Assembly: GCF_004378255.1 (NCBI RefSeq)
Contig: NZ_SNQG01000005.1
Coordinates: 248,001-312,000, forward strand
Source: Mucilaginibacter phyllosphaerae
GTDB taxonomy: Bacteria; Bacteroidota; Bacteroidia; Sphingobacteriales; Sphingobacteriaceae
Reading direction: 5' to 3'
Length of the DNA stretch: 64,000 nt
Shown: piece after piece, positions 1-64,000 of the stretch
How positions within the stretch are numbered: the first letter of the stretch is position 1
How the letters are laid out: each line of letters starts with the position of its first letter
Made by a program: the position numbers and the translations under genes
The notes under the pieces: generated by a model
Databases searched by the model: none
The model's input: the letters and a program-made list of their open reading frames with translations, nothing else
What the model was told of the DNA's origin: nothing

Positions 1-946
1 TCATGCCCGGTATGCCCCAAACAGCCTCGCCCACTACAATAATAAAAATAGTAAATAGCGGATTGATATTTAGCCTGTCGCCTACTACAAGCGGCTCCAG
101 TATGTAGGTTTGAATAAGCTGCACCAAGCCGTAGGTTATAATTACACCTATCACAATACGGGTATCGCCACTTTGTGCCAAAGCCATTAAAATGGTAATG
201 GATGTACCGGTAATATTCCCTGCAAAAGGCACCAGCTCCAATATACCGCATAATACCGCAAAAAATAGTGCATTGTTTACACCAGCTATGCTAAAGCCAA
301 TGCCATACATTATCCATAGCATTACAATCATCAAGCCTAAACCACCTAAATAGTTTTGGGTTACGGCACCTGCTTTATCAAGCACAAGCGCCGTTTCTTT
401 ACGATCATCCGGTTTAAACAGGCGCAGTATAAATTTTTTGAAATGCCCCCTGTAAAAAATAAAAAGAAAAGTATAAACCAGCACTAAAATAGCATCAACC
501 AAAATACCCGCTAACGAGCCTAAAAGGGTGGTAATCATCCCGGCTGCTTTGCCCATGCCACTACCCTGCTGTTCTTTAATTATTTTTTGCTGCTCGCGAT
601 GTGATATGCCAAAATGCTGTTTAACATAATCTTTTGCCCCGGCTATTATACTATTTACCCGCTCTTCAATCTTTGAAAGGTCATCTGCCAGATCGCTTAT
701 CTGATACTGCAGCAGGGTTATCACTCCGCCAATTAATACAAGTAGTGCCAGCACACTTAAAACAGATGCCATACCATTACCCATTCCTTTACTTTGCAGC
801 CAATGGCAAACAGGTAAAAGCAGCATAGATAGTATCATGCCAAACGTAAGCGGAATTAAAACTGCCGAGGCAAAGTACAGAATACCAAATACCAACACAA
901 ATAACAACAAAATACGGAGCGTTTGATTAAGGTAAGTTACATTCAT
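1..946 (-). CDS. AI-2E family transporter (partial, C-terminus beyond left edge)
   Basis: Reading the minus strand from the ATG at 946 gives about 315 open residues up to the window edge, with no stop. The N-terminus is very hydrophobic (two helices in the first 60 residues). A charged soluble stretch around residues 85-140 follows, then further membrane helices. The late segment has the LELVPFAGN-like and QTYILEPLVVGDRLNINP-like motifs of the AI-2E/PerM family. Members are multi-pass inner-membrane exporters, some of them Na+/H+ antiporters; the substrate here is unknown. The family is about 350 residues, so only the last part is missing. It lies 118 bases downstream of a small hypothetical gene and may share its transcript. 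Confidence 0.88.
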   Translation of the reverse strand, partial: MNVTYLNQTLRILLLFVLVFGILYFASAVLIPLTFGMILSMLLLPVCHWLQSKGMGNGMASVLSVLALLVLIGGVITLLQYQISDLADDLSKIEERVNSIIAGAKDYVKQHFGISHREQQKIIKEQQGSGMGKAAGMITTLLGSLAGILVDAILVLVYTFLFIFYRGHFKKFILRLFKPDDRKETALVLDKAGAVTQNYLGGLGLMIVMLWIMYGIGFSIAGVNNALFFAVLCGILELVPFAGNITGTSITILMALAQSGDTRIVIGVIITYGLVQLIQTYILEPLVVGDRLNINPLFTIFIIVVGEAVWGIPGM

Positions 947-1064
947 ATACAAAAAGGCAGGATTGGCAATACAAATAAATGAGTAAAGCGCGTTAATTAT
1001 GCGATAAGCCATCAGCAGATAGCTTACCGCTATCCCTAAGCGCTTGGTATAATTTTGCAGGGTA

Positions 1065-1307
1065 TTAGCCCAGGATACGTTTTTTAATATAGTCGATGGC
1101 AGAATCCGGCAATTCGCTGCCACCGGTTTGCAAAATACAGCCATCCTGCTGAATAGTTAATTCGGCCTGGATGTTATCTTCGATATGTACATTAAGTTTA
1201 TTCTGATTTTTTTCGACCTTGCAGGGTACTTCACGACCCGAGTAATGCATCAAAAACTCATATTTGCCATCTTTTTCGGCCGGGGTGGTATCTTTATCTT
1301 CAATCAT
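1065..1307 (-). CDS. Small hypothetical protein (80 aa)
   Basis: A short acidic and lysine-rich cytoplasmic-looking protein with no signal peptide or membrane segment. The alternating polar/hydrophobic pattern around residues 15-60 suggests a small beta-rich fold, ending in a short helix (SAIDYIKKRIL). I do not recognise the family. It sits just upstream of the AI-2E-type transporter gene on the same strand, so co-transcription is likely but the roles need not be linked. The antisense frame over this stretch is also open but has no credible protein features. Confidence 0.6.
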   Translation of the reverse strand: MIEDKDTTPAEKDGKYEFLMHYSGREVPCKVEKNQNKLNVHIEDNIQAELTIQQDGCILQTGGSELPDSAIDYIKKRILG

Positions 1308-1360
1308 GGTTTAGTGATTTTTAAATATAACACCAAGCGGGCGGCAATGTTTCAGAAAGC

Positions 1361-1393
1361 AAAAAAGAGAAAACTTATGGCTTTCTCTTTTTG
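1361..1393 (-). terminator. Terminator-like hairpin downstream of the polysaccharide genes
   Basis: An AAAAAGAGAAA arm and its TTTCTCTTTTT complement lie either side of a 9-base loop. On the minus strand the hairpin runs into a T-rich tract, so it fits as the end of the minus-strand polysaccharide run. The AT-rich gap from about 1394 to 1548 shows nothing else. Confidence 0.55.
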
Positions 1394-1548
1394 TGTTTTT
1401 ACTGACCTCATTATATCATAAAGAACAATTGGGTAGGTAGGATATATAATAATTAACCAAATATAATATCTATATACTAAGTAGACAATATTTAAATAAT
1501 ATATTTTATTAACACCGGCAATAAAATTTGGCTAAATGTTAATAAACA

Positions 1549-2466
1549 CTATTTCTTGGGCAGATATTTGATTGTAAGCTGTTTAGCAAAGCGTAAACCA
1601 CGCATAATAAAATTCCCCTTACGGTTTTTTAAAAAATACTTTATAGCTTCATAAGCAGGTATATTTTCCGTTAAAATATCCGGGAAATACTTAACCTGTT
1701 GCTGTGATATCTGCACGCCATAAGTATCTTCTATATTAGAATGTACGCCGCTGCCATCATGCCCGATATTATGAATGAGGGATTGTGATGGATTTAATGT
1801 TAACCCACCTTTTAAAAAAACAGAAGCATACCAGCGTATAGCCCATGAGTTGTTTTTACGGGCCTTAAAATCCTGCATTTGTTTCCAAAAATTCATGGTG
1901 CCCTCTATCGAGAACTGGTTTATCTTCCCGGCGTCAAACTGCGCCATTAGTTTATCTATATCAGGTTCAAAACTATTCCAGGAATTTGCCCATGTGGCCC
2001 ATCCCCAACTAAACGCTGCACGAAAAAAAAACGTTTCGGGCAGGTCTTTATTCGGCAACGGAAACATGTAGGCGCTGATGTGCATCACTTCATCTGCATT
2101 CTGATACCGCAAAAGGGCATCGTTAAAATATTGGAGCGTGTACGGTGACGATATTAGATCATCCTCAAAAACGATAACACTACCGTATTGATTAACCAAT
2201 TGCGTTACGCCGCTAATAATGGAATTAGCTAACCCCATATTTTGTGTACGTGCTATAACCTTTACCGATTTAAAGCCGGTTACACGATCGGCCATCGCTC
2301 TAACCGCTTCAACACTTGGCTTGTCCGCAGCAGTTTTCGGCCCATCAGCAAAAATAAACAGATCCGACTCTGCCGATAATAAATTTTGCTGCAAATAACT
2401 TAGCGTTTGGCTCGTATGATGGGGCCGGTTATATACAAATAGTGCTATAGGTGCAGTGGCAGGCAA
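1549..2466 (-). CDS. Glycosyltransferase, family 2-like
   Basis: A 305-residue soluble glycosyltransferase. The N-terminus (IALFVYNRPHHTSQTLSYL) is the first beta-alpha unit of a GT-A fold. FADGPK near residue 39 and VFEDDL at 99-104 supply the acidic residues expected to bind the metal-nucleotide sugar. A Trp-rich acceptor region (FSWGWATWANSW) follows around residues 150-162. It is last in a minus-strand run with a flippase and two methyltransferases, which suggests it adds a sugar to a lipid-linked surface glycan. Donor and acceptor cannot be read from the sequence. The C-terminal basic stretch could help it sit on the membrane. Confidence 0.85.
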   Translation of the reverse strand: MPATAPIALFVYNRPHHTSQTLSYLQQNLLSAESDLFIFADGPKTAADKPSVEAVRAMADRVTGFKSVKVIARTQNMGLANSIISGVTQLVNQYGSVIVFEDDLISSPYTLQYFNDALLRYQNADEVMHISAYMFPLPNKDLPETFFFRAAFSWGWATWANSWNSFEPDIDKLMAQFDAGKINQFSIEGTMNFWKQMQDFKARKNNSWAIRWYASVFLKGGLTLNPSQSLIHNIGHDGSGVHSNIEDTYGVQISQQQVKYFPDILTENIPAYEAIKYFLKNRKGNFIMRGLRFAKQLTIKYLPKK

Positions 2467-2528
2467 TTACTGGTTTGTTGAGTTATAAAATTAATAATTA
2501 TTGTTGTGCTGATAAGGGGCTTTGGAGT

Positions 2529-3299
2529 TTAAAAGATATCGGCTTGCCTATTTGTTTTAGTACATAATACGGTATAAGCGTTGGCCAGGCGTTCTTTTAA
2601 TTTATTACTTAGTTCAATTAATGTATTTTTTGCTGCAAATGTGGCCAGTATCTTAAACTTGTTAACAAATGTTTCGGGCTTTTTTTGGTTGATAAAAGTG
2701 TTAAACCGGGTAACCTCCGGGCTGATGATCGAGTTAAGATCTTTCCGGATCTCGAAACCCTCGGTTTGCAGTAAATATCTTAACGATGTTGGTGTATAAA
2801 CATTAATATGCCCGTAAGCCAAAAAATGCTTAATGCGCTTATCTACATTAGTTTTATAATCAATAGGCACTTCTATCACAACGTTTTTACCTACACGCTT
2901 GATTTCGCGCAGCAACAGCCGCTCATGCTCTACATGCTCCAGCACATGCGACAGGATGATTAGATCGAAGCTGTCATCCTCAAAAGGCAATTTATACCCA
3001 TCAAATTCCTGTACAGATACCAGGTTTTTGATATTGCGGCCTTTAATATGTGCTACCCCGCTATCAGATATTTCTACCGCGTACAATTCTGGGGCAAAAT
3101 CATGGTCTGATAGTATTTTTAGGATGCTGCCATCGCCTGCACCAACCTCCAGCACTTTATTAAATTGTTTGCCTTTACAAACATCAACTATATGCTGCGC
3201 CTTATACTTAGCCCCCAGCATACGCCAGTCTTCATCATGAGTTTTATAAAACTCATCATACGCGGTTTTTACGTTGTTGCTTATAATTTTTTTTGACAT
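2529..3299 (-). CDS. Class I SAM-dependent methyltransferase
   Basis: A 256-residue methyltransferase with motif [11 protein letters not shown] at residues 49-58, an acidic residue ending beta-2 (YAVEISDSG), and the motif [21 protein letters not shown] typical of Methyltransf_11-type enzymes. Neighbours suggest it methylates a surface sugar or a glycan terminus; this is inferred from context only. Two bases separate it from the upstream methyltransferase-like gene, so the two are almost certainly co-transcribed. The lysine-rich C-terminal third has no motif that I recognise. Confidence 0.86.
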
Positions 3300-3301
3300 A
3301 A

Positions 3302-3955
3302 CTATATCCCCAGGCAGTTATCAGATTTATAAAAAACAGATGTAGATTTACGATAAAATAAGCCTGGTGAAATACCACTAAACAACAAATGTTTAAAGCC
3401 TTTACTTAGCAGAAATTCAACCCCTTCTTTATAAACATCCCGTTCCGAGTCATCAAGCACCATTACACCGTTTGTAGTAAGCGCTTCTATCCCCTGCTTG
3501 CAGCAATTTACACGGTCGCGGCCATCTACTATAATTATATCAAACTTTTTGCCCAGTTTAACAGGCATGCGGCAATAATCGCCATCGCGTATCAGTTCTG
3601 AATAAATTAATTCTGAATTCTTGGGTTTAGCTGGCGACTTCTCTATTTTATCGAACCACTCTTTATCATGCTCTACAGACATTACCAGGCTGGCATATTT
3701 TGCATAAAAGTAAGTGGAGTTACCCGAGCCAAATTCAAATACGGTGTGCTCTTTACTAAGCCTCGTTTTTACAAAATCTATAAAAGAATATGTAACCCAG
3801 GGGATAGGATTACCATCCTGATCTACCGGTGATTTAGTATCAAAGGCCTTGAACCAGCCGATATCATTAAGATATCCCTTTTTATTAAATGACAGCAGCG
3901 CGCGCAAATGCGACGGATTGATTAATACTTTTAGTAATGATGAAAATGTGCTCAA
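3302..3955 (-). CDS. Class I methyltransferase-like protein in the polysaccharide run
   Basis: A 217-residue protein with a Rossmann methyltransferase core: [10 protein letters not shown] at residues 72-81 is the SAM-binding loop, SVEHD at 93-97 the ribose-binding acid, and [11 protein letters not shown] is motif IV. The pattern (short N-terminal cap, VDGRDRVNC, then LDDSERDVY) is that of FkbM/TylF-like enzymes often encoded with glycan genes. Its start overlaps the end of the flippase gene by four bases (ATGA), which implies translational coupling. Substrate unknown. Confidence 0.75.
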
Positions 3956-5304
3956 CGCTTTACGATTTTTTGAAAAAGTGAAATTAAAAATAATGATTTT
4001 AACATCATAACGCCCTGATGCCTTGTTTTAGGTATAAATAATATAAAGAAAGTAGCTACTGCGTAAGCTATTAACGTTGCATAAGCTGCACCAATTATAC
4101 CATACTTTGGTATAAAAAATAAATTCAACACTATGTTTACAATAGCGCCCACACCGGTACGAAGCATAGACAGCTTAAAATAGCCTTCTGCTATCAAATA
4201 TTGCCCGCTGGCACTCCCCAAAAAAACAAAAACACCGGCCCAAACATGTACAGCAAGCACCGGTGCAGCAGGCCAATACGGCTTTGTATATAATAAATGG
4301 TAAATTAGATTGGAACCTAAACTCATTACAACCGCAATACCCACACTTAACACGACCATCAGATCATACATATTTTGCAATCGCTTGTAGTAGCGCTCAA
4401 TATCCGTTTTACGAGCGTGCATAATTGCGGGGAAAACAGATGTTACAATAGCCACTGGAATAAAATACCAGTTTTCGCTTAAACTTGCTGCTGTAGTGTA
4501 TATCCCTAATTGGCTTGCTTTAACATACATCGGTATCATTACCTGGTCTATTTTCATGTAAATGGTTACAAGTATTGCTGAAAATGCCAGTGGCCAGGAA
4601 TGTTTAAGCAAGTAGCTTGTAAGCCTGCCATCATACCTCCATGACCGAATATGGTTACCTCCCTTTTGATATATTAGTAGGTAACCTAAAGCTAAAATAA
4701 CAGCATCAAATAAGAGCGAGTAAACAAACCAAATAAGCGGCAGTTGCAAAATAACAAATAATAGCTTTACCAATGCAGAAATAATATTCCCCGATACCTG
4801 CACGTACATAATGCTTTTTCCTTGCACTTTTGATTGAAAAAAACTATCGATGATATTGGCCGATTGTACTATAGAAGTAAAAGCTACTATCAGCACATAA
4901 CTAAAAGGTGTTTCTAAAGGTTTAGCTAATGATAGCAATACATATATCAAAAAAACAAGTGGCAGTGTACCTAATCCTGCTGTTAATCTTAACCAAAACG
5001 CAGTACCCAATAAAGTGTCTTTTTTCTCAGGATGTGTTATTAATTCGCGGGTAATAAAACCATCTAACCCTAAAGCTGCAATAGCCATAGTAAATGTAAC
5101 TATAGCCATTGGGTAGTTGAGTATCCCAAATTCAGCAGTGCTAAGGTATCGCGAAAGCAAAACACTGTTAATAACAAACTTAACTACCATGCTGCCTACC
5201 CTGGCAATTAAAAGCCACCCGGTATTTTTAAAATACTTTTCTAAGGCTTGCTGATCAAATCCGGGGATGCTGGGTATGCGCATAATTATGTGCAAATGTA
5301 TCAA
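3952..5304 (-). CDS. Oligosaccharide flippase / polysaccharide export membrane protein (Wzx-like)
   Basis: A 450-residue integral membrane protein with about 12-14 hydrophobic helices, in the MATE/MOP superfamily. The N-terminal YFKNTGWLLIARVGSMVVKF and FGILNYPMAI regions match the polysaccharide synthase/flippase family. Such proteins turn lipid-linked oligosaccharide units across the inner membrane. It is first in a coupled run with two methyltransferases and a glycosyltransferase. The alternative start at residue 8 (MRIPSIP) is equally plausible, because the first residues MIHLHII are not needed by the family. No polymerase or priming transferase gene is nearby, so the pathway is not complete here. 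Confidence 0.88.
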   Translation of the reverse strand: MIHLHIIMRIPSIPGFDQQALEKYFKNTGWLLIARVGSMVVKFVINSVLLSRYLSTAEFGILNYPMAIVTFTMAIAALGLDGFITRELITHPEKKDTLLGTAFWLRLTAGLGTLPLVFLIYVLLSLAKPLETPFSYVLIVAFTSIVQSANIIDSFFQSKVQGKSIMYVQVSGNIISALVKLLFVILQLPLIWFVYSLLFDAVILALGYLLIYQKGGNHIRSWRYDGRLTSYLLKHSWPLAFSAILVTIYMKIDQVMIPMYVKASQLGIYTTAASLSENWYFIPVAIVTSVFPAIMHARKTDIERYYKRLQNMYDLMVVLSVGIAVVMSLGSNLIYHLLYTKPYWPAAPVLAVHVWAGVFVFLGSASGQYLIAEGYFKLSMLRTGVGAIVNIVLNLFFIPKYGIIGAAYATLIAYAVATFFILFIPKTRHQGVMMLKSLFLISLFQKIVKR

Positions 5305-5311
5305 AAAAGAA

Positions 5312-5337
5312 AAAGCCCTGATAATTATCAGGGCTTT
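5312..5337. terminator. Perfect 26-bp palindrome, probable bidirectional terminator
   Basis: AAAGCCCTGATAA followed directly by its exact reverse complement, giving a G+C-containing stem with A/T flanks. It lies between the flippase start and the downstream end of the lipoprotein gene, placing it as the lipoprotein terminator on the minus strand. Confidence 0.7.
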
Positions 5338-5369
5338 ACTTTATATAATCAAATATAAGCAATTTACTA

Positions 5370-6368
5370 CTATTGGTGATGCACCAAATTAGCTTTATCT
5401 ATCCACCAGGCTTTACCATCCGGCGTTACTGATATATTTGTACCGCCGGTTACACCAATATTACTCCAATCATACACACCGTCGAATTTGAATATATCCG
5501 GGTTACCTTCACCGGTATTTTTCCCTGTTACAAACACACTGCCATTAGTGCCAATACCAATATCTGATGCTGTAACATTATTAAATGCCGACCACAAATA
5601 TGTGCCGCCAAACTGATAAACAAGCCCTGATTTATTAACTACCCACGGGATGCCTGCCGGTGTAACTGCTATACGGGTACCTGCGCAATCTAACATATCT
5701 TCCCAGGCGGTTCCGGTCCATCTCATAATGTTGTTACCACCAGTTGGCGAAACCTCGATTGTACCAATTGTAAATACGCTGCCGTTTGCACCAATAGCAA
5801 TATCAGTCGCTAAACCAGGAAGTTCATCCCAACCAGTGCCATTATATTTTAATATTTTGTGTGCTTTGTTTACCACCCATGGCATTCCTAAAGGCGATAC
5901 CGCTACCCGGACTGCACCGCAATCGGGCAACTTGGTAAGTTGGTTGTTCTTTAATTCAGATATACTGTAACCGCTGCTTGCCGAAGTGCTGTCAGTTCCA
6001 ATAATAAATATAGAACCATTGGCGCCTATGCCTATATCTTTACCCTCTATAATCATTGGCGATACAATAACCATGCACGTAGCTGAAATATTATATTTTT
6101 TGCTTTTAGCCGTCATCGTAGTTTGCCCCACCTTTAAAGCTGTAATTATTCCTTTATCTGTGATTGAGGCAACTGTACTATCAGATGATGACCATATAAT
6201 TTCGGTAGCATCATACTTACGGGCTAAGAGTAATTTTGAGCTGCCAACCTGCAATGGCAAGTCGGTATAATTAAGGGTGATCGACTCTGGTGTTTCATCC
6301 ACACTTTTAACGCACGATATCGTTAATAACAACAAACAGGGCAATAATAATTGTAAAAAAAATTTCAT
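5370..6368 (-). CDS. Lipoprotein with Ig-like domain and tectonin-type repeats
   Basis: A 332-residue secreted lipoprotein. Residues 1-19 are a type II signal peptide with the lipobox Cys at about 19 (LTISCVKS). Residues 25-105 form a bacterial Ig-like (BIG2) domain (IIWSSSDSTVASITDKG). From about 108 onward there are repeats of the form DIGIGANGSVFVIG ... AVTPAGIPWVVN, matching tectonin/beta-propeller repeats; I count about six half-units. Tectonin propellers usually bind glycans or lipids, so a surface-binding role is plausible. It lies beside the polysaccharide genes but is bracketed by its own terminators, so it is probably a separate transcript. Confidence 0.75.
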   Translation of the reverse strand: MKFFLQLLLPCLLLLTISCVKSVDETPESITLNYTDLPLQVGSSKLLLARKYDATEIIWSSSDSTVASITDKGIITALKVGQTTMTAKSKKYNISATCMVIVSPMIIEGKDIGIGANGSIFIIGTDSTSASSGYSISELKNNQLTKLPDCGAVRVAVSPLGMPWVVNKAHKILKYNGTGWDELPGLATDIAIGANGSVFTIGTIEVSPTGGNNIMRWTGTAWEDMLDCAGTRIAVTPAGIPWVVNKSGLVYQFGGTYLWSAFNNVTASDIGIGTNGSVFVTGKNTGEGNPDIFKFDGVYDWSNIGVTGGTNISVTPDGKAWWIDKANLVHHQ

Positions 6369-6410
6369 TTAGGTTGTTTTGTTTAATATAATAAATTCCA
6401 CTATAACACA

Positions 6411-6445
6411 AAGAGCCTTCAGTATCAAACCGAAGGCTCCTTTTA
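6411..6445. terminator. Terminator hairpin between typA and the lipoprotein gene
   Basis: GAGCCTTC and GAAGGCTC arms with an 11-base loop lie 15-45 bases beyond the typA stop. The T-run is stronger on the plus strand, so it may act in both directions. Confidence 0.6.
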
Positions 6446-6460
6446 TTTAGTGCTATTCAA

Positions 6461-8272
6461 TTACTGGCTCTGGAATTTTTTAGCGTTAATTCTGCGTTCG
6501 TTCTCGTTCAGGTAGATCTTGCGTAAACGGATGCTTTGCGGGGTTACCTCAATGTATTCGTCGGCCTGGATGTACTCCATAGATTCTTCTAAAGAGAATT
6601 TAATAGCTGGTGCAATACGCACGTTGGTATCGCTACCGGATGCACGCATGTTGGTTAACTGCTTGCCTTTAGTTAAGTTAATAACCAAATCGTTATCGCG
6701 AATGTGCTCGCCTAAAACCTGTCCTTCGTAAATATCAGTACCCGGGTCAACATGGAAACGGCCCCTGTCCTGTAATTTATCAATAGCAAAGGCAGTAGTT
6801 TTACCGGTATCCATAGATACCAATACACCATTTAATCTGCCAGGGATCTGGCCTTTCCAAGGCTCGTATGCTTTAAAGCGGTGGGCCATTATAGCCTCGC
6901 CACCTGTTGCAGTTAATACGTTGTTACGTAAACCGATGATACCACGTGCAGGTATATCAAACTCCAGGTGCTGTAAGTCGCCTTTAGGCTCCATTACCAA
7001 CAGGTCGCCTTTGCGTTGTGTTACCAACTCAATTACTTTACCTGCAACGTCGCCAGGTACATCTACAATCAGGGTTTCAACCGGCTCACATTTAACACCG
7101 TCAATTTCTTTAACGATAACCTGCGGCTGGCCTACCTGTAACTCATAACCTTCGCGGCGCATCGTTTCTATCAGTACAGATAAGTGAAGGATACCACGGC
7201 CGTAAACCAGGTAAGAATCAGGCGATTCGGTTTCAACAACCTTAAGTGCCAGGTTTTTCTCCATCTCTTTGTACAAACGGTCGCGCAGGTGGCGTGATGT
7301 TACAAATTTACCCTCTTTACCAAAAAATGGTGAAGTATTGATGGTGAACAACATGTTCATGGTAGGCTCGTCAATTTTGATAACCTCTAATTGCTCAGGT
7401 TTTTCAAAATCAGCAATGGTATCGCCAATATCAAAACCTTCTATACCTACAACGGCACAAATATCACCTGCGCTTACAGATGTAGCTTTAACCTTGCCTA
7501 AACCTTCAAAAGTATAAAGTTCTTTTATACGTGTTTTTTGGATAGTACCATCGCGTTTAACCAATGATACCGGCATGTTTTCTTTAATGGTACCACGTGC
7601 TACACGGCCAATAGCAATACGACCTACGAAAGATGAGTAATCTAACGAAGTGATCTGCATTTGCAGAGTACCTTCATTGATAGGTGCCGGTGGGATGTTC
7701 TCCAAGATGGCATCCATTAACGGAAAAATATCTTCCGTTGGTTTTTTATAGTCTGTGCTCATCCAGCCTTGCTTTGATGAACCATAGATCACCGGGAAAT
7801 CCAGTTGCTCTTCAGTAGCTTCAAGGTTGAAGAATAATTCAAAGATCTGTTCGTAAACTTCTTCGGGGCGGCAGTTCTCTTTATCTACCTTATTTACAAC
7901 CACAATTGGTTTTAAGCCTAAAGCCAAAGCTTTTTGGGTTACAAAGCGTGTTTGAGGCATAGCACCTTCAAAAGCGTCGCAAAGTAAAAGAACACCATCA
8001 GCCATTTTCAATACACGCTCAACCTCTCCGCCAAAATCGGCGTGACCAGGGGTATCAATAATGTTGATCTTAACATCTTTATACATTACCGAAACGTTTT
8101 TTGATACGATGGTAATACCACGCTCACGCTCCAGGTCATTGTTATCCAGTATCAATTCACCAGTTTGCTCGTTATCTCTGAAGATAGAGCAGCTGTGTAA
8201 AATTTTGTCAACCAATGTGGTTTTACCGTGGTCAACGTGTGCGATAATCGCAATATTTCTTATTTTTTGCAT
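6461..8272 (-). CDS. typA: Translational GTPase TypA/BipA
   Basis: A full-length 603-residue GTPase of the EF-G superfamily. It binds the 70S ribosome and helps large-subunit assembly and growth under stress. G1 is AHVDHGKTTL (residues 11-20), switch I contains RERGITI, G3 is DTPGHADFGGEVERV and G4 is NKVDKEN. EF-G-like domains II, III and V follow, with the TypA-specific C-terminal domain rich in basic residues (KGKQLTNMRASGSD, RRINAKKFQSQ). A TAnnTTTG promoter box lies about 25 bases upstream of the ATG and a hairpin follows the stop, so it looks monocistronic. Confidence 0.97.
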   Translation of the reverse strand: MQKIRNIAIIAHVDHGKTTLVDKILHSCSIFRDNEQTGELILDNNDLERERGITIVSKNVSVMYKDVKINIIDTPGHADFGGEVERVLKMADGVLLLCDAFEGAMPQTRFVTQKALALGLKPIVVVNKVDKENCRPEEVYEQIFELFFNLEATEEQLDFPVIYGSSKQGWMSTDYKKPTEDIFPLMDAILENIPPAPINEGTLQMQITSLDYSSFVGRIAIGRVARGTIKENMPVSLVKRDGTIQKTRIKELYTFEGLGKVKATSVSAGDICAVVGIEGFDIGDTIADFEKPEQLEVIKIDEPTMNMLFTINTSPFFGKEGKFVTSRHLRDRLYKEMEKNLALKVVETESPDSYLVYGRGILHLSVLIETMRREGYELQVGQPQVIVKEIDGVKCEPVETLIVDVPGDVAGKVIELVTQRKGDLLVMEPKGDLQHLEFDIPARGIIGLRNNVLTATGGEAIMAHRFKAYEPWKGQIPGRLNGVLVSMDTGKTTAFAIDKLQDRGRFHVDPGTDIYEGQVLGEHIRDNDLVINLTKGKQLTNMRASGSDTNVRIAPAIKFSLEESMEYIQADEYIEVTPQSIRLRKIYLNENERRINAKKFQSQ

Positions 8273-8296
8273 GAAATGCGGCCTCTAAATTTTGCG

Positions 8297-8327
8297 CAAA
8301 GATACGTTTTAGAAATGGCATTTGAAA
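8297..8327 (-). promoter_or_regulatory. Bacteroidota-type promoter of typA
   Basis: On the minus strand the sequence TATCTTTG (plus 8297-8304) matches the -7 consensus TAnnTTTG exactly. TTTC lies 19 bases further upstream, one mismatch from the -33 TTTG. Predicted start of transcription is near 8291, leaving a leader of about 20 bases. Confidence 0.6.
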
Positions 8328-8541
8328 GGGCCGGCGGCATTTTACAATTATCTGATTATTACTTAATTGTTTGGTAACATGCGACGGTTGAGGAAGATGG
8401 TGTAGAGAGCGAAGTGTGAGGAAATATGTATTCTAATCGCAAATGCCCTGCAGGCCTTATGCTAAGGCATGTATCGCTATAATTCTTAAGCTAAAAATTG
8501 AGTCTTTAATTATTCTCTGAATCATTTAATATATTCGAGCT

Positions 8542-8871
8542 ATGAAAATGATTCATCATGATATCACAGGGCACCTTGACATTATTATATCTGATAAAGA
8601 GGACGAATTTGAAGGCATTGTAGAAAAGTGGCAGGAGGTGATGATTCATGGTGACCCAAACGGACTTAGATCTTTAGCGCGCCTTTTGTTAGAACTTGCC
8701 GATACTAACCAGGAGAAAATGAAAAAATTACCAATAGGTGCAAGAGAGCACTATCATTTGTTTCCAAATATAAATACCAGCAAAAGTTCGGTGGAAATTA
8801 TTCTTGGCAGACTTGATGCGAAACGAACTGGCAGTTTCTATGATGCATATATAGAAAAGGATAAAGACTAA
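8542..8871 (+). CDS. Small orphan protein, possibly Imm32-like
   Basis: A 109-residue cytoplasmic protein with no signal or membrane helix. The order of elements (GDPNGLRSLARLLLELAD helix, then a His-containing EHYHLFP strand, then SSVEIILGRLD) reminds me of small immunity proteins of the Imm32 group; this is a memory of pattern only. Strong internal AT bias and no partner gene fit a recent arrival or an orphan. No toxin with a matching domain is visible within several kilobases. The gap 8305-8541 holds only fragments of intergenic repeats. Confidence 0.55.
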   Translation: MKMIHHDITGHLDIIISDKEDEFEGIVEKWQEVMIHGDPNGLRSLARLLLELADTNQEKMKKLPIGAREHYHLFPNINTSKSSVEIILGRLDAKRTGSFYDAYIEKDKD

Positions 8872-8972
8872 TACCCAACTGACAGTAATAAACTTTGAAT
8901 GCTTATTTACCGGTAAGTTGCTTTGATCCTATTTTACAATCGCAGTAATCTGTCAAATCTCCTTAATCCTCC

Positions 8973-9785
8973 CTACTTCCCAAAAGCCCATTGCAAAAAC
9001 TTAGGCATGGCTTTTCCCCAGGTTTCCGGGTTATGCGTGCCGTTTAGTACTTCCAGGTATTGGATATCGGCAGGGCGCTGGTAGCCTTTGGCAAGCAGTT
9101 CTTTAATAATGTCTATAGTATCGTCAATAGAATCTATAATGCCATTCTTGTTGCGGTCGGCAGTTTCATCTTTAGTGCCGGTTTGCAGCCAAAACTTTAA
9201 TTCGGGTTTGCCGATGGTATTTTTCAGCATGCTGTGCATCAGGCGGTCTTCATCGGTGTAACCCTTAATCAGGTCCTTACTTCTCCACCAAAAAGATGCC
9301 GAGAACACGCCCACTTTATCAAATAATTCCGGATTATTCCAGGCAATATCCATCGCGCTTAATCCACCCAGCGAAAAGCCGGCGAATGCGGTGACCTCAA
9401 AATGCTCGATGCCCGTATGCTCCTTTATAAATGGCAAAAGCTCTGTTTGGATAAATTTGGTGTATGTATCTGCTTTGGCACCGCGCTTTTTAAAGTCGGG
9501 CTTGCCTGCAATACCATATTCTTGTATGCGTTCTTCGCCCGCATGTATGGCTACGGTAAGCAAGGGCTTTATGCAGTTTCGGTCGTATAAGTTTTGCAGT
9601 GTATCGGCCAGCTTTAAATCTTCCAGGTCCTGGCCATCGTTCAATAAAAGCAGGTTAAGAGGCTCTGCCACAGCATTATCCCCAGGCATCAGCAGGGTAA
9701 GGGTAACTTCGCGTTCTAATACTTTCGATGCTATGGTTAGTTCCTGCTGCGCTATATTCATTTCAATATCTGTACTGTAGTACAT
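8973..9785 (-). CDS. Putative esterase (alpha/beta-hydrolase, enterochelin-esterase-like)
   Basis: A 270-residue alpha/beta hydrolase of the putative esterase family (PF00756 type). The nucleophile elbow is FAGFSLGGLSAMD around residues 134-146, with Ser in GFSLGG. The catalytic acid probably lies in the DRNKNGIIDSIDD region and the His in LNGTHNPETW near residue 250. No signal peptide is visible, so it should act in the cytoplasm. It is transcribed away from a second esterase gene that begins a ligase cluster, and the two could share a control region. Substrate unknown. Confidence 0.82.
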   Translation of the reverse strand: MYYSTDIEMNIAQQELTIASKVLEREVTLTLLMPGDNAVAEPLNLLLLNDGQDLEDLKLADTLQNLYDRNCIKPLLTVAIHAGEERIQEYGIAGKPDFKKRGAKADTYTKFIQTELLPFIKEHTGIEHFEVTAFAGFSLGGLSAMDIAWNNPELFDKVGVFSASFWWRSKDLIKGYTDEDRLMHSMLKNTIGKPELKFWLQTGTKDETADRNKNGIIDSIDDTIDIIKELLAKGYQRPADIQYLEVLNGTHNPETWGKAMPKFLQWAFGK

Positions 9786-9799
9786 TATAATTTTAATTA

Positions 9800-9823
9800 T
9801 TAAGGGTACAAAAATACCCTTAA
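9800..9823. promoter_or_regulatory. Inverted repeat overlapping the promoter between two esterase genes
   Basis: TTAAGGGTA and TACCCTTAA flank a 6-base A-rich spacer. On the minus strand the spacer plus the first arm contains TATTTTTG (plus 9809-9816), an exact TAnnTTTG -7 box for the minus-strand esterase. The dyad therefore straddles the core promoter as an operator would. It may also regulate the plus-strand cluster; that is inference. Confidence 0.5.
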
Positions 9824-9913
9824 ACTTTTAAAGATTGCTTAAAACATAATTATTTGGCACGTTGTTGACATTTACACACAATCCTGCTATATTACCCTCT
9901 TAAACGTTATATT

Positions 9914-10621
9914 TTGACTGAACAATATCACCGCTGGCATTCTCATAACCTGAACCTTGATCTTGAAATGCTGGTTTTTGGCGACAGGGGCTTCCCGGTA
10001 ATACTTTTCCCTACTACCAAAGGCCGCTATCATCAAAATAAAGATTTTGGCTTGATAGATAGTGTAAAGTGGTTTGTAGACGAGGGACTGGTGAAAATTT
10101 ACTGCCCGGATACCATCGACGACCGCAGCTGGTATGACAAAGGCATCCACCCTGCCGACCGTGCCCGCAACTACGCCTGGTACGATAAAATGCTGGTAGA
10201 AGAACTTGCCCCCTGGGCCATGCACGAAACCGCTGTGGGCAAAGTAGCTGTTGCAGGTTGTAGCTTTGGCGGCTATCACGCGGCAAATTTCGCCTTTAAA
10301 CACCCCGAAATGGTAGCGCATTTATTCACTATGGGCGGCGCTTTTGATATTACCATGTTTACAGATGGTTACTACGATGATAACATATTTTATAACAACC
10401 CGGTAGATTTTCTGCCCGGCAGCAACAAGCCCGAACTTTGGCAGATGAACATTGTACTGGGTACATCAGAGCATGATATGTGTAAGGATTATAATATCCG
10501 CATGGCTAACATCCTGAAAGAAAAAAACATAAACCACTGGCTGGATATTCGCCCGTTTGCCGATCATGATTGGCCAATTTGGAAAGAAATGTTTCCGCAT
10601 TATTTAAGCACGATTAAGTAG
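9914..10621 (+). CDS. Putative esterase at the head of the peptide-ligase cluster
   Basis: A 235-residue alpha/beta hydrolase of the putative esterase family. The nucleophile elbow is VAGCSFGGYHAANFAF (residues 113-128), and the likely catalytic His is in FADHDWPIW near residue 218. The start is TTG at 9914; no ATG gives the conserved N-terminus (WHSHNLNLDLEMLVFG), so TTG is preferred. It is followed on the same strand by an ATP-grasp ligase, a GCS2-type ligase, an amidotransferase and a permuted ATP-grasp-like protein. In such a cluster a hydrolase could release or trim the product. Confidence 0.8.
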   Translation: MTEQYHRWHSHNLNLDLEMLVFGDRGFPVILFPTTKGRYHQNKDFGLIDSVKWFVDEGLVKIYCPDTIDDRSWYDKGIHPADRARNYAWYDKMLVEELAPWAMHETAVGKVAVAGCSFGGYHAANFAFKHPEMVAHLFTMGGAFDITMFTDGYYDDNIFYNNPVDFLPGSNKPELWQMNIVLGTSEHDMCKDYNIRMANILKEKNINHWLDIRPFADHDWPIWKEMFPHYLSTIK

Positions 10622-10737
10622 ACATGAGATTTGAGATAAGAGATCTGAGATAGGGTCTTACAGTTTATGGATTAGGATTTACAATTTTCCTTTTTAGAAT
10701 TTAGAAATTAGCGTTTAGAATTTAAAAACATACTACC

Positions 10738-11808
10738 ATGAAAAAAATAGGCATCTTATTCGGGCAGGAAAATTCTTTCCCCCAGGCATTTGTAGACAGG
10801 ATAAACGAAAAGGCCGAAAAGGGAATTTCTGCTGAATTTGTACGCATTGATAAAATGATGCAGGGCGAGCCTTTAGGTTACTCCGTAATTGTAGACCGTA
10901 TCTCTCAGGATGTACCATTTTACCGGGCATCCTTAAAAAATGCTGCTATCACCGGCACAGCGGTTATCAACAATCCATTCTGGTGGAGCGCTGATGAAAA
11001 ATTCTTCAACAATGCTTTAGCTGTTAAATTGGGGGTACCTGTACCTAAAACCGTTTTGCTGCCTTCAAAAGACCATCCGGATAGCACAACCGACCGCTCT
11101 TTCCGCAACCTGGCCTTCCCATTAGATTGGGACGGGATATTTGATTATGTTGGTTTCCCGGCATACATGAAACCGTTTGACGGCGGCGGCTGGCGCGATG
11201 TTTACAAAATTGCAGACAAGGAAGACCTTTGGGCAAAATTTGCCGAAACCAAGCAACTGGTAATGCTGCTGCAGGAAGAGATCATTTTTGATGATTATTT
11301 TCGCTGTTACTGCATTGGCGGCAAGCACGTGCGCATTATGCAGTATGAGCCGCGCAACCCGCATCACCTGCGTTATGAGCACGGCAAAGCCCCGGCATCT
11401 AAAAAAATGTTGGATACCATCACCAAATATGTGCTGCAATTAAACCAGTATTTAGGTTACGATTTTAACACCGTAGAATTTGCCGTACGCGATGGCATAC
11501 CATACGCTATTGATTTTTGCAACCCCGCACCGGATGCCGAAGTAACCAGCGTTGGCCAGGATAACTTTGAATGGGTGGTAGAAACCGCTGCATCTTACGC
11601 CATAGAACGCGCCAAAGCCCAAAAAGACAACAAGGATAACCTTACCTGGGGCGAATACGTACGTACCGGAGTGGCAGGGAAACCGCTTGTTGCTGCAGCC
11701 AAAGCACCAAAAGCCGATACCAGCGTTGGCACGGTTGACCATGCTATAAGTGAAGAAGCGAAACCTAAAAAGAAAGTGCCAGCGCCTAAAAAGGTGGCGA
11801 AGAAATAA
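10738..11808 (+). CDS. ATP-grasp ligase, RimK/glutathione-synthetase-like
   Basis: A 356-residue ATP-grasp enzyme, expected to join a carboxylate to an amine through an acyl phosphate. The N-terminus IGILFGQENSFP is the pre-ATP-grasp fold. FPAYMKPFDGGGWRDVY near residue 138 is the ATP-binding lysine and glycine-rich loop, LLQEEIIFDDYFRCY carries the adenine-contacting QE pair, and GIPYAIDFCNP near residue 257 supplies the Mg-binding D and N. A lysine/alanine/proline-rich tail (about residues 318-356) is unusual and may be disordered. It lies between an esterase and a YbdK-like ligase. Confidence 0.85.
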   Translation: MKKIGILFGQENSFPQAFVDRINEKAEKGISAEFVRIDKMMQGEPLGYSVIVDRISQDVPFYRASLKNAAITGTAVINNPFWWSADEKFFNNALAVKLGVPVPKTVLLPSKDHPDSTTDRSFRNLAFPLDWDGIFDYVGFPAYMKPFDGGGWRDVYKIADKEDLWAKFAETKQLVMLLQEEIIFDDYFRCYCIGGKHVRIMQYEPRNPHHLRYEHGKAPASKKMLDTITKYVLQLNQYLGYDFNTVEFAVRDGIPYAIDFCNPAPDAEVTSVGQDNFEWVVETAASYAIERAKAQKDNKDNLTWGEYVRTGVAGKPLVAAAKAPKADTSVGTVDHAISEEAKPKKKVPAPKKVAKK

Positions 11809-11815
11809 AATTATA

Positions 11816-11928
11816 GTGTTGTCATTTCGAACGAGGTACGAGGAGAAATCTTTTACACCATGCAATAGCATTGCAAAGTTCGCTAAAATCGCTTGTATAA
11901 GATTTCTCTCTATCGTTCGAAATGACAC
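11816..11928. repeat. Composite cruciform repeat (GTCATTTCGAAC family)
   Basis: A 14-base outer arm GTCATTTCGAACGA (11821-11834) pairs with 11913-11926. An inner arm GAGAAATCTT (11843-11852) pairs with 11899-11908. A third small palindrome (TGCAAT-AGC-ATTGCA) sits at 11861-11875. This sequence type is a common dispersed intergenic repeat in Sphingobacteria. It separates the ATP-grasp and GCS2-type genes. Confidence 0.8.
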
Positions 11929-11958
11929 TTACATGAAACCAATAACCCCTAACCGATC

Positions 11959-13056
11959 ATGAACGAGTTTACCTTAGGTGTTGAAGAAGAATTTATGGTG
12001 ATTGACCCCGTAACCCGGGAACTGCAATCGCATGACCAAAGAATTGTGGATAGTGCGCAAAAAATCCATGAGGATCAGGTAAAAGCCGAAATGCACCAGG
12101 CTGTTGTAGAGGTGGGCACCCACATTTGCCGCAATACCGAAGAGGCGCGTAAAGAGGTAGGTAAGCTGCGTACAACCGTAGCCCAGCTTGCGGGTGATAT
12201 TGGCCTGCGCATTGGCGCTGCCGGCACCCATCCCTTCTCGCATTGGCAGCATCAACTGATAACAGATCATCCCCGGTATTTCGAGATCGTAGACGAGTTA
12301 CAGGAAGCGGCACGCTCCAACCTTATCTTCGGGTTGCATGTACATGTGGGCATCCAGTCGCGGGATATGGCCATACACATTGCCAACCAGGCACGTTATT
12401 TTTTGCCGCACGTTTATGCATTATCAACCAATTCCCCTTTTTGGGAAGGCCGGAACACGGGCTATAAATCATTCCGCACCAAGGTGTTTGACAAATTTCC
12501 GCGTACGGGCATCCCCGATTATTTTGACAGCATTGAAGATTACGACAGGTATATTAAACTGCTGGTAAAAACCAATTGTATAGATAATGCCAAAAAAATC
12601 TGGTGGGACCTGCGCGTTCACCCTTTCTTTGAAACCATTGAATTCCGCGTTTGCGATTGCCCGATGCTGATAGATGAAACCATGACTTTTGTGGCGCTGT
12701 TTCAGTGTATCTGCGCCAAGCTATACAAGTTGCGCCAAAGCAACATGAAATTCATTACTTATAACCGTGCTTTGATCAATGAAAACAAATGGCGCGCCGC
12801 ACGTTATGGCATTGATGGCAAAATGATAGATTTTGGCAAGGAACTTGAAGTGAACACGCGTGCGCTAATACTGGAACTTTTAGATTTTATTGATGACGTA
12901 GTAGACGACCTGGGTTGCCGAGACGATTTGCAATATGTACACAAAATATTAGAAAACGGCACCGGAGCCGACAGGCAGCTGGCCATTTACCAGCAAAGTA
13001 ATAACTTTGTAGACGTGGTGGACTACATTACATCGCAAACTTTAAAGGGGATATAA
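11959..13056 (+). CDS. Carboxylate-amine ligase, YbdK/GCS2 family
   Basis: A 365-residue glutamate-cysteine-ligase-2 family enzyme. The N-terminal LGVEEEFMVIDP motif (residues 6-17), the FGLHVHVGI motif near 125-133 and WWDLRVHPFFETIEFRVCD near 214-232 are the conserved ATP/Mg and substrate sites of the YbdK/COG2170 group. Members join gamma-glutamyl or similar carboxylates to amines; the E. coli homologue has weak glutamate-cysteine ligase activity. Here it sits with two ATP-grasp-type proteins and an amidotransferase, pointing to a multi-step small peptide or amide product. Confidence 0.93.
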   Translation: MNEFTLGVEEEFMVIDPVTRELQSHDQRIVDSAQKIHEDQVKAEMHQAVVEVGTHICRNTEEARKEVGKLRTTVAQLAGDIGLRIGAAGTHPFSHWQHQLITDHPRYFEIVDELQEAARSNLIFGLHVHVGIQSRDMAIHIANQARYFLPHVYALSTNSPFWEGRNTGYKSFRTKVFDKFPRTGIPDYFDSIEDYDRYIKLLVKTNCIDNAKKIWWDLRVHPFFETIEFRVCDCPMLIDETMTFVALFQCICAKLYKLRQSNMKFITYNRALINENKWRAARYGIDGKMIDFGKELEVNTRALILELLDFIDDVVDDLGCRDDLQYVHKILENGTGADRQLAIYQQSNNFVDVVDYITSQTLKGI

Positions 13057-13100
13057 AAGCCCCACCCAAACCCTCCCCTAAGGAGAGGGCTTATTGAAAG
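13055..13100. repeat. GC-rich palindromic intergenic repeat
   Basis: CCCTCCCCTAAGGAGAGGG (13071-13089) is an imperfect palindrome preceded by a pyrimidine-rich run. The same type of C-run/G-run element recurs at 42166, 53071, 53148 and 63522, so it is a dispersed family. Confidence 0.6.
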
Positions 13101-13163
13101 GTGTTAGGCAACAAAATATAAAAGTAAATTCTCCACCCTACCGGTAGAGATTAGATAGATTAA

Positions 13164-14009
13164 ATGAATACAGATAAACCGGAAGTGAGAGTAGCCATAT
13201 TAGACCTTTACGAAGGTGTGGCTAACGAAGGGATGCGGGGTTTCCGGGAGATACTGGGCCGTTACAAGGTACAGCACAACCTTGATCTGACCTATCAGAT
13301 TTTTGATGTGCGCCTGAAAGGGCAGGTACCCGATACCTCCTTTGATGTGTACATCTCCAGCGGCGGGCCGGGCAGCCCGCTGGATAGTGAAGGTACCGAG
13401 TGGGAAAAGAAATACTTTCGCCTGATAGATAAACTGGAAGCACATAACAAACAGGCAGGCACTATCAAAAAGCATGTTTTTTTTGTATGCCATTCGTTCC
13501 AGCTGATGTGCCGTAAATATAGATTAGGGGATATTAACCTGAGGCGTTCGGCGTCATTTGGCATATTGCCGGTGCACATGACCGGTGCGGGGAATAACGA
13601 GCCTGTTTTTAACGGCCTTGCCAACCCTTTTTACACAGTAGATTCGCGCAGCTGGCAGGTAGTAAACCCGGATATGAGCAGATTTAAGGAACTGGGCATG
13701 GAAATACTGGCATTGGAAAAAGAACGACCATATGTAGATTTGCCGCGGGCTATAATGGCCATCCGTTTTAACGACTATTTTTTCGCCACACAGTTCCATC
13801 CCGAGGCTGATGCACACGGCATGAGTGTAATGCTGCAGCGCGAGGATAAAAAAGAAGATGTGATACGTGAGCATGGCGAAGGCAAATACCGCGAGATGCT
13901 GGAGCGTTTAGAAGACCCGGATAAAATTATACTTACCCAAAATACCATTATCCCTAATTTTCTGGATGAAGCGATATTGAGTTACCAGAGGGTAGATATT
14001 GGAGAATAG
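13164..14009 (+). CDS. Class I glutamine amidotransferase-like protein
   Basis: A 281-residue protein with a triad glutamine amidotransferase domain. SSGGPGSPLD (residues 65-74) forms the oxyanion loop, Cys109 in FFVCHSFQ is the nucleophile, and His212 and Glu214 in QFHPEAD complete the triad. The usual G-x-C-x-G-x-Q elbow is altered to V-C-H-S-F-Q, which may change substrate use. The C-terminal 60 residues are highly charged and lie outside the family core. A free-standing amidotransferase next to ligases could supply ammonia or remove a gamma-glutamyl group; which one cannot be told from sequence. Confidence 0.85.
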   Translation: MNTDKPEVRVAILDLYEGVANEGMRGFREILGRYKVQHNLDLTYQIFDVRLKGQVPDTSFDVYISSGGPGSPLDSEGTEWEKKYFRLIDKLEAHNKQAGTIKKHVFFVCHSFQLMCRKYRLGDINLRRSASFGILPVHMTGAGNNEPVFNGLANPFYTVDSRSWQVVNPDMSRFKELGMEILALEKERPYVDLPRAIMAIRFNDYFFATQFHPEADAHGMSVMLQREDKKEDVIREHGEGKYREMLERLEDPDKIILTQNTIIPNFLDEAILSYQRVDIGE

Positions 14010-14014
14010 CTAAT

Positions 14015-14090
14015 GCTCTCGCGGGTTTAGCGTAGCGTAACCCACGAGAGCACAAGGTAAGCTTTCGGCTTACGGCAGCTGAAAGCTGCA
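14015..14090. repeat. Three tandem hairpins between amidotransferase and last ligase gene
   Basis: GCTCTCGCGGGTT with its complement (14015-14051), TAAGC-TTTCG-GCTTA (14058-14072) and GCAGCT-GAA-AGCTGC (14076-14090) follow one another. They lie within a same-strand gene run, so they could attenuate or protect the transcript, or simply be repeat debris. Confidence 0.55.
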
Positions 14091-14148
14091 GCCATGCTTT
14101 ACCACAAGCCACAGGCTCGCGGCACCAAAACAAATTAATAAGATCAAT

Positions 14149-15345
14149 ATGAACCCATCAGCCAGAAAAACATTCAACCAAAACTTCACAGAAGAGAAGT
14201 ATGCTGATTTTTTGGTAGACCTGAATACCGGCCTTAAAAAACCGATAGAGTTTCGCATTGCCGAAACACCGGTATTTTTAACTGATGATTTTAGGGATAA
14301 GTTATTACAAGCCGGAGAGGAAATAATAGCTGCCATTCTTAAACCCGATTTTAAGGAAATAAGCGAACGCGCCATTCCTGATAAATGGCGGGTAGCTAAC
14401 GAGAACGATCATGCGCATTTTATTGCTTTGGATTTTGGGGTTTGTAAAGATGATGCCGGTAACCCTGTTCCTAAGCTGATAGAAATGCAGGGGTTCCCCT
14501 CGCTGTATGGTTTCCAGGCACATTTGGCAGAAAATTACAGGCATGCTTATAATATTCCCGGTAACCAAACCATATTTTTTAATGGCTTAAGCAAAAGCGG
14601 CTATTTAGATTTACTTCGTAAAACCATTATAGGCCCCTACCAGCCCGATGAGGTGGTGCTGATGGATGTAGACGCCCCCAATCAAAAAACTGCGGTAGAC
14701 TTTTACATCACCGAAGGCTACATTGGCACACCTGTAGTTTCCCTGGCAGATCTGATACAGGAGGGCGATCAGCTTTTTTACAAAACGGCCGTTGGCGAAA
14801 AGAAACGCATCCGCCGAATTTATAACCGGCTAATATTTGATGAAATAGATAACGACCCCGAGATATTTAACAAAGTAGCAGACATTCGTAAACCGCTGGA
14901 TGTGGAATGGATAGCGCATCCAAACTGGTTTTACCGTATCAGTAAGTTTACTATGCCTTTTTTACAGGGCGATTATATCCCAAAAACACAATTTTTGCAT
15001 GAGGTAAAAAACATTCCGGAAGACCTGCAGAATTATGTTTTAAAACCCCTGTTCAGTTTTGCAGGGCAGGGTGTTATCATCGATATTATGGATGGTGATA
15101 TCGAACAGATTCAGGATCCGGAGAACTGGATCCTGCAGGAAAAAGTGACCTACCAGCCTGTTTTAGAGTCGCCCGATGGTGGGGTTAAAATAGAGATCCG
15201 CCTGCTGTACCTTTGGCCCGATGGTGATGCCGGGCCCACACTTGCCGTAAACCTGGCCAGGCTTAGTCGCGGTAAAATGATAGGCGTTAGATATAATAAA
15301 GATTTTGACTGGGTTGGCGGCACCGTAGCTTTTATGCACAAATAA
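14149..15345 (+). CDS. Circularly permuted ATP-grasp-like protein
   Basis: A 398-residue protein that I would not assign by name. KLIEMQGFPSLYGFQ near residue 104 resembles the Mg-binding E-x-N-x-x-PGL segment, VLKPLFSFAGQGV near residue 297 resembles the ATP-binding Lys and glycine loop, and WILQEKV near 326 resembles the adenine contact. The Mg site comes before the nucleotide loop, which is the order in circularly permuted ATP-grasp enzymes such as the glutathionylspermidine-synthase type. It is last in the ligase run. An amide ligase acting on the product of the upstream enzymes is the best inference. Confidence 0.65.
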   Translation: MNPSARKTFNQNFTEEKYADFLVDLNTGLKKPIEFRIAETPVFLTDDFRDKLLQAGEEIIAAILKPDFKEISERAIPDKWRVANENDHAHFIALDFGVCKDDAGNPVPKLIEMQGFPSLYGFQAHLAENYRHAYNIPGNQTIFFNGLSKSGYLDLLRKTIIGPYQPDEVVLMDVDAPNQKTAVDFYITEGYIGTPVVSLADLIQEGDQLFYKTAVGEKKRIRRIYNRLIFDEIDNDPEIFNKVADIRKPLDVEWIAHPNWFYRISKFTMPFLQGDYIPKTQFLHEVKNIPEDLQNYVLKPLFSFAGQGVIIDIMDGDIEQIQDPENWILQEKVTYQPVLESPDGGVKIEIRLLYLWPDGDAGPTLAVNLARLSRGKMIGVRYNKDFDWVGGTVAFMHK

Positions 15346-15388
15346 ACCTTATACTTTTTTAACAGTCTGTACGTATATAATAAAGTAT

Positions 15389-15396
15389 TAATTTTG
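15389..15396 (+). promoter_or_regulatory. -7 promoter box (TAATTTTG) directly ahead of a start codon
   Basis: TAATTTTG matches TAnnTTTG. TCTG (15366-15369), one mismatch from TTTG, stands 19 bases upstream. The predicted transcription start falls at or within a base of the ATG at 15401, so the message may have no leader. Confidence 0.5.
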
Positions 15397-15400
15397 TGAC

Positions 15401-15562
15401 ATGAGCATGCAGGCAGTTATTATTATGGTATTGTTTATTGCAGCAGTTTTTTACGTAGGCCGTTTATTGTATAAAAGCCTGTTCGCAAAAAAAGGCTGCC
15501 GCAGCAATTGCAAATGTGGTGTAGATTTTTCTAATATCGATACCGGAAAGCAACCCGGATAG
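15401..15562 (+). CDS. FeoB-associated Cys-rich membrane protein-like mini protein (53 aa)
   Basis: A 53-residue protein: one N-terminal transmembrane helix (VIIMVLFIAAVFYVG), a basic stop-transfer segment (RLLYKSLFAKK), then a short tail with three Cys (GCRSNCKCG). This layout matches the FeoB-associated Cys-rich membrane proteins of Bacteroidota, which usually sit with ferrous iron transporter genes. No feoB is present in this window, so it is a stand-alone copy. The ATG is chosen because the helix begins immediately after it. Confidence 0.7.
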   Translation: MSMQAVIIMVLFIAAVFYVGRLLYKSLFAKKGCRSNCKCGVDFSNIDTGKQPG

Positions 15563-15616
15563 TTTGTGCTGTATTAAACCGTACCTTTATCATTCACATT
15601 ATAGATATTCCTTTTC

Positions 15617-18600
15617 ATGTCTTCTAATAAGCAGATATTTCAGGCTGATAACCCCGGCAGGTGGACCCGTTTTAAATGGTTAAGCCGCATCATTATTATT
15701 ATATTGGTTGTTGGCGCTGTGGCTGCGGTAATTACCGTTACCTCAACTGAATATCCTACGCTACCTATCCTTGATCCGGTTCCGCAACGCATCGGTAAGG
15801 AGGAAATGGAAGCCCTCAAAAAATCAAAAAAATACAAGGACTTTAAAATAGAAAAAGCCGAAATAGCCGTACTGGCAAAAGCACGCCGTTTACATCAGCT
15901 TAAGCATCCCAACAATGCCAACCGTATAAATGCTGCTTTTTATAAAGCCTGGGAAGCGCAGGCCTATACCTCCCTTGCAGAAAATATGCCCCGTTTAGAT
16001 ATGGTGGTGTCTGAAGGCTTTTCGTTTTCGCGTAACGCAGATACACTCAAAGCTACCATAGATACGGGCCTGATCAATCTTAACAAAAGATATAAAAAGC
16101 AGGTGCTTCTTACCTTATCTAATTACGTTAACATCGATAATAAATCGGGCGAATATGATACTAAAGATGTTGAACGGATCTTTAAAAATAAAAAGCTGCG
16201 TGTAGCTTTTATCAACAGCATGGCCGATAGGCTGCAGCATTATAACTTTAATGGAATAAATGTTGACCTGGAAGATATTAAAGACCGAAACAGCAAAGAG
16301 TACATCGCTTTTCAGAATGACCTGTACAGTATTTTTAAAGCCAAAGGGCTGTTAGTTACCCAAAACATATTACCGAATGATGATGAGTACGACCTGAAGC
16401 GCTTACAAAAAATAAACGACTTTTTGTTTGTAACGGCTATTGACGAGCATACCGAGGGCACCAACGCCGGCGATGTGTCCCACCAGCATTGGGTAGAAGA
16501 GATTTTAGACCAGGTGTGTTCTGTTATCCCAAGCGAAAAGGTTATTTTAACCTTTGCAGGCGGTGGTTTCGACTGGCCCGAAGGTAGTATAGGGCAGGCC
16601 ATAGGTTATCAGCAGGCTATTAGTACTGCACAGCAAAAAAAGCAAAAAATAATTTACGATCCGCTATCCGCCAACCTCCATTATACTTATCTGGGTAACG
16701 ATGGTGTAGACCATACCGTTTATTTTACCGATGCCGCCACCAATTTTAATGTTATCCGCATGGCAGACGACTGGGCCACAGGCGGTGTTGCTTTATGGCG
16801 CTTAGGTGCCGAAGATCCTCGCTTATGGAGTTTCTTCCAAAAAAACCTTTCGATAGATTCTCTTAAAAAAACAGGGATAGATGTTAAACGGCTAACCACG
16901 GTTGGCCTAAGCAACAACATAAGCTATGCCGGCGACGGGGAGGTACTGGATCTGATAACCGTGCCCAACAAAGGCGAAATTAAGGTAAGCCTTGATACCA
17001 CAAACTACACCATAACTAACCAGGATTATATAACCATTCCTACCAAATACGTTATTCGCAAGTATGGTTATAAGCGGGGTAAAGTTGTTTTAACTTTTGA
17101 TGATGGCCCCGACCCTGATTTTACGCCACGGATACTGGATATCTTAAAAAAAGAAAAAGTACCGGCATCCTTTTTTGTAGTTGGGTCGATGGTAGAAAAA
17201 AACATACCGCTGCTTAAACGTATTTATGATGAGGGGTACGAAATTGGTAACCATACCTACCTGCATCCGGATATTTCAACTATCAGCATAGAACGTGTAA
17301 ACCTGGAACTAAACGCTACCCGTAAACTGATAGAATCGGTAACGGGGCGCAGTACTATCTTATTCCGCCCTCCGTTTAACGCCGATGCCGAGCCGCAAAC
17401 CCTGGCAGAAGTGATCCCCGTGGCAGAAAGCCGCAGGCAAAGCTACATTACCATAGGCGAATCTATAGACCCGTGGGACTGGCAGCCCGGTGTAACCGCC
17501 GATAGCATCATTGCGCGTACCATTCGCCAAAAAGATAACGGCAGTATGATATTGCTGCACGATGCCGGGGGCGATACCCGCGAAGAAACCGTAAAGGCAC
17601 TGCCGGCCATCATCCATTATTTTAAAAAGAATGGTTACGAGTTTACCACCATTGCCGATATTTTGGGTAAAAGTAAAGACGACCTGATGCCGATGCCAAC
17701 CAGCGACGATAAAACCTTTTGGGGCCGTTTTTATGATGTTGTTGTGGTAGGCTTTTTTATAGGCAACCGGTTTTTATTTTACTTATTTCTGTCGGCCATA
17801 TTTTTGGCTATGGGCCGCATTATACTCATAGGTATATTGGCTACAAAACAGTTTAACAATAACAAAAAAATAGATGCCGCGCCGCACCCCCAGCCGCCAA
17901 TAAGTATTATTGTACCGGCCTACAACGAAGAAATTACGGCTATTAAAACTATCCAAAGCCTGCTAAAAACCGAGTATCCTAACTTCAACATCATTTTTGT
18001 GGATGATGGGTCGAAGGATAAAACATACCAGGTAGTGGCCGAAGCTTATGGCAGCCACCCGTTGGTAAAAGTGCTTACCAAGCCAAACGGAGGCAAAGCA
18101 TCGGCGTTAAACTTTGGTATTACCCATGCCGAACATGATTTTGTAGTTTGCATTGATGCCGATACCCAGCTAAAAACAGATGCCATATACCACCTGATGG
18201 CCTATTTTACCGATAAGGAAATTGGCGCGGTGGCAGGCACCGTTAAAGTGGGAAACGAAACGAATATCATTACCAAATGGCAATCTATCGAGTACATTAC
18301 TGCCCAAAACATGGATCGCCGCGCGTTTGATATCATCAACAGCATTACGGTAGTACCCGGCGCTATCGGGGCATTCCGCAAAGCGGCTATTTTCCAGGCA
18401 GGCGGCTTTACTTATGATACCCTGGCCGAGGATTGCGACCTGACCATGCGTATCCTGAAACAAGGCTACGTTATAAAAAACTGTGCCGAGGCAATTGCCT
18501 TTACCGAAGCCCCCGAAAGCCTTAACGCCCTGCTTAAGCAGCGTTTCCGCTGGAGTTTTGGGGTGATCCAAAGCTTTTGGAAAAACCGGGATGCGCTGTT

Positions 18601-18997
18601 CAACAAAAAATTCAGCTATTTTGGTATGGTAGGGATGCCAAACATCCTCATCTTCCAGATCATCTTGCCCCTGTTCTCGCCCCTGGCAGACCTGATCATG
18701 ATCCTGGGTATTTTTGGCAGTCATCCCGAAAAACTGCTGGTATTTTATGTGGCATTCCTGATGGTTGATTTTATTGTAGGCTTTATAGCCTTCCGGATGG
18801 AGAAAGAAAAATACTATAAGCTGGTGTATCTGATACCGCAGCGGTTTATTTGGCGGCAGCTGATGTATTACATCCTCTTTAAATCAATCCGCAAGGCGCT
18901 TAAAGGTGAATTAAATACCTGGGGCGTGCTAAAACGTACAGGCAACGTAACTTTAAAAAAGGGCGAACTGGCAGGCGAAGAGCAAAAGATGCCGTAA
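15617..18997 (+). CDS. Trifunctional GH18-like / polysaccharide deacetylase / GT2 synthase fusion
   Basis: A 1126-residue membrane protein. A signal-anchor helix lies at residues 24-45. Residues about 75-420 are a GH18-type barrel with the acid motif VDLED (Glu219). A NodB deacetylase follows with TFDDGPDPD (493-501), NHTYLHP (545-551), an RPPFN motif and LLHDAGG. After a membrane helix near 705-735 comes a processive GT2 domain starting at about 760 with DAD (847-849), AEDCD (937-941) and QRFRW (975-979), then C-terminal membrane helices. Synthesis would be cytoplasmic while deacetylation and hydrolysis are outside. A poly-N-acetylglucosamine-like polymer is the likely product, by analogy with PgaB and PgaC. 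Confidence 0.9.
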   Translation: MSSNKQIFQADNPGRWTRFKWLSRIIIIILVVGAVAAVITVTSTEYPTLPILDPVPQRIGKEEMEALKKSKKYKDFKIEKAEIAVLAKARRLHQLKHPNNANRINAAFYKAWEAQAYTSLAENMPRLDMVVSEGFSFSRNADTLKATIDTGLINLNKRYKKQVLLTLSNYVNIDNKSGEYDTKDVERIFKNKKLRVAFINSMADRLQHYNFNGINVDLEDIKDRNSKEYIAFQNDLYSIFKAKGLLVTQNILPNDDEYDLKRLQKINDFLFVTAIDEHTEGTNAGDVSHQHWVEEILDQVCSVIPSEKVILTFAGGGFDWPEGSIGQAIGYQQAISTAQQKKQKIIYDPLSANLHYTYLGNDGVDHTVYFTDAATNFNVIRMADDWATGGVALWRLGAEDPRLWSFFQKNLSIDSLKKTGIDVKRLTTVGLSNNISYAGDGEVLDLITVPNKGEIKVSLDTTNYTITNQDYITIPTKYVIRKYGYKRGKVVLTFDDGPDPDFTPRILDILKKEKVPASFFVVGSMVEKNIPLLKRIYDEGYEIGNHTYLHPDISTISIERVNLELNATRKLIESVTGRSTILFRPPFNADAEPQTLAEVIPVAESRRQSYITIGESIDPWDWQPGVTADSIIARTIRQKDNGSMILLHDAGGDTREETVKALPAIIHYFKKNGYEFTTIADILGKSKDDLMPMPTSDDKTFWGRFYDVVVVGFFIGNRFLFYLFLSAIFLAMGRIILIGILATKQFNNNKKIDAAPHPQPPISIIVPAYNEEITAIKTIQSLLKTEYPNFNIIFVDDGSKDKTYQVVAEAYGSHPLVKVLTKPNGGKASALNFGITHAEHDFVVCIDADTQLKTDAIYHLMAYFTDKEIGAVAGTVKVGNETNIITKWQSIEYITAQNMDRRAFDIINSITVVPGAIGAFRKAAIFQAGGFTYDTLAEDCDLTMRILKQGYVIKNCAEAIAFTEAPESLNALLKQRFRWSFGVIQSFWKNRDALFNKKFSYFGMVGMPNILIFQIILPLFSPLADLIMILGIFGSHPEKLLVFYVAFLMVDFIVGFIAFRMEKEKYYKLVYLIPQRFIWRQLMYYILFKSIRKALKGELNTWGVLKRTGNVTLKKGELAGEEQKMP

Positions 18998-19043
18998 CTT
19001 AAGCCACAACCACACTTGTTAAACCAAGGTTTTACACCGTTAA

Positions 19044-19079
19044 AAAACCCTGTATAAAACGTGTTTTATACAGGGTTTT
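19044..19079. terminator. Strong terminator hairpin (17-bp stem)
   Basis: AAAACCCTGTATAAAAC pairs perfectly with 19063-19079 across a 2-base loop, with A-run before and T-run after. It ends the fusion gene and could work from either side. Confidence 0.8.
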
Positions 19080-19124
19080 AATTTTGATCTGATCATAATT
19101 TTGGCATATATAAAAACCTTAATC

Positions 19125-19703
19125 ATGAAAAAGATCTTAACACTTTTAGTAATGGCAGTTGCATTTAATTATGCCTCGGCCCAAACAGACACGGCATCTA
19201 TCGGAAAAACCATGAAGGTACAAACAACGGTTTGCCACATTGATGTATCCTGGAATGGCCGGAGCGGTATTAATAATGTTTACGCGGCACCTTCCGGCTG
19301 GCAAATTTTATCGTTTACGCCAAAGGTGGTTTCCCGCAGGCAAAGGGTATCATTTACTTTCTCCCAAACGCCATCCAACTTTGTGTACACCTCTACATCT
19401 GTTATCGATTCTAAATTTAATGAACTGTTAGAATTAGCAGCACAAAAAAATGCAGCACAAAAATACGAGGGCCGCATTAACCAGATGAGAAGCGATTACG
19501 AAAAATATTACAGCAAGGTAGTTACCACCCACTCGCAGATTACTACCACCGGTTCGGTACGCGGTAATAACGAATATTTTAGCAGGAGGCCGGGCCGCTT
19601 ATATCTTGATCTGGAAGTAACGCTTGTGTACATGCCCGATACGCAGGAGCAATTTTTGCGCTCGCTGGAATACCTAAAACAAGTTATTAATTCTGAAGGA
19701 TAG
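19125..19703 (+). CDS. Secreted protein of unknown function
   Basis: A 192-residue exported protein. The ATG at 19125 gives a clean Sec signal peptide (MKKILTLLVMAVAFNYASAQ) with cleavage after ASA-Q; the longer reading from a TTG at 19101 would put extra residues before it. The mature part is polar and beta-rich, with a helical segment near residues 95-130 (FNELLELAAQKNAAQKYEGR). I do not recognise a family. It stands alone between two terminators. Confidence 0.7.
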   Translation: MKKILTLLVMAVAFNYASAQTDTASIGKTMKVQTTVCHIDVSWNGRSGINNVYAAPSGWQILSFTPKVVSRRQRVSFTFSQTPSNFVYTSTSVIDSKFNELLELAAQKNAAQKYEGRINQMRSDYEKYYSKVVTTHSQITTTGSVRGNNEYFSRRPGRLYLDLEVTLVYMPDTQEQFLRSLEYLKQVINSEG

Positions 19704-19730
19704 TACAGCTCATCCAAAAAAGATAGTTTT

Positions 19731-19778
19731 AAAATACCTGTATAACCCGCCTGAATTACGGAGCTATACAGGTATTTT
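19731..19778. terminator. Bidirectional terminator between convergent genes
   Basis: AAAATACCTGTATA (19731-19744) pairs with TATACAGGTATTTT (19765-19778) around a 20-base loop. It serves the secreted-protein gene on the plus strand and ispF on the minus strand. Confidence 0.75.
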
Positions 19779-19810
19779 TTATTGTATTTAAAATTAATAA
19801 TATCCGGCTA

Positions 19811-20293
19811 TTATCTCTTTTCTATCAGGCAAACCGCGTAGGCAACAATACCCTCGTGCCGGCCTATAAAGCCAAGCTGCTCGTTGGTGGTAGCTTTAAT
19901 GGATATATCATCAATAGCTATACCGGCGGCTTTAGCAATATTGGCTTGCATAGCCGGGATATGCGGGTTTATTTTAGGGGCCTCCAGGCATACCATAGCA
20001 TCAATATTGCCTATTTGCCAGCCCTTTTCTGCCAGCAGGGCAACAACATGCTGCAACAGTATTAAACTGCTGATGCCTTTCCACCTATCATCTGTATTAG
20101 AGAAATGGAAACCTATATCGCGCAGGTTGGCGGCGCCTAACAAGGCATCACATATCGCATGCAGCATTACATCGGCATCAGAGTGGCCGTATGCACCACT
20201 GGTATGTTCAAGGGTTACCCCACCCAAAACAAATGGATGGTTTTGCCTGAGCTGATGTACATCAAACCCAAAGCCTACTTTAATTTTAGCCAT
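19811..20293 (-). CDS. ispF: 2-C-methyl-D-erythritol 2,4-cyclodiphosphate synthase
   Basis: A full-length 160-residue IspF. It cyclises CDP-methylerythritol 2-phosphate in the non-mevalonate isoprenoid pathway, as a homotrimer. The metal site residues are visible in GFDVHQL (Asp and His, residues 9-15), and the signature HSDADVMLHAICDALLGA follows at 37-54. ATTNEQLGFIGRHEGI near 133-148 completes the substrate pocket. Its start directly abuts the porV stop, so it is probably co-transcribed with porV. Confidence 0.97.
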   Translation of the reverse strand: MAKIKVGFGFDVHQLRQNHPFVLGGVTLEHTSGAYGHSDADVMLHAICDALLGAANLRDIGFHFSNTDDRWKGISSLILLQHVVALLAEKGWQIGNIDAMVCLEAPKINPHIPAMQANIAKAAGIAIDDISIKATTNEQLGFIGRHEGIVAYAVCLIEKR

Positions 20294-21469
20294 CTATCTT
20301 TTAGAAGCGTTATTAGTGCCGCCAAAACTGGCCGACAGTGTAAAACGAAGTGTATTGGCCAGCGGGCTGTTTTTTTGGCTGGCGATAAGGTAAGAAAAAT
20401 CAAACTTGAAAATATCATATTTAACCCCAACGCCTGTAGTTGCATAATGCCTCCCGCCTTTATCCGGGTTTTCGTAAAAATAACCCGCCCTTACGGCAAA
20501 AAGGTTGTTGTAAAGATACTCTACCCCTGGCGAAAAGGTTAATTCCTTTAATTCTTCGCTAAAACCACCGGGCGCATCACCAAACGATTGGAAGATCCCT
20601 GCAGGTACAGATACATCATCATTACGCCCTTTTACAATATTGCCGTCATTATCCCTTATAGGGGGCGTTGGCACCAGTAATTTGTTAATATCAAAAGCAA
20701 CGGTAAACTTGCTCAGGTCGTCTATGGTCCAGGTGTTAGCGACACCCAGCTTAAGGTTTGCCGGTAAAAAATAGCTTGGCCCGGTTGAGGTATAACTTAT
20801 TTTATTACCAATATTTGAAATATGGGCGCCAAACGCAAAAACAGAATTATTGCCGTAAGGCTTGGTATAATACATGGATACCCCCGCAGATACAGCATTA
20901 CCGGCTTTATTTTGCTGCCCCGAACCCGATACAAACGCCCCGCTGCTAAAGTTAGAGTAGATGTAGCGTAACGTAAGGCCTAAAGACAGGTTATTACCAA
21001 ATTTACGTGCAAAAGATGCATCAAGGGAAAGCTCATTAGGCTTATAGGTACCTAAATCTGTTTGGTTATTATCAATAAGCTGGATAGACCCCAGGTTAAA
21101 ATATCGCAATGATGCGCCAAAGCTGTTTCGCTCATCAATTTTATGGGCGTAGCTTAAATAAGCCAGATTAACATCAGGCACTAAATTTCTGAGCCAGGGG
21201 CTGTAAGAAAGTGATATATCGTCGTTATTTTCTAAAAAGGCAAGTTTAGCCGGGTTCCAGTAATTAGCGTTTACATCCGGCGACAGGGCCACACCCGCAT
21301 CACCCATGGCGCCCGAACGCGAATCTGGTGAAATATTCAGAAACGGAACCGCCGTGGGTATAGCATTTGAACTGCTGCCTGTTGTTGTAGTTGTACTTTG
21401 CGCTGCAGCAACTGCAGGCAAAACCAATAATATATATACGGCAAGGTTTTTAGTATTCAAAAACTTCAT
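20294..21469 (-). CDS. porV: Type IX secretion outer-membrane protein PorV (LptO)
   Basis: A 391-residue outer-membrane beta-barrel with a Sec signal peptide (MKFLNTKNLAVYILLVLPAVAAAQ). The ATG at 21469 is chosen because it starts this signal; an upstream in-frame Met would add 29 unsuited residues. The mature start (FLNISPDSRSGAMGDAGVALSPDVNA) is the PorV/FadL-like signature, followed by alternating aromatic strands. PorV shuttles type IX substrates between the SprA translocon and the attachment complex. It is divergent to gldJ; the sortase gene porU, which sits between them in Flavobacterium johnsoniae, is not here. Confidence 0.93.
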   Translation of the reverse strand: MKFLNTKNLAVYILLVLPAVAAAQSTTTTTGSSSNAIPTAVPFLNISPDSRSGAMGDAGVALSPDVNANYWNPAKLAFLENNDDISLSYSPWLRNLVPDVNLAYLSYAHKIDERNSFGASLRYFNLGSIQLIDNNQTDLGTYKPNELSLDASFARKFGNNLSLGLTLRYIYSNFSSGAFVSGSGQQNKAGNAVSAGVSMYYTKPYGNNSVFAFGAHISNIGNKISYTSTGPSYFLPANLKLGVANTWTIDDLSKFTVAFDINKLLVPTPPIRDNDGNIVKGRNDDVSVPAGIFQSFGDAPGGFSEELKELTFSPGVEYLYNNLFAVRAGYFYENPDKGGRHYATTGVGVKYDIFKFDFSYLIASQKNSPLANTLRFTLSASFGGTNNASKR

Positions 21470-21699
21470 TGGGTGCAATTTAGTCTTATTATTTAAAAAT
21501 AATAAAATATATAATGGTATTGTAACCGTTTTTGTGCAAGTACACCCTAAAACCATTAAAGGCGTAAATTATTGTAACTTGCTTAGGGGATTATACGTTA
21601 AAATAAGCGCAGAGGTTTTTGCCTTTATGATATCTTATAAATACAAAGATTTTATAATTGATTTTTTTTAAATTTACCTCCAAATATATTTTGCAAAAT

Positions 21700-23334
21700 A
21701 TGAAAGTACTTACTAATACTGCTTTAGTGATGTTGGCGTTAGGTGTTATGTTTAGCAGCTGCAGTAAAAAACAGCAATCGCAAAAAACAGGTTTAGCTTA
21801 TAACGACCGCACCAACGGTGGCTATTTACGTTTTAAACAAAGCCATCCAACGCCCGGCCCCGGCCTGGTGCCTATAGAAGGCGGTACCTTTGTTTTGGGC
21901 GGCAGTGCAGATCAGGATGTTACCTATGAATATAATAACCTGCGCCGCAGAGTAACAGTACCTTCATTTTATATGGATGAAACCGAGGTATCTAACCAGG
22001 ATTGGCTGGATTACCTGCACTGGATAGGCATCAATTTCCCGGATGATAATGAGCTTTATTATAACGCATTGCCTGATACGCTGGTATGGCGTAAACCATT
22101 ATCATACAACGAACCTTATGTAGATAACTATCTGCGCCACCCCGCGTTTCAGGATTACCCCGTAGTGGGTGTTACCTGGGAGCAGGCCCAGGAGTATTGC
22201 GTATGGCGTACAGACCGTACCAACGAAAATATTTTGCGCGAGCGTGGTAACCTGGTTACCTGGAAAGATGCCGCGGGCAAAAAAGGCGGTGCGGCAACTA
22301 CCGGTGCAAAAGAGCCTTTTAATACCGATATCTATTTAAACGGGCAGATAAGAGGACAGGGCATAGATGGTAAAAAAATGCTTGCAGATATTAGCCCCAA
22401 TGCCAAAGGAACCGGAAAGAACGGCCGTGCGGTAAGGCCCGTACGTTTAGAGGATGGTATCCTGAAACAAGGTTACCGCCTGCCATCTGAGGCAGAATGG
22501 GAATACGCTGCTTTGGCCCTTGCCGGCAATACGCAGTTTGAAAACATTAACGACGGCCGCGTTTATCCATGGAACGGCCTGGGTGTACGTTCGCCAAGCA
22601 GAAAAACCCGCGGTTTGATCTTGGCTAACTTTAAACGCGGATCTGGCGATAACGCCGGTGTTGCAGGCGGCTTAAATGATAAGGCTATTATAACGGCCCC
22701 CGTGCGCTCTTACGAACCGAATGATTTTGGCTTATACAACATGGCCGGCAACGTTAATGAATGGGTAGCCGATACCTATCGCCAAACATCGTTTGAGGAA
22801 TTTGATGATCTGAACCCCTTCCGTGGTAACGAGTTTAGCAACAAACGCCTTGCCGACCCTGTAAAAGGCATCTATGCTAAAGATAAATATGGCCGCCCTA
22901 TTAAAGACCCGGCTAAATCAAATAAAAAATTAAAATATGCCGATATGATAGCGCAGCAACAGGCACAGACGGCTGCGGGCAATCAACCGGCCAACAACGC
23001 ACAACCCGGCGCTACCACGGCAAGTGTTAAAGACCCACTGGCAGGCAAAGCCTATACGCCGGATTACCGGGACTTTAACGACACCGTAAGCACCGCTTTG
23101 TATGGTAATACTACTTTGGTTAACAACCATTCTAAAGTGTACAAAGGCGGCTCTTGGAATGATATGGCCTACTGGTTAAACCCGGGCACCCGCCGCTTTA
23201 TGGACCAGGAAGCAACCAGCGCCGAAGTTGGTTTCCGTTGTGCTATGACCATGGTTGGCGCGCCGGAAATTAACCCTAACGGCAAACCGCACCTGCCGGT
23301 TAAAAAAGCCAAAAATTATAAAGCTACCCGCTAA
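21700..23334 (+). CDS. gldJ: Gliding motility / type IX secretion lipoprotein GldJ
   Basis: A 544-residue lipoprotein with a type II signal peptide and lipobox Cys in VMFSSCSKK (about residue 21). The body is a formylglycine-generating-enzyme-like (FGE-sulfatase) fold: GTFVLGGSADQD near 65, DETEVSNQDWLDYLHW near 95, RLPSEAEWEYAA near 265, NMAGNVNEWVADTY near 347 and GGSWNDMAYWLNPGTRR near 485. GldJ works with GldK in the type IX secretion system and gliding motor. A low-complexity Gln/Ala/Asn segment at about 430-450 looks like a linker. ATG 21700 is chosen for the signal peptide. Confidence 0.93.
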   Translation: MKVLTNTALVMLALGVMFSSCSKKQQSQKTGLAYNDRTNGGYLRFKQSHPTPGPGLVPIEGGTFVLGGSADQDVTYEYNNLRRRVTVPSFYMDETEVSNQDWLDYLHWIGINFPDDNELYYNALPDTLVWRKPLSYNEPYVDNYLRHPAFQDYPVVGVTWEQAQEYCVWRTDRTNENILRERGNLVTWKDAAGKKGGAATTGAKEPFNTDIYLNGQIRGQGIDGKKMLADISPNAKGTGKNGRAVRPVRLEDGILKQGYRLPSEAEWEYAALALAGNTQFENINDGRVYPWNGLGVRSPSRKTRGLILANFKRGSGDNAGVAGGLNDKAIITAPVRSYEPNDFGLYNMAGNVNEWVADTYRQTSFEEFDDLNPFRGNEFSNKRLADPVKGIYAKDKYGRPIKDPAKSNKKLKYADMIAQQQAQTAAGNQPANNAQPGATTASVKDPLAGKAYTPDYRDFNDTVSTALYGNTTLVNNHSKVYKGGSWNDMAYWLNPGTRRFMDQEATSAEVGFRCAMTMVGAPEINPNGKPHLPVKKAKNYKATR

Positions 23335-23356
23335 TATTTAATCTTAACCCTATTAT

Positions 23357-23388
23357 AAAGCCGCTCCCTGAAAAGGAAGCGGCTTTTT
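23357..23388 (+). terminator. Terminator of gldJ
   Basis: AAAGCCGCT and AGCGGCTTT arms lie 25-50 bases after the stop and end in a T-run. The rest of the gap to 23578 shows no gene or clear motif. Confidence 0.8.
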
Positions 23389-23578
23389 GCTTGTTACACC
23401 TGCGCTTTTTCATCCGGCGCGGGTGTGGTCAAGAACAGTCAACACATCATAACCTGTTAGTATTCAGTTAAATGTTAACAAATAAATCACCGGTAATTAA
23501 CGTTTATAAAATAGTTTATCGCTTATTTTTATAGACCTGTAAAACGGGTCAATTAAAATTCACTTTAAAACAATTTTT

Positions 23579-24052
23579 ATGACCTGGAGAAAATTTAGCG
23601 GAGAGGTGATCCAAACACCCATATTGGAAGAGGTTGAAGCTGCCATTGAACGGGAAACCAACCTGGGCAATAAATTAAAGGTTTGTATCGGTACAGATTC
23701 GCAGGTGAAGGGTTCTGTTACCGATTTTGCCACCGTAATTGTTTTTATTCGTGAGCAGCGCGGTGCGTTTATGTTCATTCACCAGGAACGCACCTCTCAA
23801 AAAATGAGCATTAAAGAACGTATGCTTTACGAGGTGCAAAAATCTATAGATATTGCCTACAAACTTTGCGACCTGCTGGATCTGTACGACGTGGGCCTGG
23901 AAGTACACGCCGACATCAATACTAACCCGATGTTTAAAAGCAATGCTGCCCTGCACGAGGCGATGGGTTATATATTAAGCATGGGCTTTGTATTTAAAGC
24001 CAAACCCGAAGCTTTTGCCAGCTCGTGCTGTGCTAATAAGATAGTGCAGTAG
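23579..24052 (+). CDS. YkuK-like ribonuclease H-fold protein (DUF458)
   Basis: A 157-residue cytoplasmic protein of the YkuK/DUF458 family, which has an RNase H-like fold. KVCIGTDSQVKGSVTDFATVI near residues 34-54 carries the first catalytic-type Asp, and LEVHADINTNP near 112-122 the second, with SCCANKIV at the C-terminus. Members in Bacillus are of unclear function. Neither neighbour suggests a pathway. The ATG at 23579 follows a 240-base gap with a gldJ terminator, so it has its own promoter. Confidence 0.8.
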   Translation: MTWRKFSGEVIQTPILEEVEAAIERETNLGNKLKVCIGTDSQVKGSVTDFATVIVFIREQRGAFMFIHQERTSQKMSIKERMLYEVQKSIDIAYKLCDLLDLYDVGLEVHADINTNPMFKSNAALHEAMGYILSMGFVFKAKPEAFASSCCANKIVQ

Positions 24053-24206
24053 GGTTTAGGGATCAGAGACTGGCGGTTAGATATTAGTTACCGGGGTGGT
24101 TTTATTTGTGCCGGGCTTTTTTTAACTTGCCTGCCAAGTGTTTAGAGATTATTTGACAATTAGGCCAACCAATCTCTGAGCTCTGATTAACTAACCTCTA
24201 ACACCT

Positions 24207-25049
24207 ATGTCCCCTTTAATTGAAATTACCGACCCGCGGGTATTTGACCCGGCAACTATATTAATTGATGTACGTGCCGGTGCCAACGCACACGAGCGTT
24301 ACCTGGCCGGGCACCTGCCCAATGCCATTTTTGCTACGCTGGATGACGACCTGGCGTCGCACCCGGCCGATGCGGCTGTTGGCGGGAGGCACCCGCTACC
24401 TGCCTTAACCGATTTTGCCGAAACCCTTGGCCGATGGGGCATAACACCCGATAGCCATGTAGTGGTTTATGATGATAAAAATGCAGCTATGGGCGGCGCA
24501 CGCCTTTGGTGGATGTTACGGTCTGTTGGGCATACTAATGTACAGGTGCTAAACGGCGGCTTAAAGGCCGCAACAGATGAAGGTGTAGAACTGAGTACCG
24601 AAGAATATTTACCTGCCGCCACGGGCCTTTACCCTATCCCGCAGCAATACAGTAATACGGCAGATATTGAGGAAGTAAAAAAGGCGGCTAAGGCGGCTGA
24701 CCGTGTAGTTATTGATGTGCGTGAAGGCGTACGCTACCTGGGCCACACCGAACCTTTGGATCTGATTGCAGGCCATATCCCCGGTGCTGTTAATTTGTTT
24801 TACAGCAACAGTTTGTCGCCAGAGGGGAAATACCTTACCTCGCAGGCATTGGCAACCCTTTATAAAGATGCCATTGGCGACGTTAAACCAGGTGATGTGA
24901 TCGTACATTGCGGGTCGGGCGTTACGGCCTGCCATACTTTGCTTGGGATGGAACATGCCGGCATCACGGGGCCAAAGCTTTATGTAGGATCATGGAGCGA
25001 ATGGAGCCGCAATGATTTGCCGGTAGCCACAGAAGCTAACGGGTTATAG
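24207..25049 (+). CDS. Sulfurtransferase, tandem rhodanese (thiosulfate/3-mercaptopyruvate type)
   Basis: A 280-residue enzyme of two rhodanese domains. The N-terminal one (residues 5-125, LIDVRAGANAHERYLAGHLPNA) has no active Cys and is structural. The C-terminal one (about 150-275, VIDVREGVRYLG) has the loop HCGSGVTA, with the persulfide-forming Cys near residue 233. CGSGVTA is the loop of the mercaptopyruvate/thiosulfate group. It moves sulfur to cyanide or thiols. The start follows a gap holding low-complexity repeat sequence. Confidence 0.92.
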   Translation: MSPLIEITDPRVFDPATILIDVRAGANAHERYLAGHLPNAIFATLDDDLASHPADAAVGGRHPLPALTDFAETLGRWGITPDSHVVVYDDKNAAMGGARLWWMLRSVGHTNVQVLNGGLKAATDEGVELSTEEYLPAATGLYPIPQQYSNTADIEEVKKAAKAADRVVIDVREGVRYLGHTEPLDLIAGHIPGAVNLFYSNSLSPEGKYLTSQALATLYKDAIGDVKPGDVIVHCGSGVTACHTLLGMEHAGITGPKLYVGSWSEWSRNDLPVATEANGL

Positions 25050-25141
25050 TTATGATTAGATACCAGGCCGTTAACCATAATCTATCCGGTAAATAACTGA
25101 TAGCTGGTATAACAATCGCCTGTTTTAAATGTTACCCTATT

Positions 25142-25609
25142 GTGAAAACATACGCCTTAAAATTGAAACAGAACATCCCCATCAGCCTTGATGAGGCCTG
25201 GGATTTCTTTTCGTCGCCTTTAAACCTGCAAAAAATAACCCCTGCAGATATGCGCTTTGTGGTAACATCCGATTACACGCAGCAAACCAAAATGTATGCC
25301 GGGATGATCATCACTTATAAAATATCGCCCTTGCTGGATATTAAGATGAACTGGATGACAGAGATAACCCACGTTGCCGATAAAAAATATTTTGTAGACG
25401 AACAACGCTTTGGCCCTTATGCCTTGTGGCATCATCAGCATCACTTTAAGGAAATACCCGGCGGAGTAGAAATGACCGACATTTTAAATTATGCCATTCC
25501 CTACAGTGTTTTAGGCACCATAGCCAACAACGTATTTGTAGGTAAAAAGGTTAAGCAGATATTTGAATACAGAGTAAAAGCTGTGGAAGACCTTTTTGGG
25601 AAAATGTAG
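25142..25609 (+). CDS. SRPBCC (START-like) ligand-binding protein
   Basis: A 155-residue protein with the helix-grip fold: KLKQNIPISLDEAWDFFSSPLNLQKITP at the N-terminus, beta strands ending YALWHHQHHFKEIPGGVEMTDIL, and the long C-terminal helix with the GKKVKQIFEYRV motif. Such proteins bind hydrophobic ligands; the cyclase/dehydrase-like subgroup is common in Bacteroidota. Start is GTG at 25142, which gives the conserved N-terminus. No operon partner is evident. Confidence 0.8.
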   Translation: MKTYALKLKQNIPISLDEAWDFFSSPLNLQKITPADMRFVVTSDYTQQTKMYAGMIITYKISPLLDIKMNWMTEITHVADKKYFVDEQRFGPYALWHHQHHFKEIPGGVEMTDILNYAIPYSVLGTIANNVFVGKKVKQIFEYRVKAVEDLFGKM

Positions 25610-25637
25610 TTCTCCATTGCGAGTTATAACTACTAAT

Positions 25638-25710
25638 AGATGGTGTCAGTCAGTCAGCCGGCCAAAGACTTGTCGAGTGGCTAATGGTTCGACAGGCTCA
25701 CCATGACACG
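25638..25710. repeat. Imperfect palindromic element, AGATGGTGTC family (copy 1)
   Basis: AGATGGTGTCAGTCAGTCAG starts here and GACAGGCTCACCATGACACG ends it, with GTGTCA/TGACAC as the outer arms. A related copy, with C for A at each third position, lies at 32645-32700. Confidence 0.55.
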
Positions 25711-25774
25711 CTAAAAATCGCATGCCTGCCAATAGATGCTTGTTTTCAGCAGCACAACCCCGTTAGTTACATCT

Positions 25775-27796
25775 TTACTTACAATACTTAGCCGCTTCTG
25801 CGGCGGCTGTTTTAGAGCCCAGGCTTACGGCTTGCTTAAAATCTGTACAGGCGTTACCGGCGTCCTTTGTATTGATGCGCGCAAGGCCGCGTAAAGTATA
25901 TATCTCGGGGTTTTTAGGTTCTATTTTTACGGCGTAATTAAAGTCGGCGTTCATGCGGTCTTTATCACCTAAAAAGCTGCGGGCATATCCGCGCCAGGCA
26001 TAAGCCACAGTATTATCCAGGTTAATAAAGGTTACGCTGTTAAAGTCATCAACCGCACCCTGATAATTTTTCATGGCTATGCGTATTTGCCCACGAATAA
26101 AATAAGCATCTTCCTGCCCGTCGTTTATCTTAATGCCTTTGGCAATATCCGCCAGTGCGCCGGCATAATCCCTTTGATCAAACTTGGCGCTGCCGCGATT
26201 AAAATAAGCCAGTGTAGAGGCTGTATCAAGCTTTAAAGCGGCGTTGTAATCAACAATAGCTCCCGGTATATCGCCGGTATGTTGTTTGGCAACCCCACGG
26301 CCTACATAATAGTTGGCTACTTTACCATTTTTGGTTATCAAGGTATTAAACAGGGGTAAACCCTCGCTGTAAAACTTAGCCCTGATCATCGATTTTACAA
26401 ACCTGTCGCGCAGGTTATCATCATCCTTATCAATAGCAGCTATCCGTTTGTAATCAGCAAATGCACCATCGCGGTTATTTACTTTAAGGCGTGTTTCGGC
26501 CCGTTTCAGTAACGTTTCCGAATCGCCGGGGCTATAGCTTAATGCCTTATCGTAATAGCCCAAAGCACTATCATAATTATGTTTACCTGCCGCAATGTTA
26601 CCCAACAGCACGTAAGAATAATCGTTAGACGGGTTCATTTTTATACCCAAATTCAAATCGGCCAGGGCAGCAGTGGTATCCTTTAATTCCAGGTTGGCCC
26701 TTGCCCGGCTAACATAAGCATAAGCATTTTTAGGGTCGAGTTTTATAGCCTGGTCGGCATCGTCTTTAGCATCATCAAAATTGCGCGCATCCAGCTTTAA
26801 GTCAGCACGGCTCTGGTAGGCTTCGGCTGTTTCCTTTAAGGTTATCGATTTATCAAAATCAGCCAGTGCACCTTCCTTATCATTCAGGTTATATTTTACC
26901 AAACCATCGTACAGATAAAGCTCGGCGTTGTTAGGGTCTTGCTTTATAGCCTGCGCAAAATATTCAACTGCGCCTTTCTTATCGTTGTTATTGCCCAGGG
27001 CATTTGCCAGGTACTTATACAAGTTTGGCAGTTTTGGGTTAAGGGCGATAGTCCTTTTATAATCAGCAATGGCGGCATTATAATTTTTAAGGTTACCATA
27101 TGCGTTACCACGATAAAAGGTAGCTTCGGCATTTTTAGGGTTAAGGGCAAGTGCAGCGGTATAATCGGCAATAGCGCCTTTATAATCGCCCAGGTTACCT
27201 TTAGCATTACCGCGGTAATAAATCAAATCAGCGTTTTTAGGATCAAGCGCTACCGCTTTGTTATAATCTTCAATAGCACCTTCGTTATCCTTTAAATTGC
27301 TTTTGGCTACGCCACGGTACTCATACAGTGATGCATCCTTAGGGTCGAGCGTTATCGCTTTTGTAAAATCTTCAACAGCGCCCTGATGGTTACCCATACC
27401 GGCTTTTGCATTTGCACGGTAGTGGTACATATCTGCACGGGGGGCCAATTCAATGGCTTTGGTAAAATCTGTTATGGCATCGGCAAACTTGCCCCGGTCA
27501 TTATAAATATTGCCCCGGTAAAAATAAGCAAACGTACTTTTAGCATCAAACTGTATGGCTTTGGTATAATCCTGTAAAGCGTTGGGCTGATCTTTAAGAT
27601 TATTGTAGGCGTTACCGCGATAAAAATAAGCGCGGGCATTATTGGGCTGTAACTGGATAGCCTTTGAAAAATCGGCAATGGCTTCTTTATAATTTTTGAT
27701 ATTAGCTTCGGTATTGCCCAAACCGATATAAGTTTCGGCACTTTGCCCAAAACAGCAAACGGGTAAAAAAAACAGTATTATAAGGAATTTGGCCAT
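25775..27796 (-). CDS. Exported TPR-repeat protein
   Basis: A 673-residue protein with a Sec signal peptide (LIILFFLPVCCFGQ) and about 18 consecutive 34-residue tetratricopeptide repeats; most contain the pattern A-x-x-x-R-G-x-A-x-x-x-L-x-D-Y-x-x-A-I-A-D-Y. TPR superhelices bind peptides or partner proteins. Being exported, it is probably periplasmic or surface-attached. It is the last gene of a minus-strand run with an outer-membrane protein and an esterase, 15 bases apart from the former. The high internal repetition makes the antisense frames open too; those are shadows. Confidence 0.9.
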   Translation of the reverse strand: MAKFLIILFFLPVCCFGQSAETYIGLGNTEANIKNYKEAIADFSKAIQLQPNNARAYFYRGNAYNNLKDQPNALQDYTKAIQFDAKSTFAYFYRGNIYNDRGKFADAITDFTKAIELAPRADMYHYRANAKAGMGNHQGAVEDFTKAITLDPKDASLYEYRGVAKSNLKDNEGAIEDYNKAVALDPKNADLIYYRGNAKGNLGDYKGAIADYTAALALNPKNAEATFYRGNAYGNLKNYNAAIADYKRTIALNPKLPNLYKYLANALGNNNDKKGAVEYFAQAIKQDPNNAELYLYDGLVKYNLNDKEGALADFDKSITLKETAEAYQSRADLKLDARNFDDAKDDADQAIKLDPKNAYAYVSRARANLELKDTTAALADLNLGIKMNPSNDYSYVLLGNIAAGKHNYDSALGYYDKALSYSPGDSETLLKRAETRLKVNNRDGAFADYKRIAAIDKDDDNLRDRFVKSMIRAKFYSEGLPLFNTLITKNGKVANYYVGRGVAKQHTGDIPGAIVDYNAALKLDTASTLAYFNRGSAKFDQRDYAGALADIAKGIKINDGQEDAYFIRGQIRIAMKNYQGAVDDFNSVTFINLDNTVAYAWRGYARSFLGDKDRMNADFNYAVKIEPKNPEIYTLRGLARINTKDAGNACTDFKQAVSLGSKTAAAEAAKYCK

Positions 27797-27811
27797 TGTT
27801 AATTTATTAAA

Positions 27812-28657
27812 CTATCTGAAGGGTTTAAACAGGAGGGATACGTTTGCTGTAGCACCATCACCGGTGTTGCGCCCGTTGATAAAGTGGCCGGCAGACAGGA
27901 AGGTAGAAAACCGCCTGCTAAACGTATAACCGTATGTTAACGATACCTGGTTAAAAGCAAAGTTTTTGTTTATTGCCTGGATAGGCGAAAATTTGGTAAA
28001 GTTACTGGATGAATAAAAGCCGCTGAATGAAGCCGAAACCTGATGACGGAACTTCCTATCCAGCGTTAGGCCGAAGGTGGCATTGTACCTGTCCTGTATC
28101 GGGCCGTCGGGGCCAAAATACTGGCGTACGCCATTTTCTGCCGTAAAGTAATAGTTTTTGCCCAACACTTTGCCGCTGCCTGCAAAAGCCAGCTTAATTT
28201 CGGCACCCTGTTGTTTGTAACCCAGGCCAAGATCTGTATAAAGGGGCTGCACATAGGTGCCCTGCACTGTAAAATAGTAAATGTAATTGATATTGGCCAG
28301 GTAATAGCGCACGCCCACCTCCAAATCGGTAAAGCCGCGGCTTACGGTCTTGGCGGTGTTATCTTCATAAGTGTTTTTTACATAGGGCAGCAGGGCTACC
28401 AGCGTAAACCTGCGGCTTAAGCCATATTCTGCATAAAGCGAAAAGCCTAACGACTCGAACTGGCCGCCATTGTCAAACAATTTTTTACGGCGCAGGGAGT
28501 CCCACCCCCTATCTGCATAAAAGTAACTGAACGACGGCGAAAGCAACAGTCTTTTTGGCCTTACCGGGAAGCCCCCTGCATGGCTGCTGTTTGGTGCCAG
28601 CAGTATAAAACCGATGGCTATTAGTAAATACTTAAAGTACGTTTTAGGTAAATTCAT
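27812..28657 (-). CDS. Outer-membrane beta-barrel protein
   Basis: A 281-residue exported protein: signal peptide LLIAIGFILLAPNSSHAGG, then alternating aromatic strands (FSYFYADRG, LGFSLYAEYGLSRRFTLVALLPYV, YYFTVQGTYVQPLY) ending in an aromatic-final strand (NVSLLFKPFR). This is typical of a transporter-like or DUF3078-like barrel of about 10-12 strands. Nine bases separate it from the upstream esterase gene, so they are one transcript. Its ligand is unknown. Confidence 0.75.
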   Translation of the reverse strand: MNLPKTYFKYLLIAIGFILLAPNSSHAGGFPVRPKRLLLSPSFSYFYADRGWDSLRRKKLFDNGGQFESLGFSLYAEYGLSRRFTLVALLPYVKNTYEDNTAKTVSRGFTDLEVGVRYYLANINYIYYFTVQGTYVQPLYTDLGLGYKQQGAEIKLAFAGSGKVLGKNYYFTAENGVRQYFGPDGPIQDRYNATFGLTLDRKFRHQVSASFSGFYSSSNFTKFSPIQAINKNFAFNQVSLTYGYTFSRRFSTFLSAGHFINGRNTGDGATANVSLLFKPFR

Positions 28658-28666
28658 TTCATGCTG

Positions 28667-29974
28667 TTAAAATAATGCAAAATGATCGCGCATCCATCTG
28701 CCCTCCAGATCTTTGTATGATTGCGAGATCTCATGACCAAGATCCTTAAATACCATCAGCCTTTTTTTGCCGGGTATTACGTTATACGTAGCATACTCGT
28801 TAAAAGGTGGGGCGTAGGGGTCTAATAAACCTATCCCCATTATCATGGGGCAGGTAACTTTACCGGCAAAGTTTTTACCATCGTAATAATTCATATTACT
28901 TAAAACCTTATCAAACGTTAGCCCCGGCTGTGTGCGGATGTACTTTTTAATATCGCTTATGGGCCAGGTAACCTCGCCATCCAAATCGTTTACATCGCAC
29001 AGGATGGGGTTTTGCGCCGAGCAAAGGTTTACCCTTTTATCTAACGCGGCTGTAGCCAGCGCCAGGTAACCGCCCATACTACCGCCGGATACCAGAATAT
29101 TATCGTGTTTTAAATTGGGCTGTGCATACACAAAATCAACCGCACGGATGCAATCCATGATCACCCCGCGCATGACGTAATTGTCGCGGTCTTCTATGCG
29201 GTAAAAAATAAATTCATCGCGGCGGGTATCTATAGGCCCCCGGCTGTTACCCTGCCCCCTTACATTAAGGGTAATGATGGCCAGATCTTCATCCAGGCCG
29301 GTTATGGGCATCAGGTTTACCTGGTAACCCGGCAAACCCAGCAGTACCGAAAACTTACGGTTAGGGTCTTTATTGATGGGTATGGTCATCCAGCCTTTAA
29401 CGGTATAGTTATCCAGCGATTTCATTTCTATCAGGAATACCTTGCGGTTATCGGTATTCATTTTAGGCATCGGGGTTAACTTAAACTGGGGCTTTACTTT
29501 TGCCAGGTCGTTTTTAGCTTGTTGCCAAAAGGCATCAAAATCTGCCGGAGGGGCGTATTTTGAGCGGATCTCCTCCGGCTGGATACCGAATACCCGGCGG
29601 GTGGTATCGTCATACTCGGTAATGTTCACCATAAAATCAACCTTGTAAAAGCCCGTTTTTAAGGCCGGCAGCTCAAAGCTATATTTCTCTGATGCCTTTT
29701 TGCCCAGTTTAACATTTTGCTTGCCCGAGCCCAGCTTTTTACCATGCTGCGTTATCTGGTACGATACCGTGCCCGTTTGCGCGGCATCTGTAGGGTTTTT
29801 AACCTCGAAGGTGTAGGTTGCCCGGCTATCGAAAATAGCATTTTTGCTGCCGGGGGTTAATACCGTGGATATGCCCTCTTCGTCGTCCTGCGCAGCAGCA
29901 GGAAGATACTGAGAACATACTGCTGCAAGCATGCAGCTTAGTATAAAAATTATCTTATTTGATCTGTTCACCAT
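28667..29974 (-). CDS. Secreted acetyl xylan esterase-like hydrolase (AXE1 family)
   Basis: A 435-residue exported enzyme with a signal peptide (FILSCMLAAVCSQYLPAAAQ). Residues 40-140 form a beta-sandwich. The rest is an AXE1-type alpha/beta hydrolase (LPGYQVNLMPI, RGQGNSRGPID, SGGSMGGYLALA with the nucleophile Ser near 298, and GHEISQSY with the probable His near 416). Such enzymes remove acetyl groups from sugars or act on cephalosporin C. It sits in a run with a beta-barrel, a TPR protein and an acyltransferase, so an outer-envelope carbohydrate role is likely. Confidence 0.88.
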   Translation of the reverse strand: MVNRSNKIIFILSCMLAAVCSQYLPAAAQDDEEGISTVLTPGSKNAIFDSRATYTFEVKNPTDAAQTGTVSYQITQHGKKLGSGKQNVKLGKKASEKYSFELPALKTGFYKVDFMVNITEYDDTTRRVFGIQPEEIRSKYAPPADFDAFWQQAKNDLAKVKPQFKLTPMPKMNTDNRKVFLIEMKSLDNYTVKGWMTIPINKDPNRKFSVLLGLPGYQVNLMPITGLDEDLAIITLNVRGQGNSRGPIDTRRDEFIFYRIEDRDNYVMRGVIMDCIRAVDFVYAQPNLKHDNILVSGGSMGGYLALATAALDKRVNLCSAQNPILCDVNDLDGEVTWPISDIKKYIRTQPGLTFDKVLSNMNYYDGKNFAGKVTCPMIMGIGLLDPYAPPFNEYATYNVIPGKKRLMVFKDLGHEISQSYKDLEGRWMRDHFALF

Positions 29975-29989
29975 ATGAGTAATTGCGGC

Positions 29990-31231
29990 TTAGGCCTTAA
30001 TCGCTTCTGATTGATTATCCGGGTTACGGGGTTTATTTTTGATCAAAAAATCCGACTGGCGAATATAATGATTTAAAGGCTCCTCTATCAGCTTAAACAA
30101 CAGTACAGATACCGCGTTAAGGATAATAAAGGCATATAAAACGTTCAGGTTATCGTACTGGAACGGCGACACCCAGTCCTTCCCCCACTTATCGTACAAT
30201 TCAAAAATATCATCGTTCCATTTGTTAAAATAGTTATGCAGAAAATCGTACATATAACCCAGATGGATCAGGTAAAATATATACGAACTTTTACCCAGCA
30301 GCTCTACAAAGGGATTAGATAGTATCTTTTTCAGCACCGTGGTTTCGGTTAGCAGGCCGTAAAAAAACAACGCTATAGAGCCCGCCAGCAGGTAGTTATT
30401 GGTAAAAATGCCGAAGGGGTTATGCAACCCGGCTACCTCACCTTTGGGGATGGGCAATACGCTCATGATGCCCACGCATACAAATATCAGCGCGAAGCCC
30501 AGGTAAGTAAACCATGTTTTGGCCTCGCCGCCTATGCTTACCTGCCGTTTTTTAACGATGAGGGCAAGCTGTATTCCCGCAAAAAACTCAAAGCAGCGGC
30601 CCAAAAAGGTGTACAGCATCATAAACGTAAAGTTGCCGAAGAAACCATACCAGTTTACATTACGGAATATCATCACCAGCCCTGCGCCAAACAAGGTAAC
30701 CACAGCGCATTGCAGCCAAAACTTATTATACTTTTTAGCGAAGTAAAAGATGAACGGGGCCGAAAAGTAAAAGCATTCCTCTACCGTAAGGCTCCATCCC
30801 TGGGCTATACCGGTAAACTTAAGCTGATCAAAAAAGCCCCTTACAAAGGTAATGTGCATAAAAAACAGGCCCACAGGGCTGGCAAAGCCACCGGTTATCT
30901 TCTCATCATGCGTAAAGTAGTAGGCAACAAAGGCCCCCAGCGTAAGTATAAAATACATGGGATAAATACGCGCCACCCTGTTTTTAAGATACTGCTTAAA
31001 CCAGTTGCCGGTAAGTTTAAAATTATCGAAATACCTGAAAGCGATTAAAAAGCCCGATAAAACAAAGAAAATGGTAACCCCGATGTGGAACTCGTTAAGA
31101 AAACGTTGCACAGCACGGGGAAAATTTTCATCAAACGCATAAGCATAATGCGATATAAATACCAGGTACGCCGCCAATGCACGCACCCCGGTAAGCGCCG
31201 GAATGTAGTTTTGTAAAGGTTTTTGAGCCAA
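29990..31231 (-). CDS. Acyltransferase family 3 membrane protein
   Basis: A 413-residue membrane enzyme of the acyltransferase-3 (OafA-like) family with about ten transmembrane segments. The N-terminal IPALTGVRALAAYLVFISHY carries the conserved Arg and His used to move an acyl group, and HIGVTIFFVLSGFLIAF follows. The C-terminal FKLIEEPLNHYIR is the family-end motif. Such proteins acetylate exopolysaccharide, LPS or peptidoglycan sugars. It opens the transcript that continues into the acetyl esterase, an interesting opposite pair: one adds acyl groups, the other removes them. Confidence 0.93.
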   Translation of the reverse strand: MAQKPLQNYIPALTGVRALAAYLVFISHYAYAFDENFPRAVQRFLNEFHIGVTIFFVLSGFLIAFRYFDNFKLTGNWFKQYLKNRVARIYPMYFILTLGAFVAYYFTHDEKITGGFASPVGLFFMHITFVRGFFDQLKFTGIAQGWSLTVEECFYFSAPFIFYFAKKYNKFWLQCAVVTLFGAGLVMIFRNVNWYGFFGNFTFMMLYTFLGRCFEFFAGIQLALIVKKRQVSIGGEAKTWFTYLGFALIFVCVGIMSVLPIPKGEVAGLHNPFGIFTNNYLLAGSIALFFYGLLTETTVLKKILSNPFVELLGKSSYIFYLIHLGYMYDFLHNYFNKWNDDIFELYDKWGKDWVSPFQYDNLNVLYAFIILNAVSVLLFKLIEEPLNHYIRQSDFLIKNKPRNPDNQSEAIKA

Positions 31232-31413
31232 AACAGTTATTTAAGATTGTATTTTACGGATAAATGTACATATAGGTTATACAAACCCGATACCAACATC
31301 AAAAATTGAAATTAACTCTACAAGCCATCAGCCGCCAAATTGTTTAAAAAGGCTTAAAACTACAGGGAATAGCCGTAAAGTTCATTGGTGTCCTCATCTG
31401 CATATCTGCACAT

Positions 31414-32364
31414 TTACAACGCGCTTCCCTGCACTATCCCGCGGCTTAGTATGCGCTGATCGATAAAGTACTGGATCTCGCTTTTTTTGAGGCCCCAGTT
31501 GGGCGCTATCAGCAACTCGCGGTCGCTTAGGCCAAACAGGCGCTGGATCACGATATCCGGCCTTACGCGCGGCAGCAGCTCGCACAAAAAGTCGGCGTAC
31601 TCTTCAATCCCGAAGAGTTTAAACGGTTCGCGTTTATACTTAACGCCCATTACACTGCCCTCTACAATATGCAGGTGGTGGAATTTTACAAATTTGATCT
31701 GCCCGTGGCGGTTGATCTCGTCGGCGTATTTAAGCATCATATCGTGCGTTTCCCAGGGGAAACCGAAGATGGTGTGCACGCATACATCCAGCCTGGTATT
31801 CTCGGTAAGCTTAAGGGCTTTCAGTAGTTCGTCGTGGCTGCAGCCTCGGTTTATCTGGTTAAGAGTATCATCATAAATGCTCTCCATACCCATCTCCAGG
31901 TCAACATCAAAGCGGTCGGTATAGCTTTCCAGCAGGGCAATCTTTTCGGCGTCGATACAATCGGGGCGGGTACCTACGCTCAGGCCTACAATATCATCGG
32001 TGCCGTAGCTCAGGGCCTCGTCATACATCATTTTTAGGTAATGGGTGGGCGCATAGGTATTGGTATTGGGCTGAAAGTAGATAATAAACTTATCGGCCTT
32101 GTTACCCTTGCGGGCGCGCTCCATCCCCTCTATTACCTGCTGTTTAACCGTGGGGGCGTTGCGGCTAACACTGGGCGTAAACGAATCTACATTGCAGTAC
32201 GTGCAGCCGCCATAGCCTTTAGATCCATCGCGGTTGGGGCAGGTAAAGCCGCCGTCTACAATCACTTTAAACACCCGGTGACCCTTATATTTATCTTTAA
32301 GCCAGGGGCCATAGTTGTTGTAACCTTTTTCCCACTGTGCCCCTGCCGTATTCGTTAACATCAT
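31414..32364 (-). CDS. TIGR01212-type radical SAM protein (YhcC-like)
   Basis: A 316-residue radical SAM enzyme. The Fe-S motif is GFTCPNRDGSKGYGGCTYCNVD (Cys spaced as C-x-10-14-C-x2-C, the extended spacing of the TIGR01212/Elp3-like group), near residues 39-59. LSVGTRPDCID and GMESIYDDTLNQINRG follow as barrel motifs. Function is not established for this family; a tRNA or metabolite modification is usually guessed. A TATCTTTG promoter box at 32373-32380 stands only 8 bases before the first Met, implying a near-leaderless message. Confidence 0.9.
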   Translation of the reverse strand: MMLTNTAGAQWEKGYNNYGPWLKDKYKGHRVFKVIVDGGFTCPNRDGSKGYGGCTYCNVDSFTPSVSRNAPTVKQQVIEGMERARKGNKADKFIIYFQPNTNTYAPTHYLKMMYDEALSYGTDDIVGLSVGTRPDCIDAEKIALLESYTDRFDVDLEMGMESIYDDTLNQINRGCSHDELLKALKLTENTRLDVCVHTIFGFPWETHDMMLKYADEINRHGQIKFVKFHHLHIVEGSVMGVKYKREPFKLFGIEEYADFLCELLPRVRPDIVIQRLFGLSDRELLIAPNWGLKKSEIQYFIDQRILSRGIVQGSAL

Positions 32365-32372
32365 GATTGCCG

Positions 32373-32380
32373 CAAAGATA
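32373..32380 (-). promoter_or_regulatory. -7 promoter box of the radical SAM gene
   Basis: TATCTTTG on the minus strand matches TAnnTTTG. The start codon at 32364 lies 8 bases downstream, giving a leader of only a few bases. No clear -33 TTTG is present. Confidence 0.5.
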
Positions 32381-32644
32381 CAGTTTTAGAAACAACCCCC
32401 GATAATTTACATCATGGCAACCGTTTAGCCTGTTTTAGGCGGCCAATTTATTGCCCTAATTGGCAAAGCAATATTTTTTAGCTATAAATTAACTATTAGT
32501 TATTTGAAAAACACGGGTTTTTACGTATAGGATAGATGGTTTTTATACCCAATATTAGGGCACCTAAACCTGATCAATTATTAGCTTGTGCGTTAGCTAA
32601 GTATAAGGCCGTAAGCAACCGCTTATGGCTTTTATGCTTTTAGG

Positions 32645-32700
32645 GAGATGGTGTCCGTCCGTCCGCAGGTACGGGTGGGTGCGGACGCCGGCCGGACACC
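32645..32700. repeat. Hairpin repeat, AGATGGTGTC family (copy 2)
   Basis: GGTGTCCG (32650-32657) pairs with CGGACACC (32693-32700), and GTCCGCA (32661-32667) with TGCGGAC (32680-32686). It is related to the element at 25638. Confidence 0.65.
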
Positions 32701-32769
32701 CAAAAAACCAATTTACACTAAAAGGGCGGTTTGGATGTGGTAGCTGTTAAGCACGTTTACGCAGCAAAG

Positions 32770-32802
32770 TGTTCACGTTCACAACCGTGAACACACGTGA
32801 AC
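32770..32802. promoter_or_regulatory. Nested dyad of GTTCAC/GTGAAC half sites
   Basis: TGTTCACG (32770-32777) pairs with CGTGAACA (32795-32802), and inside it GTTCAC (32777-32782) pairs with GTGAAC (32787-32792). Four half sites in a symmetric array look like a cooperative operator. It lies about 380 bases ahead of the island operon. Confidence 0.45.
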
Positions 32803-33178
32803 ATTGCAACTTATTAATTATCAGCGAATTAAAAAACAAGCTACTGACAAATTAGTGCCACCACTGGGTATATACAAATATATAGCTGAGTTTTTAAAGT
32901 GCGGCTCCGCTCTTTTTAATTGGGCCAAATTGGACGCACATTTTTTCGCCCTGAAATGACTTTTTTTCGCCCCTGGTTAGTTTGTTATACCAGGCAGATA
33001 TAGAAATCTTAAGTTGGGTGCTGCAAGTAAATATGCGTGTTTGCAAAAAGCAGCCTATTAACATACTGAGATAATGATTATATATAAAATACATTGAAGC
33101 AAAAAATTTATGACGCAATAAAAACTATTTGAAAACGTGTTTTTATAGTTATATATTTACTTAAAATTGAGAAAGTCT

Positions 33179-33832
33179 ATGAATTGTGGTTTTTGTAATT
33201 TAGATAGAAGCAAGAATCCTGAAATTTGGAATACTGTATTATTTGAAACTTCGAACTTCTTCGTTGTGCCAACATTAGGTGCACTAGTTGAAGGCTGGTT
33301 GTTAATTGTATCAAAGGAGCATTATTTATGTGTAGGAGAACTAGATAGTGAATTATTTGAAGAGTTAGAAAAGCTTACATTTAAAGTGAGTAATTTTTTA
33401 ACTAAGCTATATGGCGATATAACAATTTTTGAGCATGGTCCAGCGGTACCCAATCAATTAGTTGGATGTAGCGTAGATCATCTTCATTTGCATCTAGCTC
33501 CTTTATCATTTGACCTTTTGGGAGCTACCAAAAACATTATTGATTTAGAGTGGACAGAATTAGTAGATTTTAAACAATCTAAAGAATATTTTAATAGGTC
33601 TAAACCATATGTTTATATTAAAAACCCTAAAAATGAGCAATTTATTGCAACTAGCAACGTCTTTCCAAGCCAAACATTGAGACAAGCTATCGCTTATGAA
33701 ATAAATAAATTTGAAAAATATAATTGGAGAAATAATTTAGAGATCGACCATATTATGTCTACAATAAAGACAATTCAAAATAGTCCTTTTTATACTGAGT
33801 GTGATAATCTAGAACTTTCTGTTTATGACTAG
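33179..33832 (+). CDS. HIT-family protein, first gene of the AT-rich island
   Basis: A 217-residue protein with a histidine-triad domain in residues 1-115: CGFCN at the N-terminus (typical HIT Cys pair), and HLHLH at 101-105 in DHLHLHLAPL as the catalytic triad. HIT enzymes cleave nucleoside phosphoramidates, dinucleotides or adenylated intermediates. Residues 120-217 are an extra charged region without a domain that I know. ATG 33179 begins the Cys motif; a TTG 12 bases earlier is less likely. Its stop overlaps the next ATG by eight bases. Codon use is strikingly AT-rich compared with genes either side. Confidence 0.85.
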   Translation: MNCGFCNLDRSKNPEIWNTVLFETSNFFVVPTLGALVEGWLLIVSKEHYLCVGELDSELFEELEKLTFKVSNFLTKLYGDITIFEHGPAVPNQLVGCSVDHLHLHLAPLSFDLLGATKNIIDLEWTELVDFKQSKEYFNRSKPYVYIKNPKNEQFIATSNVFPSQTLRQAIAYEINKFEKYNWRNNLEIDHIMSTIKTIQNSPFYTECDNLELSVYD

Positions 33833-34364
33833 TCTACCCAATCCGGACAATAATGATGGTAGGGAACCTCTAGATTGGAAATCAAAATATGCGGGTAAAG
33901 CATTATTTCATATTTCGTGTGAAGCATCTTTTTTGAGCCTATTACTGATTGGAACACCTGTATTAGCGTTTCTATTTTGGCAGAAAATACCTCAACAATT
34001 ATTTGGCCTTAATGATAGCGACTGTAAAGTGTTCACAAAATATGTAATAACATCATTAGGCGGAGTTTTCGGAGGAACATTATTTGATATTAAATGGCTT
34101 ATACATGCTGTTGCTAAAAACAAATGGCATGTTGATCGCAGGCTATGGAGACTATTTGTTCCATTTTTGTCTGGAGGCTTTGCACTAGTTTTTGTATTAA
34201 TGTTAACAACCTTTGTTAAAATTTTCGATCCAAAATCTGTTGAAGCCAGCTCTTCTGCATTTGGCTTTGGCTTTTTAGTTGGTTATTTTACTGATAGTGC
34301 TATTGCTAGATTATCAGATGCTGCTAAAAATATATTTGGTAACCTTGAAGAACATTCAAGATGA
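33825..34364 (+). CDS. Small multi-pass membrane protein of the island
   Basis: A 179-residue protein with four predicted membrane segments (around residues 34-52, 70-85, 108-130 and 142-160) and charged ends. The short third loop (KNKWHVDRRLWR) is strongly basic and probably cytoplasmic. I do not recognise a family. It overlaps the HIT gene by eight bases and the following fusion gene by four (ATGA), so translation is coupled. Membrane proteins in this position are often effectors or anchors in conflict systems; that is inference. Confidence 0.75.
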   Translation: MTSLPNPDNNDGREPLDWKSKYAGKALFHISCEASFLSLLLIGTPVLAFLFWQKIPQQLFGLNDSDCKVFTKYVITSLGGVFGGTLFDIKWLIHAVAKNKWHVDRRLWRLFVPFLSGGFALVFVLMLTTFVKIFDPKSVEASSSAFGFGFLVGYFTDSAIARLSDAAKNIFGNLEEHSR

Positions 34365-36880
34365 ATCTCTTACGTGAAAACAAAGATATTTTTATTTTTC
34401 ACGGCCCTCACTTTAAAAACCTTAGTGAAATTGAACAACAAAAGGCTATTGGTATTATAGGTCAAAAAGCATTAGGGCTGCTTAAACTCAATGCTGATTG
34501 GACCCTCCCCTATATTGTTGTCACTACCACATCTTATCAAAATTGGCTTTTACAAACTGAAACAGGTGATTTAAGTGTTTTAGAAAACCACTTAAGAAAA
34601 AGTATAGTTGAATTTGTATGGTTAACTAAAGGACTTTTATTCAAAAATGCAATTATTAGATCTAGTGCGAAAATAGAAACGTTCGAAGAAAGAGGTGAAT
34701 TTGATAGTTTGGTCAGTGAATTAGATGTTGAACACATAATAAATAAAATATTTACTATTTGGACTGATGCCAAAAAAAAACTATCCAAAAGAAATCATTT
34801 AAACAATGAATTAGCATTAATTATTCAAGCATATATAACACCATTAAAAAACGGTCATTTTTCCAACGAAAGAAGAGTCAGTAGAAATTTCAATAACTGG
34901 GTCATTGAAACTTATAATAAAACTGGTACCATTCAAAATAAAAATGTAACGGTCCATAAAACGCAGTTAGTTCCAACATCAAGCAAATTGCTTTGCAAAA
35001 ACATTAATGAACTTCACACAAAATTAAAAGAACTGGCTATTTTATCTTACGATTTAAATAAAAGGTGTCATTTTGAATGGTTATGGAATGGGAAAGAATT
35101 GTACGTTTTGCAATGCGATGTTGAATTAGAATATATAGGGAGCGCTCCTGGTAGCGATTGGAAATTAAAAGAGAAGATATGTTCCATTTATAAACTAAAA
35201 GCTTTTGTAAAAGAAAAAGATTCCCTTTATAAATGGAATAAAGCTTTACACGTAAAAGTTTTTAGGGAATTAGGATTTAAAGTAAGTGATATTTTCATAC
35301 TAGAAAATACGACTATAATTCAAAAGGTTCTAAATGGTAAAAATGTTAAGAGTTTAATCGATGACTTAGATTGGCTTACAGAATACCCAATTGTTATTCG
35401 TACCTCCCATAAACAAAATGAAAATCTTTTTAACTTAAATCTTCCTCGTACTGAAACCGTATTTAATGCAAATGATGCGTTAGCATTCATTAAAAATCGA
35501 AGTCAAGAGTTTATTGACAACGACTTGAGACTAGACCAATTTTCTTTTTTAATACATCGTTTTATTATTTCAAAGTCGTGCGCTTTAGTACTATCAAAAC
35601 CAAATTCATCAAAAGTTAGGATAGATTCGAGTTGGGGCTTTGCTGACGGGTTAGGATACAATCCATATGATTCTTTCGAGTTAGATATTTCTTCCAAGTC
35701 AAGTATTAAGAAACAAATTAGATGTAAAAAAGAATACTTAGACGTTGACAACGTAGGAAACTGGATTTTAAAAAAAGCCGGTAGTGCTTGGGACTGGAAA
35801 GAATCTCTAGATAGTGAAGAACTGTTTGAGATAGCTAATATGAGTGTTCAAATAGCTAATAAGTTGGACTCTGATGTTATTATTATGTTCTTCATTGGAG
35901 GGGACCAATCAACAATACATCCCAAAATATTACCTTGGCATTATTCTACTAAGGAGGTACCAAAATATAATCAAGAAAGAACTTTAAGTGAATCCGTATT
36001 TTTAATTAGAAAAATCATCATCTCTAATAAACTTGATTTTGAAAACTTTAAAAGTAAAGTAGAGAATAATGAAAATAACGCTAAATCAACTATAGTCTTA
36101 AAACTAGATACAGATTTGCTCCGTAATACAGATTTCATTAGTGAAATTGGACGGTTTGCAAATGAAAAAAGTTATTATGTAGAACTTATTGGAAGCATCC
36201 TTTCACATGTTTACTATATCCTATCACGTGAAAATGTAAAAGTAAAATGCACTTATGATTTTAGCCCTAACTACATAAAACAAGAATTCAATAAATTAGT
36301 TAGAGATAAAATCCCCGAAAAAATAACATCTAAAGGAGAACTAGCTGTTACACACAAATTAGCACCTGAAAAATTAATTTCTTTATTAAAAACAAAGGCG
36401 GTAGAGGAAGCTTTAGAGTTATTCTTTGAAACAAATAACAAAAATATTATTGAAGAGCTTGCTGACGTTCTGGAAGTTATTAGGAGTATATCTAAAGTAC
36501 TGGGTGTTAATTTTTCAGATTTGGAAAACAAAGCTGATGCTAAAAGGGCTGAAAGAGGGGGATTTGAAGATGGTGTGTTTTTAGAAGAAACAACTGAGGT
36601 GTCGTTAGTGCAAAATATTAATAGTAAACCTCAAAAACACCCAATAACTAATAAAAAACAGGATTACCAAAATAAAATTATATCTAGTTTCGATGAATTA
36701 ACCGCTCCATTAGTTCCTTATAGTTCCAAAACCGTTTTCTTAAAACCTATATATATAAAAGATATAGATAAAGATGTGATTTTGCAGTATAGTATTAAAG
36801 GCTTAAAAATAATGTTTAAATCTCCCAATCAAGATTATGTTGATCCTAGTCAATTATCACTGTTTGCAGTTGCCCCCTAA
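34361..36880 (+). CDS. PEP-synthase-type ATP-grasp fused to a MazG-like pyrophosphohydrolase
   Basis: An 839-residue cytoplasmic fusion. Residues 20-260 resemble the pyruvate phosphate dikinase N-terminal ATP-grasp: IGQKALGLLKLN, NAIIRSSAKIETFEERGEF (96-114), LALIIQAYI near 152 and FEWLWNGKELYVLQCD near 241. Residues about 330-540 look like a diverged second module (YPIVIRTSHK, VRIDSSWGFADGLGYNPYDSFELD). The phosphohistidine swivel and PEP-binding barrel are absent, so it is not PEP synthase. Residues 644-745 are MazG/NTP-pyrophosphohydrolase-like: KLVRDKIPEKI, EEALE (682-686) and EELAD (698-702). The C-terminal 80 residues are uncharacterised. ATP-driven transfer plus nucleotide hydrolysis is inferred. 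Confidence 0.75.
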   Translation: MNLLRENKDIFIFHGPHFKNLSEIEQQKAIGIIGQKALGLLKLNADWTLPYIVVTTTSYQNWLLQTETGDLSVLENHLRKSIVEFVWLTKGLLFKNAIIRSSAKIETFEERGEFDSLVSELDVEHIINKIFTIWTDAKKKLSKRNHLNNELALIIQAYITPLKNGHFSNERRVSRNFNNWVIETYNKTGTIQNKNVTVHKTQLVPTSSKLLCKNINELHTKLKELAILSYDLNKRCHFEWLWNGKELYVLQCDVELEYIGSAPGSDWKLKEKICSIYKLKAFVKEKDSLYKWNKALHVKVFRELGFKVSDIFILENTTIIQKVLNGKNVKSLIDDLDWLTEYPIVIRTSHKQNENLFNLNLPRTETVFNANDALAFIKNRSQEFIDNDLRLDQFSFLIHRFIISKSCALVLSKPNSSKVRIDSSWGFADGLGYNPYDSFELDISSKSSIKKQIRCKKEYLDVDNVGNWILKKAGSAWDWKESLDSEELFEIANMSVQIANKLDSDVIIMFFIGGDQSTIHPKILPWHYSTKEVPKYNQERTLSESVFLIRKIIISNKLDFENFKSKVENNENNAKSTIVLKLDTDLLRNTDFISEIGRFANEKSYYVELIGSILSHVYYILSRENVKVKCTYDFSPNYIKQEFNKLVRDKIPEKITSKGELAVTHKLAPEKLISLLKTKAVEEALELFFETNNKNIIEELADVLEVIRSISKVLGVNFSDLENKADAKRAERGGFEDGVFLEETTEVSLVQNINSKPQKHPITNKKQDYQNKIISSFDELTAPLVPYSSKTVFLKPIYIKDIDKDVILQYSIKGLKIMFKSPNQDYVDPSQLSLFAVAP

Positions 36881-37020
36881 ACCCGATAACAGCGGATACC
36901 GGCCTCGAGCCTAAAGCCTGTGCCGTATAAGCGGATAGCGGGGCTGCTGTAACCGAAGCACCACTGTATTTGCTTTTTCGGGTTATTAAAAAATATTGCA
37001 TCTTAGCCAAAAATAGCTAA
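36881..37020. other. Right border of the AT-rich island
   Basis: 140 bases of mixed composition with the near-repeats GCGGATACC and GCGGATAGC but no terminator, transfer RNA or inverted terminal repeat. Composition returns abruptly to the chromosome average. Confidence 0.5.
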
Positions 37021-38700
37021 TTGATTACCCAGGCATTTATTTTACCCTTTTTTTGGCTGCTGGCCTTTATTTTTATTACGGGCGTTGGGGTGGCCTGCAT
37101 GCCTTTTGGCAAACAAAGGGGTGTGCCGGGGGGCAGTTTGTTCAGCGGGTTTTGGTATGGGCTGGGCATGGTTATCCTGTTTTTACAGTTATGGAACCTG
37201 TTTTTACCCGTTAACAGCCTTTGCTGGCTGTGCCTGCTGCCGGTTGCTGCCTACGGGTGCCGGTTGCTGTGGCCCACGCGCAGTGGTTTTACCCAACCGG
37301 GGGTGCTTGCGGGGGTGCTTTGGCTGATGATAGTGGTATTTTTGATTGTCAGCAGCCTGGATAACAGCTTTATATACGATACGCTTGTTTACCATTTTTA
37401 TACCATTAAGGTGCTGGGCGCCTACCCTGCCATACCGGGCATAGGTAATTTGTTTACGTATCTGGGCATCAATCAGTCGTACTTTTTATACCCGGCTTTT
37501 TTAAATGCGCTGTGGGGGCATTACCAGGGCGCCTGCGCAGCCAACGGACTGCTGGCTTTGGTGATATGCACCGAGATTGTATGGCGAAACGCCGCCTGCC
37601 TGCAGGGCAAACAAAAGTTAAGCTTTTATGCATTGTTCCAGCTGTTGTTTTTGCCGCTGTGCATTAATGTAGGCGTGCAAAACCTAAGCAGCCCCACGCC
37701 CGATGTATTCATTAACCTGCTTACCTTTAAGGTGATGGCAGATATGATTGCCTGTATAGAAGCGAAAGAAAAGTTAACCTTTTTAGATTTGTTTTTACCG
37801 GCTTTTTACTGCCTGCTGGGCGTTGTAATGAAGTTTAGCTTTATTGGCGTTGCCCTGGGCGCTGCCATGGTGTTGCTATGGGCGTTAATAACCAACAAGC
37901 TTTACCGGGCGGGCAGCATGCTGATAGCAGCAGGCATAGCTTTGCTGCTGATAGTGCCCTGGGTGATCAGGGGTGGTATTACCAGCGGGTATATCGCCTT
38001 CCCGGCTACGGCCTTGCCGCTGCCTGCCGACTGGCGCATGCCCGCCAAAGAACTAACGTATTACCTGGCCTATGTTAAAGGCTTTGCCCGTACGCACCTG
38101 CACGGGCAGCCCGCCATTGATGCCGCCTACACCTACACCTGGATCCCCGCCTGGATCAAAAGGATGCTTACCACATTTGGTTTTATAGTGCCGGTGCTGT
38201 TGGCTGTTGGTGCAGCTGTTTTACTGCGCATTAAACGCATCGGCGCCGCCAAACTATATGCCGTACTGATCCCCCTGGTTATTGCGATGGCCTTTTGGCT
38301 GGTAATCGCGCCCGATATCCGCTTTGCGGCGTTCGCCTTTTGGGCCTTTGGGCTGGCGCCTGCCGCATACCTTATCAGCCATTATCCTGTTAAATACCTC
38401 CGGCTGTTTTTGCCCTTTATTTTTGTTTGCTGTTTGCTGATGATGGTACGCAATTTTAATAAAGATATTACCCCCCTGGGCGATGTGCAGCACATCAATA
38501 GTAAGGTATTTGTAACCGCATCGGGCTTAAAAATAAACGTGGTAGCCAACTCGGCCACCTCTGATGACTGGATCATCGGCGACTGCGATATCCCCTGCTC
38601 GGTACATCCCGATAGCGCGTTAACAATGCGTGGCAGCACCATTCAAAACGGCTTTAAGCTGGCCCTGCCTGCTAAAAATACGCCTCCGCAGGCACGCTAA
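37021..38700 (+). CDS. Multi-pass membrane protein, possibly GT-C glycosyltransferase-like
   Basis: A 559-residue membrane protein with about 12 hydrophobic helices. The loop after helix 4-5, SFIYDTLVYHFYTIKVLGAYPAIPGIGNLFTYLG, has a D-x-x-x-Y-H core and a PG-x-x-N motif reminiscent of GT-C transferases (PMT/ArnT type), where such a loop holds the catalytic acid. A small soluble domain ends the protein. TTG at 37021, straight after an in-frame TAA, keeps the first helix; the first ATG (27 residues in) would lose it. Function is tentative. Confidence 0.75.
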   Translation: MITQAFILPFFWLLAFIFITGVGVACMPFGKQRGVPGGSLFSGFWYGLGMVILFLQLWNLFLPVNSLCWLCLLPVAAYGCRLLWPTRSGFTQPGVLAGVLWLMIVVFLIVSSLDNSFIYDTLVYHFYTIKVLGAYPAIPGIGNLFTYLGINQSYFLYPAFLNALWGHYQGACAANGLLALVICTEIVWRNAACLQGKQKLSFYALFQLLFLPLCINVGVQNLSSPTPDVFINLLTFKVMADMIACIEAKEKLTFLDLFLPAFYCLLGVVMKFSFIGVALGAAMVLLWALITNKLYRAGSMLIAAGIALLLIVPWVIRGGITSGYIAFPATALPLPADWRMPAKELTYYLAYVKGFARTHLHGQPAIDAAYTYTWIPAWIKRMLTTFGFIVPVLLAVGAAVLLRIKRIGAAKLYAVLIPLVIAMAFWLVIAPDIRFAAFAFWAFGLAPAAYLISHYPVKYLRLFLPFIFVCCLLMMVRNFNKDITPLGDVQHINSKVFVTASGLKINVVANSATSDDWIIGDCDIPCSVHPDSALTMRGSTIQNGFKLALPAKNTPPQAR

Positions 38701-38731
38701 AAACTATGCATGCATAGTTATGTAAATTCAC

Positions 38732-38739
38732 TAATTTTG
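38732..38739 (+). promoter_or_regulatory. -7 promoter box of icmF
   Basis: TAATTTTG matches TAnnTTTG, 24 bases ahead of the ATG at 38764; no clear -33 TTTG is present at 19 bases. Confidence 0.4.
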
Positions 38740-38763
38740 TGTTTTACCAATTATACCGCCTTC

Positions 38764-41700
38764 ATGGAAAGCATTGCTCCTTATCAATCCAAGTACAAGA
38801 TCCGCTTTGTTACGGCCGCCTCGTTGTTTGACGGGCACGACGCTACCATCAACATTATGCGCCGTATTTTGCAATCTACCGGCGCCGAGGTGATACACCT
38901 GGGGCACAACCGCAGTGTGGATGAAATTGTAAATTGTGCGATACAGGAGGATGTACAGGGCATTGCCCTCACCAGCTACCAGGGCGGCCACGTAGAGTAT
39001 TTTAAATACATGCACGATCTGCTGGCCGAACGCGGCGCAGGCCATATCAAGATCTTTGGCGGCGGCGGCGGGGTTTTTCTGCCCCACGAGATCGCCGAGC
39101 TGCAGGCTTATGGCATCAGCAAGATCTATTCGCCCGATGACGGCCGCACCATGGGCCTGCAGGGGATGATCAACGATATGATGAGGCAATGTGATTTTTC
39201 GTTAACGGAGCCGGAATTAGGTGCGGGTGCGGATAAGGTTAAACAGATAGCACGTCATATTTCCGCTGCCGAAGCCGGCAGTTACACCGCACTCACCGCT
39301 CCTAAACCCCCACTCCATATCCCTGTACTTGGTATCACCGGCACGGGCGGGTCGGGCAAGTCGAGTTTGGTGGATGAGTTTGTACGGCGTTTTTTGATGG
39401 AGACGGATAAAACGCTGGCCATTATATCGGTAGACCCCAGCAAGCGTAAAACGGGCGGCGCCCTGCTGGGCGACCGCATCCGGATGAATGCGATCAATAA
39501 CCCTCGGGTGTATATGCGCTCGTTAGCCACGCGGCAGGCCAACCTGGCCCTCAGTAAGCACGTGCAGGAGGCTATTGATATTTGCAAGGCAGCAGGGTAT
39601 GATATGGTGATAGTGGAAACGAGCGGCATAGGCCAGTCGGACACGATGATCACCGACTACTGCGACCTTTCCCTTTACGTAATGACCCCCGAGTTTGGCG
39701 CGGCTACCCAGCTGGAAAAAATAGACATGCTTGATTTTGCCGACCTGGTGGCCCTGAACAAGTTTGATAAACGCGGCGCTTTAGATGCCATACGCGATGT
39801 GCGCAAGCAATATAAGCGCAACCATATGCTTTTTGATGCTAAGGATGACGACCTGCCTGTTTACGGCACCATGGCCTCGCAGTTTAACGACCCTGGTATG
39901 AACACCCTGTTTACCGCCCTGATGAAAACCGTGAAGGAGAAGACAGGGGTGGATCTTTTGGAGGGAAAAGGTGAAAGGTTAAAGGTTAAAGAGGGGGAAT
40001 CGGAGAAGATCTATATCATCCCGCCGGATAGGGTAAGGTATTTGGCCGAGATAGCCGAGAGCAGCGCCGCCTACACCGACTGGGTGAACGGGCAGTGTAA
40101 GATAGCACAGCAAATGTACCAGGTAAGTGGGGCGATGGAAACCGTAGAGGCACAATACTTTGCGCCTCCCGCCATGCAGGCTGCCGATGCACAGGAGTTT
40201 AAGACGCGAAGTATCGCGTCTCTACAACAGATTTATCAAAACCTCGAAAACCACCTGCACCCCGATTGCAAGCGCCTGTTAAAGGAATGGCCGGAAACGG
40301 TTGCCAAATACAAGGCGGATAATTTTATTTATAAGGTGAGGGATAAAGAGATCAAACAGCCTTTGTACTATACTTCGCTTTCGCAGTTGCAAATACCTAA
40401 AATAGCGCTGCCTAAGTACGAGGCCTGGGGCGATATACTGCGCTGGCTGCTTACCGAGAATGTACCGGGCGAGTTTCCGTATGCCGCAGGGGTGTTCCCG
40501 CTAAAGCGCGACGGGGAAGACCCAACCCGCATGTTTGCCGGAGAGGGCGGCCCCGAACGGACGAACAAAAGGTTCCATTATGTATCGCTTGGTCAGCCTG
40601 CGCATAGGTTGTCTACCGCGTTTGACTCTGTTACCCTTTACGGCGAAGACCCGCACGAACGGCCGGATATTTACGGAAAAATTGGTAACTCGGGCGTAAG
40701 CATCGCCACGCTGGATGATGCCAAAAAGCTTTACTCGGGGTTTGACCTTTGCCACGCCTCCACCTCCGTAAGCATGACCATCAATGGCCCTGCCCCCATG
40801 CTACTCGGTTTCTTCATGAATGCCGCCATAGACCAGCAATGCGAAAAATACATCACCGAACATGGGCTACAGCATTTGGTGGAGGCTGCGTATAGGAGGG
40901 TTTATGATGATAGGGGGCTTACCCGCCCACAATATCAGGGAGGTTCATTACCGAATGGCAATAGTGGTTTGGGTTTAATGTTATTAGGCCTAACCGGCGA
41001 CCAGGTTTTACCGGCGGATGTTTACGGGCAGATCCGGGCGTATGCTATAGCCACCGTTCGCGGTACCGTTCAGGCGGATATTTTGAAGGAAGATCAGGCG
41101 CAGAATACCTGTATCTTCTCAACAGAGTTTGCCCTGCGGATGATGGGCGATATCCAGCAGTATTTTATCAGGGAGAAGGTGAGGAATTTTTATTCGGTGT
41201 CGATCTCGGGTTACCACATTGCCGAGGCCGGCGCTAATCCTATCACCCAGCTGGCCTTTACGCTGAGTAACGGCTTTACTTATGTAGAGTATTACCTGAG
41301 CCGGGGGATGCACATAGATGATTTTGCACCCAACCTGTCCTTCTTCTTCAGTAATGGTATCGATCCGGAGTATTCGGTGATAGGCCGTGTGGCCAGGCGC
41401 ATCTGGGCCAAGGCCATCAAAAATAAGTATAAGGGGAATGATAGGTCGCAGAAGTTGAAGTACCATATCCAAACCAGCGGAAGGTCGCTGCATGCGCAGG
41501 AGATTGATTTTAACGATATTCGTACCACCCTGCAGGCATTGTACGCTATTTACGATAATTGCAACTCCCTACACACCAACGCTTACGACGAGGCCATCAC
41601 CACCCCTACCGAAGAATCTGTACGCAGGGCGATGGCTATTCAGCTCATCATTAACCGGGAGCTGGGCCTGGCCAAAAACGAGAACCCCATACAGGGTGCC

Positions 41701-42159
41701 TTCATCATCGAAGAATTAACCGACCTGGTAGAGCAGGCCGTGCTAACCGAGTTTAAGGCCATCAATGATCGTGGCGGTGTACTGGGCGCTATGGAAACTA
41801 TGTACCAGCGCAGCAAGATCCAGGAAGAATCGCTTTATTACGAAACCCTGAAACATACCGGCGAGTACCCTATCATCGGTGTAAATACCTTCCTGAACAA
41901 GAAGGGGTCGCCCACTATCGTACCATCAGAAGTAATCCGCGCTACCGAGGAGGAGAAGCAGTTTCAGATAGCGGCCCTGTACCTGTTCAAACAACGTAAT
42001 GAGGATCATGCCCCCGCCCTGTTAAAAGCGTTGCAGGAGAAAGCCATAGCCGGCGATAATATCTTCGAAGCGCTGATGCAGGCCTGTAAGTATTGCAGCC
42101 TGGGCCAGATAAGCCATGCGCTTTACGAAGTAGGCGGGCAGTATCGGCGGAATATGTAG
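38764..42159 (+). CDS. icmF: Fused isobutyryl-CoA mutase IcmF
   Basis: A 1131-residue fusion that interconverts isobutyryl-CoA and butyryl-CoA with adenosylcobalamin. Residues 1-140 bind B12 ([15 protein letters not shown], with DGHD at 23-26). Residues about 185-420 are the MeaB-like GTPase chaperone: Walker [10 protein letters not shown] (193-201), [12 protein letters not shown] and a [14 protein letters not shown] switch. From about 510 on is the mutase barrel. The linker carries two odd insertions: a Lys/Glu/Gly low-complexity stretch at 400-415 and nine residues at 480-488 encoded by a dispersed repeat. ATG 38764 is chosen over one 54 bases earlier. Confidence 0.95.
40201..40227 (+). repeat. 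Dispersed repeat lying in frame inside icmF
   Basis: GACGCGAAGTATCGCGTC (40203-40220) followed by TCTAC matches the palindrome at 62133-62158. It reads in frame as KTRSIASLQ in the linker of IcmF. Confidence 0.75.
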
Positions 42160-42540
42160 TCCCCACAACCCCCTGAAGGGGGAGTTTTTGAAAGCAAGGC
42201 GAAAGATTCAACCTTTACCCCTTCTGTTTCCCCTTTAGGAGGTTTGCCTTATTTGCGTTTAGCTGTAACATTGGCAGGAAGGGACGGGATCTGTCAGTGA
42301 ATTGTGCATATGTGATTTGCAAGGCGGCGAATAGATGCTTCGCTATCGTTCAGCATAACAAAAAAGACAAAAGAGCCTGATGAACCGAACGTTAGCTCTC
42401 CTAATGCGGCCTTAACGCGTTGCGGATAGCACAGGCACTGCCTTAATACACCCTTTAACAGCGACGCGGTACAGCCGCGTGTTTTTTCTTTGGTTCGTTT
42501 CTTTTTTGCGACAAAAAAGAAATGAACATCCACTGACGAT
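42160..42540. repeat. Cluster of intergenic repeat elements after icmF
   Basis: The 520-base gap to 42678 holds CCCCCTGAAGGGGG (42170-42183), an ATGCTTCGCTATCGTTCAGCAT fragment (about 42332) and a hairpin TTTCTTTTTTGCGACAAAAAAGAAA (42498-42522). All three are repeat types seen dispersed in related genomes. From 42541 to 42678 there is no clear signal. Confidence 0.6.
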
Positions 42541-42678
42541 TAATAAAGCAAACCCATTCCTAACAAAGAACTATTCACACGCCCGTCCGCTTTTTGTCCA
42601 AACTGTCCCGCTCCCCTAAACGGACAGACGGAACCAACGTTTGCATCCCGCCCGGCTTTTACCTAATTTTATTCATCT

Positions 42679-43389
42679 ATGAAAAAGCTGCTCCTAATAG
42701 TTACGCTCATCATTTTGGCAAATGCCGCATCTGCGCAGGATGCAGCCTCCATCTGCCAAAAAATAAACGAATTGAATAATCGCGTGCTACATGGCACTAT
42801 TAAACGGGCGGATGCAGCCAAACAGTTTAAAACCCTATTATCATCATTAAGCGAAAAGCTTCCGCTCAATGATCAAGCCTCATGGACCTTCCCGCTGAAA
42901 GGTTATCAAGCAAATGCTATTGGCGGCACCCATGGCAACGGCTACAGTGCTAAGGGATATAACTACCTGGATGGTAATAAACACAGCGCCCACCCTGCGC
43001 ACGATATTTTTATTAATGACAAAAACCAGGACGATCTGGATGATAACACAGGTAAACCTGTTGATGTACTGGCCATAGCCGATGGCATTGTAGTGGCCTG
43101 CACCAATAATTGGGAAACCACAAGCGCCTGGCGCGGTGGCAAGTTTATTTGGGTGTACCATAGGTCGTTGCATATTTTTAGCTACTACGCCCACAACCGG
43201 GCCATATTTGTACAACCGGGCGACGAGGTAAAGCAAGGCGATAAAATTGCCGAGGTTGGCCGTACAGGCTTAAACGCCTGTAAAAAACGTTCGCCAACAC
43301 ATTTACATTTTTCAGCTTTCCGGCTTGTAGACGGCTTGCCGGTACCCTTTAACCCTTATCAGCAGCTACTTAGTTCAACCAAACGATGA
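42679..43389 (+). CDS. Exported M23 (LytM) metallopeptidase
   Basis: A 236-residue secreted protein: signal peptide KKLLLIVTLIILANAASAQ, then an M23 peptidase domain from about residue 95. HPAHDIF gives the first His and Asp ligands, YYAHN the second region, and THLHFSA the catalytic H-x-H. M23 enzymes cut peptide cross-links of peptidoglycan. The TAA stop overlaps the ATG of the DUF4846 gene by four bases (ATGA), so they are coupled. The domain carries a longer-than-usual loop rich in Asp (KNQDDLDDNTGK). Confidence 0.9.
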   Translation: MKKLLLIVTLIILANAASAQDAASICQKINELNNRVLHGTIKRADAAKQFKTLLSSLSEKLPLNDQASWTFPLKGYQANAIGGTHGNGYSAKGYNYLDGNKHSAHPAHDIFINDKNQDDLDDNTGKPVDVLAIADGIVVACTNNWETTSAWRGGKFIWVYHRSLHIFSYYAHNRAIFVQPGDEVKQGDKIAEVGRTGLNACKKRSPTHLHFSAFRLVDGLPVPFNPYQQLLSSTKR

Positions 43390-44144
43390 AAAACATTTTA
43401 GGTATAATATTACTAATTGTACTCGCAGCATTTATCCCGGCAGATAATGTGCATACCCGTTTTAAGCCACCTGCAGGCTACACACGCGTAGCTGTTGCGC
43501 CCGATAGCTTTGGGGCATACTTACAGGCATTATTGCTTAAACCGGCCGGTAGCCACACCAAAACCTATACCGGTAGCATTGCCCGTACCGACGCTTACAC
43601 CGCCGCCGTGATAGACATGAGCATTGGCAGCCAGAACCTGCAGCAATGCGCCGACGCTGTAATGCGCCTGCGTGCCGAATACCTGTATCAGCAAAAAAAC
43701 TACCCCGCCATTACCTTTAATTTTACCAGCGGTTTTAAGTGCGATTATGTGCATTATGCCAACGGCTACCGCTATGCCAACGAGCGCTGGGTGTTAAAGG
43801 AAAAAAAGGATTATAGCTACCCCAATTTTTTACGATACATGAACCTGGTATTTTCTTACGCGGGTACCCTATCCTTACAAAAAGAATTAAAACCTGTTAC
43901 CAACCCTAACGATTTAAAAGCCGGTGATGTGTTCATCAAAGGAGGTTCGCCGGGCCATTGTTTTATGGTGATGGATGTGGCCGAAAATAGCGCCCATCAA
44001 AAACAGTTTTTGCTGGCGCAAAGCTTTATGCCGGCACAAAATATACAGGTGCTGCAAAATGGCTCGCCATGGTTTAGCCTGGCCGCAACCGCCCAAATAC
44101 CCTACGGCGAATTGATAGATACCCGGTATTTAAAAAGGTTTTAA
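43386..44144 (+). CDS. Exported DUF4846 protein
   Basis: A 252-residue secreted protein of the DUF4846 family: signal peptide ILGIILLIVLAAFIPA, then the GYTRVAVAPDSFGAYLQALLL start and DMSIGSQNLQQCADAVMRLRAEYLY near residue 78, which are family signatures. GDVFIKGGSPGHCFMVMDV near 178 has a conserved Cys-His-like core, suggesting an NlpC/P60-like enzymatic site; this is inference. Coupling to the M23 peptidase suggests a cell-wall role. Confidence 0.85.
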   Translation: MKNILGIILLIVLAAFIPADNVHTRFKPPAGYTRVAVAPDSFGAYLQALLLKPAGSHTKTYTGSIARTDAYTAAVIDMSIGSQNLQQCADAVMRLRAEYLYQQKNYPAITFNFTSGFKCDYVHYANGYRYANERWVLKEKKDYSYPNFLRYMNLVFSYAGTLSLQKELKPVTNPNDLKAGDVFIKGGSPGHCFMVMDVAENSAHQKQFLLAQSFMPAQNIQVLQNGSPWFSLAATAQIPYGELIDTRYLKRF

Positions 44145-44475
44145 TTAATGGCATAAGCTACCATAACCGGCGGGGCATGGGCTACCCGCATTGTGTAATA
44201 ACCTGCCACCAGGCCCTATATACAGGCTGTTTGCGTATAAACATGGTGGTTGTATTTATAATCTATCAACCCGCTTTAATTGGGGCGTATTTAACCCTTT
44301 TGTACAGTTTAAGATACACAAAAATGTGTTTTAGATATAATAAAGCCCTATTACGGGAGTTTATTTATAACAGCACTATTTACCTGTTAAACCTTTCCTT
44401 ATTTTATTTTTACACGATAAGTAATGTATTAAGGCACGGCTATTGCCTTATCATTACCGAAATAATTTAATTGTT
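44145..44475. other. Gap without a credible gene
   Basis: 331 bases. An open frame at 44177-44470 (97 codons) has no start context or recognisable features and is probably spurious. No repeat or hairpin stands out. Confidence 0.5.
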
Positions 44476-44748
44476 ATGAGACAGCTACTTTCAGATGCAT
44501 TACACATATTCGTGATATTTATGATGGCTACGTTTGTTGTTGGGGCAATACTTGCACTAACCGGTACATTTGACCACTGGACAGAGCGCTATCGTTTGAA
44601 ACAACGCCGCAGACGTTTGATAAAAGATAAATTCCCAAATAAAAACAAGGGTAATATATCAAGTAACACTACGCCTTACTACTCGGCCATACCCGATAAA
44701 AAAACAACAAGCTTATACAAAATAAGCTTGTATAACAGATACGCTTAA
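44476..44748 (+). CDS. Small one-helix membrane protein (90 aa)
   Basis: A 90-residue protein with one helix (HIFVIFMMATFVVGAILALTG), then a strongly basic region (YRLKQRRRRLIKDKFPNKNK). The ATG at 44476 is the best start, since the upstream reading adds residues that would interrupt the membrane segment. The last 15 residues are coded across an AAGCTTAT hairpin (44708-44732), unusual for coding sequence, so the true C-terminus is uncertain. Function unknown; it may be a small regulator or a structural membrane peptide. Confidence 0.5.
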   Translation: MRQLLSDALHIFVIFMMATFVVGAILALTGTFDHWTERYRLKQRRRRLIKDKFPNKNKGNISSNTTPYYSAIPDKKTTSLYKISLYNRYA

Positions 44749-44757
44749 CACATTGTA

Positions 44758-44783
44758 ACGCCCCGCACATGCGGGGCGTTTTG
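44758..44783 (+). terminator. GC-rich terminator hairpin
   Basis: ACGCCCCGCA and TGCGGGGCGT arms run into TTTTG. It ends the small membrane protein gene, ten bases beyond the stop. Confidence 0.85.
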
Positions 44784-44847
44784 CATTATTACCCAATTGC
44801 TACTTATCTATTGTGTTACTATTTATATATTTAAAAAAATAAATCCC

Positions 44848-45378
44848 ATGAAAAAGATATACTTTATAGCGATCATGATCGCATTTGGTTTTTATGCCAA
44901 TGCGCAGCAAAAATCAACCGATACCACTACCCGGGTAGCGCCCAAACTATATAACCCGGCTGCTGATGCCGGAGCAGAAATTGCCGCTGCAGTAAAAACT
45001 GCGGCTGCGCAGCACAAAAACGTATTGCTGCAAATAGGCGGTAACTGGTGCAGCTGGTGCCTGCTTTTTAACGGCCTGGTTACAAAGGATGCCGAGCTGA
45101 ATAAATACATGAATGATAATTATGTGGTGCTGCATGTAAACTACAGTAAAGAGAACATGAACCAAAAGGTATTGGCAAGCTTGGGCTATCCGCAGCGTTT
45201 TGGGTTCCCGGTGTTTGTAATACTGGATGGTAAGGGCAACCGCCTGCATACCCAAAACTCCAGCTACCTGGAAGAAGGCAAAGGCCACAGTAAAGCTAAA
45301 GTAATGGAGTTTTTTGAAAACTGGTCGCCAAAGGCCATTGATCCAAAAACTTACCAGGAAAAGGAAAAAGCTAAATAA
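44848..45378 (+). CDS. Exported thioredoxin-like protein
   Basis: A 176-residue periplasmic protein: signal peptide MKKIYFIAIMIAFGFYANAQ, then a thioredoxin fold with active site WCSWC (GGNWCSWCLLF, about residues 66-76). The cis-Pro loop is FGFPVFVILD. It resembles the DUF255/thioredoxin_7 type that reduces or isomerises disulfides. ATG 44848 gives the signal peptide; upstream reading lacks one. No redox partner is beside it. Confidence 0.88.
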   Translation: MKKIYFIAIMIAFGFYANAQQKSTDTTTRVAPKLYNPAADAGAEIAAAVKTAAAQHKNVLLQIGGNWCSWCLLFNGLVTKDAELNKYMNDNYVVLHVNYSKENMNQKVLASLGYPQRFGFPVFVILDGKGNRLHTQNSSYLEEGKGHSKAKVMEFFENWSPKAIDPKTYQEKEKAK

Positions 45379-45422
45379 GTTTTAAGATTGCTTCATACCT
45401 CGCAACGACGGGACATTAATAA

Positions 45423-45458
45423 AAAAAGAGGGTTACGCTTACGCATAACCCTCTTTTT
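45423..45458. terminator. Bidirectional terminator between convergent genes
   Basis: AAAAAGAGGGTTA (45423-45435) pairs with TAACCCTCTTTTT (45446-45458). It ends the thioredoxin gene and pyk, which point towards each other. Confidence 0.8.
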
Positions 45459-45483
45459 CTATATAACCAAGCGACAGGAAACT

Positions 45484-45512
45484 AATCTCCAATCACTAAT
45501 CTCTAATCTCTA
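45484..45512. repeat. Low-complexity AATCTCTAATCTC element
   Basis: A run of near-repeats of AATCTC immediately after pyk. The same type occurs at 50190, 50593, 51491 and elsewhere, in intergenic positions. Confidence 0.6.
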
Positions 45513-46949
45513 TTACTCAATAACGCTTACTTTAAGCATATTGGTTTTACCCTTTTTAACAATTGGCACAGCCGCGGTATTAATTACCACGTCGCCTGCG
45601 TTAAGCAATTGCTCTTCTTTTAAGATGGCGTTTACATCTGCAATGGTTTCGTCGGTACTGTCAGATTTATCGTAGTAGAAAGCCCTTACACCCCATACCA
45701 GGCTTAATGCATTCAGCAATTGCTTGTTTGATGTAAAGATGTAGGTACCGGCTTCGGGGCGGTAGCTCGATATTTCAAAAGCAGTGTAACCGCTAACTGT
45801 CATGCTCACGATACCTTTGGCTTTGGTATGTTCGGCTAAGTAAACTGCCGAACCGCACAATGCATCACTTAAGTAATTAGCAGATGCGGTATCTTTATTT
45901 TCGGCCTTAGTGGCATTAAACGGATACCCAAGGTCCTCTACGTTCCGTACGATCTTCGCCATCGTTTCGATAACAATAACCGGAAACTCACCTACCGATG
46001 TTTCACCGCTTAACATCACCGCATCGGCACCATCCAGTACAGAGTTGGCTACGTCATTCACCTCGGCACGTGTTGGGCGGGGGGTGGTGATCATCGATTC
46101 CAGCATTTGCGTGGCCACAATAACCGGTTTTGAAGCGTCGCGGCATTTACGTGCGATCATTTTTTGCAATAAAGGCACTTCTTCCAGCGGGCACTCTACC
46201 CCAAGGTCGCCACGGGCGATCATCACCGCATCCGTAGCGGCAATAATATCGTCTATATTTTCAATAGCCTCGGGTTTTTCAACCTTGGCAATAACGCGCG
46301 ATTGCTTGCCACTCTCGCGGATGATACGTTTCAGGTCGATAATATCCTGCCCGGTGCGTACAAATGAAAGGCCTACCCAGTCAACTTCCCACTCCAGGGC
46401 GTATTTAAGGTTTTCAAGGTCTTCCGGGGTTAAGCTCGGGATAGATACTTTGGTATTGGGCAGGTTAACCCCTTTACGCGAGGTTAAGATACCGCCATGC
46501 ACTACTTCGCAAATAACGGTATCCTTACGGTTGGTTTCGATAACTTTCAGTTGCAGCTTACCGTCATCCAGTAAAATGATCTCGTTAGCCTGTACATCCT
46601 GCGGGAAGGTTTCGTAAGTGATATAAATCTGGCTGTCATCGCCAATGCATTCGTGGGTGGTAATGTTGATGCGGGTACCGTTTACCAGGTGTATGCCGCC
46701 ATCTTTTACCAATCCTATGCGGATCTTGGGGCCCTGTAAATCGGCCAGGATCCCTACGTTTGTTTTATATTCTGAGTTGATCTCACGGATCAGGTCAACA
46801 AATCTTTTGTGATCCTCTGGTTTACCGTGCGAAAAATTTAATCGGCACACATTTAATCCGGCTCTGATCATCGACAGCAACACTTCTTTTTTTGCTGAGG
46901 CAGGGCCCATTGTAGCAACAATCTTAGTACGATTATAGTAAAATTTCAT
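45513..46949 (-). CDS. pyk: Pyruvate kinase
   Basis: A full-length 478-residue pyruvate kinase, making ATP and pyruvate from phosphoenolpyruvate at the end of glycolysis. RTKIVATMGPASAK and LNFSHG at the N-terminus, the KVEKPEAIENIDDIIAATDAVMIARGDLGVE barrel with the catalytic Lys/Glu, and MLESMITTPRPTRAEVNDVANSVLDGADAVMLSGETSVG are all intact. The C-terminal domain is complete. It is a single gene ended by a terminator shared with the thioredoxin gene; upstream is an AT-rich stretch before the IPExxxVDY gene. Confidence 0.98.
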   Translation of the reverse strand: MKFYYNRTKIVATMGPASAKKEVLLSMIRAGLNVCRLNFSHGKPEDHKRFVDLIREINSEYKTNVGILADLQGPKIRIGLVKDGGIHLVNGTRINITTHECIGDDSQIYITYETFPQDVQANEIILLDDGKLQLKVIETNRKDTVICEVVHGGILTSRKGVNLPNTKVSIPSLTPEDLENLKYALEWEVDWVGLSFVRTGQDIIDLKRIIRESGKQSRVIAKVEKPEAIENIDDIIAATDAVMIARGDLGVECPLEEVPLLQKMIARKCRDASKPVIVATQMLESMITTPRPTRAEVNDVANSVLDGADAVMLSGETSVGEFPVIVIETMAKIVRNVEDLGYPFNATKAENKDTASANYLSDALCGSAVYLAEHTKAKGIVSMTVSGYTAFEISSYRPEAGTYIFTSNKQLLNALSLVWGVRAFYYDKSDSTDETIADVNAILKEEQLLNAGDVVINTAAVPIVKKGKTNMLKVSVIE

Positions 46950-47012
46950 ATTTTCAGGTTAAATTCAGGCTATATTACGTTATTGTGTATAATTTACACA
47001 TCTAAATTTCCG

Positions 47013-47438
47013 CTAAAATAACAGATTTTCGCGTGATTTTATTTTTTTCGGATCAATCTTTACGGCAGCAACAATTTCGGGGATCTTATTCAGGCTATAA
47101 ATCAGGCTGTCAAGGTCCTCGTCATCTATATAATTTTTAATCATTATAAAATAATCCGCCTCGCGCATTTCGGGTACCAAATAGCCGTCATTCCCCTTAT
47201 TACCAATAAAATAAAAATCCGTTTCGGTACTCTCCCAACTGTAATGATATAAAGAAAACAACAGCGGCGAACCCTTTACGCTGGTATCCAGTTTCAGATC
47301 ATCTACCCTGGTAAAATTAAAATTTAAACATTTGTTTATATGGTAGCAGATCCGGTAATCTTTTAAAGATGTGGTAACGGCTATCAGTATAAAATCCAGA
47401 TCGATCTCAAACTTTAAAATTTTCTTGTTCAAAACCAT
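47013..47438 (-). CDS. IPExxxVDY family protein
   Basis: A 141-residue cytoplasmic protein of a Bacteroidota-only family named for its IPE-x-V-D motif; here near the C-terminus it is IPEIVAAVKID. The start MVLNKKILKFEID is the family start, so ATG 47438 is used rather than one 27 bases upstream. Charged and hydrophobic residues alternate, with no helix bundle or membrane segment. Function is unknown. It lies 63 bases upstream of pyk, on the same strand, an arrangement I associate with this family in related genomes. Confidence 0.85.
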   Translation of the reverse strand: MVLNKKILKFEIDLDFILIAVTTSLKDYRICYHINKCLNFNFTRVDDLKLDTSVKGSPLLFSLYHYSWESTETDFYFIGNKGNDGYLVPEMREADYFIMIKNYIDDEDLDSLIYSLNKIPEIVAAVKIDPKKIKSRENLLF

Positions 47439-47934
47439 ATAATGTTTAAGGTGGTAAAAATACAAAACGCAGGCACTTAGCCTATATTTTTTATTGATAC
47501 TATTTAAAAAATAAAAAGCAAGCCTGTAAATAGCAGTTTATGCAAGGGCGGCTAACAAATCCACAAGCGTGCTTTTATAGCGCGGGCCTGTGGTGTTAAA
47601 TGGTTTTTAAAATCCTCAGCCTGCCGGGTTACCCCTTTATAAGTACTGTTATTTGTATTTTTAACTTTGCGCTTTGCTATCAACAAGCACAACAAATGCC
47701 TGTTTACTAAATAGTTACAACAAAGCCTTTTAACTTTATTATAATAAAATCAAAATAGATATTAAACTTTAATACTTCTGTTCAAAATCATTACTTTTAC
47801 GCCGGTTAAAAACCAAATCAAACCTTTTGCAATAAATAATTGTTCACACAATATTGTCAAAGTTTTTAGATTTGATATTTAACATAATTTATTTTTCTTT
47901 GCACTGAATTATTAATCATTAAACTATAAAGACT
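47439..47934. other. AT-rich gap between divergent genes, with the acpP promoter
   Basis: A 496-base AT-rich region between divergent genes. No open frame of note. The acpP promoter (47871-47901) lies near its right end. No palindromic repeat is apparent. Confidence 0.6.
47871..47901 (+). promoter_or_regulatory. Bacteroidota-type promoter of acpP-fabF-rnc
   Basis: TTTG (47871-47874), a 19-base spacer and TTTCTTTG (47894-47901), one mismatch from TAnnTTTG. The ATG of acpP follows 33 bases later. Confidence 0.65.
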
Positions 47935-48174
47935 ATGTCTGATATCGCTTCAAGAGTAAAAGCTATTATCGTGGAAAAACTGGGTGTTGACGAAAGTGAA
48001 GTTACACCAGAAGCAAGCTTCACCAACGATCTTGGTGCTGACTCTTTAGACACCGTGGAATTAATCATGGAGTTTGAAAAAGAATTTAACGTTGCAATTC
48101 CTGACGATCAGGCAGAAACTATTGGCACTGTTGGCCAGGCTGTTGCTTACTTAGAGAAAAACGTTAAAGCTTAA
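47935..48174 (+). CDS. acpP: Acyl carrier protein
   Basis: A 79-residue acyl carrier protein with the phosphopantetheine-attachment motif GADSLDTVE (Ser37), and the usual acidic four-helix pattern ([21 protein letters not shown]). It carries growing acyl chains in fatty acid synthesis. It opens the acpP-fabF-rnc run, a conserved order in many bacteria. Its own promoter is well placed upstream. Confidence 0.98.
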
Positions 48175-48198
48175 TTTAAAGCTCCCTAAAACTGTTAA

Positions 48199-49452
48199 AT
48201 GGAGTTTAAACGAGTTGTAGTAACCGGGCTTGGAGCGCTTACTCCGATTGGTAACACTGTGCCGGAATATTGGGACAGCCTGATCAACGGAGTAAGCGGC
48301 GCTGCCTTTATTAAGAGTTTTGATGTTGAAAAATTCAAAACTAAATTTGCCTGTGAGGTAAAGAATTTTGACGCGGAAGGTTTTTTAGGCCGTAAAGAGG
48401 CCCGCAAGCTTGATCCGTTTGTGCAATATGCTTTATTTTCTACAGAGGAAGCTGTTAAAGATGCCGGATTGGATTTTGAGAAACTGGATACCAGCCGCAT
48501 CGGCGTTATCTGGGGATCGGGCATTGGTGGTTTAAAAACATTTTTAGATGAGGTTGTGAACTTTGCCAAAGGCGATGGTACACCCAAGTTTAACCCATTT
48601 TTTATCCCTAAAATGATAGCCGATATTGCACCCGGCCATATCTCTATCAAATACGGCTTGCGCGGGCCAAACTTTACTACGGTATCTGCCTGCGCATCAT
48701 CAAACAATTCGCTTATTGATGCTTTTAACTACCTGCGCCTTGGTAAAGCAAATATGTTTATCACCGGCGGGTCTGAAGCTATTATAAACGAAGCCGGTAT
48801 TGGTGGTTTTAACGCCATGCATGCCTTAAGTACCCGTAATGACGACCCTGCAACCGCATCGCGCCCGTTTGATCTGGACCGCGACGGCTTTGTTGCCGGC
48901 GAAGGTGCAGGAACCATAATTTTAGAAGAATTGGAGCACGCCCTTAAACGCGGTGCTAAAATTTATGCTGAAATGGTGGGCGGCGGCATGAGCGCTGATG
49001 CTTACCACATGACAGCCCCTCACCCGGAAGGTTTAGGTGCATCACTGGTGATGAAAGCAGCGTTGGAGGATGCAGGTTTGGTGCCTGCTGATATCGATTA
49101 CGTCAACGTACACGGTACCTCAACCCCAATTGGCGACCCGCAGGAAGTAAAAGCTATTACCGATGCCTTTGGCGATCATATTTACAATATCAACATCAGT
49201 TCAACAAAATCAATGACAGGCCATTTACTGGGCGCTGCCGGTGCTGTTGAAGCAATAGCCTCTATCCTGGCGCTGAAACATGATATTATACCGCCAACCA
49301 TCAACCATTTTACTGATGACCCGGCTTTTGATCCTAAAATTAACTTTACCTTTAATAAGGCGCAAAAACGTGTGGTTAACATAGCACAAAGCAATGGCTT
49401 TGGTTTTGGCGGGCACAATGCTTCTGTTATTTTTAAAAAGTACCAGCAATAA
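48199..49452 (+). CDS. fabF: Beta-ketoacyl-ACP synthase II
   Basis: A 417-residue condensing enzyme of fatty acid elongation, working on acyl-ACP and malonyl-ACP. The Cys-His-His triad is visible: Cys in TVSACASSNNS near residue 163, His in YVNVHGTSTPIGD near 303 and His in KSMTGHLLGAAGAVEA near 340. The C-terminal GFGFGGHNASVIF is the usual gatekeeper loop. It lies 24 bases after acpP and ten before rnc. Confidence 0.98.
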   Translation: MEFKRVVVTGLGALTPIGNTVPEYWDSLINGVSGAAFIKSFDVEKFKTKFACEVKNFDAEGFLGRKEARKLDPFVQYALFSTEEAVKDAGLDFEKLDTSRIGVIWGSGIGGLKTFLDEVVNFAKGDGTPKFNPFFIPKMIADIAPGHISIKYGLRGPNFTTVSACASSNNSLIDAFNYLRLGKANMFITGGSEAIINEAGIGGFNAMHALSTRNDDPATASRPFDLDRDGFVAGEGAGTIILEELEHALKRGAKIYAEMVGGGMSADAYHMTAPHPEGLGASLVMKAALEDAGLVPADIDYVNVHGTSTPIGDPQEVKAITDAFGDHIYNINISSTKSMTGHLLGAAGAVEAIASILALKHDIIPPTINHFTDDPAFDPKINFTFNKAQKRVVNIAQSNGFGFGGHNASVIFKKYQQ

Positions 49453-49461
49453 TTTCGTTGG

Positions 49462-50187
49462 ATGCCAATTAGCCGCTTTTATAAGCTATACCTTTCGCCA
49501 AATAGAAAACACGTTAAGGTTTTAAAAAATTTGCTCGGTTTTGTGCCGGGCAATTTGTCGTTATACCGGTTGGCATTCCGCCATAAATCTGTTGCGCAAA
49601 ATATCAAAAAGGGCGTAAAGAACAGCAACGAACGCCTGGAGTTTTTGGGCGATGCCGTTTTAGGCAGTGTAGTGGCCGAAGTGCTTTTTAAGTTATACCC
49701 ATATGAGGATGAGGGCTTTTTAACCGAATTGCGCTCGAAAATAGTAAGCCGCAACAACCTTAACGCGCTTGGCCGCAAATTAGGCTTTGATAAGCTGATA
49801 GAGTTTGATACCAAAGTATTAAATACGGGCAGGCAGGGCTCCCTGCTGGGCGATGCCTTTGAAGCCTTAATAGGCGCTGTTTATCTTGACAAAGGGTATG
49901 ATTTTACCCGTAACTTTTTGGTAAATCACATCATCAAATCGCACATTGATATCCACACGCTGGAGCAAACCGAAACCAATTTTAAAAGTAAATTGATTGA
50001 ATGGTGCCAACGCCACGGTAAAGACATCAGCTTTGATGTGATAGAGAACCAGGAAGGCGAAAGCAACAAACTGTTTACCGTACAAGCCAGTGTTGATGGC
50101 GAAATTATGGGAGCAGGCAAAGAATTCAGTAAAAAGAACGCCGAAAAATTAGCTGCAGAAAAGGCCTGTACTTCATTAGGAATATAG
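49462..50187 (+). CDS. rnc: Ribonuclease III
   Basis: A 241-residue double-strand-specific RNase that processes rRNA and mRNA. The signature NERLEFLGDAVLGSVVAE (about residues 55-72) carries the catalytic Glu and Asp, with a second acidic site LLGDAFEALIGAVYLDKG near 130. A dsRNA-binding domain (NFKSKLIEWCQRHGK, then VDGEIMGAGKEFSKKNAEKLAAEKA) forms the C-terminus. Completes the acpP-fabF-rnc run. Confidence 0.97.
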   Translation: MPISRFYKLYLSPNRKHVKVLKNLLGFVPGNLSLYRLAFRHKSVAQNIKKGVKNSNERLEFLGDAVLGSVVAEVLFKLYPYEDEGFLTELRSKIVSRNNLNALGRKLGFDKLIEFDTKVLNTGRQGSLLGDAFEALIGAVYLDKGYDFTRNFLVNHIIKSHIDIHTLEQTETNFKSKLIEWCQRHGKDISFDVIENQEGESNKLFTVQASVDGEIMGAGKEFSKKNAEKLAAEKACTSLGI

Positions 50188-50210
50188 GAAGAGATTAAAA
50201 GTTTGGTGAA

Positions 50211-50222
50211 TAGAGATTAGTT
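50211..50222 (+). repeat. Left 12-bp inverted repeat flanking the four-helix-bundle gene
   Basis: TAGAGATTAGTT, six bases ahead of the ATG region. Its reverse complement is at 50593-50604, just after the stop. Confidence 0.7.
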
Positions 50223-50228
50223 AAAAAC

Positions 50229-50588
50229 ATGGGAGGTTTTACAGATCTTGAAGTTTGGAAAAAAGCACGATTGTTGAGAAACAATATTACGGAGCTTGTC
50301 AAATCCTTTCCATCTGATGAAAAATACCGGTTAACTGATCAAATTATACGTTCTTCAAGATCTATTGGTAATAACATTGCAGAAGGCCATGGCCGTTTTC
50401 ATTACCTTGATGCATCAAAATTTCTACTCAACGCCAGAGGGTCTGCCTCCGAAACTATAGACCATCTTATTATAGCCTTAGATAATAATTTCATAGATAA
50501 CCAAACGTTCGATGCACTAAAAGCAGATTGTGAAGAGTGTTCAAAAATGATTAACGGCTATATCAATTACCTAAGAAGCAAAGCGTAA
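50229..50588 (+). CDS. Four-helix-bundle protein (23S rRNA IVS-encoded type)
   Basis: A 119-residue all-helical protein of the S23/four-helix-bundle family, first known from intervening sequences in 23S rRNA genes. DLEVWKKARLLRNNI, RLTDQIIRSSRSIGNNIAEGHGR and ARGSASETIDHLIIALD are the family signatures. Members are often found alone between genes; many bind RNA or DNA weakly, with no settled role. It sits between two copies of a 12-base inverted repeat and has a different base composition from rnc. It may be a mobile or domesticated element. Confidence 0.93.
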   Translation: MGGFTDLEVWKKARLLRNNITELVKSFPSDEKYRLTDQIIRSSRSIGNNIAEGHGRFHYLDASKFLLNARGSASETIDHLIIALDNNFIDNQTFDALKADCEECSKMINGYINYLRSKA

Positions 50589-50592
50589 ATCC

Positions 50593-50604
50593 AACTAATC
50601 TCTA
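50593..50604 (-). repeat. Right 12-bp inverted repeat of the four-helix-bundle unit
   Basis: AACTAATCTCTA, the exact reverse complement of the left copy at 50211-50222. Confidence 0.7.
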
Positions 50605-50628
50605 ACCTTCACCTCTTATCTCTAATTT

Positions 50629-51357
50629 TTAATACAACTTCTGCAAATTATCCCTGTCGCCGTTTTTCTTAAAATATTCGTACTGGGCTTTTATTTTTTG
50701 GATCAAATCGTAATCTGCCCATATTTTCAGGTCCTCGTATGATGGGCGGTAATACTGCATAAATTTTGTTACCGCTGTACTATCATTATCCGTTAAGCCG
50801 GTAACGCGCATTACCAGCGGCCGGTTATAACGCCGGTCAACCTCGGTAGCCTCCAGTTCGCCTTTGCTATAGGCAGCAAACCGTTTGGCCCTCCCGGGGG
50901 TTTTGCCAAACAATTCATACAAACCTGTAATCGGCGATGTAAGCATAGAAAGTACCGGCGGGTTACCATTATAAAAAGTACCCTGCTTGCGGTAATCGCT
51001 CATCACTTCTTTAAGTTCCTGCTTGCGGGTTTGGCCTACAATACGCACTTCATCCAGTTGCATTTCGGGTTGCATGTAAACAATCATGCCGTACTTAGTA
51101 GCTTCCTGCATCTGGGGGGTAAAGCCTTTCTTGGTAAAAACCAGCGTATCGCCCACAGTGGCGTTAATACTAAAGTCGCCCAGGTTATCTGCAATGGCAA
51201 CACCCTTGGTGCGCTTGTTTGTAATAAAAACCTCTGCCAGTTTTTCTGACGAGATGCGCCTGTAGATGGCTCCCTTAATTACAATTTGCTGTGCAGAAAC
51301 AAATAAACTAAAACAAGCAATATTTATAAAACAAGCAATTAAAAACTTCAAGGGCAT
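50629..51357 (-). CDS. Exported CarboxypepD_reg-like domain protein
   Basis: A 242-residue secreted protein with a signal peptide (LIACFINIACFSLFVSAQ) and a carboxypeptidase regulatory-like beta-sandwich, about residues 24-100: VIKGAIYRRISSEKLAEVFITNKRTKGVAIADNLGDFSI is the diagnostic stretch, and ends in LDEVRIVGQ. The C-terminal half is helical and charged, with no known domain. Such proteins are common in Bacteroidota envelope systems. It is convergent with the four-helix-bundle gene. Confidence 0.82.
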   Translation of the reverse strand: MPLKFLIACFINIACFSLFVSAQQIVIKGAIYRRISSEKLAEVFITNKRTKGVAIADNLGDFSINATVGDTLVFTKKGFTPQMQEATKYGMIVYMQPEMQLDEVRIVGQTRKQELKEVMSDYRKQGTFYNGNPPVLSMLTSPITGLYELFGKTPGRAKRFAAYSKGELEATEVDRRYNRPLVMRVTGLTDNDSTAVTKFMQYYRPSYEDLKIWADYDLIQKIKAQYEYFKKNGDRDNLQKLY

Positions 51358-51518
51358 CCTATATTAACGTAACAAATTTATAAAATGTATGCGGTATAAA
51401 CTGTGAAAAAATGTTAAAGTTGGTGGTTAGCGGTTTGTGAAAAAGATATCAGATCTCGGTAAAATGATCTTGCCTTAATCTGATAGCCAAATCTCCCATC
51501 TCTAATCTAAAAAATATT

Positions 51519-51526
51519 TATCTTTG
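51519..51526 (+). promoter_or_regulatory. -7 promoter box ahead of yicC
   Basis: TATCTTTG matches TAnnTTTG, only three bases before the ATG at 51530, which implies a leaderless message. Confidence 0.5.
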
Positions 51527-51529
51527 CAC

Positions 51530-52405
51530 ATGATAAAATCCATGACAGGGTATGGAATTGCCAGCTTCGATTCGGGCAAAACAAAATATACCGTTGAGAT
51601 AAAATCCCTGAACAGTAAATTCCTTGAACTTTCCCTGCGACTGCCCAAAATATTTTCTGAAAAAGAATTTCAGCTGCGTAATGAATGCAGCAAGCAGATA
51701 GACCGCGGCAAGGTAAACCTGTCTATCAATGTAGAACAGGCCAATTCAAATGTAAAAGCTGCAGGTATTGACCGCGAACTGCTTAAACATTATTACAACC
51801 AGTTAAAAAGTGTAAGCGATGAGCTAAATGAACCGGGCGGCAATCTGCTGCAACTGGCATTGGGCCTGCCCGAGGTTGTTAAGTACGAAGAAGATACCGT
51901 ATCTGATGACGAGTGGAAACTGGTTGAGAAAACCTTTCAGCAGGCGATGGCAGCCTTTCAGCAGTTCAGGAGCGATGAAGGGAATGTTTTAGAGGGCGAT
52001 ATCAAAATGCGTATAGGCATCATTCTTAAAAACCTGGAGCTTGTAGAAGTAGAAGAACCTAAGCGTGTGCCCGTGATCCGCGAGCGGCTAAACCAGTTTT
52101 TAAGCGAAGCAGTTGGTGCCGAGAGCATGGACAAAAACCGTTTTGAACAGGAGCTGATCTATTTTATTGATAAGCTGGATATTACAGAAGAAAAGATCCG
52201 CCTGAAAAGCCATTGCGATTATTTTTTAGAGACGCTTAAAAATGCCGATGCCAATGGCAAAAAGCTTGGCTTCATCTCGCAGGAGATTGGCCGCGAGATA
52301 AATACCCTGGGCTCTAAAGCGAATGACGCCAACATGCAAAAACTGGTGGTAGGCATGAAAGAAGAGCTTGAAAAAATTAAAGAACAATTATTAAACGTAT
52401 TATAG
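51530..52405 (+). CDS. YicC/YloC family endoribonuclease
   Basis: A 291-residue protein of the YicC family, a hexameric Mn-dependent RNase in E. coli. The start MIKSMTGYG is the family N-terminus, so the ATG at 51530 is used rather than a TTG six bases earlier. The C-terminal DANGKKLGFISQEIGREINTLGSKANDA is the YicC signature. It precedes gmk and nadD, a common order in Bacteroidota. The -7 box almost touches the ATG. Confidence 0.93.
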   Translation: MIKSMTGYGIASFDSGKTKYTVEIKSLNSKFLELSLRLPKIFSEKEFQLRNECSKQIDRGKVNLSINVEQANSNVKAAGIDRELLKHYYNQLKSVSDELNEPGGNLLQLALGLPEVVKYEEDTVSDDEWKLVEKTFQQAMAAFQQFRSDEGNVLEGDIKMRIGIILKNLELVEVEEPKRVPVIRERLNQFLSEAVGAESMDKNRFEQELIYFIDKLDITEEKIRLKSHCDYFLETLKNADANGKKLGFISQEIGREINTLGSKANDANMQKLVVGMKEELEKIKEQLLNVL

Positions 52406-52410
52406 TTTAT

Positions 52411-52500
52411 TGGTTCACTGGTTCATTAGTTTATTGGTTGGCATTGAGGCAAACCGGTAAAGCTTTTCACCAATGAACTAATGAGCAAATGAACTAATGA
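52411..52500. repeat. Low-complexity inverted element between yicC and gmk
   Basis: GGTTCACTGGTTCATTAGTTT is mirrored by ACCAATGAACTAATGAGC and AATGAACTAATGAAC. It is a dispersed intergenic type; the gmk ATG lies directly at its end. Confidence 0.6.
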
Positions 52501-52503
52501 ACA

Positions 52504-53085
52504 ATGAGCCAAAACGGTAAACTCATCATATTTTCGGCCCCATCCGGCGCAGGTAAAACAACTATTGTGCAACATCTGCTTGGTAAAATGGCCCAACTGG
52601 AGTTTTCTATTTCGGCTACAACAAGGCCGCCACGCGGCGAAGAAGTTGATGGTAAAGATTATTATTTTATCAGCCTGCCCGAGTTTACCCACCGTATTGC
52701 CAAAAAACAATTTGTAGAGTTTGAAGAGGTTTATACCGGTACATTCTACGGCACCCTGCGTACCGAGATTGAGCGGATCTGGGCAAAAGGCAAAACCGTA
52801 ATTTTTGATATTGATGTAGAAGGCGGCATGCACCTTAAACGCAAGTACGGCGAACAGGCCCTGGCTATATTTGTACAGCCACCATCATTAGAGGTTTTAA
52901 TAGAAAGATTAACAGGCCGCGGTACCGATAGCGCCGAAAAACTGCAGGAACGCTTTGCAAAGGCAGAAAAAGAACTTAATTATGCGCCGCAATTTGATGT
53001 TATCCTAAAAAATTACGACCTTGAAACGGCTTGTAATGAGGCTGAAGAATTGGTGACCAGCTTTATTAGCCCCCCGACCCCCTAA
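52504..53085 (+). CDS. gmk: Guanylate kinase
   Basis: A 193-residue enzyme that turns GMP into GDP. The P-loop SAPSGAGKTT (residues 10-19), STTRPPRGEEVDGKDYYF region and VIFDIDVEGGMHLK (near 100) are intact. The last five residues (SPPTP) are encoded by a C-run/G-run palindromic repeat that also supplies the stop codon, so the natural C-terminus has probably been changed by repeat insertion. It is followed by nadD. Confidence 0.96.
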   Translation: MSQNGKLIIFSAPSGAGKTTIVQHLLGKMAQLEFSISATTRPPRGEEVDGKDYYFISLPEFTHRIAKKQFVEFEEVYTGTFYGTLRTEIERIWAKGKTVIFDIDVEGGMHLKRKYGEQALAIFVQPPSLEVLIERLTGRGTDSAEKLQERFAKAEKELNYAPQFDVILKNYDLETACNEAEELVTSFISPPTP

Positions 53086-53166
53086 AGGGGGTGGTTATGA
53101 AACCTTAAGCAGGGGGACCCTTTTAATTCACTTTTTTAAAACATTCCCCTTCAGGGGGTTAGGGGT
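53071..53166. repeat. Pair of C-run/G-run palindromic repeats around the gmk-nadD junction
   Basis: CCCCCGACCCCCTAAAGGGGG (53071 on, overlapping the gmk end) and CCCCTTCAGGGGGTTAGGGG (53148-53167) face each other. The first supplies the gmk stop codon. Confidence 0.7.
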
Positions 53167-53173
53167 AACAAGA

Positions 53174-53749
53174 ATGAAAGTAGGCTTACTATTCGGTTCG
53201 TTTAATCCCATACACATTGGGCATTTAATTATTGCCAACTACATGGCTAACCACACTACTTTAGATAAGGTATGGCTGGTAGTATCGCCCCAAAACCCGC
53301 TAAAAAAGTACGGCGACCTGATCAATACCTACGACAGGCTGGAGATGGCCAAACTGGCCACCGATAACTCCACCAATATCGAAGTAAGCGGCGTGGAGTT
53401 AAAAATGCCGCAGCCATCCTACACCATAGATACGCTTACCCATTTAAAAGAAAAACACCCCGACCACGAATTTGCCCTCATTATGGGATCTGACAACCTG
53501 GTTACCCTGCACAAGTGGAAAAACTACCGGCTGATACTACGCGACTACCGGATATTTGTGTACCCCCGCCCCGGCTACGAAAACGCCGAACTGGCATCTA
53601 ACCCATCTGTTACCATCACCATGACGCCGCAGATGGAACTATCGGCAACCTTTATCCGCAAATCCATCGCCGAAAAAAAGAACATACAATATTTTGTGCC
53701 CGATGCTGTTTTAAAGTTTATAGAAAGCAAGGGGTTATACAGGGTTTAA
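53174..53749 (+). CDS. nadD: Nicotinate-nucleotide adenylyltransferase
   Basis: A 191-residue enzyme of NAD synthesis that adenylates nicotinate mononucleotide. The H-x-G-H nucleotidyl transferase motif is GSFNPIHIGHLIIANYM (residues 8-24), and the C-terminal SATFIRKSIAEKKNIQYFVPD has the I-S/T-x-x-x-I-R type motif. MGSDNLVTLHKWKN near 100 is conserved. It follows gmk with an intervening repeat. Confidence 0.96.
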   Translation: MKVGLLFGSFNPIHIGHLIIANYMANHTTLDKVWLVVSPQNPLKKYGDLINTYDRLEMAKLATDNSTNIEVSGVELKMPQPSYTIDTLTHLKEKHPDHEFALIMGSDNLVTLHKWKNYRLILRDYRIFVYPRPGYENAELASNPSVTITMTPQMELSATFIRKSIAEKKNIQYFVPDAVLKFIESKGLYRV

Positions 53750-53778
53750 CTATTGCATAAATTTACTTATTTTTAGAT

Positions 53779-53970
53779 ATGAGAACGTTAAGCATAGAAA
53801 AGGTTAAAATTCAGGAAATGCTAAATAATTCCCCTGATAATATTGAAATTGAAGACTTTATTGATCAGATAATTATTACGGCTAAGGTTGAAAAAGCTTT
53901 GGATCAATTAGCTAATGGCGATTTTCTAACCTCAGAGCAATTAGATGAAGAAATAAATAAATGGCAATAA
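53779..53970 (+). CDS. Probable antitoxin of a RelE/ParE-type pair
   Basis: A 63-residue acidic helical protein (IEIEDFIDQIIITAKVEKALDQLANG), with the EQLDEEINKW end common to small antitoxins that pair with ParE/RelE toxins. No DNA-binding motif is obvious. It overlaps the toxin gene by ten bases, a typical arrangement. Confidence 0.72.
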   Translation: MRTLSIEKVKIQEMLNNSPDNIEIEDFIDQIIITAKVEKALDQLANGDFLTSEQLDEEINKWQ

Positions 53971-54272
53971 AAGTTGTTTATTTAAACACAGCAATAGAAG
54001 ACTTAGCTGCTGTTTTTAAATTCATTAGTTATGATTCTGTAAAATACGCTCGTTTAGAGGTGCAAAAAATAAAGGCCTACTGCGAAACAATAAAACATCA
54101 GCCACTAAAAGGTAAAGAATTTAAAACAGTTAAGGATAAAGCTATCCGAAGTACTGTATTTAAGAATTATATAATCTTTTATTACGCTACCAAAAACCAA
54201 ATCAACATCTTAACTATCCATCATCATTCGCGCAACTTAAGCAATAACCCCGCGGTTAAATCAGGCGAATAA
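53961..54272 (+). CDS. RelE/ParE-type toxin
   Basis: A 103-residue basic protein with the ParE/RelE layout: VVYLNTAIEDLAAVFKFI helix, LEVQKIKAYCETIKHQP, GKEFKTVKDKAIRSTVFKNYIIFYYATKNQINILTIHHHSRN. The C-terminal IHHHSRN pattern is the active-site-like strand of this family. It is likely an mRNA-cleaving (RelE) or gyrase-acting (ParE) toxin; sequence alone does not separate these. Confidence 0.82.
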   Translation: MAIKVVYLNTAIEDLAAVFKFISYDSVKYARLEVQKIKAYCETIKHQPLKGKEFKTVKDKAIRSTVFKNYIIFYYATKNQINILTIHHHSRNLSNNPAVKSGE

Positions 54273-54305
54273 TCCTTTACCTTTCGCCTTTTACCACCAA
54301 CACCC

Positions 54306-54313
54306 TATCTTTG
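54306..54313 (+). promoter_or_regulatory. -7 promoter box ahead of the miaE start
   Basis: TATCTTTG, five bases before the GTG at 54319; consistent with a leaderless or near-leaderless message. Confidence 0.5.
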
Positions 54314-54318
54314 CCTTT

Positions 54319-54918
54319 GTGAGCGAGAAAACCATCCTTAAACTTCAGTTACCTACCGACCCGCTTTGGGTGAAAAACGTGGTAGAAAGTAATATAGAAG
54401 AGCTGTTAACAGACCATGCCTATTGTGAGCAAAAAGCGGCTACCAATGCCATTACGCTGATCATACAAAACCCAAATCTGAGCGATGTGGTGCAGGAAAT
54501 GATAGCCCTGGCGCAAGAAGAGATGGAACACTTTAAACGCGTACACGAAATACTTTTACAGCGCGGCTTTACCCTGGGTAAAGAACGGAAGGATAATTAC
54601 GTAAACGAACTGCGTAAATTTATTATTATAGGCGGCGGCCGCGAAGCACAGCTGATAGACCGGCTGCTGTTTTCGGCCATGATAGAAGCCAGGAGCTGCG
54701 AACGCTTTAAGGTACTGTCAGAAAATATTAATGATGAGGCCCTGGCGGCATTTTACCACGAGTTGATGGTGAGCGAGGCTACCCACTACGCTATGTTTTT
54801 AAGGCTGGCCAAAAAACATGCCGTAGAGATTGATGTAGACGCCCGCTGGAAAGCCTTTTTAGCTTACGAGGCACAGGTGATTCAAAACTACGGCAAAGGC
54901 GAAACTATACACGGGTAG
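54319..54918 (+). CDS. miaE: tRNA-(ms2io6A37) hydroxylase
   Basis: A 199-residue diiron enzyme that hydroxylates the 2-methylthio-isopentenyl group at tRNA position 37. The ferritin-like iron ligands are in QEEMEHFKRVHEIL (E-x2-H, near residue 75), EARSCERF near 128 and SEATHYAMF near 157. Start is GTG at 54319, which gives the conserved beginning. It stands alone and its -7 box almost touches the GTG. Confidence 0.92.
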   Translation: MSEKTILKLQLPTDPLWVKNVVESNIEELLTDHAYCEQKAATNAITLIIQNPNLSDVVQEMIALAQEEMEHFKRVHEILLQRGFTLGKERKDNYVNELRKFIIIGGGREAQLIDRLLFSAMIEARSCERFKVLSENINDEALAAFYHELMVSEATHYAMFLRLAKKHAVEIDVDARWKAFLAYEAQVIQNYGKGETIHG

Positions 54919-54988
54919 TTAATCTATACAATATACCTGCTTACCGATACTTTAGGTATATTACGGCTTAATAGCAGTTGCTTTGGGG

Positions 54989-56107
54989 ATGTTTCGCTTA
55001 AAAACCTTTTCGGTAATTATACACGTAGCCGGCTGGCTGCTGTTTATGGCGTTCCCGCTTTTATTTGTGAGCGGGCGCGATAGCAGCATACCTGTATCAA
55101 CGTTATTAATCTCGCCTTACTACTGGCTTTTCTGCGCTACCTATATTGCCCTTTTCTATCTTAATACCGTTGTATTTTTACCCAGATATTTTTTGCGCAA
55201 TAAGCACATCGTTTATGCCATCATCTGCCTGTGCCTATACGGCTGCATTCACTTTTTGCAGCCTGCAGATAAGTTTTTACGCCACACCGCATTTAAAAAT
55301 TTTAATCCGGCTAAACAGTTTAACCATTTACCGCACCGGTTTGGCCCGCCACCGGGCAATTTGCCGTTGGGGCCGCCACCGCAATTTGGCAGGCCGGGCC
55401 GGGGGCCGGGCTTTCACCATTTCGACTTTTTTAGTTTCTTCCTTTTTTTGATGGTGATGACGCTTAGTACCGCTATAAAAACATTACAGCAGTGGCGCCT
55501 TACCGAGCAGCGCGCTATCAGCGCCGAAGCTGAAAAGGCCAGTGCCGAACTATCATTTTTAAAGGCGCAGATCAACCCGCACTTTTTATTTAATACACTT
55601 AATAACATTTATACGCTGGCCGTTACCAACAATGCCAATACGGCCGAAAGCATTATGAAACTCTCGAACATTATGCGGTATGTTACCGATGAGGTTACGC
55701 TTGATTACGTGAGCCTGCAAAGCGAAGTGGATTGTATTGAAGATTATATTGCACTGCAACAGTTACGCCTTGGGGACAAAACTACTGTGAATTTTATTAT
55801 CGACGGGGTTATCGCGCAGCAAAAGATAGCCCCTTTATTGCTGATGACCTTTGTAGAAAATGTGTTTAAATACGGCATAAGTAAACAGTACCAAAGTACT
55901 CTCGATATTAGCCTGATGATAACTACAGATACCGTAACGTTTTTGTGCAGCAACCCCGTGTTTGAGCGGAAGGAAAACCTGGAGCGCACCGGTATAGGCA
56001 TTGCTAATACCAGGCAACGTTTACAGCACCTGTATCCGGGCAGGCATATCTTAAACATTACCAATAATAACAACCTGTTTACGGTGCTGTTAACTTTACA
56101 TACTTAG
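54989..56107 (+). CDS. LytS/YehU-type sensor histidine kinase
   Basis: A 372-residue membrane kinase. Four hydrophobic helices lie in residues 8-95 and 145-165. Between helices 3 and 4 is a loop rich in Pro, Gly, Phe and His (about residues 112-145). A His_kinase module follows: FLKAQINPHFLFNTLNNIY (H near residue 193), then VENVFKYGI and a GIGIANTRQRLQHLY G-box. It phosphorylates the LytTR regulator encoded 5 bases downstream; the gap is very small, so the pair is one operon. The loop may sense a metal or ligand. Confidence 0.92.
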   Translation: MFRLKTFSVIIHVAGWLLFMAFPLLFVSGRDSSIPVSTLLISPYYWLFCATYIALFYLNTVVFLPRYFLRNKHIVYAIICLCLYGCIHFLQPADKFLRHTAFKNFNPAKQFNHLPHRFGPPPGNLPLGPPPQFGRPGRGPGFHHFDFFSFFLFLMVMTLSTAIKTLQQWRLTEQRAISAEAEKASAELSFLKAQINPHFLFNTLNNIYTLAVTNNANTAESIMKLSNIMRYVTDEVTLDYVSLQSEVDCIEDYIALQQLRLGDKTTVNFIIDGVIAQQKIAPLLLMTFVENVFKYGISKQYQSTLDISLMITTDTVTFLCSNPVFERKENLERTGIGIANTRQRLQHLYPGRHILNITNNNNLFTVLLTLHT

Positions 56108-56111
56108 TATT

Positions 56112-56813
56112 ATGGTATTAAAATGTGTTGCCATTGATGACGAGCCGCTGGCGCTGGAACTGATCAAAAATTACGTATCGAGGTTCCCGGCCCTGCAATT
56201 GCTGCAAACGTTTGAGGATGCCGTATCCGGCGCAGAGTACCTGCGTTATAACGCCGCAGACCTGCTTTTTGTAGATATTAATATGCCCGATATTACGGGG
56301 ATAGACCTGGTACGGGCACTAACCAGTAAGCCCATGGTAATATTTACCACCGCTTATAAAAATTTCGCCTTAGAGGGTTTTGAGCTGGAAGCAATAGATT
56401 ACCTGTTAAAACCCATAGATTTAAAGCGTTTTGGCAAGGCGATAGAAAAGGCAACCGATTATTACCGTTATAAAACAGCCACCACTGCCGAGGGCAAGGA
56501 CGAGAGCCTGTATGTGTATTCGGAATACCGGATGGTTAAGATCAACCTGAAGGATATTGAATATATAGAAAGCATGGAAGATTACATCAAGATCCACCTG
56601 CAATTCGATAAAACAATACTTACGCTGATGCCCCTTAAAAAAGTGCTGGAAAAACTTCCCGAGGATAAGTTTCAGCGTATTCACCGCAGTTATATTGTGC
56701 CGGTAGGCAAGATCATATCCATCCAGAACCGAAAGGTAAAACTCCCGGCTGTTGAACTGCCCATTAGCGACAGTTATGCTGATTTTGCCCGCAGATGGAT
56801 GAAATTAAGATGA
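56112..56813 (+). CDS. LytTR response regulator
   Basis: A 233-residue regulator: receiver domain in residues 1-120 (AIDDEPLALELIKNYV, phosphoacceptor Asp in LFVDINMPDITG, YLLKPIDLKRF), then a LytTR DNA-binding domain at about 140-233 (YRMVKINLKDIEYIESMEDYIKI, FQRIHRSYIVPVGKI). LytTR proteins bind direct repeats ahead of membrane or secreted protein genes. Partner kinase is the gene upstream. Targets are unknown. Confidence 0.95.
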   Translation: MVLKCVAIDDEPLALELIKNYVSRFPALQLLQTFEDAVSGAEYLRYNAADLLFVDINMPDITGIDLVRALTSKPMVIFTTAYKNFALEGFELEAIDYLLKPIDLKRFGKAIEKATDYYRYKTATTAEGKDESLYVYSEYRMVKINLKDIEYIESMEDYIKIHLQFDKTILTLMPLKKVLEKLPEDKFQRIHRSYIVPVGKIISIQNRKVKLPAVELPISDSYADFARRWMKLR

Positions 56814-56924
56814 AAAAGATCTGATAGTCGACACATCACATCCCTTTACCGACACTCGCTTTACCCCCGTATTCCTTCCGGCTATATTTACATATTAATA
56901 AACAGCCCCTTATAATTTGTATCT

Positions 56925-57671
56925 ATGGAACGGAAAGAATTTCTTACGACATTTGCATTAGCCGCACTTGCCGGCCCGATCCTTTTAGAAGCCTGTAAAA
57001 AAGATTCGGCTAAAACCACCGCTAACGCATCGGGCACTACATCAGCGGCAGATACTATCGCCAACAGCAGCGCCTGCCGCGTAACCCCTACCGAAGTGGA
57101 AGGCCCCTACCCATACCCCGGCGGCGAACTTAAAAACCCGCTTAACCGCACAGATATTACCGACGGGCAAACCGGTGTACCGCTAACCCTTAACCTGTTG
57201 GTAGTAAATACAAATGATAACTGTAATGTGGTTACCAACGCGCGTGCAGATATCTGGCATTGCAATAAAGATGGCTACTACTCCGGCTATGCCAACCAAA
57301 ACGGGCAATCGGGCAACCAAAGTTACATCGGGCAAACCTGGCTGCGCGGTTACCAGGCAACAGATACTAATGGCGCGGTAGCATTTACTACCATTTACCC
57401 CGGCTGGTATGGCGGCAGGGCTACGCACATCCATTTCGAGATATTTGTTAACGGCGTGCTTAAAAAAGCCTGCCAGTTAACTTTTTCTGAAACCATATCT
57501 GATGCTGTGCATACCAGCAGCACCTACAACTTAGGTGTAAATACCACCCGCAACGCATCCGACGGCATCTTTGGCAATTCGGCTACCGATCTGGCTAACG
57601 AAACACTTTCGCTGGCAGGCAGTATTGCGGCAGGCTATACCGGCACTTATACATTTGGCATCGCATTATAA
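56925..57671 (+). CDS. Intradiol ring-cleavage dioxygenase-like lipoprotein
   Basis: A 248-residue protein with an exported lipoprotein N-terminus (LAALAGPILLEACKKD; a Tat-like ERKEFLTTF precedes it). The core matches the protocatechuate 3,4-dioxygenase/intradiol family: CRVTPTEVEGPYPYPGGELKNPLNRTDI, DIWHCNKDGYYSGY and TIYPGWYGGRATHIHFEIF, with the Tyr and His iron ligands present (Tyr in WYGG, His-x-His). Secreted homologues have uncertain substrates. It follows the LytS/LytTR pair by 110 bases. Confidence 0.9.
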   Translation: MERKEFLTTFALAALAGPILLEACKKDSAKTTANASGTTSAADTIANSSACRVTPTEVEGPYPYPGGELKNPLNRTDITDGQTGVPLTLNLLVVNTNDNCNVVTNARADIWHCNKDGYYSGYANQNGQSGNQSYIGQTWLRGYQATDTNGAVAFTTIYPGWYGGRATHIHFEIFVNGVLKKACQLTFSETISDAVHTSSTYNLGVNTTRNASDGIFGNSATDLANETLSLAGSIAAGYTGTYTFGIAL

Positions 57672-57682
57672 ATTTTATCTAT

Positions 57683-58207
57683 ATGGCACAGGCAACTATC
57701 AAGCTCACCTATAAACAAGTTATAGATGCAGCATCCACAACAGATTTTGGAAAGAACGTACGGTTAGCTTCTTACCAGGAGTTTCTGCTTAAATCGCAGG
57801 CTTATAACCCGGGGGGCAAACTAAACACTTTCAGCGAAATGAAAAATTACGATGGCCGTGCCAATTCGTTGCATTACAAACTCAGTTTTGCCATTGGCTA
57901 TTATATCGAAATGCTGAAGAACAGGATCCCGGTGATAACAGATACCCTGGGTAATAACATAAGTTTTGAGGTACCTAAATTTGAATTGATAGAATCTGAT
58001 GTGAACAACATAGCCACGCATACCGTAGCGATTAATTACATAACCGGCAGCTTAACCCTGCTTAATACCATAGGCGACTATATGATATTAACCACCGGCG
58101 ACGGGGAGGAAACATTTACAGTTAAACTGCAGGATGGTTTAGCCATTAGCAGCTACCAGGAGCAACCTAAACTTGAGTTGGCCGGGCAAAGTGTTTTAGC
58201 TTATTAA
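57683..58207 (+). CDS. Hypothetical protein downstream of the dioxygenase
   Basis: A 174-residue protein without signal peptide or membrane helix, with a beta-rich second half (TVAINYITGSLTLLNTIGDYMILTTGDGEETFTVKLQDG). I do not recognise it. It lies 11 bases after the dioxygenase gene, so it is probably in the same transcript. Confidence 0.65.
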   Translation: MAQATIKLTYKQVIDAASTTDFGKNVRLASYQEFLLKSQAYNPGGKLNTFSEMKNYDGRANSLHYKLSFAIGYYIEMLKNRIPVITDTLGNNISFEVPKFELIESDVNNIATHTVAINYITGSLTLLNTIGDYMILTTGDGEETFTVKLQDGLAISSYQEQPKLELAGQSVLAY

Positions 58208-58280
58208 TAAAAAAAGCATACCGATACATTCTGTTGTAGCTTATGATGACAACCCTGACTTAAACTTTAAAAATCAATTC

Positions 58281-58658
58281 ATGGAAACATCAGCAACAAA
58301 AAAATCCATCCTGATACTGGATAAGGATAGCAGGATCTTAACGGCGGTGGATGACATTATGCATAAGGGTAATTACGATGTGCATATCCTGTTCGATCCC
58401 AATTCGGTTTTTGACAAGGCCAAAACACTTAAGCCCGATCTGGTGATACTGGATTACCTGCTTCTGAATAATGAGTGTGCAGAAATATGCCGGGATTTTA
58501 AAAATGATAGCGAAATGAGTGCTGTACCGCTGATAGTGGTTACCGCCTATAAATCAAAAAAGGCATGCGATGAAGCCTGCCAGTGCGATGCACTGTTTGT
58601 AAAACCGTTAGATATCCCCTTGTTTGCATCGCATATCAACTATCTCATAGCTTCCTGA
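58281..58658 (+). CDS. Single-domain response regulator
   Basis: A 125-residue receiver domain without an output domain: LILDKDSRILTAVDDIM acid pair, phosphoacceptor Asp in LVILDYLLLN near 57, and the Lys in FVKPLDIP near 108. CheY-like stand-alone receivers pass phosphate to partners. Two unusual Cys (EACQCDALF) sit just ahead of the Lys loop. No kinase is directly beside it. Confidence 0.9.
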   Translation: METSATKKSILILDKDSRILTAVDDIMHKGNYDVHILFDPNSVFDKAKTLKPDLVILDYLLLNNECAEICRDFKNDSEMSAVPLIVVTAYKSKKACDEACQCDALFVKPLDIPLFASHINYLIAS

Positions 58659-58710
58659 TCATTGGCAGATAACAACATTGAATACTCAAACTAAATCAAT
58701 AACAAACACA

Positions 58711-59655
58711 ATGAAAATGAAAACCACCTACTACAGTTTAATGCTATTGGGGCTAATAAGCTTTCTGGCATCATGCACAAAAGATGCAGACAAAGCAGCA
58801 TCAACCACGGCTAATACTACAGCTGCCACTACAGCCGGTACAATACTGGCAACGGCGGTTGCATCAACTGGCTCTGTTGCTATTGCAGCAGTATCCACAA
58901 CAGGCACTACCGATAGCTTGTACCTGGTTGGCTGCCTGGGCAAACAAAGCACAATAGATACCGCTGCCTTTAGCGCTTTACCGGCTGCTATAGGTACCTA
59001 TTTAGCTGCAAATTATTCGGGCTACACCTTTGTAAGGGCTTATAATATAAAAAATACCCTAAGCGCCGTTACCAACTATGTAGTAGCTATTACCTATAAC
59101 GGTAATTACGTAGGCTTAAATTTTAATGCCGATGGTACTTTTGTAAATGTATTAGAGCAACGCATAGGCGATGACCTGCGGCAAAACAGAAGCTATAAAC
59201 AAGGCGGCCTTTTTAATTATAGGAATGGCCTGAACAAGGATACCATCTCTTTATCGGCCATACCAACTGCGGTTAGCACCTTTTTCACTGCCACTTATCC
59301 TACAGATACCCTGCTGCATGCTTTTGTAACGCTTGATACCACCTATGTGCTCATCAGTAAAAATAATGGCCTGTTCGGCACCTCTGTTACCGCTGCCGGC
59401 AGCTTGGTTAGCCGTTTACAAATAGCTGCCTACCGTGGCAAAACTGCAGCTGTTACTGCTGCTGCCTTACCTGCCTCTGCTACCGCTTATTTAACCACAA
59501 CCTATCCGGGATACGTATTTGGCAAAGCCTTCTCTACAAGTAACACGGCTGGTACACTACAACGGTATTATGTTTTTATAACGGTAAACAGCACCAGGTA
59601 TGTTGTAGCTTTTAGCGCTACGGGGATATTTGTAGCTGCAAAAACAATCAGGTAA
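58711..59655 (+). CDS. Lipoprotein with three PepSY-like repeats
   Basis: A 314-residue lipoprotein: signal peptide and lipobox Cys in LGLISFLASCTKD, then an Ala/Thr-rich linker (residues 20-75), then three repeats of about 80 residues of the type LPAAIGTYLAANYSGYTFVRAYNI ... NYVVAITYNGNYVGLNFNADGTFV. These match PepSY-like (DUF2874) domains, which often act in peptidase inhibition or protein-protein contacts at the surface. ATG 58711 is chosen over a TTG at 58678 because it starts the signal. Standalone. Confidence 0.8.
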   Translation: MKMKTTYYSLMLLGLISFLASCTKDADKAASTTANTTAATTAGTILATAVASTGSVAIAAVSTTGTTDSLYLVGCLGKQSTIDTAAFSALPAAIGTYLAANYSGYTFVRAYNIKNTLSAVTNYVVAITYNGNYVGLNFNADGTFVNVLEQRIGDDLRQNRSYKQGGLFNYRNGLNKDTISLSAIPTAVSTFFTATYPTDTLLHAFVTLDTTYVLISKNNGLFGTSVTAAGSLVSRLQIAAYRGKTAAVTAAALPASATAYLTTTYPGYVFGKAFSTSNTAGTLQRYYVFITVNSTRYVVAFSATGIFVAAKTIR

Positions 59656-59759
59656 AAGCCCTGATAAATAGTTTCCCCTAACATCTATATAGTTTCTTCT
59701 GTAACCCTGGTTCTGGTAAAACGGAGCCGGGGTTTTTATCAAATGCATTATACCTGCAT

Positions 59760-61358
59760 TTAACCTGCAAAGCCTACCACATTTTTTAGGTAGTTATTCA
59801 TCATTTCTATATCCACCACATCATTCATATAACCGATATGCAGATCCGGCCGGATGATGAGCGCCCTGCGCATCCCGGGTTTTACCTCAAAGGCATCAAA
59901 CACATGCCAGTTGGTATTTGATGGCGGCAAATGAAAAAAATTGAGCCCGCCTCGGTAGTCCTGCGTTATCCATTTGGCCAGGGTAAACAGGTAAGCTTCT
60001 TTTATTTCGCCCAGGGTGATAAGCGTAAAGCCGGGTTTGCTGCACCAGGTATGTATATCGGTTTTGGCCTTTTTCTTTTCGTCGAAGATCTCCAGGTACG
60101 GCAGGCGGTCGCCTGCTTTTATTTTTGTATCCCGGCTAAGTTGCAGGTTTATTTTGCTATCGCGATAGCTGATACCCGTTTGCGACACTCTGCGGAAAAA
60201 ATATTCGCGCAGTTGATGGTTCTTCCACAATAATTTTAGCACATTGGGTATTACATAACGCTTTAACAAACCGCTAAACCAACCACGCGAGGTGATGATG
60301 TTAAAAATCCGGTCGGTAGTGTTAAGCAGCTCTTTTGCTACCGGCATCCTTTCGTCAGCGTAGCTGCTCAGGATGCTTTGCTTTATTTGCCCCTTTACTA
60401 CTGCAGCCAGTTTCCAGGCCAGGTTGTAAGCATCCTGCAGGCCGGTATTCATGCCCTGCCCGCCAACCGGCGAATGGATATGCGCAGCATCGCCAATTAA
60501 AAAACAGCGGCCATCGCTAAACCTGCCGGCCATACGGTGGTGCAGCTTGTATAGGGTAAACCAACGCGTTTCTGCTATCTCCACATCTGCTGTGGTTATC
60601 CCTTTAAGCGCAGGTAAAATATCATTAATGTTCAGGTCGGCTTTGTTTGCCAACTTATCGGGCAGGCTACCTACTATCCTGTAGGAATGCTCTTCGGGCA
60701 TCGGGAAAAACCCTGCAAAACCACTTTTAGCTAAAAACAGGCTAACAATATCGCCAGGCGTTTTATTGGTTATTTCAACATCGGCCAGGTAAAACTGATG
60801 CTGATACGTATCGCCGGTAAAAGGTATATCCAACTGCTTGCGCACAGCGCTGTGCGCACCATCTGCACCAATAACGTAGTTGCACAAAAGGGTGTGGTTG
60901 GTATTGCCGCTTTGCAGTATCACTTCGGCATTATCTTTATTTTGTTTGAGGCTGATGAGCGTAGTTTCCCAGTAAACGGGGCAGCAGGCAGTTGTTAAGT
61001 AATCCAGCAGTGCGCGTTCGTTCTTGCTTTGCTGGTAAAGATGGATAAACGGATAAAGGGTATCGGTTTTACCAACATCTTTTAAAGATATTGTTGCGGC
61101 TTGTTCGCCTTCGGTATAAAGGGCAAGTCCGCCGGCTTGTTTGCCACCTTCCAGCACCTTGTCTACCAAACCCATTTGCCGGTAAATTTCCAGCGAACGG
61201 GCCTGCACTGCCAGGGCTTTCGACTGATTGGTTGGCCCCTTTTTCAGATCGATAATAACAGGCTGCACACCATACCTTAACAGCTGTGCGGCCATCATCA
61301 GGCCGGAAGGCCCGGCGCCTACAATCAGCACACCGGTATGTTGCGGCAGGGCTATCAT
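59760..61358 (-). CDS. FAD-dependent monooxygenase (aromatic hydroxylase type)
   Basis: A 532-residue flavin monooxygenase. VLIVGAGPSGLMMAAQLL (residues 10-27) is the FAD dinucleotide fold, and YVIGADGAHSAVRK (about 157) is the DG motif. GDAAHIHSPVGGQGMNTGLQDAYNLAWKL (about 288) is the GD motif that places FAD. ATG 61358 avoids overlap with the upstream methyltransferase gene. Such enzymes hydroxylate phenols or antibiotics with NAD(P)H. Two strong features of the C-terminal half (residues 380-532) are a thioredoxin-like fold typical of phenol hydroxylase-type members. Confidence 0.93.
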   Translation of the reverse strand: MIALPQHTGVLIVGAGPSGLMMAAQLLRYGVQPVIIDLKKGPTNQSKALAVQARSLEIYRQMGLVDKVLEGGKQAGGLALYTEGEQAATISLKDVGKTDTLYPFIHLYQQSKNERALLDYLTTACCPVYWETTLISLKQNKDNAEVILQSGNTNHTLLCNYVIGADGAHSAVRKQLDIPFTGDTYQHQFYLADVEITNKTPGDIVSLFLAKSGFAGFFPMPEEHSYRIVGSLPDKLANKADLNINDILPALKGITTADVEIAETRWFTLYKLHHRMAGRFSDGRCFLIGDAAHIHSPVGGQGMNTGLQDAYNLAWKLAAVVKGQIKQSILSSYADERMPVAKELLNTTDRIFNIITSRGWFSGLLKRYVIPNVLKLLWKNHQLREYFFRRVSQTGISYRDSKINLQLSRDTKIKAGDRLPYLEIFDEKKKAKTDIHTWCSKPGFTLITLGEIKEAYLFTLAKWITQDYRGGLNFFHLPPSNTNWHVFDAFEVKPGMRRALIIRPDLHIGYMNDVVDIEMMNNYLKNVVGFAG

Positions 61359-61365
61359 TACATGT

Positions 61366-62076
61366 TTACGCGTGGAAAAGTAAAAATATGGCCGGGCGTT
61401 TACGCAGATCAGGCACTTGTTTTTGCCATTCGGCAATGGTAAGCGTTTTAATAAATTCAGTTGGGGCGGTAATATCGCAGGCAATGCAAAGGCGGGTTGT
61501 TGGCTTGCAGCTTTTTAGCACTTCCTGCAGCATACTATCGTTACGGAAAGGAGTTTCTATAAACAGCTGTGTTTGCTTGTTCTTTTCGGCCAGGGCTTCC
61601 AGTTCTTTAATGCGTTTACTGCGCTCTAATTTATCAATAGGCAGGTAACCGTTAAATGTAAAGCTTTGCCCGTTAAAGCCTGATACCATCAGCGCCAGCA
61701 GTATAGAACTTGGGCCAACCAGCGGTACAACCTTTATACCTTTACGGTGCGCCTCGGCAACAATATCAGCGCCAGGGTCGGCAATGCCGGGGCAGCCGGC
61801 TTCGCTCATCAGGCCAACATCGTTACCGGCTGTTAATCCCGTAAAAAACTCTTTCAGGCCGGCATCGCGGTTGTGTTTGCCATAGTCGTGTATCAGCAGT
61901 TCGCTTTGCGGCGTTTTTAAACCGGCCAGCTTCAAAAAGCGACGGGCAGTTTTTTCATTCTCTACAATATACTCTTTTACGCTGTTAATGGTATCAACCA
62001 GGTAAGGCGTAAAAGATTGGGCCGCAGCCTCATCTGCAAGGGGTACAGGTATTAAAAAGAGGGTTCCGTTGGGCAT
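61366..62076 (-). CDS. RsmI-like tetrapyrrole methylase-fold methyltransferase
   Basis: A 236-residue methyltransferase: GTLFLIPVPLAD start, LLIHDYGKHNRDAGLKEFF, and NDVGLMSEAGCPGIADPGADIV with LVGPSSILLALMVSGFNG are the family motifs. RsmI modifies the 2'-O of C1402 in 16S rRNA, but this protein is about 50 residues shorter than E. coli RsmI, so it may be the short Bacteroidota paralogue with a different target. Its stop lies 8 bases before the monooxygenase start. Confidence 0.82.
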   Translation of the reverse strand: MPNGTLFLIPVPLADEAAAQSFTPYLVDTINSVKEYIVENEKTARRFLKLAGLKTPQSELLIHDYGKHNRDAGLKEFFTGLTAGNDVGLMSEAGCPGIADPGADIVAEAHRKGIKVVPLVGPSSILLALMVSGFNGQSFTFNGYLPIDKLERSKRIKELEALAEKNKQTQLFIETPFRNDSMLQEVLKSCKPTTRLCIACDITAPTEFIKTLTIAEWQKQVPDLRKRPAIFLLFHA

Positions 62077-62132
62077 TTTGTCTTTATTGTATAATATAAA
62101 AAGTGCAGCAACTGTTTTGCTGTATGTTAAAA

Positions 62133-62158
62133 GAGGCGCGAAGTATCGCGCCTCTACG
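62133..62158. repeat. Dispersed palindrome GAGGCGCGAAGTATCGCGCCTC
   Basis: A clean palindrome followed by TAC. The same core, shortened and altered on one side, lies in frame inside icmF at 40201. Confidence 0.75.
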
Positions 62159-62167
62159 GTTATTTGA

Positions 62168-63424
62168 TTATTTCAATTTAATCAATGCTTCGCGGATGCG
62201 CGGGATCATCTGCTGGATATCTGCCAGGGTACTTGCCCCTACCGATGCCCGGAACCAGGTAACTTCTTCGCCGGTGCCAAAGGCCGAGAACGGCACAAAA
62301 GCCACACCCGCTTCTTTGATCAGGTAAAAATTCACATCGGCGCTGTTGCTCAATATTTTACCGTCCGGCGTGGTTTTTCCCGTATAATCAATTTTAATGG
62401 TTAAGTAGATGGCACCCATCGGCTCGATAGAATCCACGCTAAAACCATCCGCCTTTAACGCCTGGAAACCTTGGTGCAGGGTACTTAAGCTGGCCTGTAT
62501 ATTACCCTTCAAATGATCAAGATAGGTATTTACATCCGTTTCGTTCTCCAGGTATTTGGCCATGGCTACTTGCTCTGCCTTTGGCGACCATGCCCCCATG
62601 TGGCCAACAATGGCTTTCATGTTGTTAACAATAAATGCCGGGCCAAAGCCCCAGCCCACACGCACACCTGTTGCCGCAAAACATTTAGATCCACCGTCGA
62701 TAAACACGGTGTAATCCTTCAGTTCAGGGCGTAGGGTAACCGGGTCGTAATGCTGGTATTCGCCAAAGGTTAGTTGCGAATAGATCTGATCGTATAGTAA
62801 ATACAACGGTTTTTCATCTGCGCTGCGGCTTTTGTTTTCGGCAATCACCAGGTCGCAAATTTCTTCCAGATCCTTTTTACCGAACATGGTACCTGTTGGG
62901 TTAAGCGGCGAGCATAATGCCAGCATAGTTGCGCCCTTTAAATGCGGGGCGATCTCATCTGCCGTAGGCATAAAATTATTCTCGGGGCGGGTTTCTACCA
63001 AAATGGCTTCGGCACCTGTCAGGTCGCAATAATGGTTATTGTTCCATGATGGTGTCGGGAAAACTACCTTATCTCCCGGATCAACCAGGGCCAGGTAGGT
63101 AGAGTAGATCAGCGGGCGCGATCCGCCGGATATTAAGATTTGATTAGCAGCATACTCCAGGCCCATCCTGTTTTTCAGGAATGCCGATACGCTTTCGCGC
63201 AGGTTAAGCATACCATCAGCAGGCGGGTAATTGGTTTGGTTATGGTTATAGGCATCAATAATACCATCCTTCAATTCTGTTGGGATAGGATAAACATTAG
63301 AATCAAAATCGCCAATGGTTAGGTTGGCAATATTTTGTCCCTGCTTTTTTAACTCGTTTATTTCGCCGGCTATTTTGATGATCTCCGAGCCGCTTAAATT
63401 TTCTGCTAATACCGATATTTTCAT
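62168..63424 (-). CDS. PLP-dependent aminotransferase, fold type I
   Basis: A 418-residue aspartate-aminotransferase-fold enzyme: ISGGSRPLIYSTYLAL (near 100), CSPLNPTGTMF (near 170) with the conserved Asn, and DGGSKCFAATGVRVGWGFGP (near 248) with the PLP Lys in SKCF. Substrate cannot be told. ATG 63424 is chosen because MKISVLAENLSGSEIIKIAGE is the family start; the longer reading adds 24 unsuited residues. Confidence 0.92.
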   Translation of the reverse strand: MKISVLAENLSGSEIIKIAGEINELKKQGQNIANLTIGDFDSNVYPIPTELKDGIIDAYNHNQTNYPPADGMLNLRESVSAFLKNRMGLEYAANQILISGGSRPLIYSTYLALVDPGDKVVFPTPSWNNNHYCDLTGAEAILVETRPENNFMPTADEIAPHLKGATMLALCSPLNPTGTMFGKKDLEEICDLVIAENKSRSADEKPLYLLYDQIYSQLTFGEYQHYDPVTLRPELKDYTVFIDGGSKCFAATGVRVGWGFGPAFIVNNMKAIVGHMGAWSPKAEQVAMAKYLENETDVNTYLDHLKGNIQASLSTLHQGFQALKADGFSVDSIEPMGAIYLTIKIDYTGKTTPDGKILSNSADVNFYLIKEAGVAFVPFSAFGTGEEVTWFRASVGASTLADIQQMIPRIREALIKLK

Positions 63425-63519
63425 TTGTAAACTTTTACGAGGGGTAAAGATAGTAAAGCCCCCTCTAAATTGCGAAGCATTCATGAACGCCCGCAAAATA
63501 TAATAATGTGAATAATCTC

Positions 63520-63640
63520 CCCCGAAAGGGGAGACTTTTTAACTAACTAAGTTTAACTTCCTCTCCTTCAGAAAGGGCTGGAGAGAGGACCAAAACAAAA
63601 AAGCGAAAAGAATATCAATCGATACTGCTTTTCGCTTTCT
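63520..63640. repeat. Repeat and hairpin region between aminotransferase and desaturase
   Basis: CTCCCCCGAAAGGGGAG (63520-63536) is a C-run/G-run palindrome. AAGCGAAAAG (63601-63610) pairs with CTTTTCGCTT (63628-63637), a possible desaturase terminator on the minus strand. Confidence 0.55.
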
Positions 63641-63659
63641 GCTTTAAGTTTTCTGCTTT

Positions 63660-64000
63660 TTACAAATATGCTTTTCTCAGCCTGATGATACGGGCCCAGT
63701 GCATTAGTTTCATGATGGGATAAACAGGGTCAATTTCGAACCATTTGGCGCCAAAATTGGCGTTATTAGGCCGTTTATGGTGGTTATTCTGGAACAATTC
63801 GCCCAGCATTAAAAAGTCAAACGGTGTTGTATTTTTTGATTTGTCGTTATTATCAAAATTTGAGTAGCCGTATTTGTGGCCGCACCAGTTTACAATAGCA
63901 CCATGCAAAGGGCCCATAATAAAATGGATAGGTATCAGCAGGTACATCCACCATTGTGTAGCAAATACTACATAAAAGGCTATATAAAACAGGCCAAAAA
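63660..64000 (-). CDS. Membrane fatty acid (acyl-CoA) desaturase, C-terminal part
   Basis: The last 113 residues of a desaturase; the reading frame is open to the right edge of the window. MYLLIPIHFIMGPLHGAIVNWCGHKYGY is a membrane pair ahead of the third His box ELFQNNHHKRPNN, which carries the H-x-x-H-H-like iron ligands. Such enzymes put a double bond in acyl chains with diiron and oxygen. The first part lies outside the window. Confidence 0.85.
   Translation of the reverse strand, partial: FGLFYIAFYVVFATQWWMYLLIPIHFIMGPLHGAIVNWCGHKYGYSNFDNNDKSKNTTPFDFLMLGELFQNNHHKRPNNANFGAKWFEIDPVYPIMKLMHWARIIRLRKAYL

Follow-up and report, generated by a model that had tools for sequence, protein, structure and literature searches.

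Iyer et al. 2009 is said to have predicted amidoligase gene clusters that mix ATP-grasp and GCS-type ligases with hydrolases (peptidases), and may describe clusters such as the one analyzed here. The same mixture of ATP-grasp ligase, GCS-type ligase and hydrolase is found at this locus; the fold of its last ligase (E) and the exchange of two of its enzymes for others are evidence from the present analysis. A literature search of papers other than Iyer et al. 2009 gave no earlier description of this gene set. For YbdK, the closest described relative of the GCS-type enzyme, we know of no established in vivo substrate. Relatives of E in fold include the peptide-spermidine ligases YgiC and YjfC, as well as Cp1B, an NRPS-independent pseudodipeptide synthase in which an RxD...ExN motif is required (PMC12568646). 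This motif is kept in YgiC, YjfC and glutathionylspermidine synthetase (Gss).

The locus lies in a 64,000-nucleotide window (the whole stretch of DNA analyzed) from Mucilaginibacter phyllosphaerae, where the five + strand open reading frames that a sequence-only reading had placed at 9914–15345 are all present at those limits. Gene A (9914–10621), which begins with a TTG start codon at 9914, encodes an alpha/beta-hydrolase (esterase) identified by an Esterase/abhydrolase domain match. It is followed by B (10738–11808), a RimK-like ATP-grasp ligase of 356 aa (NCBIfam rimK_fam, E-value 1.7e-7), C (11959–13056), a YbdK-type carboxylate-amine ligase of GCS2 fold (GCS2, 7e-62), D (13164–14009), a class I GATase-fold enzyme with an altered elbow (GATase, 4.6e-9), and E (14149–15345), a circularly permuted ATP-grasp protein with the glutathionylspermidine-synthetase/YjfC fold, as judged from a fold match of its AlphaFold2 model. 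The Pfam and NCBIfam matches agree with the domain identities proposed earlier for A through D, and the fold of the predicted structure does so for the permuted ATP-grasp assignment of E. The same reading had counted three different ligase folds; the cluster holds three ligases of two folds, ATP-grasp (B and E) and GCS2 (C), because B and E are both ATP-grasp enzymes and D is not a ligase. On the – strand, a divergent PF00756 esterase (est0m, 8973–9785; Pfam 2e-26) is a sixth conserved member and is counted in the unit. A gene that adjoins E in Mucilaginibacter (F, 15617–18997), a GT2/deacetylase fusion of 1126 aa with GH18-like, polysaccharide deacetylase and PgaC-like GT2 domains, was rejected as a member, as it is found solely within Sphingobacteriaceae and tracks the location of E. 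A small Imm32-like protein (PF15566) is encoded at 8542–8871 of the window, and a simple pattern for the Bacteroidota promoter motif gave no match between the genes.

E, the key ligase of the pathway proposed below, escapes Pfam and has no NCBIfam match over the cut-off. A model built from 20 relatives (pLDDT 90.1) was compared with known structures by Foldseek and VIA-align, and its full-length fold matches are YjfC (Z 26.2), YgiC (25.8), Gss (25.0) and Cp1B (22.4). Against the synthetase domain of Gss and the peptide-spermidine ligases, the alignment covers 330–349 residues at an rmsd of 3.3–4.0 (Z 24–26), and the yeast, human and soybean (homo)glutathione synthetases follow at Z about 23–24. 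Ordinary ATP-grasp enzymes align at Z about 8, and with the C-terminal part alone. At the level of sequence, the hhalign match to Gss, YgiC and YjfC is weak, though collinear (E-value 0.0015–0.0019), and unlike those enzymes E lacks a GSP_synth Pfam match over the cut-off (PF03738; none for E of the window, best of 20 relatives at E-value 0.0018). PF03738 likewise has no match in the genome as a whole.

Seven residues of E (Asp95, Glu112, Gln114, Lys299, Glu349, Arg351 and Arg371) are invariant in 118 of 118 sequences from across the phylum. E has in common with YgiC, YjfC and Gss the full-length fold, the KP P-loop and two residues of the catalytic motif, its Asp and its Glu; as placed by the weak hhalign alignment, these two are invariant in all 118 sequences, whereas the Arg of RxD is absent (Ala, Thr, Val or Gln stands in its place) and the Asn of ExN is an invariant Gln. 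With Arg lost and Gln in place of Asn, the donor or acceptor may differ from those of the peptide-spermidine enzymes. The operon also differs from YgiC, YjfC and Gss in holding two further ligases. Cp1B, from the fungal E-64 pathway, has the same fold as E and likewise forms an amide as a standalone enzyme beside a second ligase, but it is only 12% identical to E over the structural alignment, and its partners (an oxygenase, a decarboxylase and an ANL amide synthetase) are all missing from this cluster. We infer that E represents a new family of the glutathionylspermidine-synthetase fold, probably active as a ligase but with an altered substrate site. Few NRPS-independent peptide-amine ligase folds are in use in biocatalysis, and E would bring a new family to them. 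In one family of bacteria, an in-frame fusion places E behind a sodium:solute symporter (L158, 7637–10240; 867 aa) or E directly adjoins one (L177, 8790–11369), and two other genomes of that family have no symporter at E. An Amidohydro_3 hydrolase adjoins E at L159–L161 and L176.

The co-linearity of A through E is not due to chance. All five genes are present in 64 of the 100 E-bearing loci fetched, with the divergent esterase beside 62 of these 64, and the arrangement A-B-C-D-E plus divergent esterase recurs in Mucilaginibacter, Pedobacter, Rufibacter and others. When the neighbors at 89 loci were clustered, the same six genes formed the most widely common set, and the remaining frequent neighbors were restricted to Sphingobacteriaceae. 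Within the genus, E occurs in 17 of 36 genomes; most of the 17 keep the order, and a few have the genes at two places. Scattering of the genes in close relatives, which the sequence-only reading had set against a cluster, is not what is found: B and C are present in every one of the 17. Among the 19 same-genus genomes that lack E, B occurs in three and C in three, two of those genomes being incomplete. Apparent cases of E alone in some Mucilaginibacter were discounted, B and C being located elsewhere in those same genomes. In one Mucilaginibacter (G021, contig 7, 2849–3912), B is split across two frames and the cluster is also broken at contig ends.

Across the phylum, roughly one in three of the broadly sampled genomes has the unit, which is inherited as such. 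E is present in 59 of the 198 Bacteroidota genomes sampled, and these 59 contain B in 57 cases, C in 55, D in 38, and C together with B in 53, unlinked cases included. Association with E is strong over the 198 genomes (Fisher 1e-33 for B, 5e-37 for C and 4e-16 for D, phylogeny being ignored). B is present in 19 of 19 families with E and C in 18; the exception, f27, keeps B, D and E. B, C and E are often unlinked yet co-occur, as in genomes G115, G085 and G181. The sequence-only reading had also set against a cluster the case of YbdK working alone as a glutamate-cysteine ligase; biochemically C could still do so, but its co-occurrence with B and E in those 53 genomes speaks against it. The A–E genes are thus a functional unit that extends across the phylum. 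Conservation of C within the genus is nearly that of TypA, which speaks for an old, vertically kept metabolism with losses, and a search for B or E on plasmids gave no match. In Puia, 8 kb separate C from D; this stretch was considered as a site of additional pathway enzymes and set aside, since the genes there are unrelated.

The slot of E can be filled by another ligase. In 11 genomes with B and D and without E, a protein of ∼450–470 aa (X) lies between B and D, and in a search of the phylum the strong matches to X come from these 11 genomes alone, which are also precisely those with D but no E; a weaker relative of X is present in one E-bearing genome. The variant cluster reads (A)-B-X-D-esterase at L179, L180, L183, L184 and L185. 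X is also a circularly permuted ATP-grasp protein, PF14403-like (over the cut-off in L179), that carries RxD...ExN and matches 3n6x by profile at 5e-8. The second Foldseek match of E is also 3n6x, and X and E have no recognizable sequence kinship. Because X is confined to genomes with D and without E, at the slot of E, the two are very likely alternative enzymes for the same step.

D is subject to a similar replacement. Its model (pLDDT 91.7) has the class I GATase fold, with DnfC, TM1158, homoserine O-succinyltransferase and the gamma-glutamyl peptidase GGP1 near-tied as nearest folds at Z 21–23. D shares a Cys-His-Glu triad (Cys109, His212 and Glu214, conserved in 87 sequences) with Arabidopsis GGP1 and with further enzymes of the class I GATase fold. 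It differs from them in its weak sequence family matches and in the nucleophile elbow, which is altered, as the sequence-only reading had noted: it reads CHSFQ in place of Gly-x-Cys-x-Gly, with Cys109, Ser111 and Gln113 invariant and His110 and Phe112 conserved to at least 90%. At two deep-branching loci (L165 and L166), the exact position of D, between C and E, is taken by an M29 metallopeptidase (B-C-M29-E). Because a peptidase occupies the slot of D there, a hydrolytic role is favored over ammonia delivery, and D is most likely a hydrolase of gamma-glutamyl compounds or of peptides, not an ammonia donor.

In A, the nucleophile Ser117 is in the sequence GCSFGG, and Ser117, Asp188 and His218 are each retained by 97% or more of the 66 relatives compared. 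B has no Pfam match; its alignment shows KP-GGG, QE, Glu247, Asp259 and Asn262 to be invariant. The C-terminal tail of B is rich in Lys, Ala and Pro and very variable in length; deeper branches have a short tail or none. By sequence, C matches YbdK (structure 1r8g), and it exceeds the cut-off of the NCBIfam equivalog PRK13515 (NF010039; 536 bits against 371).

The gene set, its order and co-inheritance, the folds, the catalytic residues and the slot replacements are shown by the present analysis, and the interpretation of the locus as a peptide or amide biosynthetic cluster, already favored by the sequence-only reading, is the one best supported by the comparative data, B and C being inherited with E whether linked or not. 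We consider it fairly probable that A–E constitute one carrier-free, NRPS- and ribosome-independent pathway, in which successive ATP-driven ligations build a small peptide or amide. In the order of steps and with the substrates that we infer, C would form the first amide, of gamma-glutamyl type or similar, B would attach a further amino acid, and E, or X in other lineages, would form the last amide, most plausibly by capping the peptide with a (poly)amine. D, or M29 in its slot, would trim an amide of an intermediate or of the product, and the two esterases could process an ester or take part in turnover. Several points stand against such a pathway: E has lost the Arg of RxD and has Gln for the Asn of ExN, C is missing in f27, D is missing in 21 of the 59 E-bearing genomes, the profile match of E to Gss, YgiC and YjfC is weak, and the near-tied best fold matches of D include amidotransferases and acyltransferases. 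More tentatively, the product could be an amine-capped gamma-glutamyl peptide, made by an unrecognized phylum-wide Bacteroidota pathway with interchangeable E/X ligases and D/M29 peptidases. Identification of the product would reveal the roles of several protein families together.

The absence of a visible ribosomal precursor, recorded in the sequence-only reading, holds in relatives as well. A conserved short precursor gene was sought, and compact relatives have no space for one: the overlaps at C-D and D-E reach a few tens of bases, and the A-B and B-C gaps go down to 10 bases. A precursor peptide within the operon, of the graspetide type, was rejected because the intergenic space in these relatives is too small, though one might be encoded at another place in the genome.

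The ligases could instead serve a glutathione-like thiol pathway, in which C is a gamma-glutamylcysteine ligase, B or E the second ligase, and D a gamma-glutamyl peptidase for turnover. The genome has no match to GshA (PF04262), and it has no GshB because its sole PF02955 match is a cyanophycin-synthetase-like protein; judging from this gene content, glutathione is not made in the usual way. These absences, together with C being the sole GCS2 protein (PF04107) of the genome, would suit such a pathway, as would the likeness of E to eukaryotic (homo)glutathione synthetases and of D to GGP1. We nevertheless regard it as unlikely: three ligases are kept where two would suffice, a patchy distribution within one genus would be odd for a main thiol, and one family has B, D and E without C. 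On contig 23 of genome G000, a second permuted ATP-grasp gene (a 488-aa open frame) and a cyanophycin-synthetase-like protein are found at 158115 and 171500, 13 kb apart.

Modification of a protein, with B adding residues, C and E adding or capping, and D or M29 removing the tag, draws on the RimK-like sequence of B, on its Lys/Ala-rich tail, which could bind a macromolecule, and on the hydrolase in the operon, which fits the logic of a removable tag. The operon contains no conserved gene for a substrate or tag, however, the tail is reduced or missing in deeper branches, and the fold relatives of E work on small peptides, so that this explanation appears quite improbable. Least credible is amine uptake and breakdown of the PuuA–PuuD kind, in which C, B or E would glutamylate an imported amine and D would remove the glutamyl group: the hydrolase-like fold of D and the symporter and Amidohydro_3 genes at E point that way, but the symporter is found in two genomes only, and the gene families conserved next to the cluster include no oxidase, aminotransferase or aldehyde dehydrogenase.

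The A–E genes, which we favor as a ligation pathway, have one further neighbor in a single family: directly 3′ of B, both L187 (6747–9231) and L189 (6703–9185) encode a histidine ammonia-lyase that exceeds the HutH cut-off. E of that family is located elsewhere, beside an Amidohydro_3 hydrolase.
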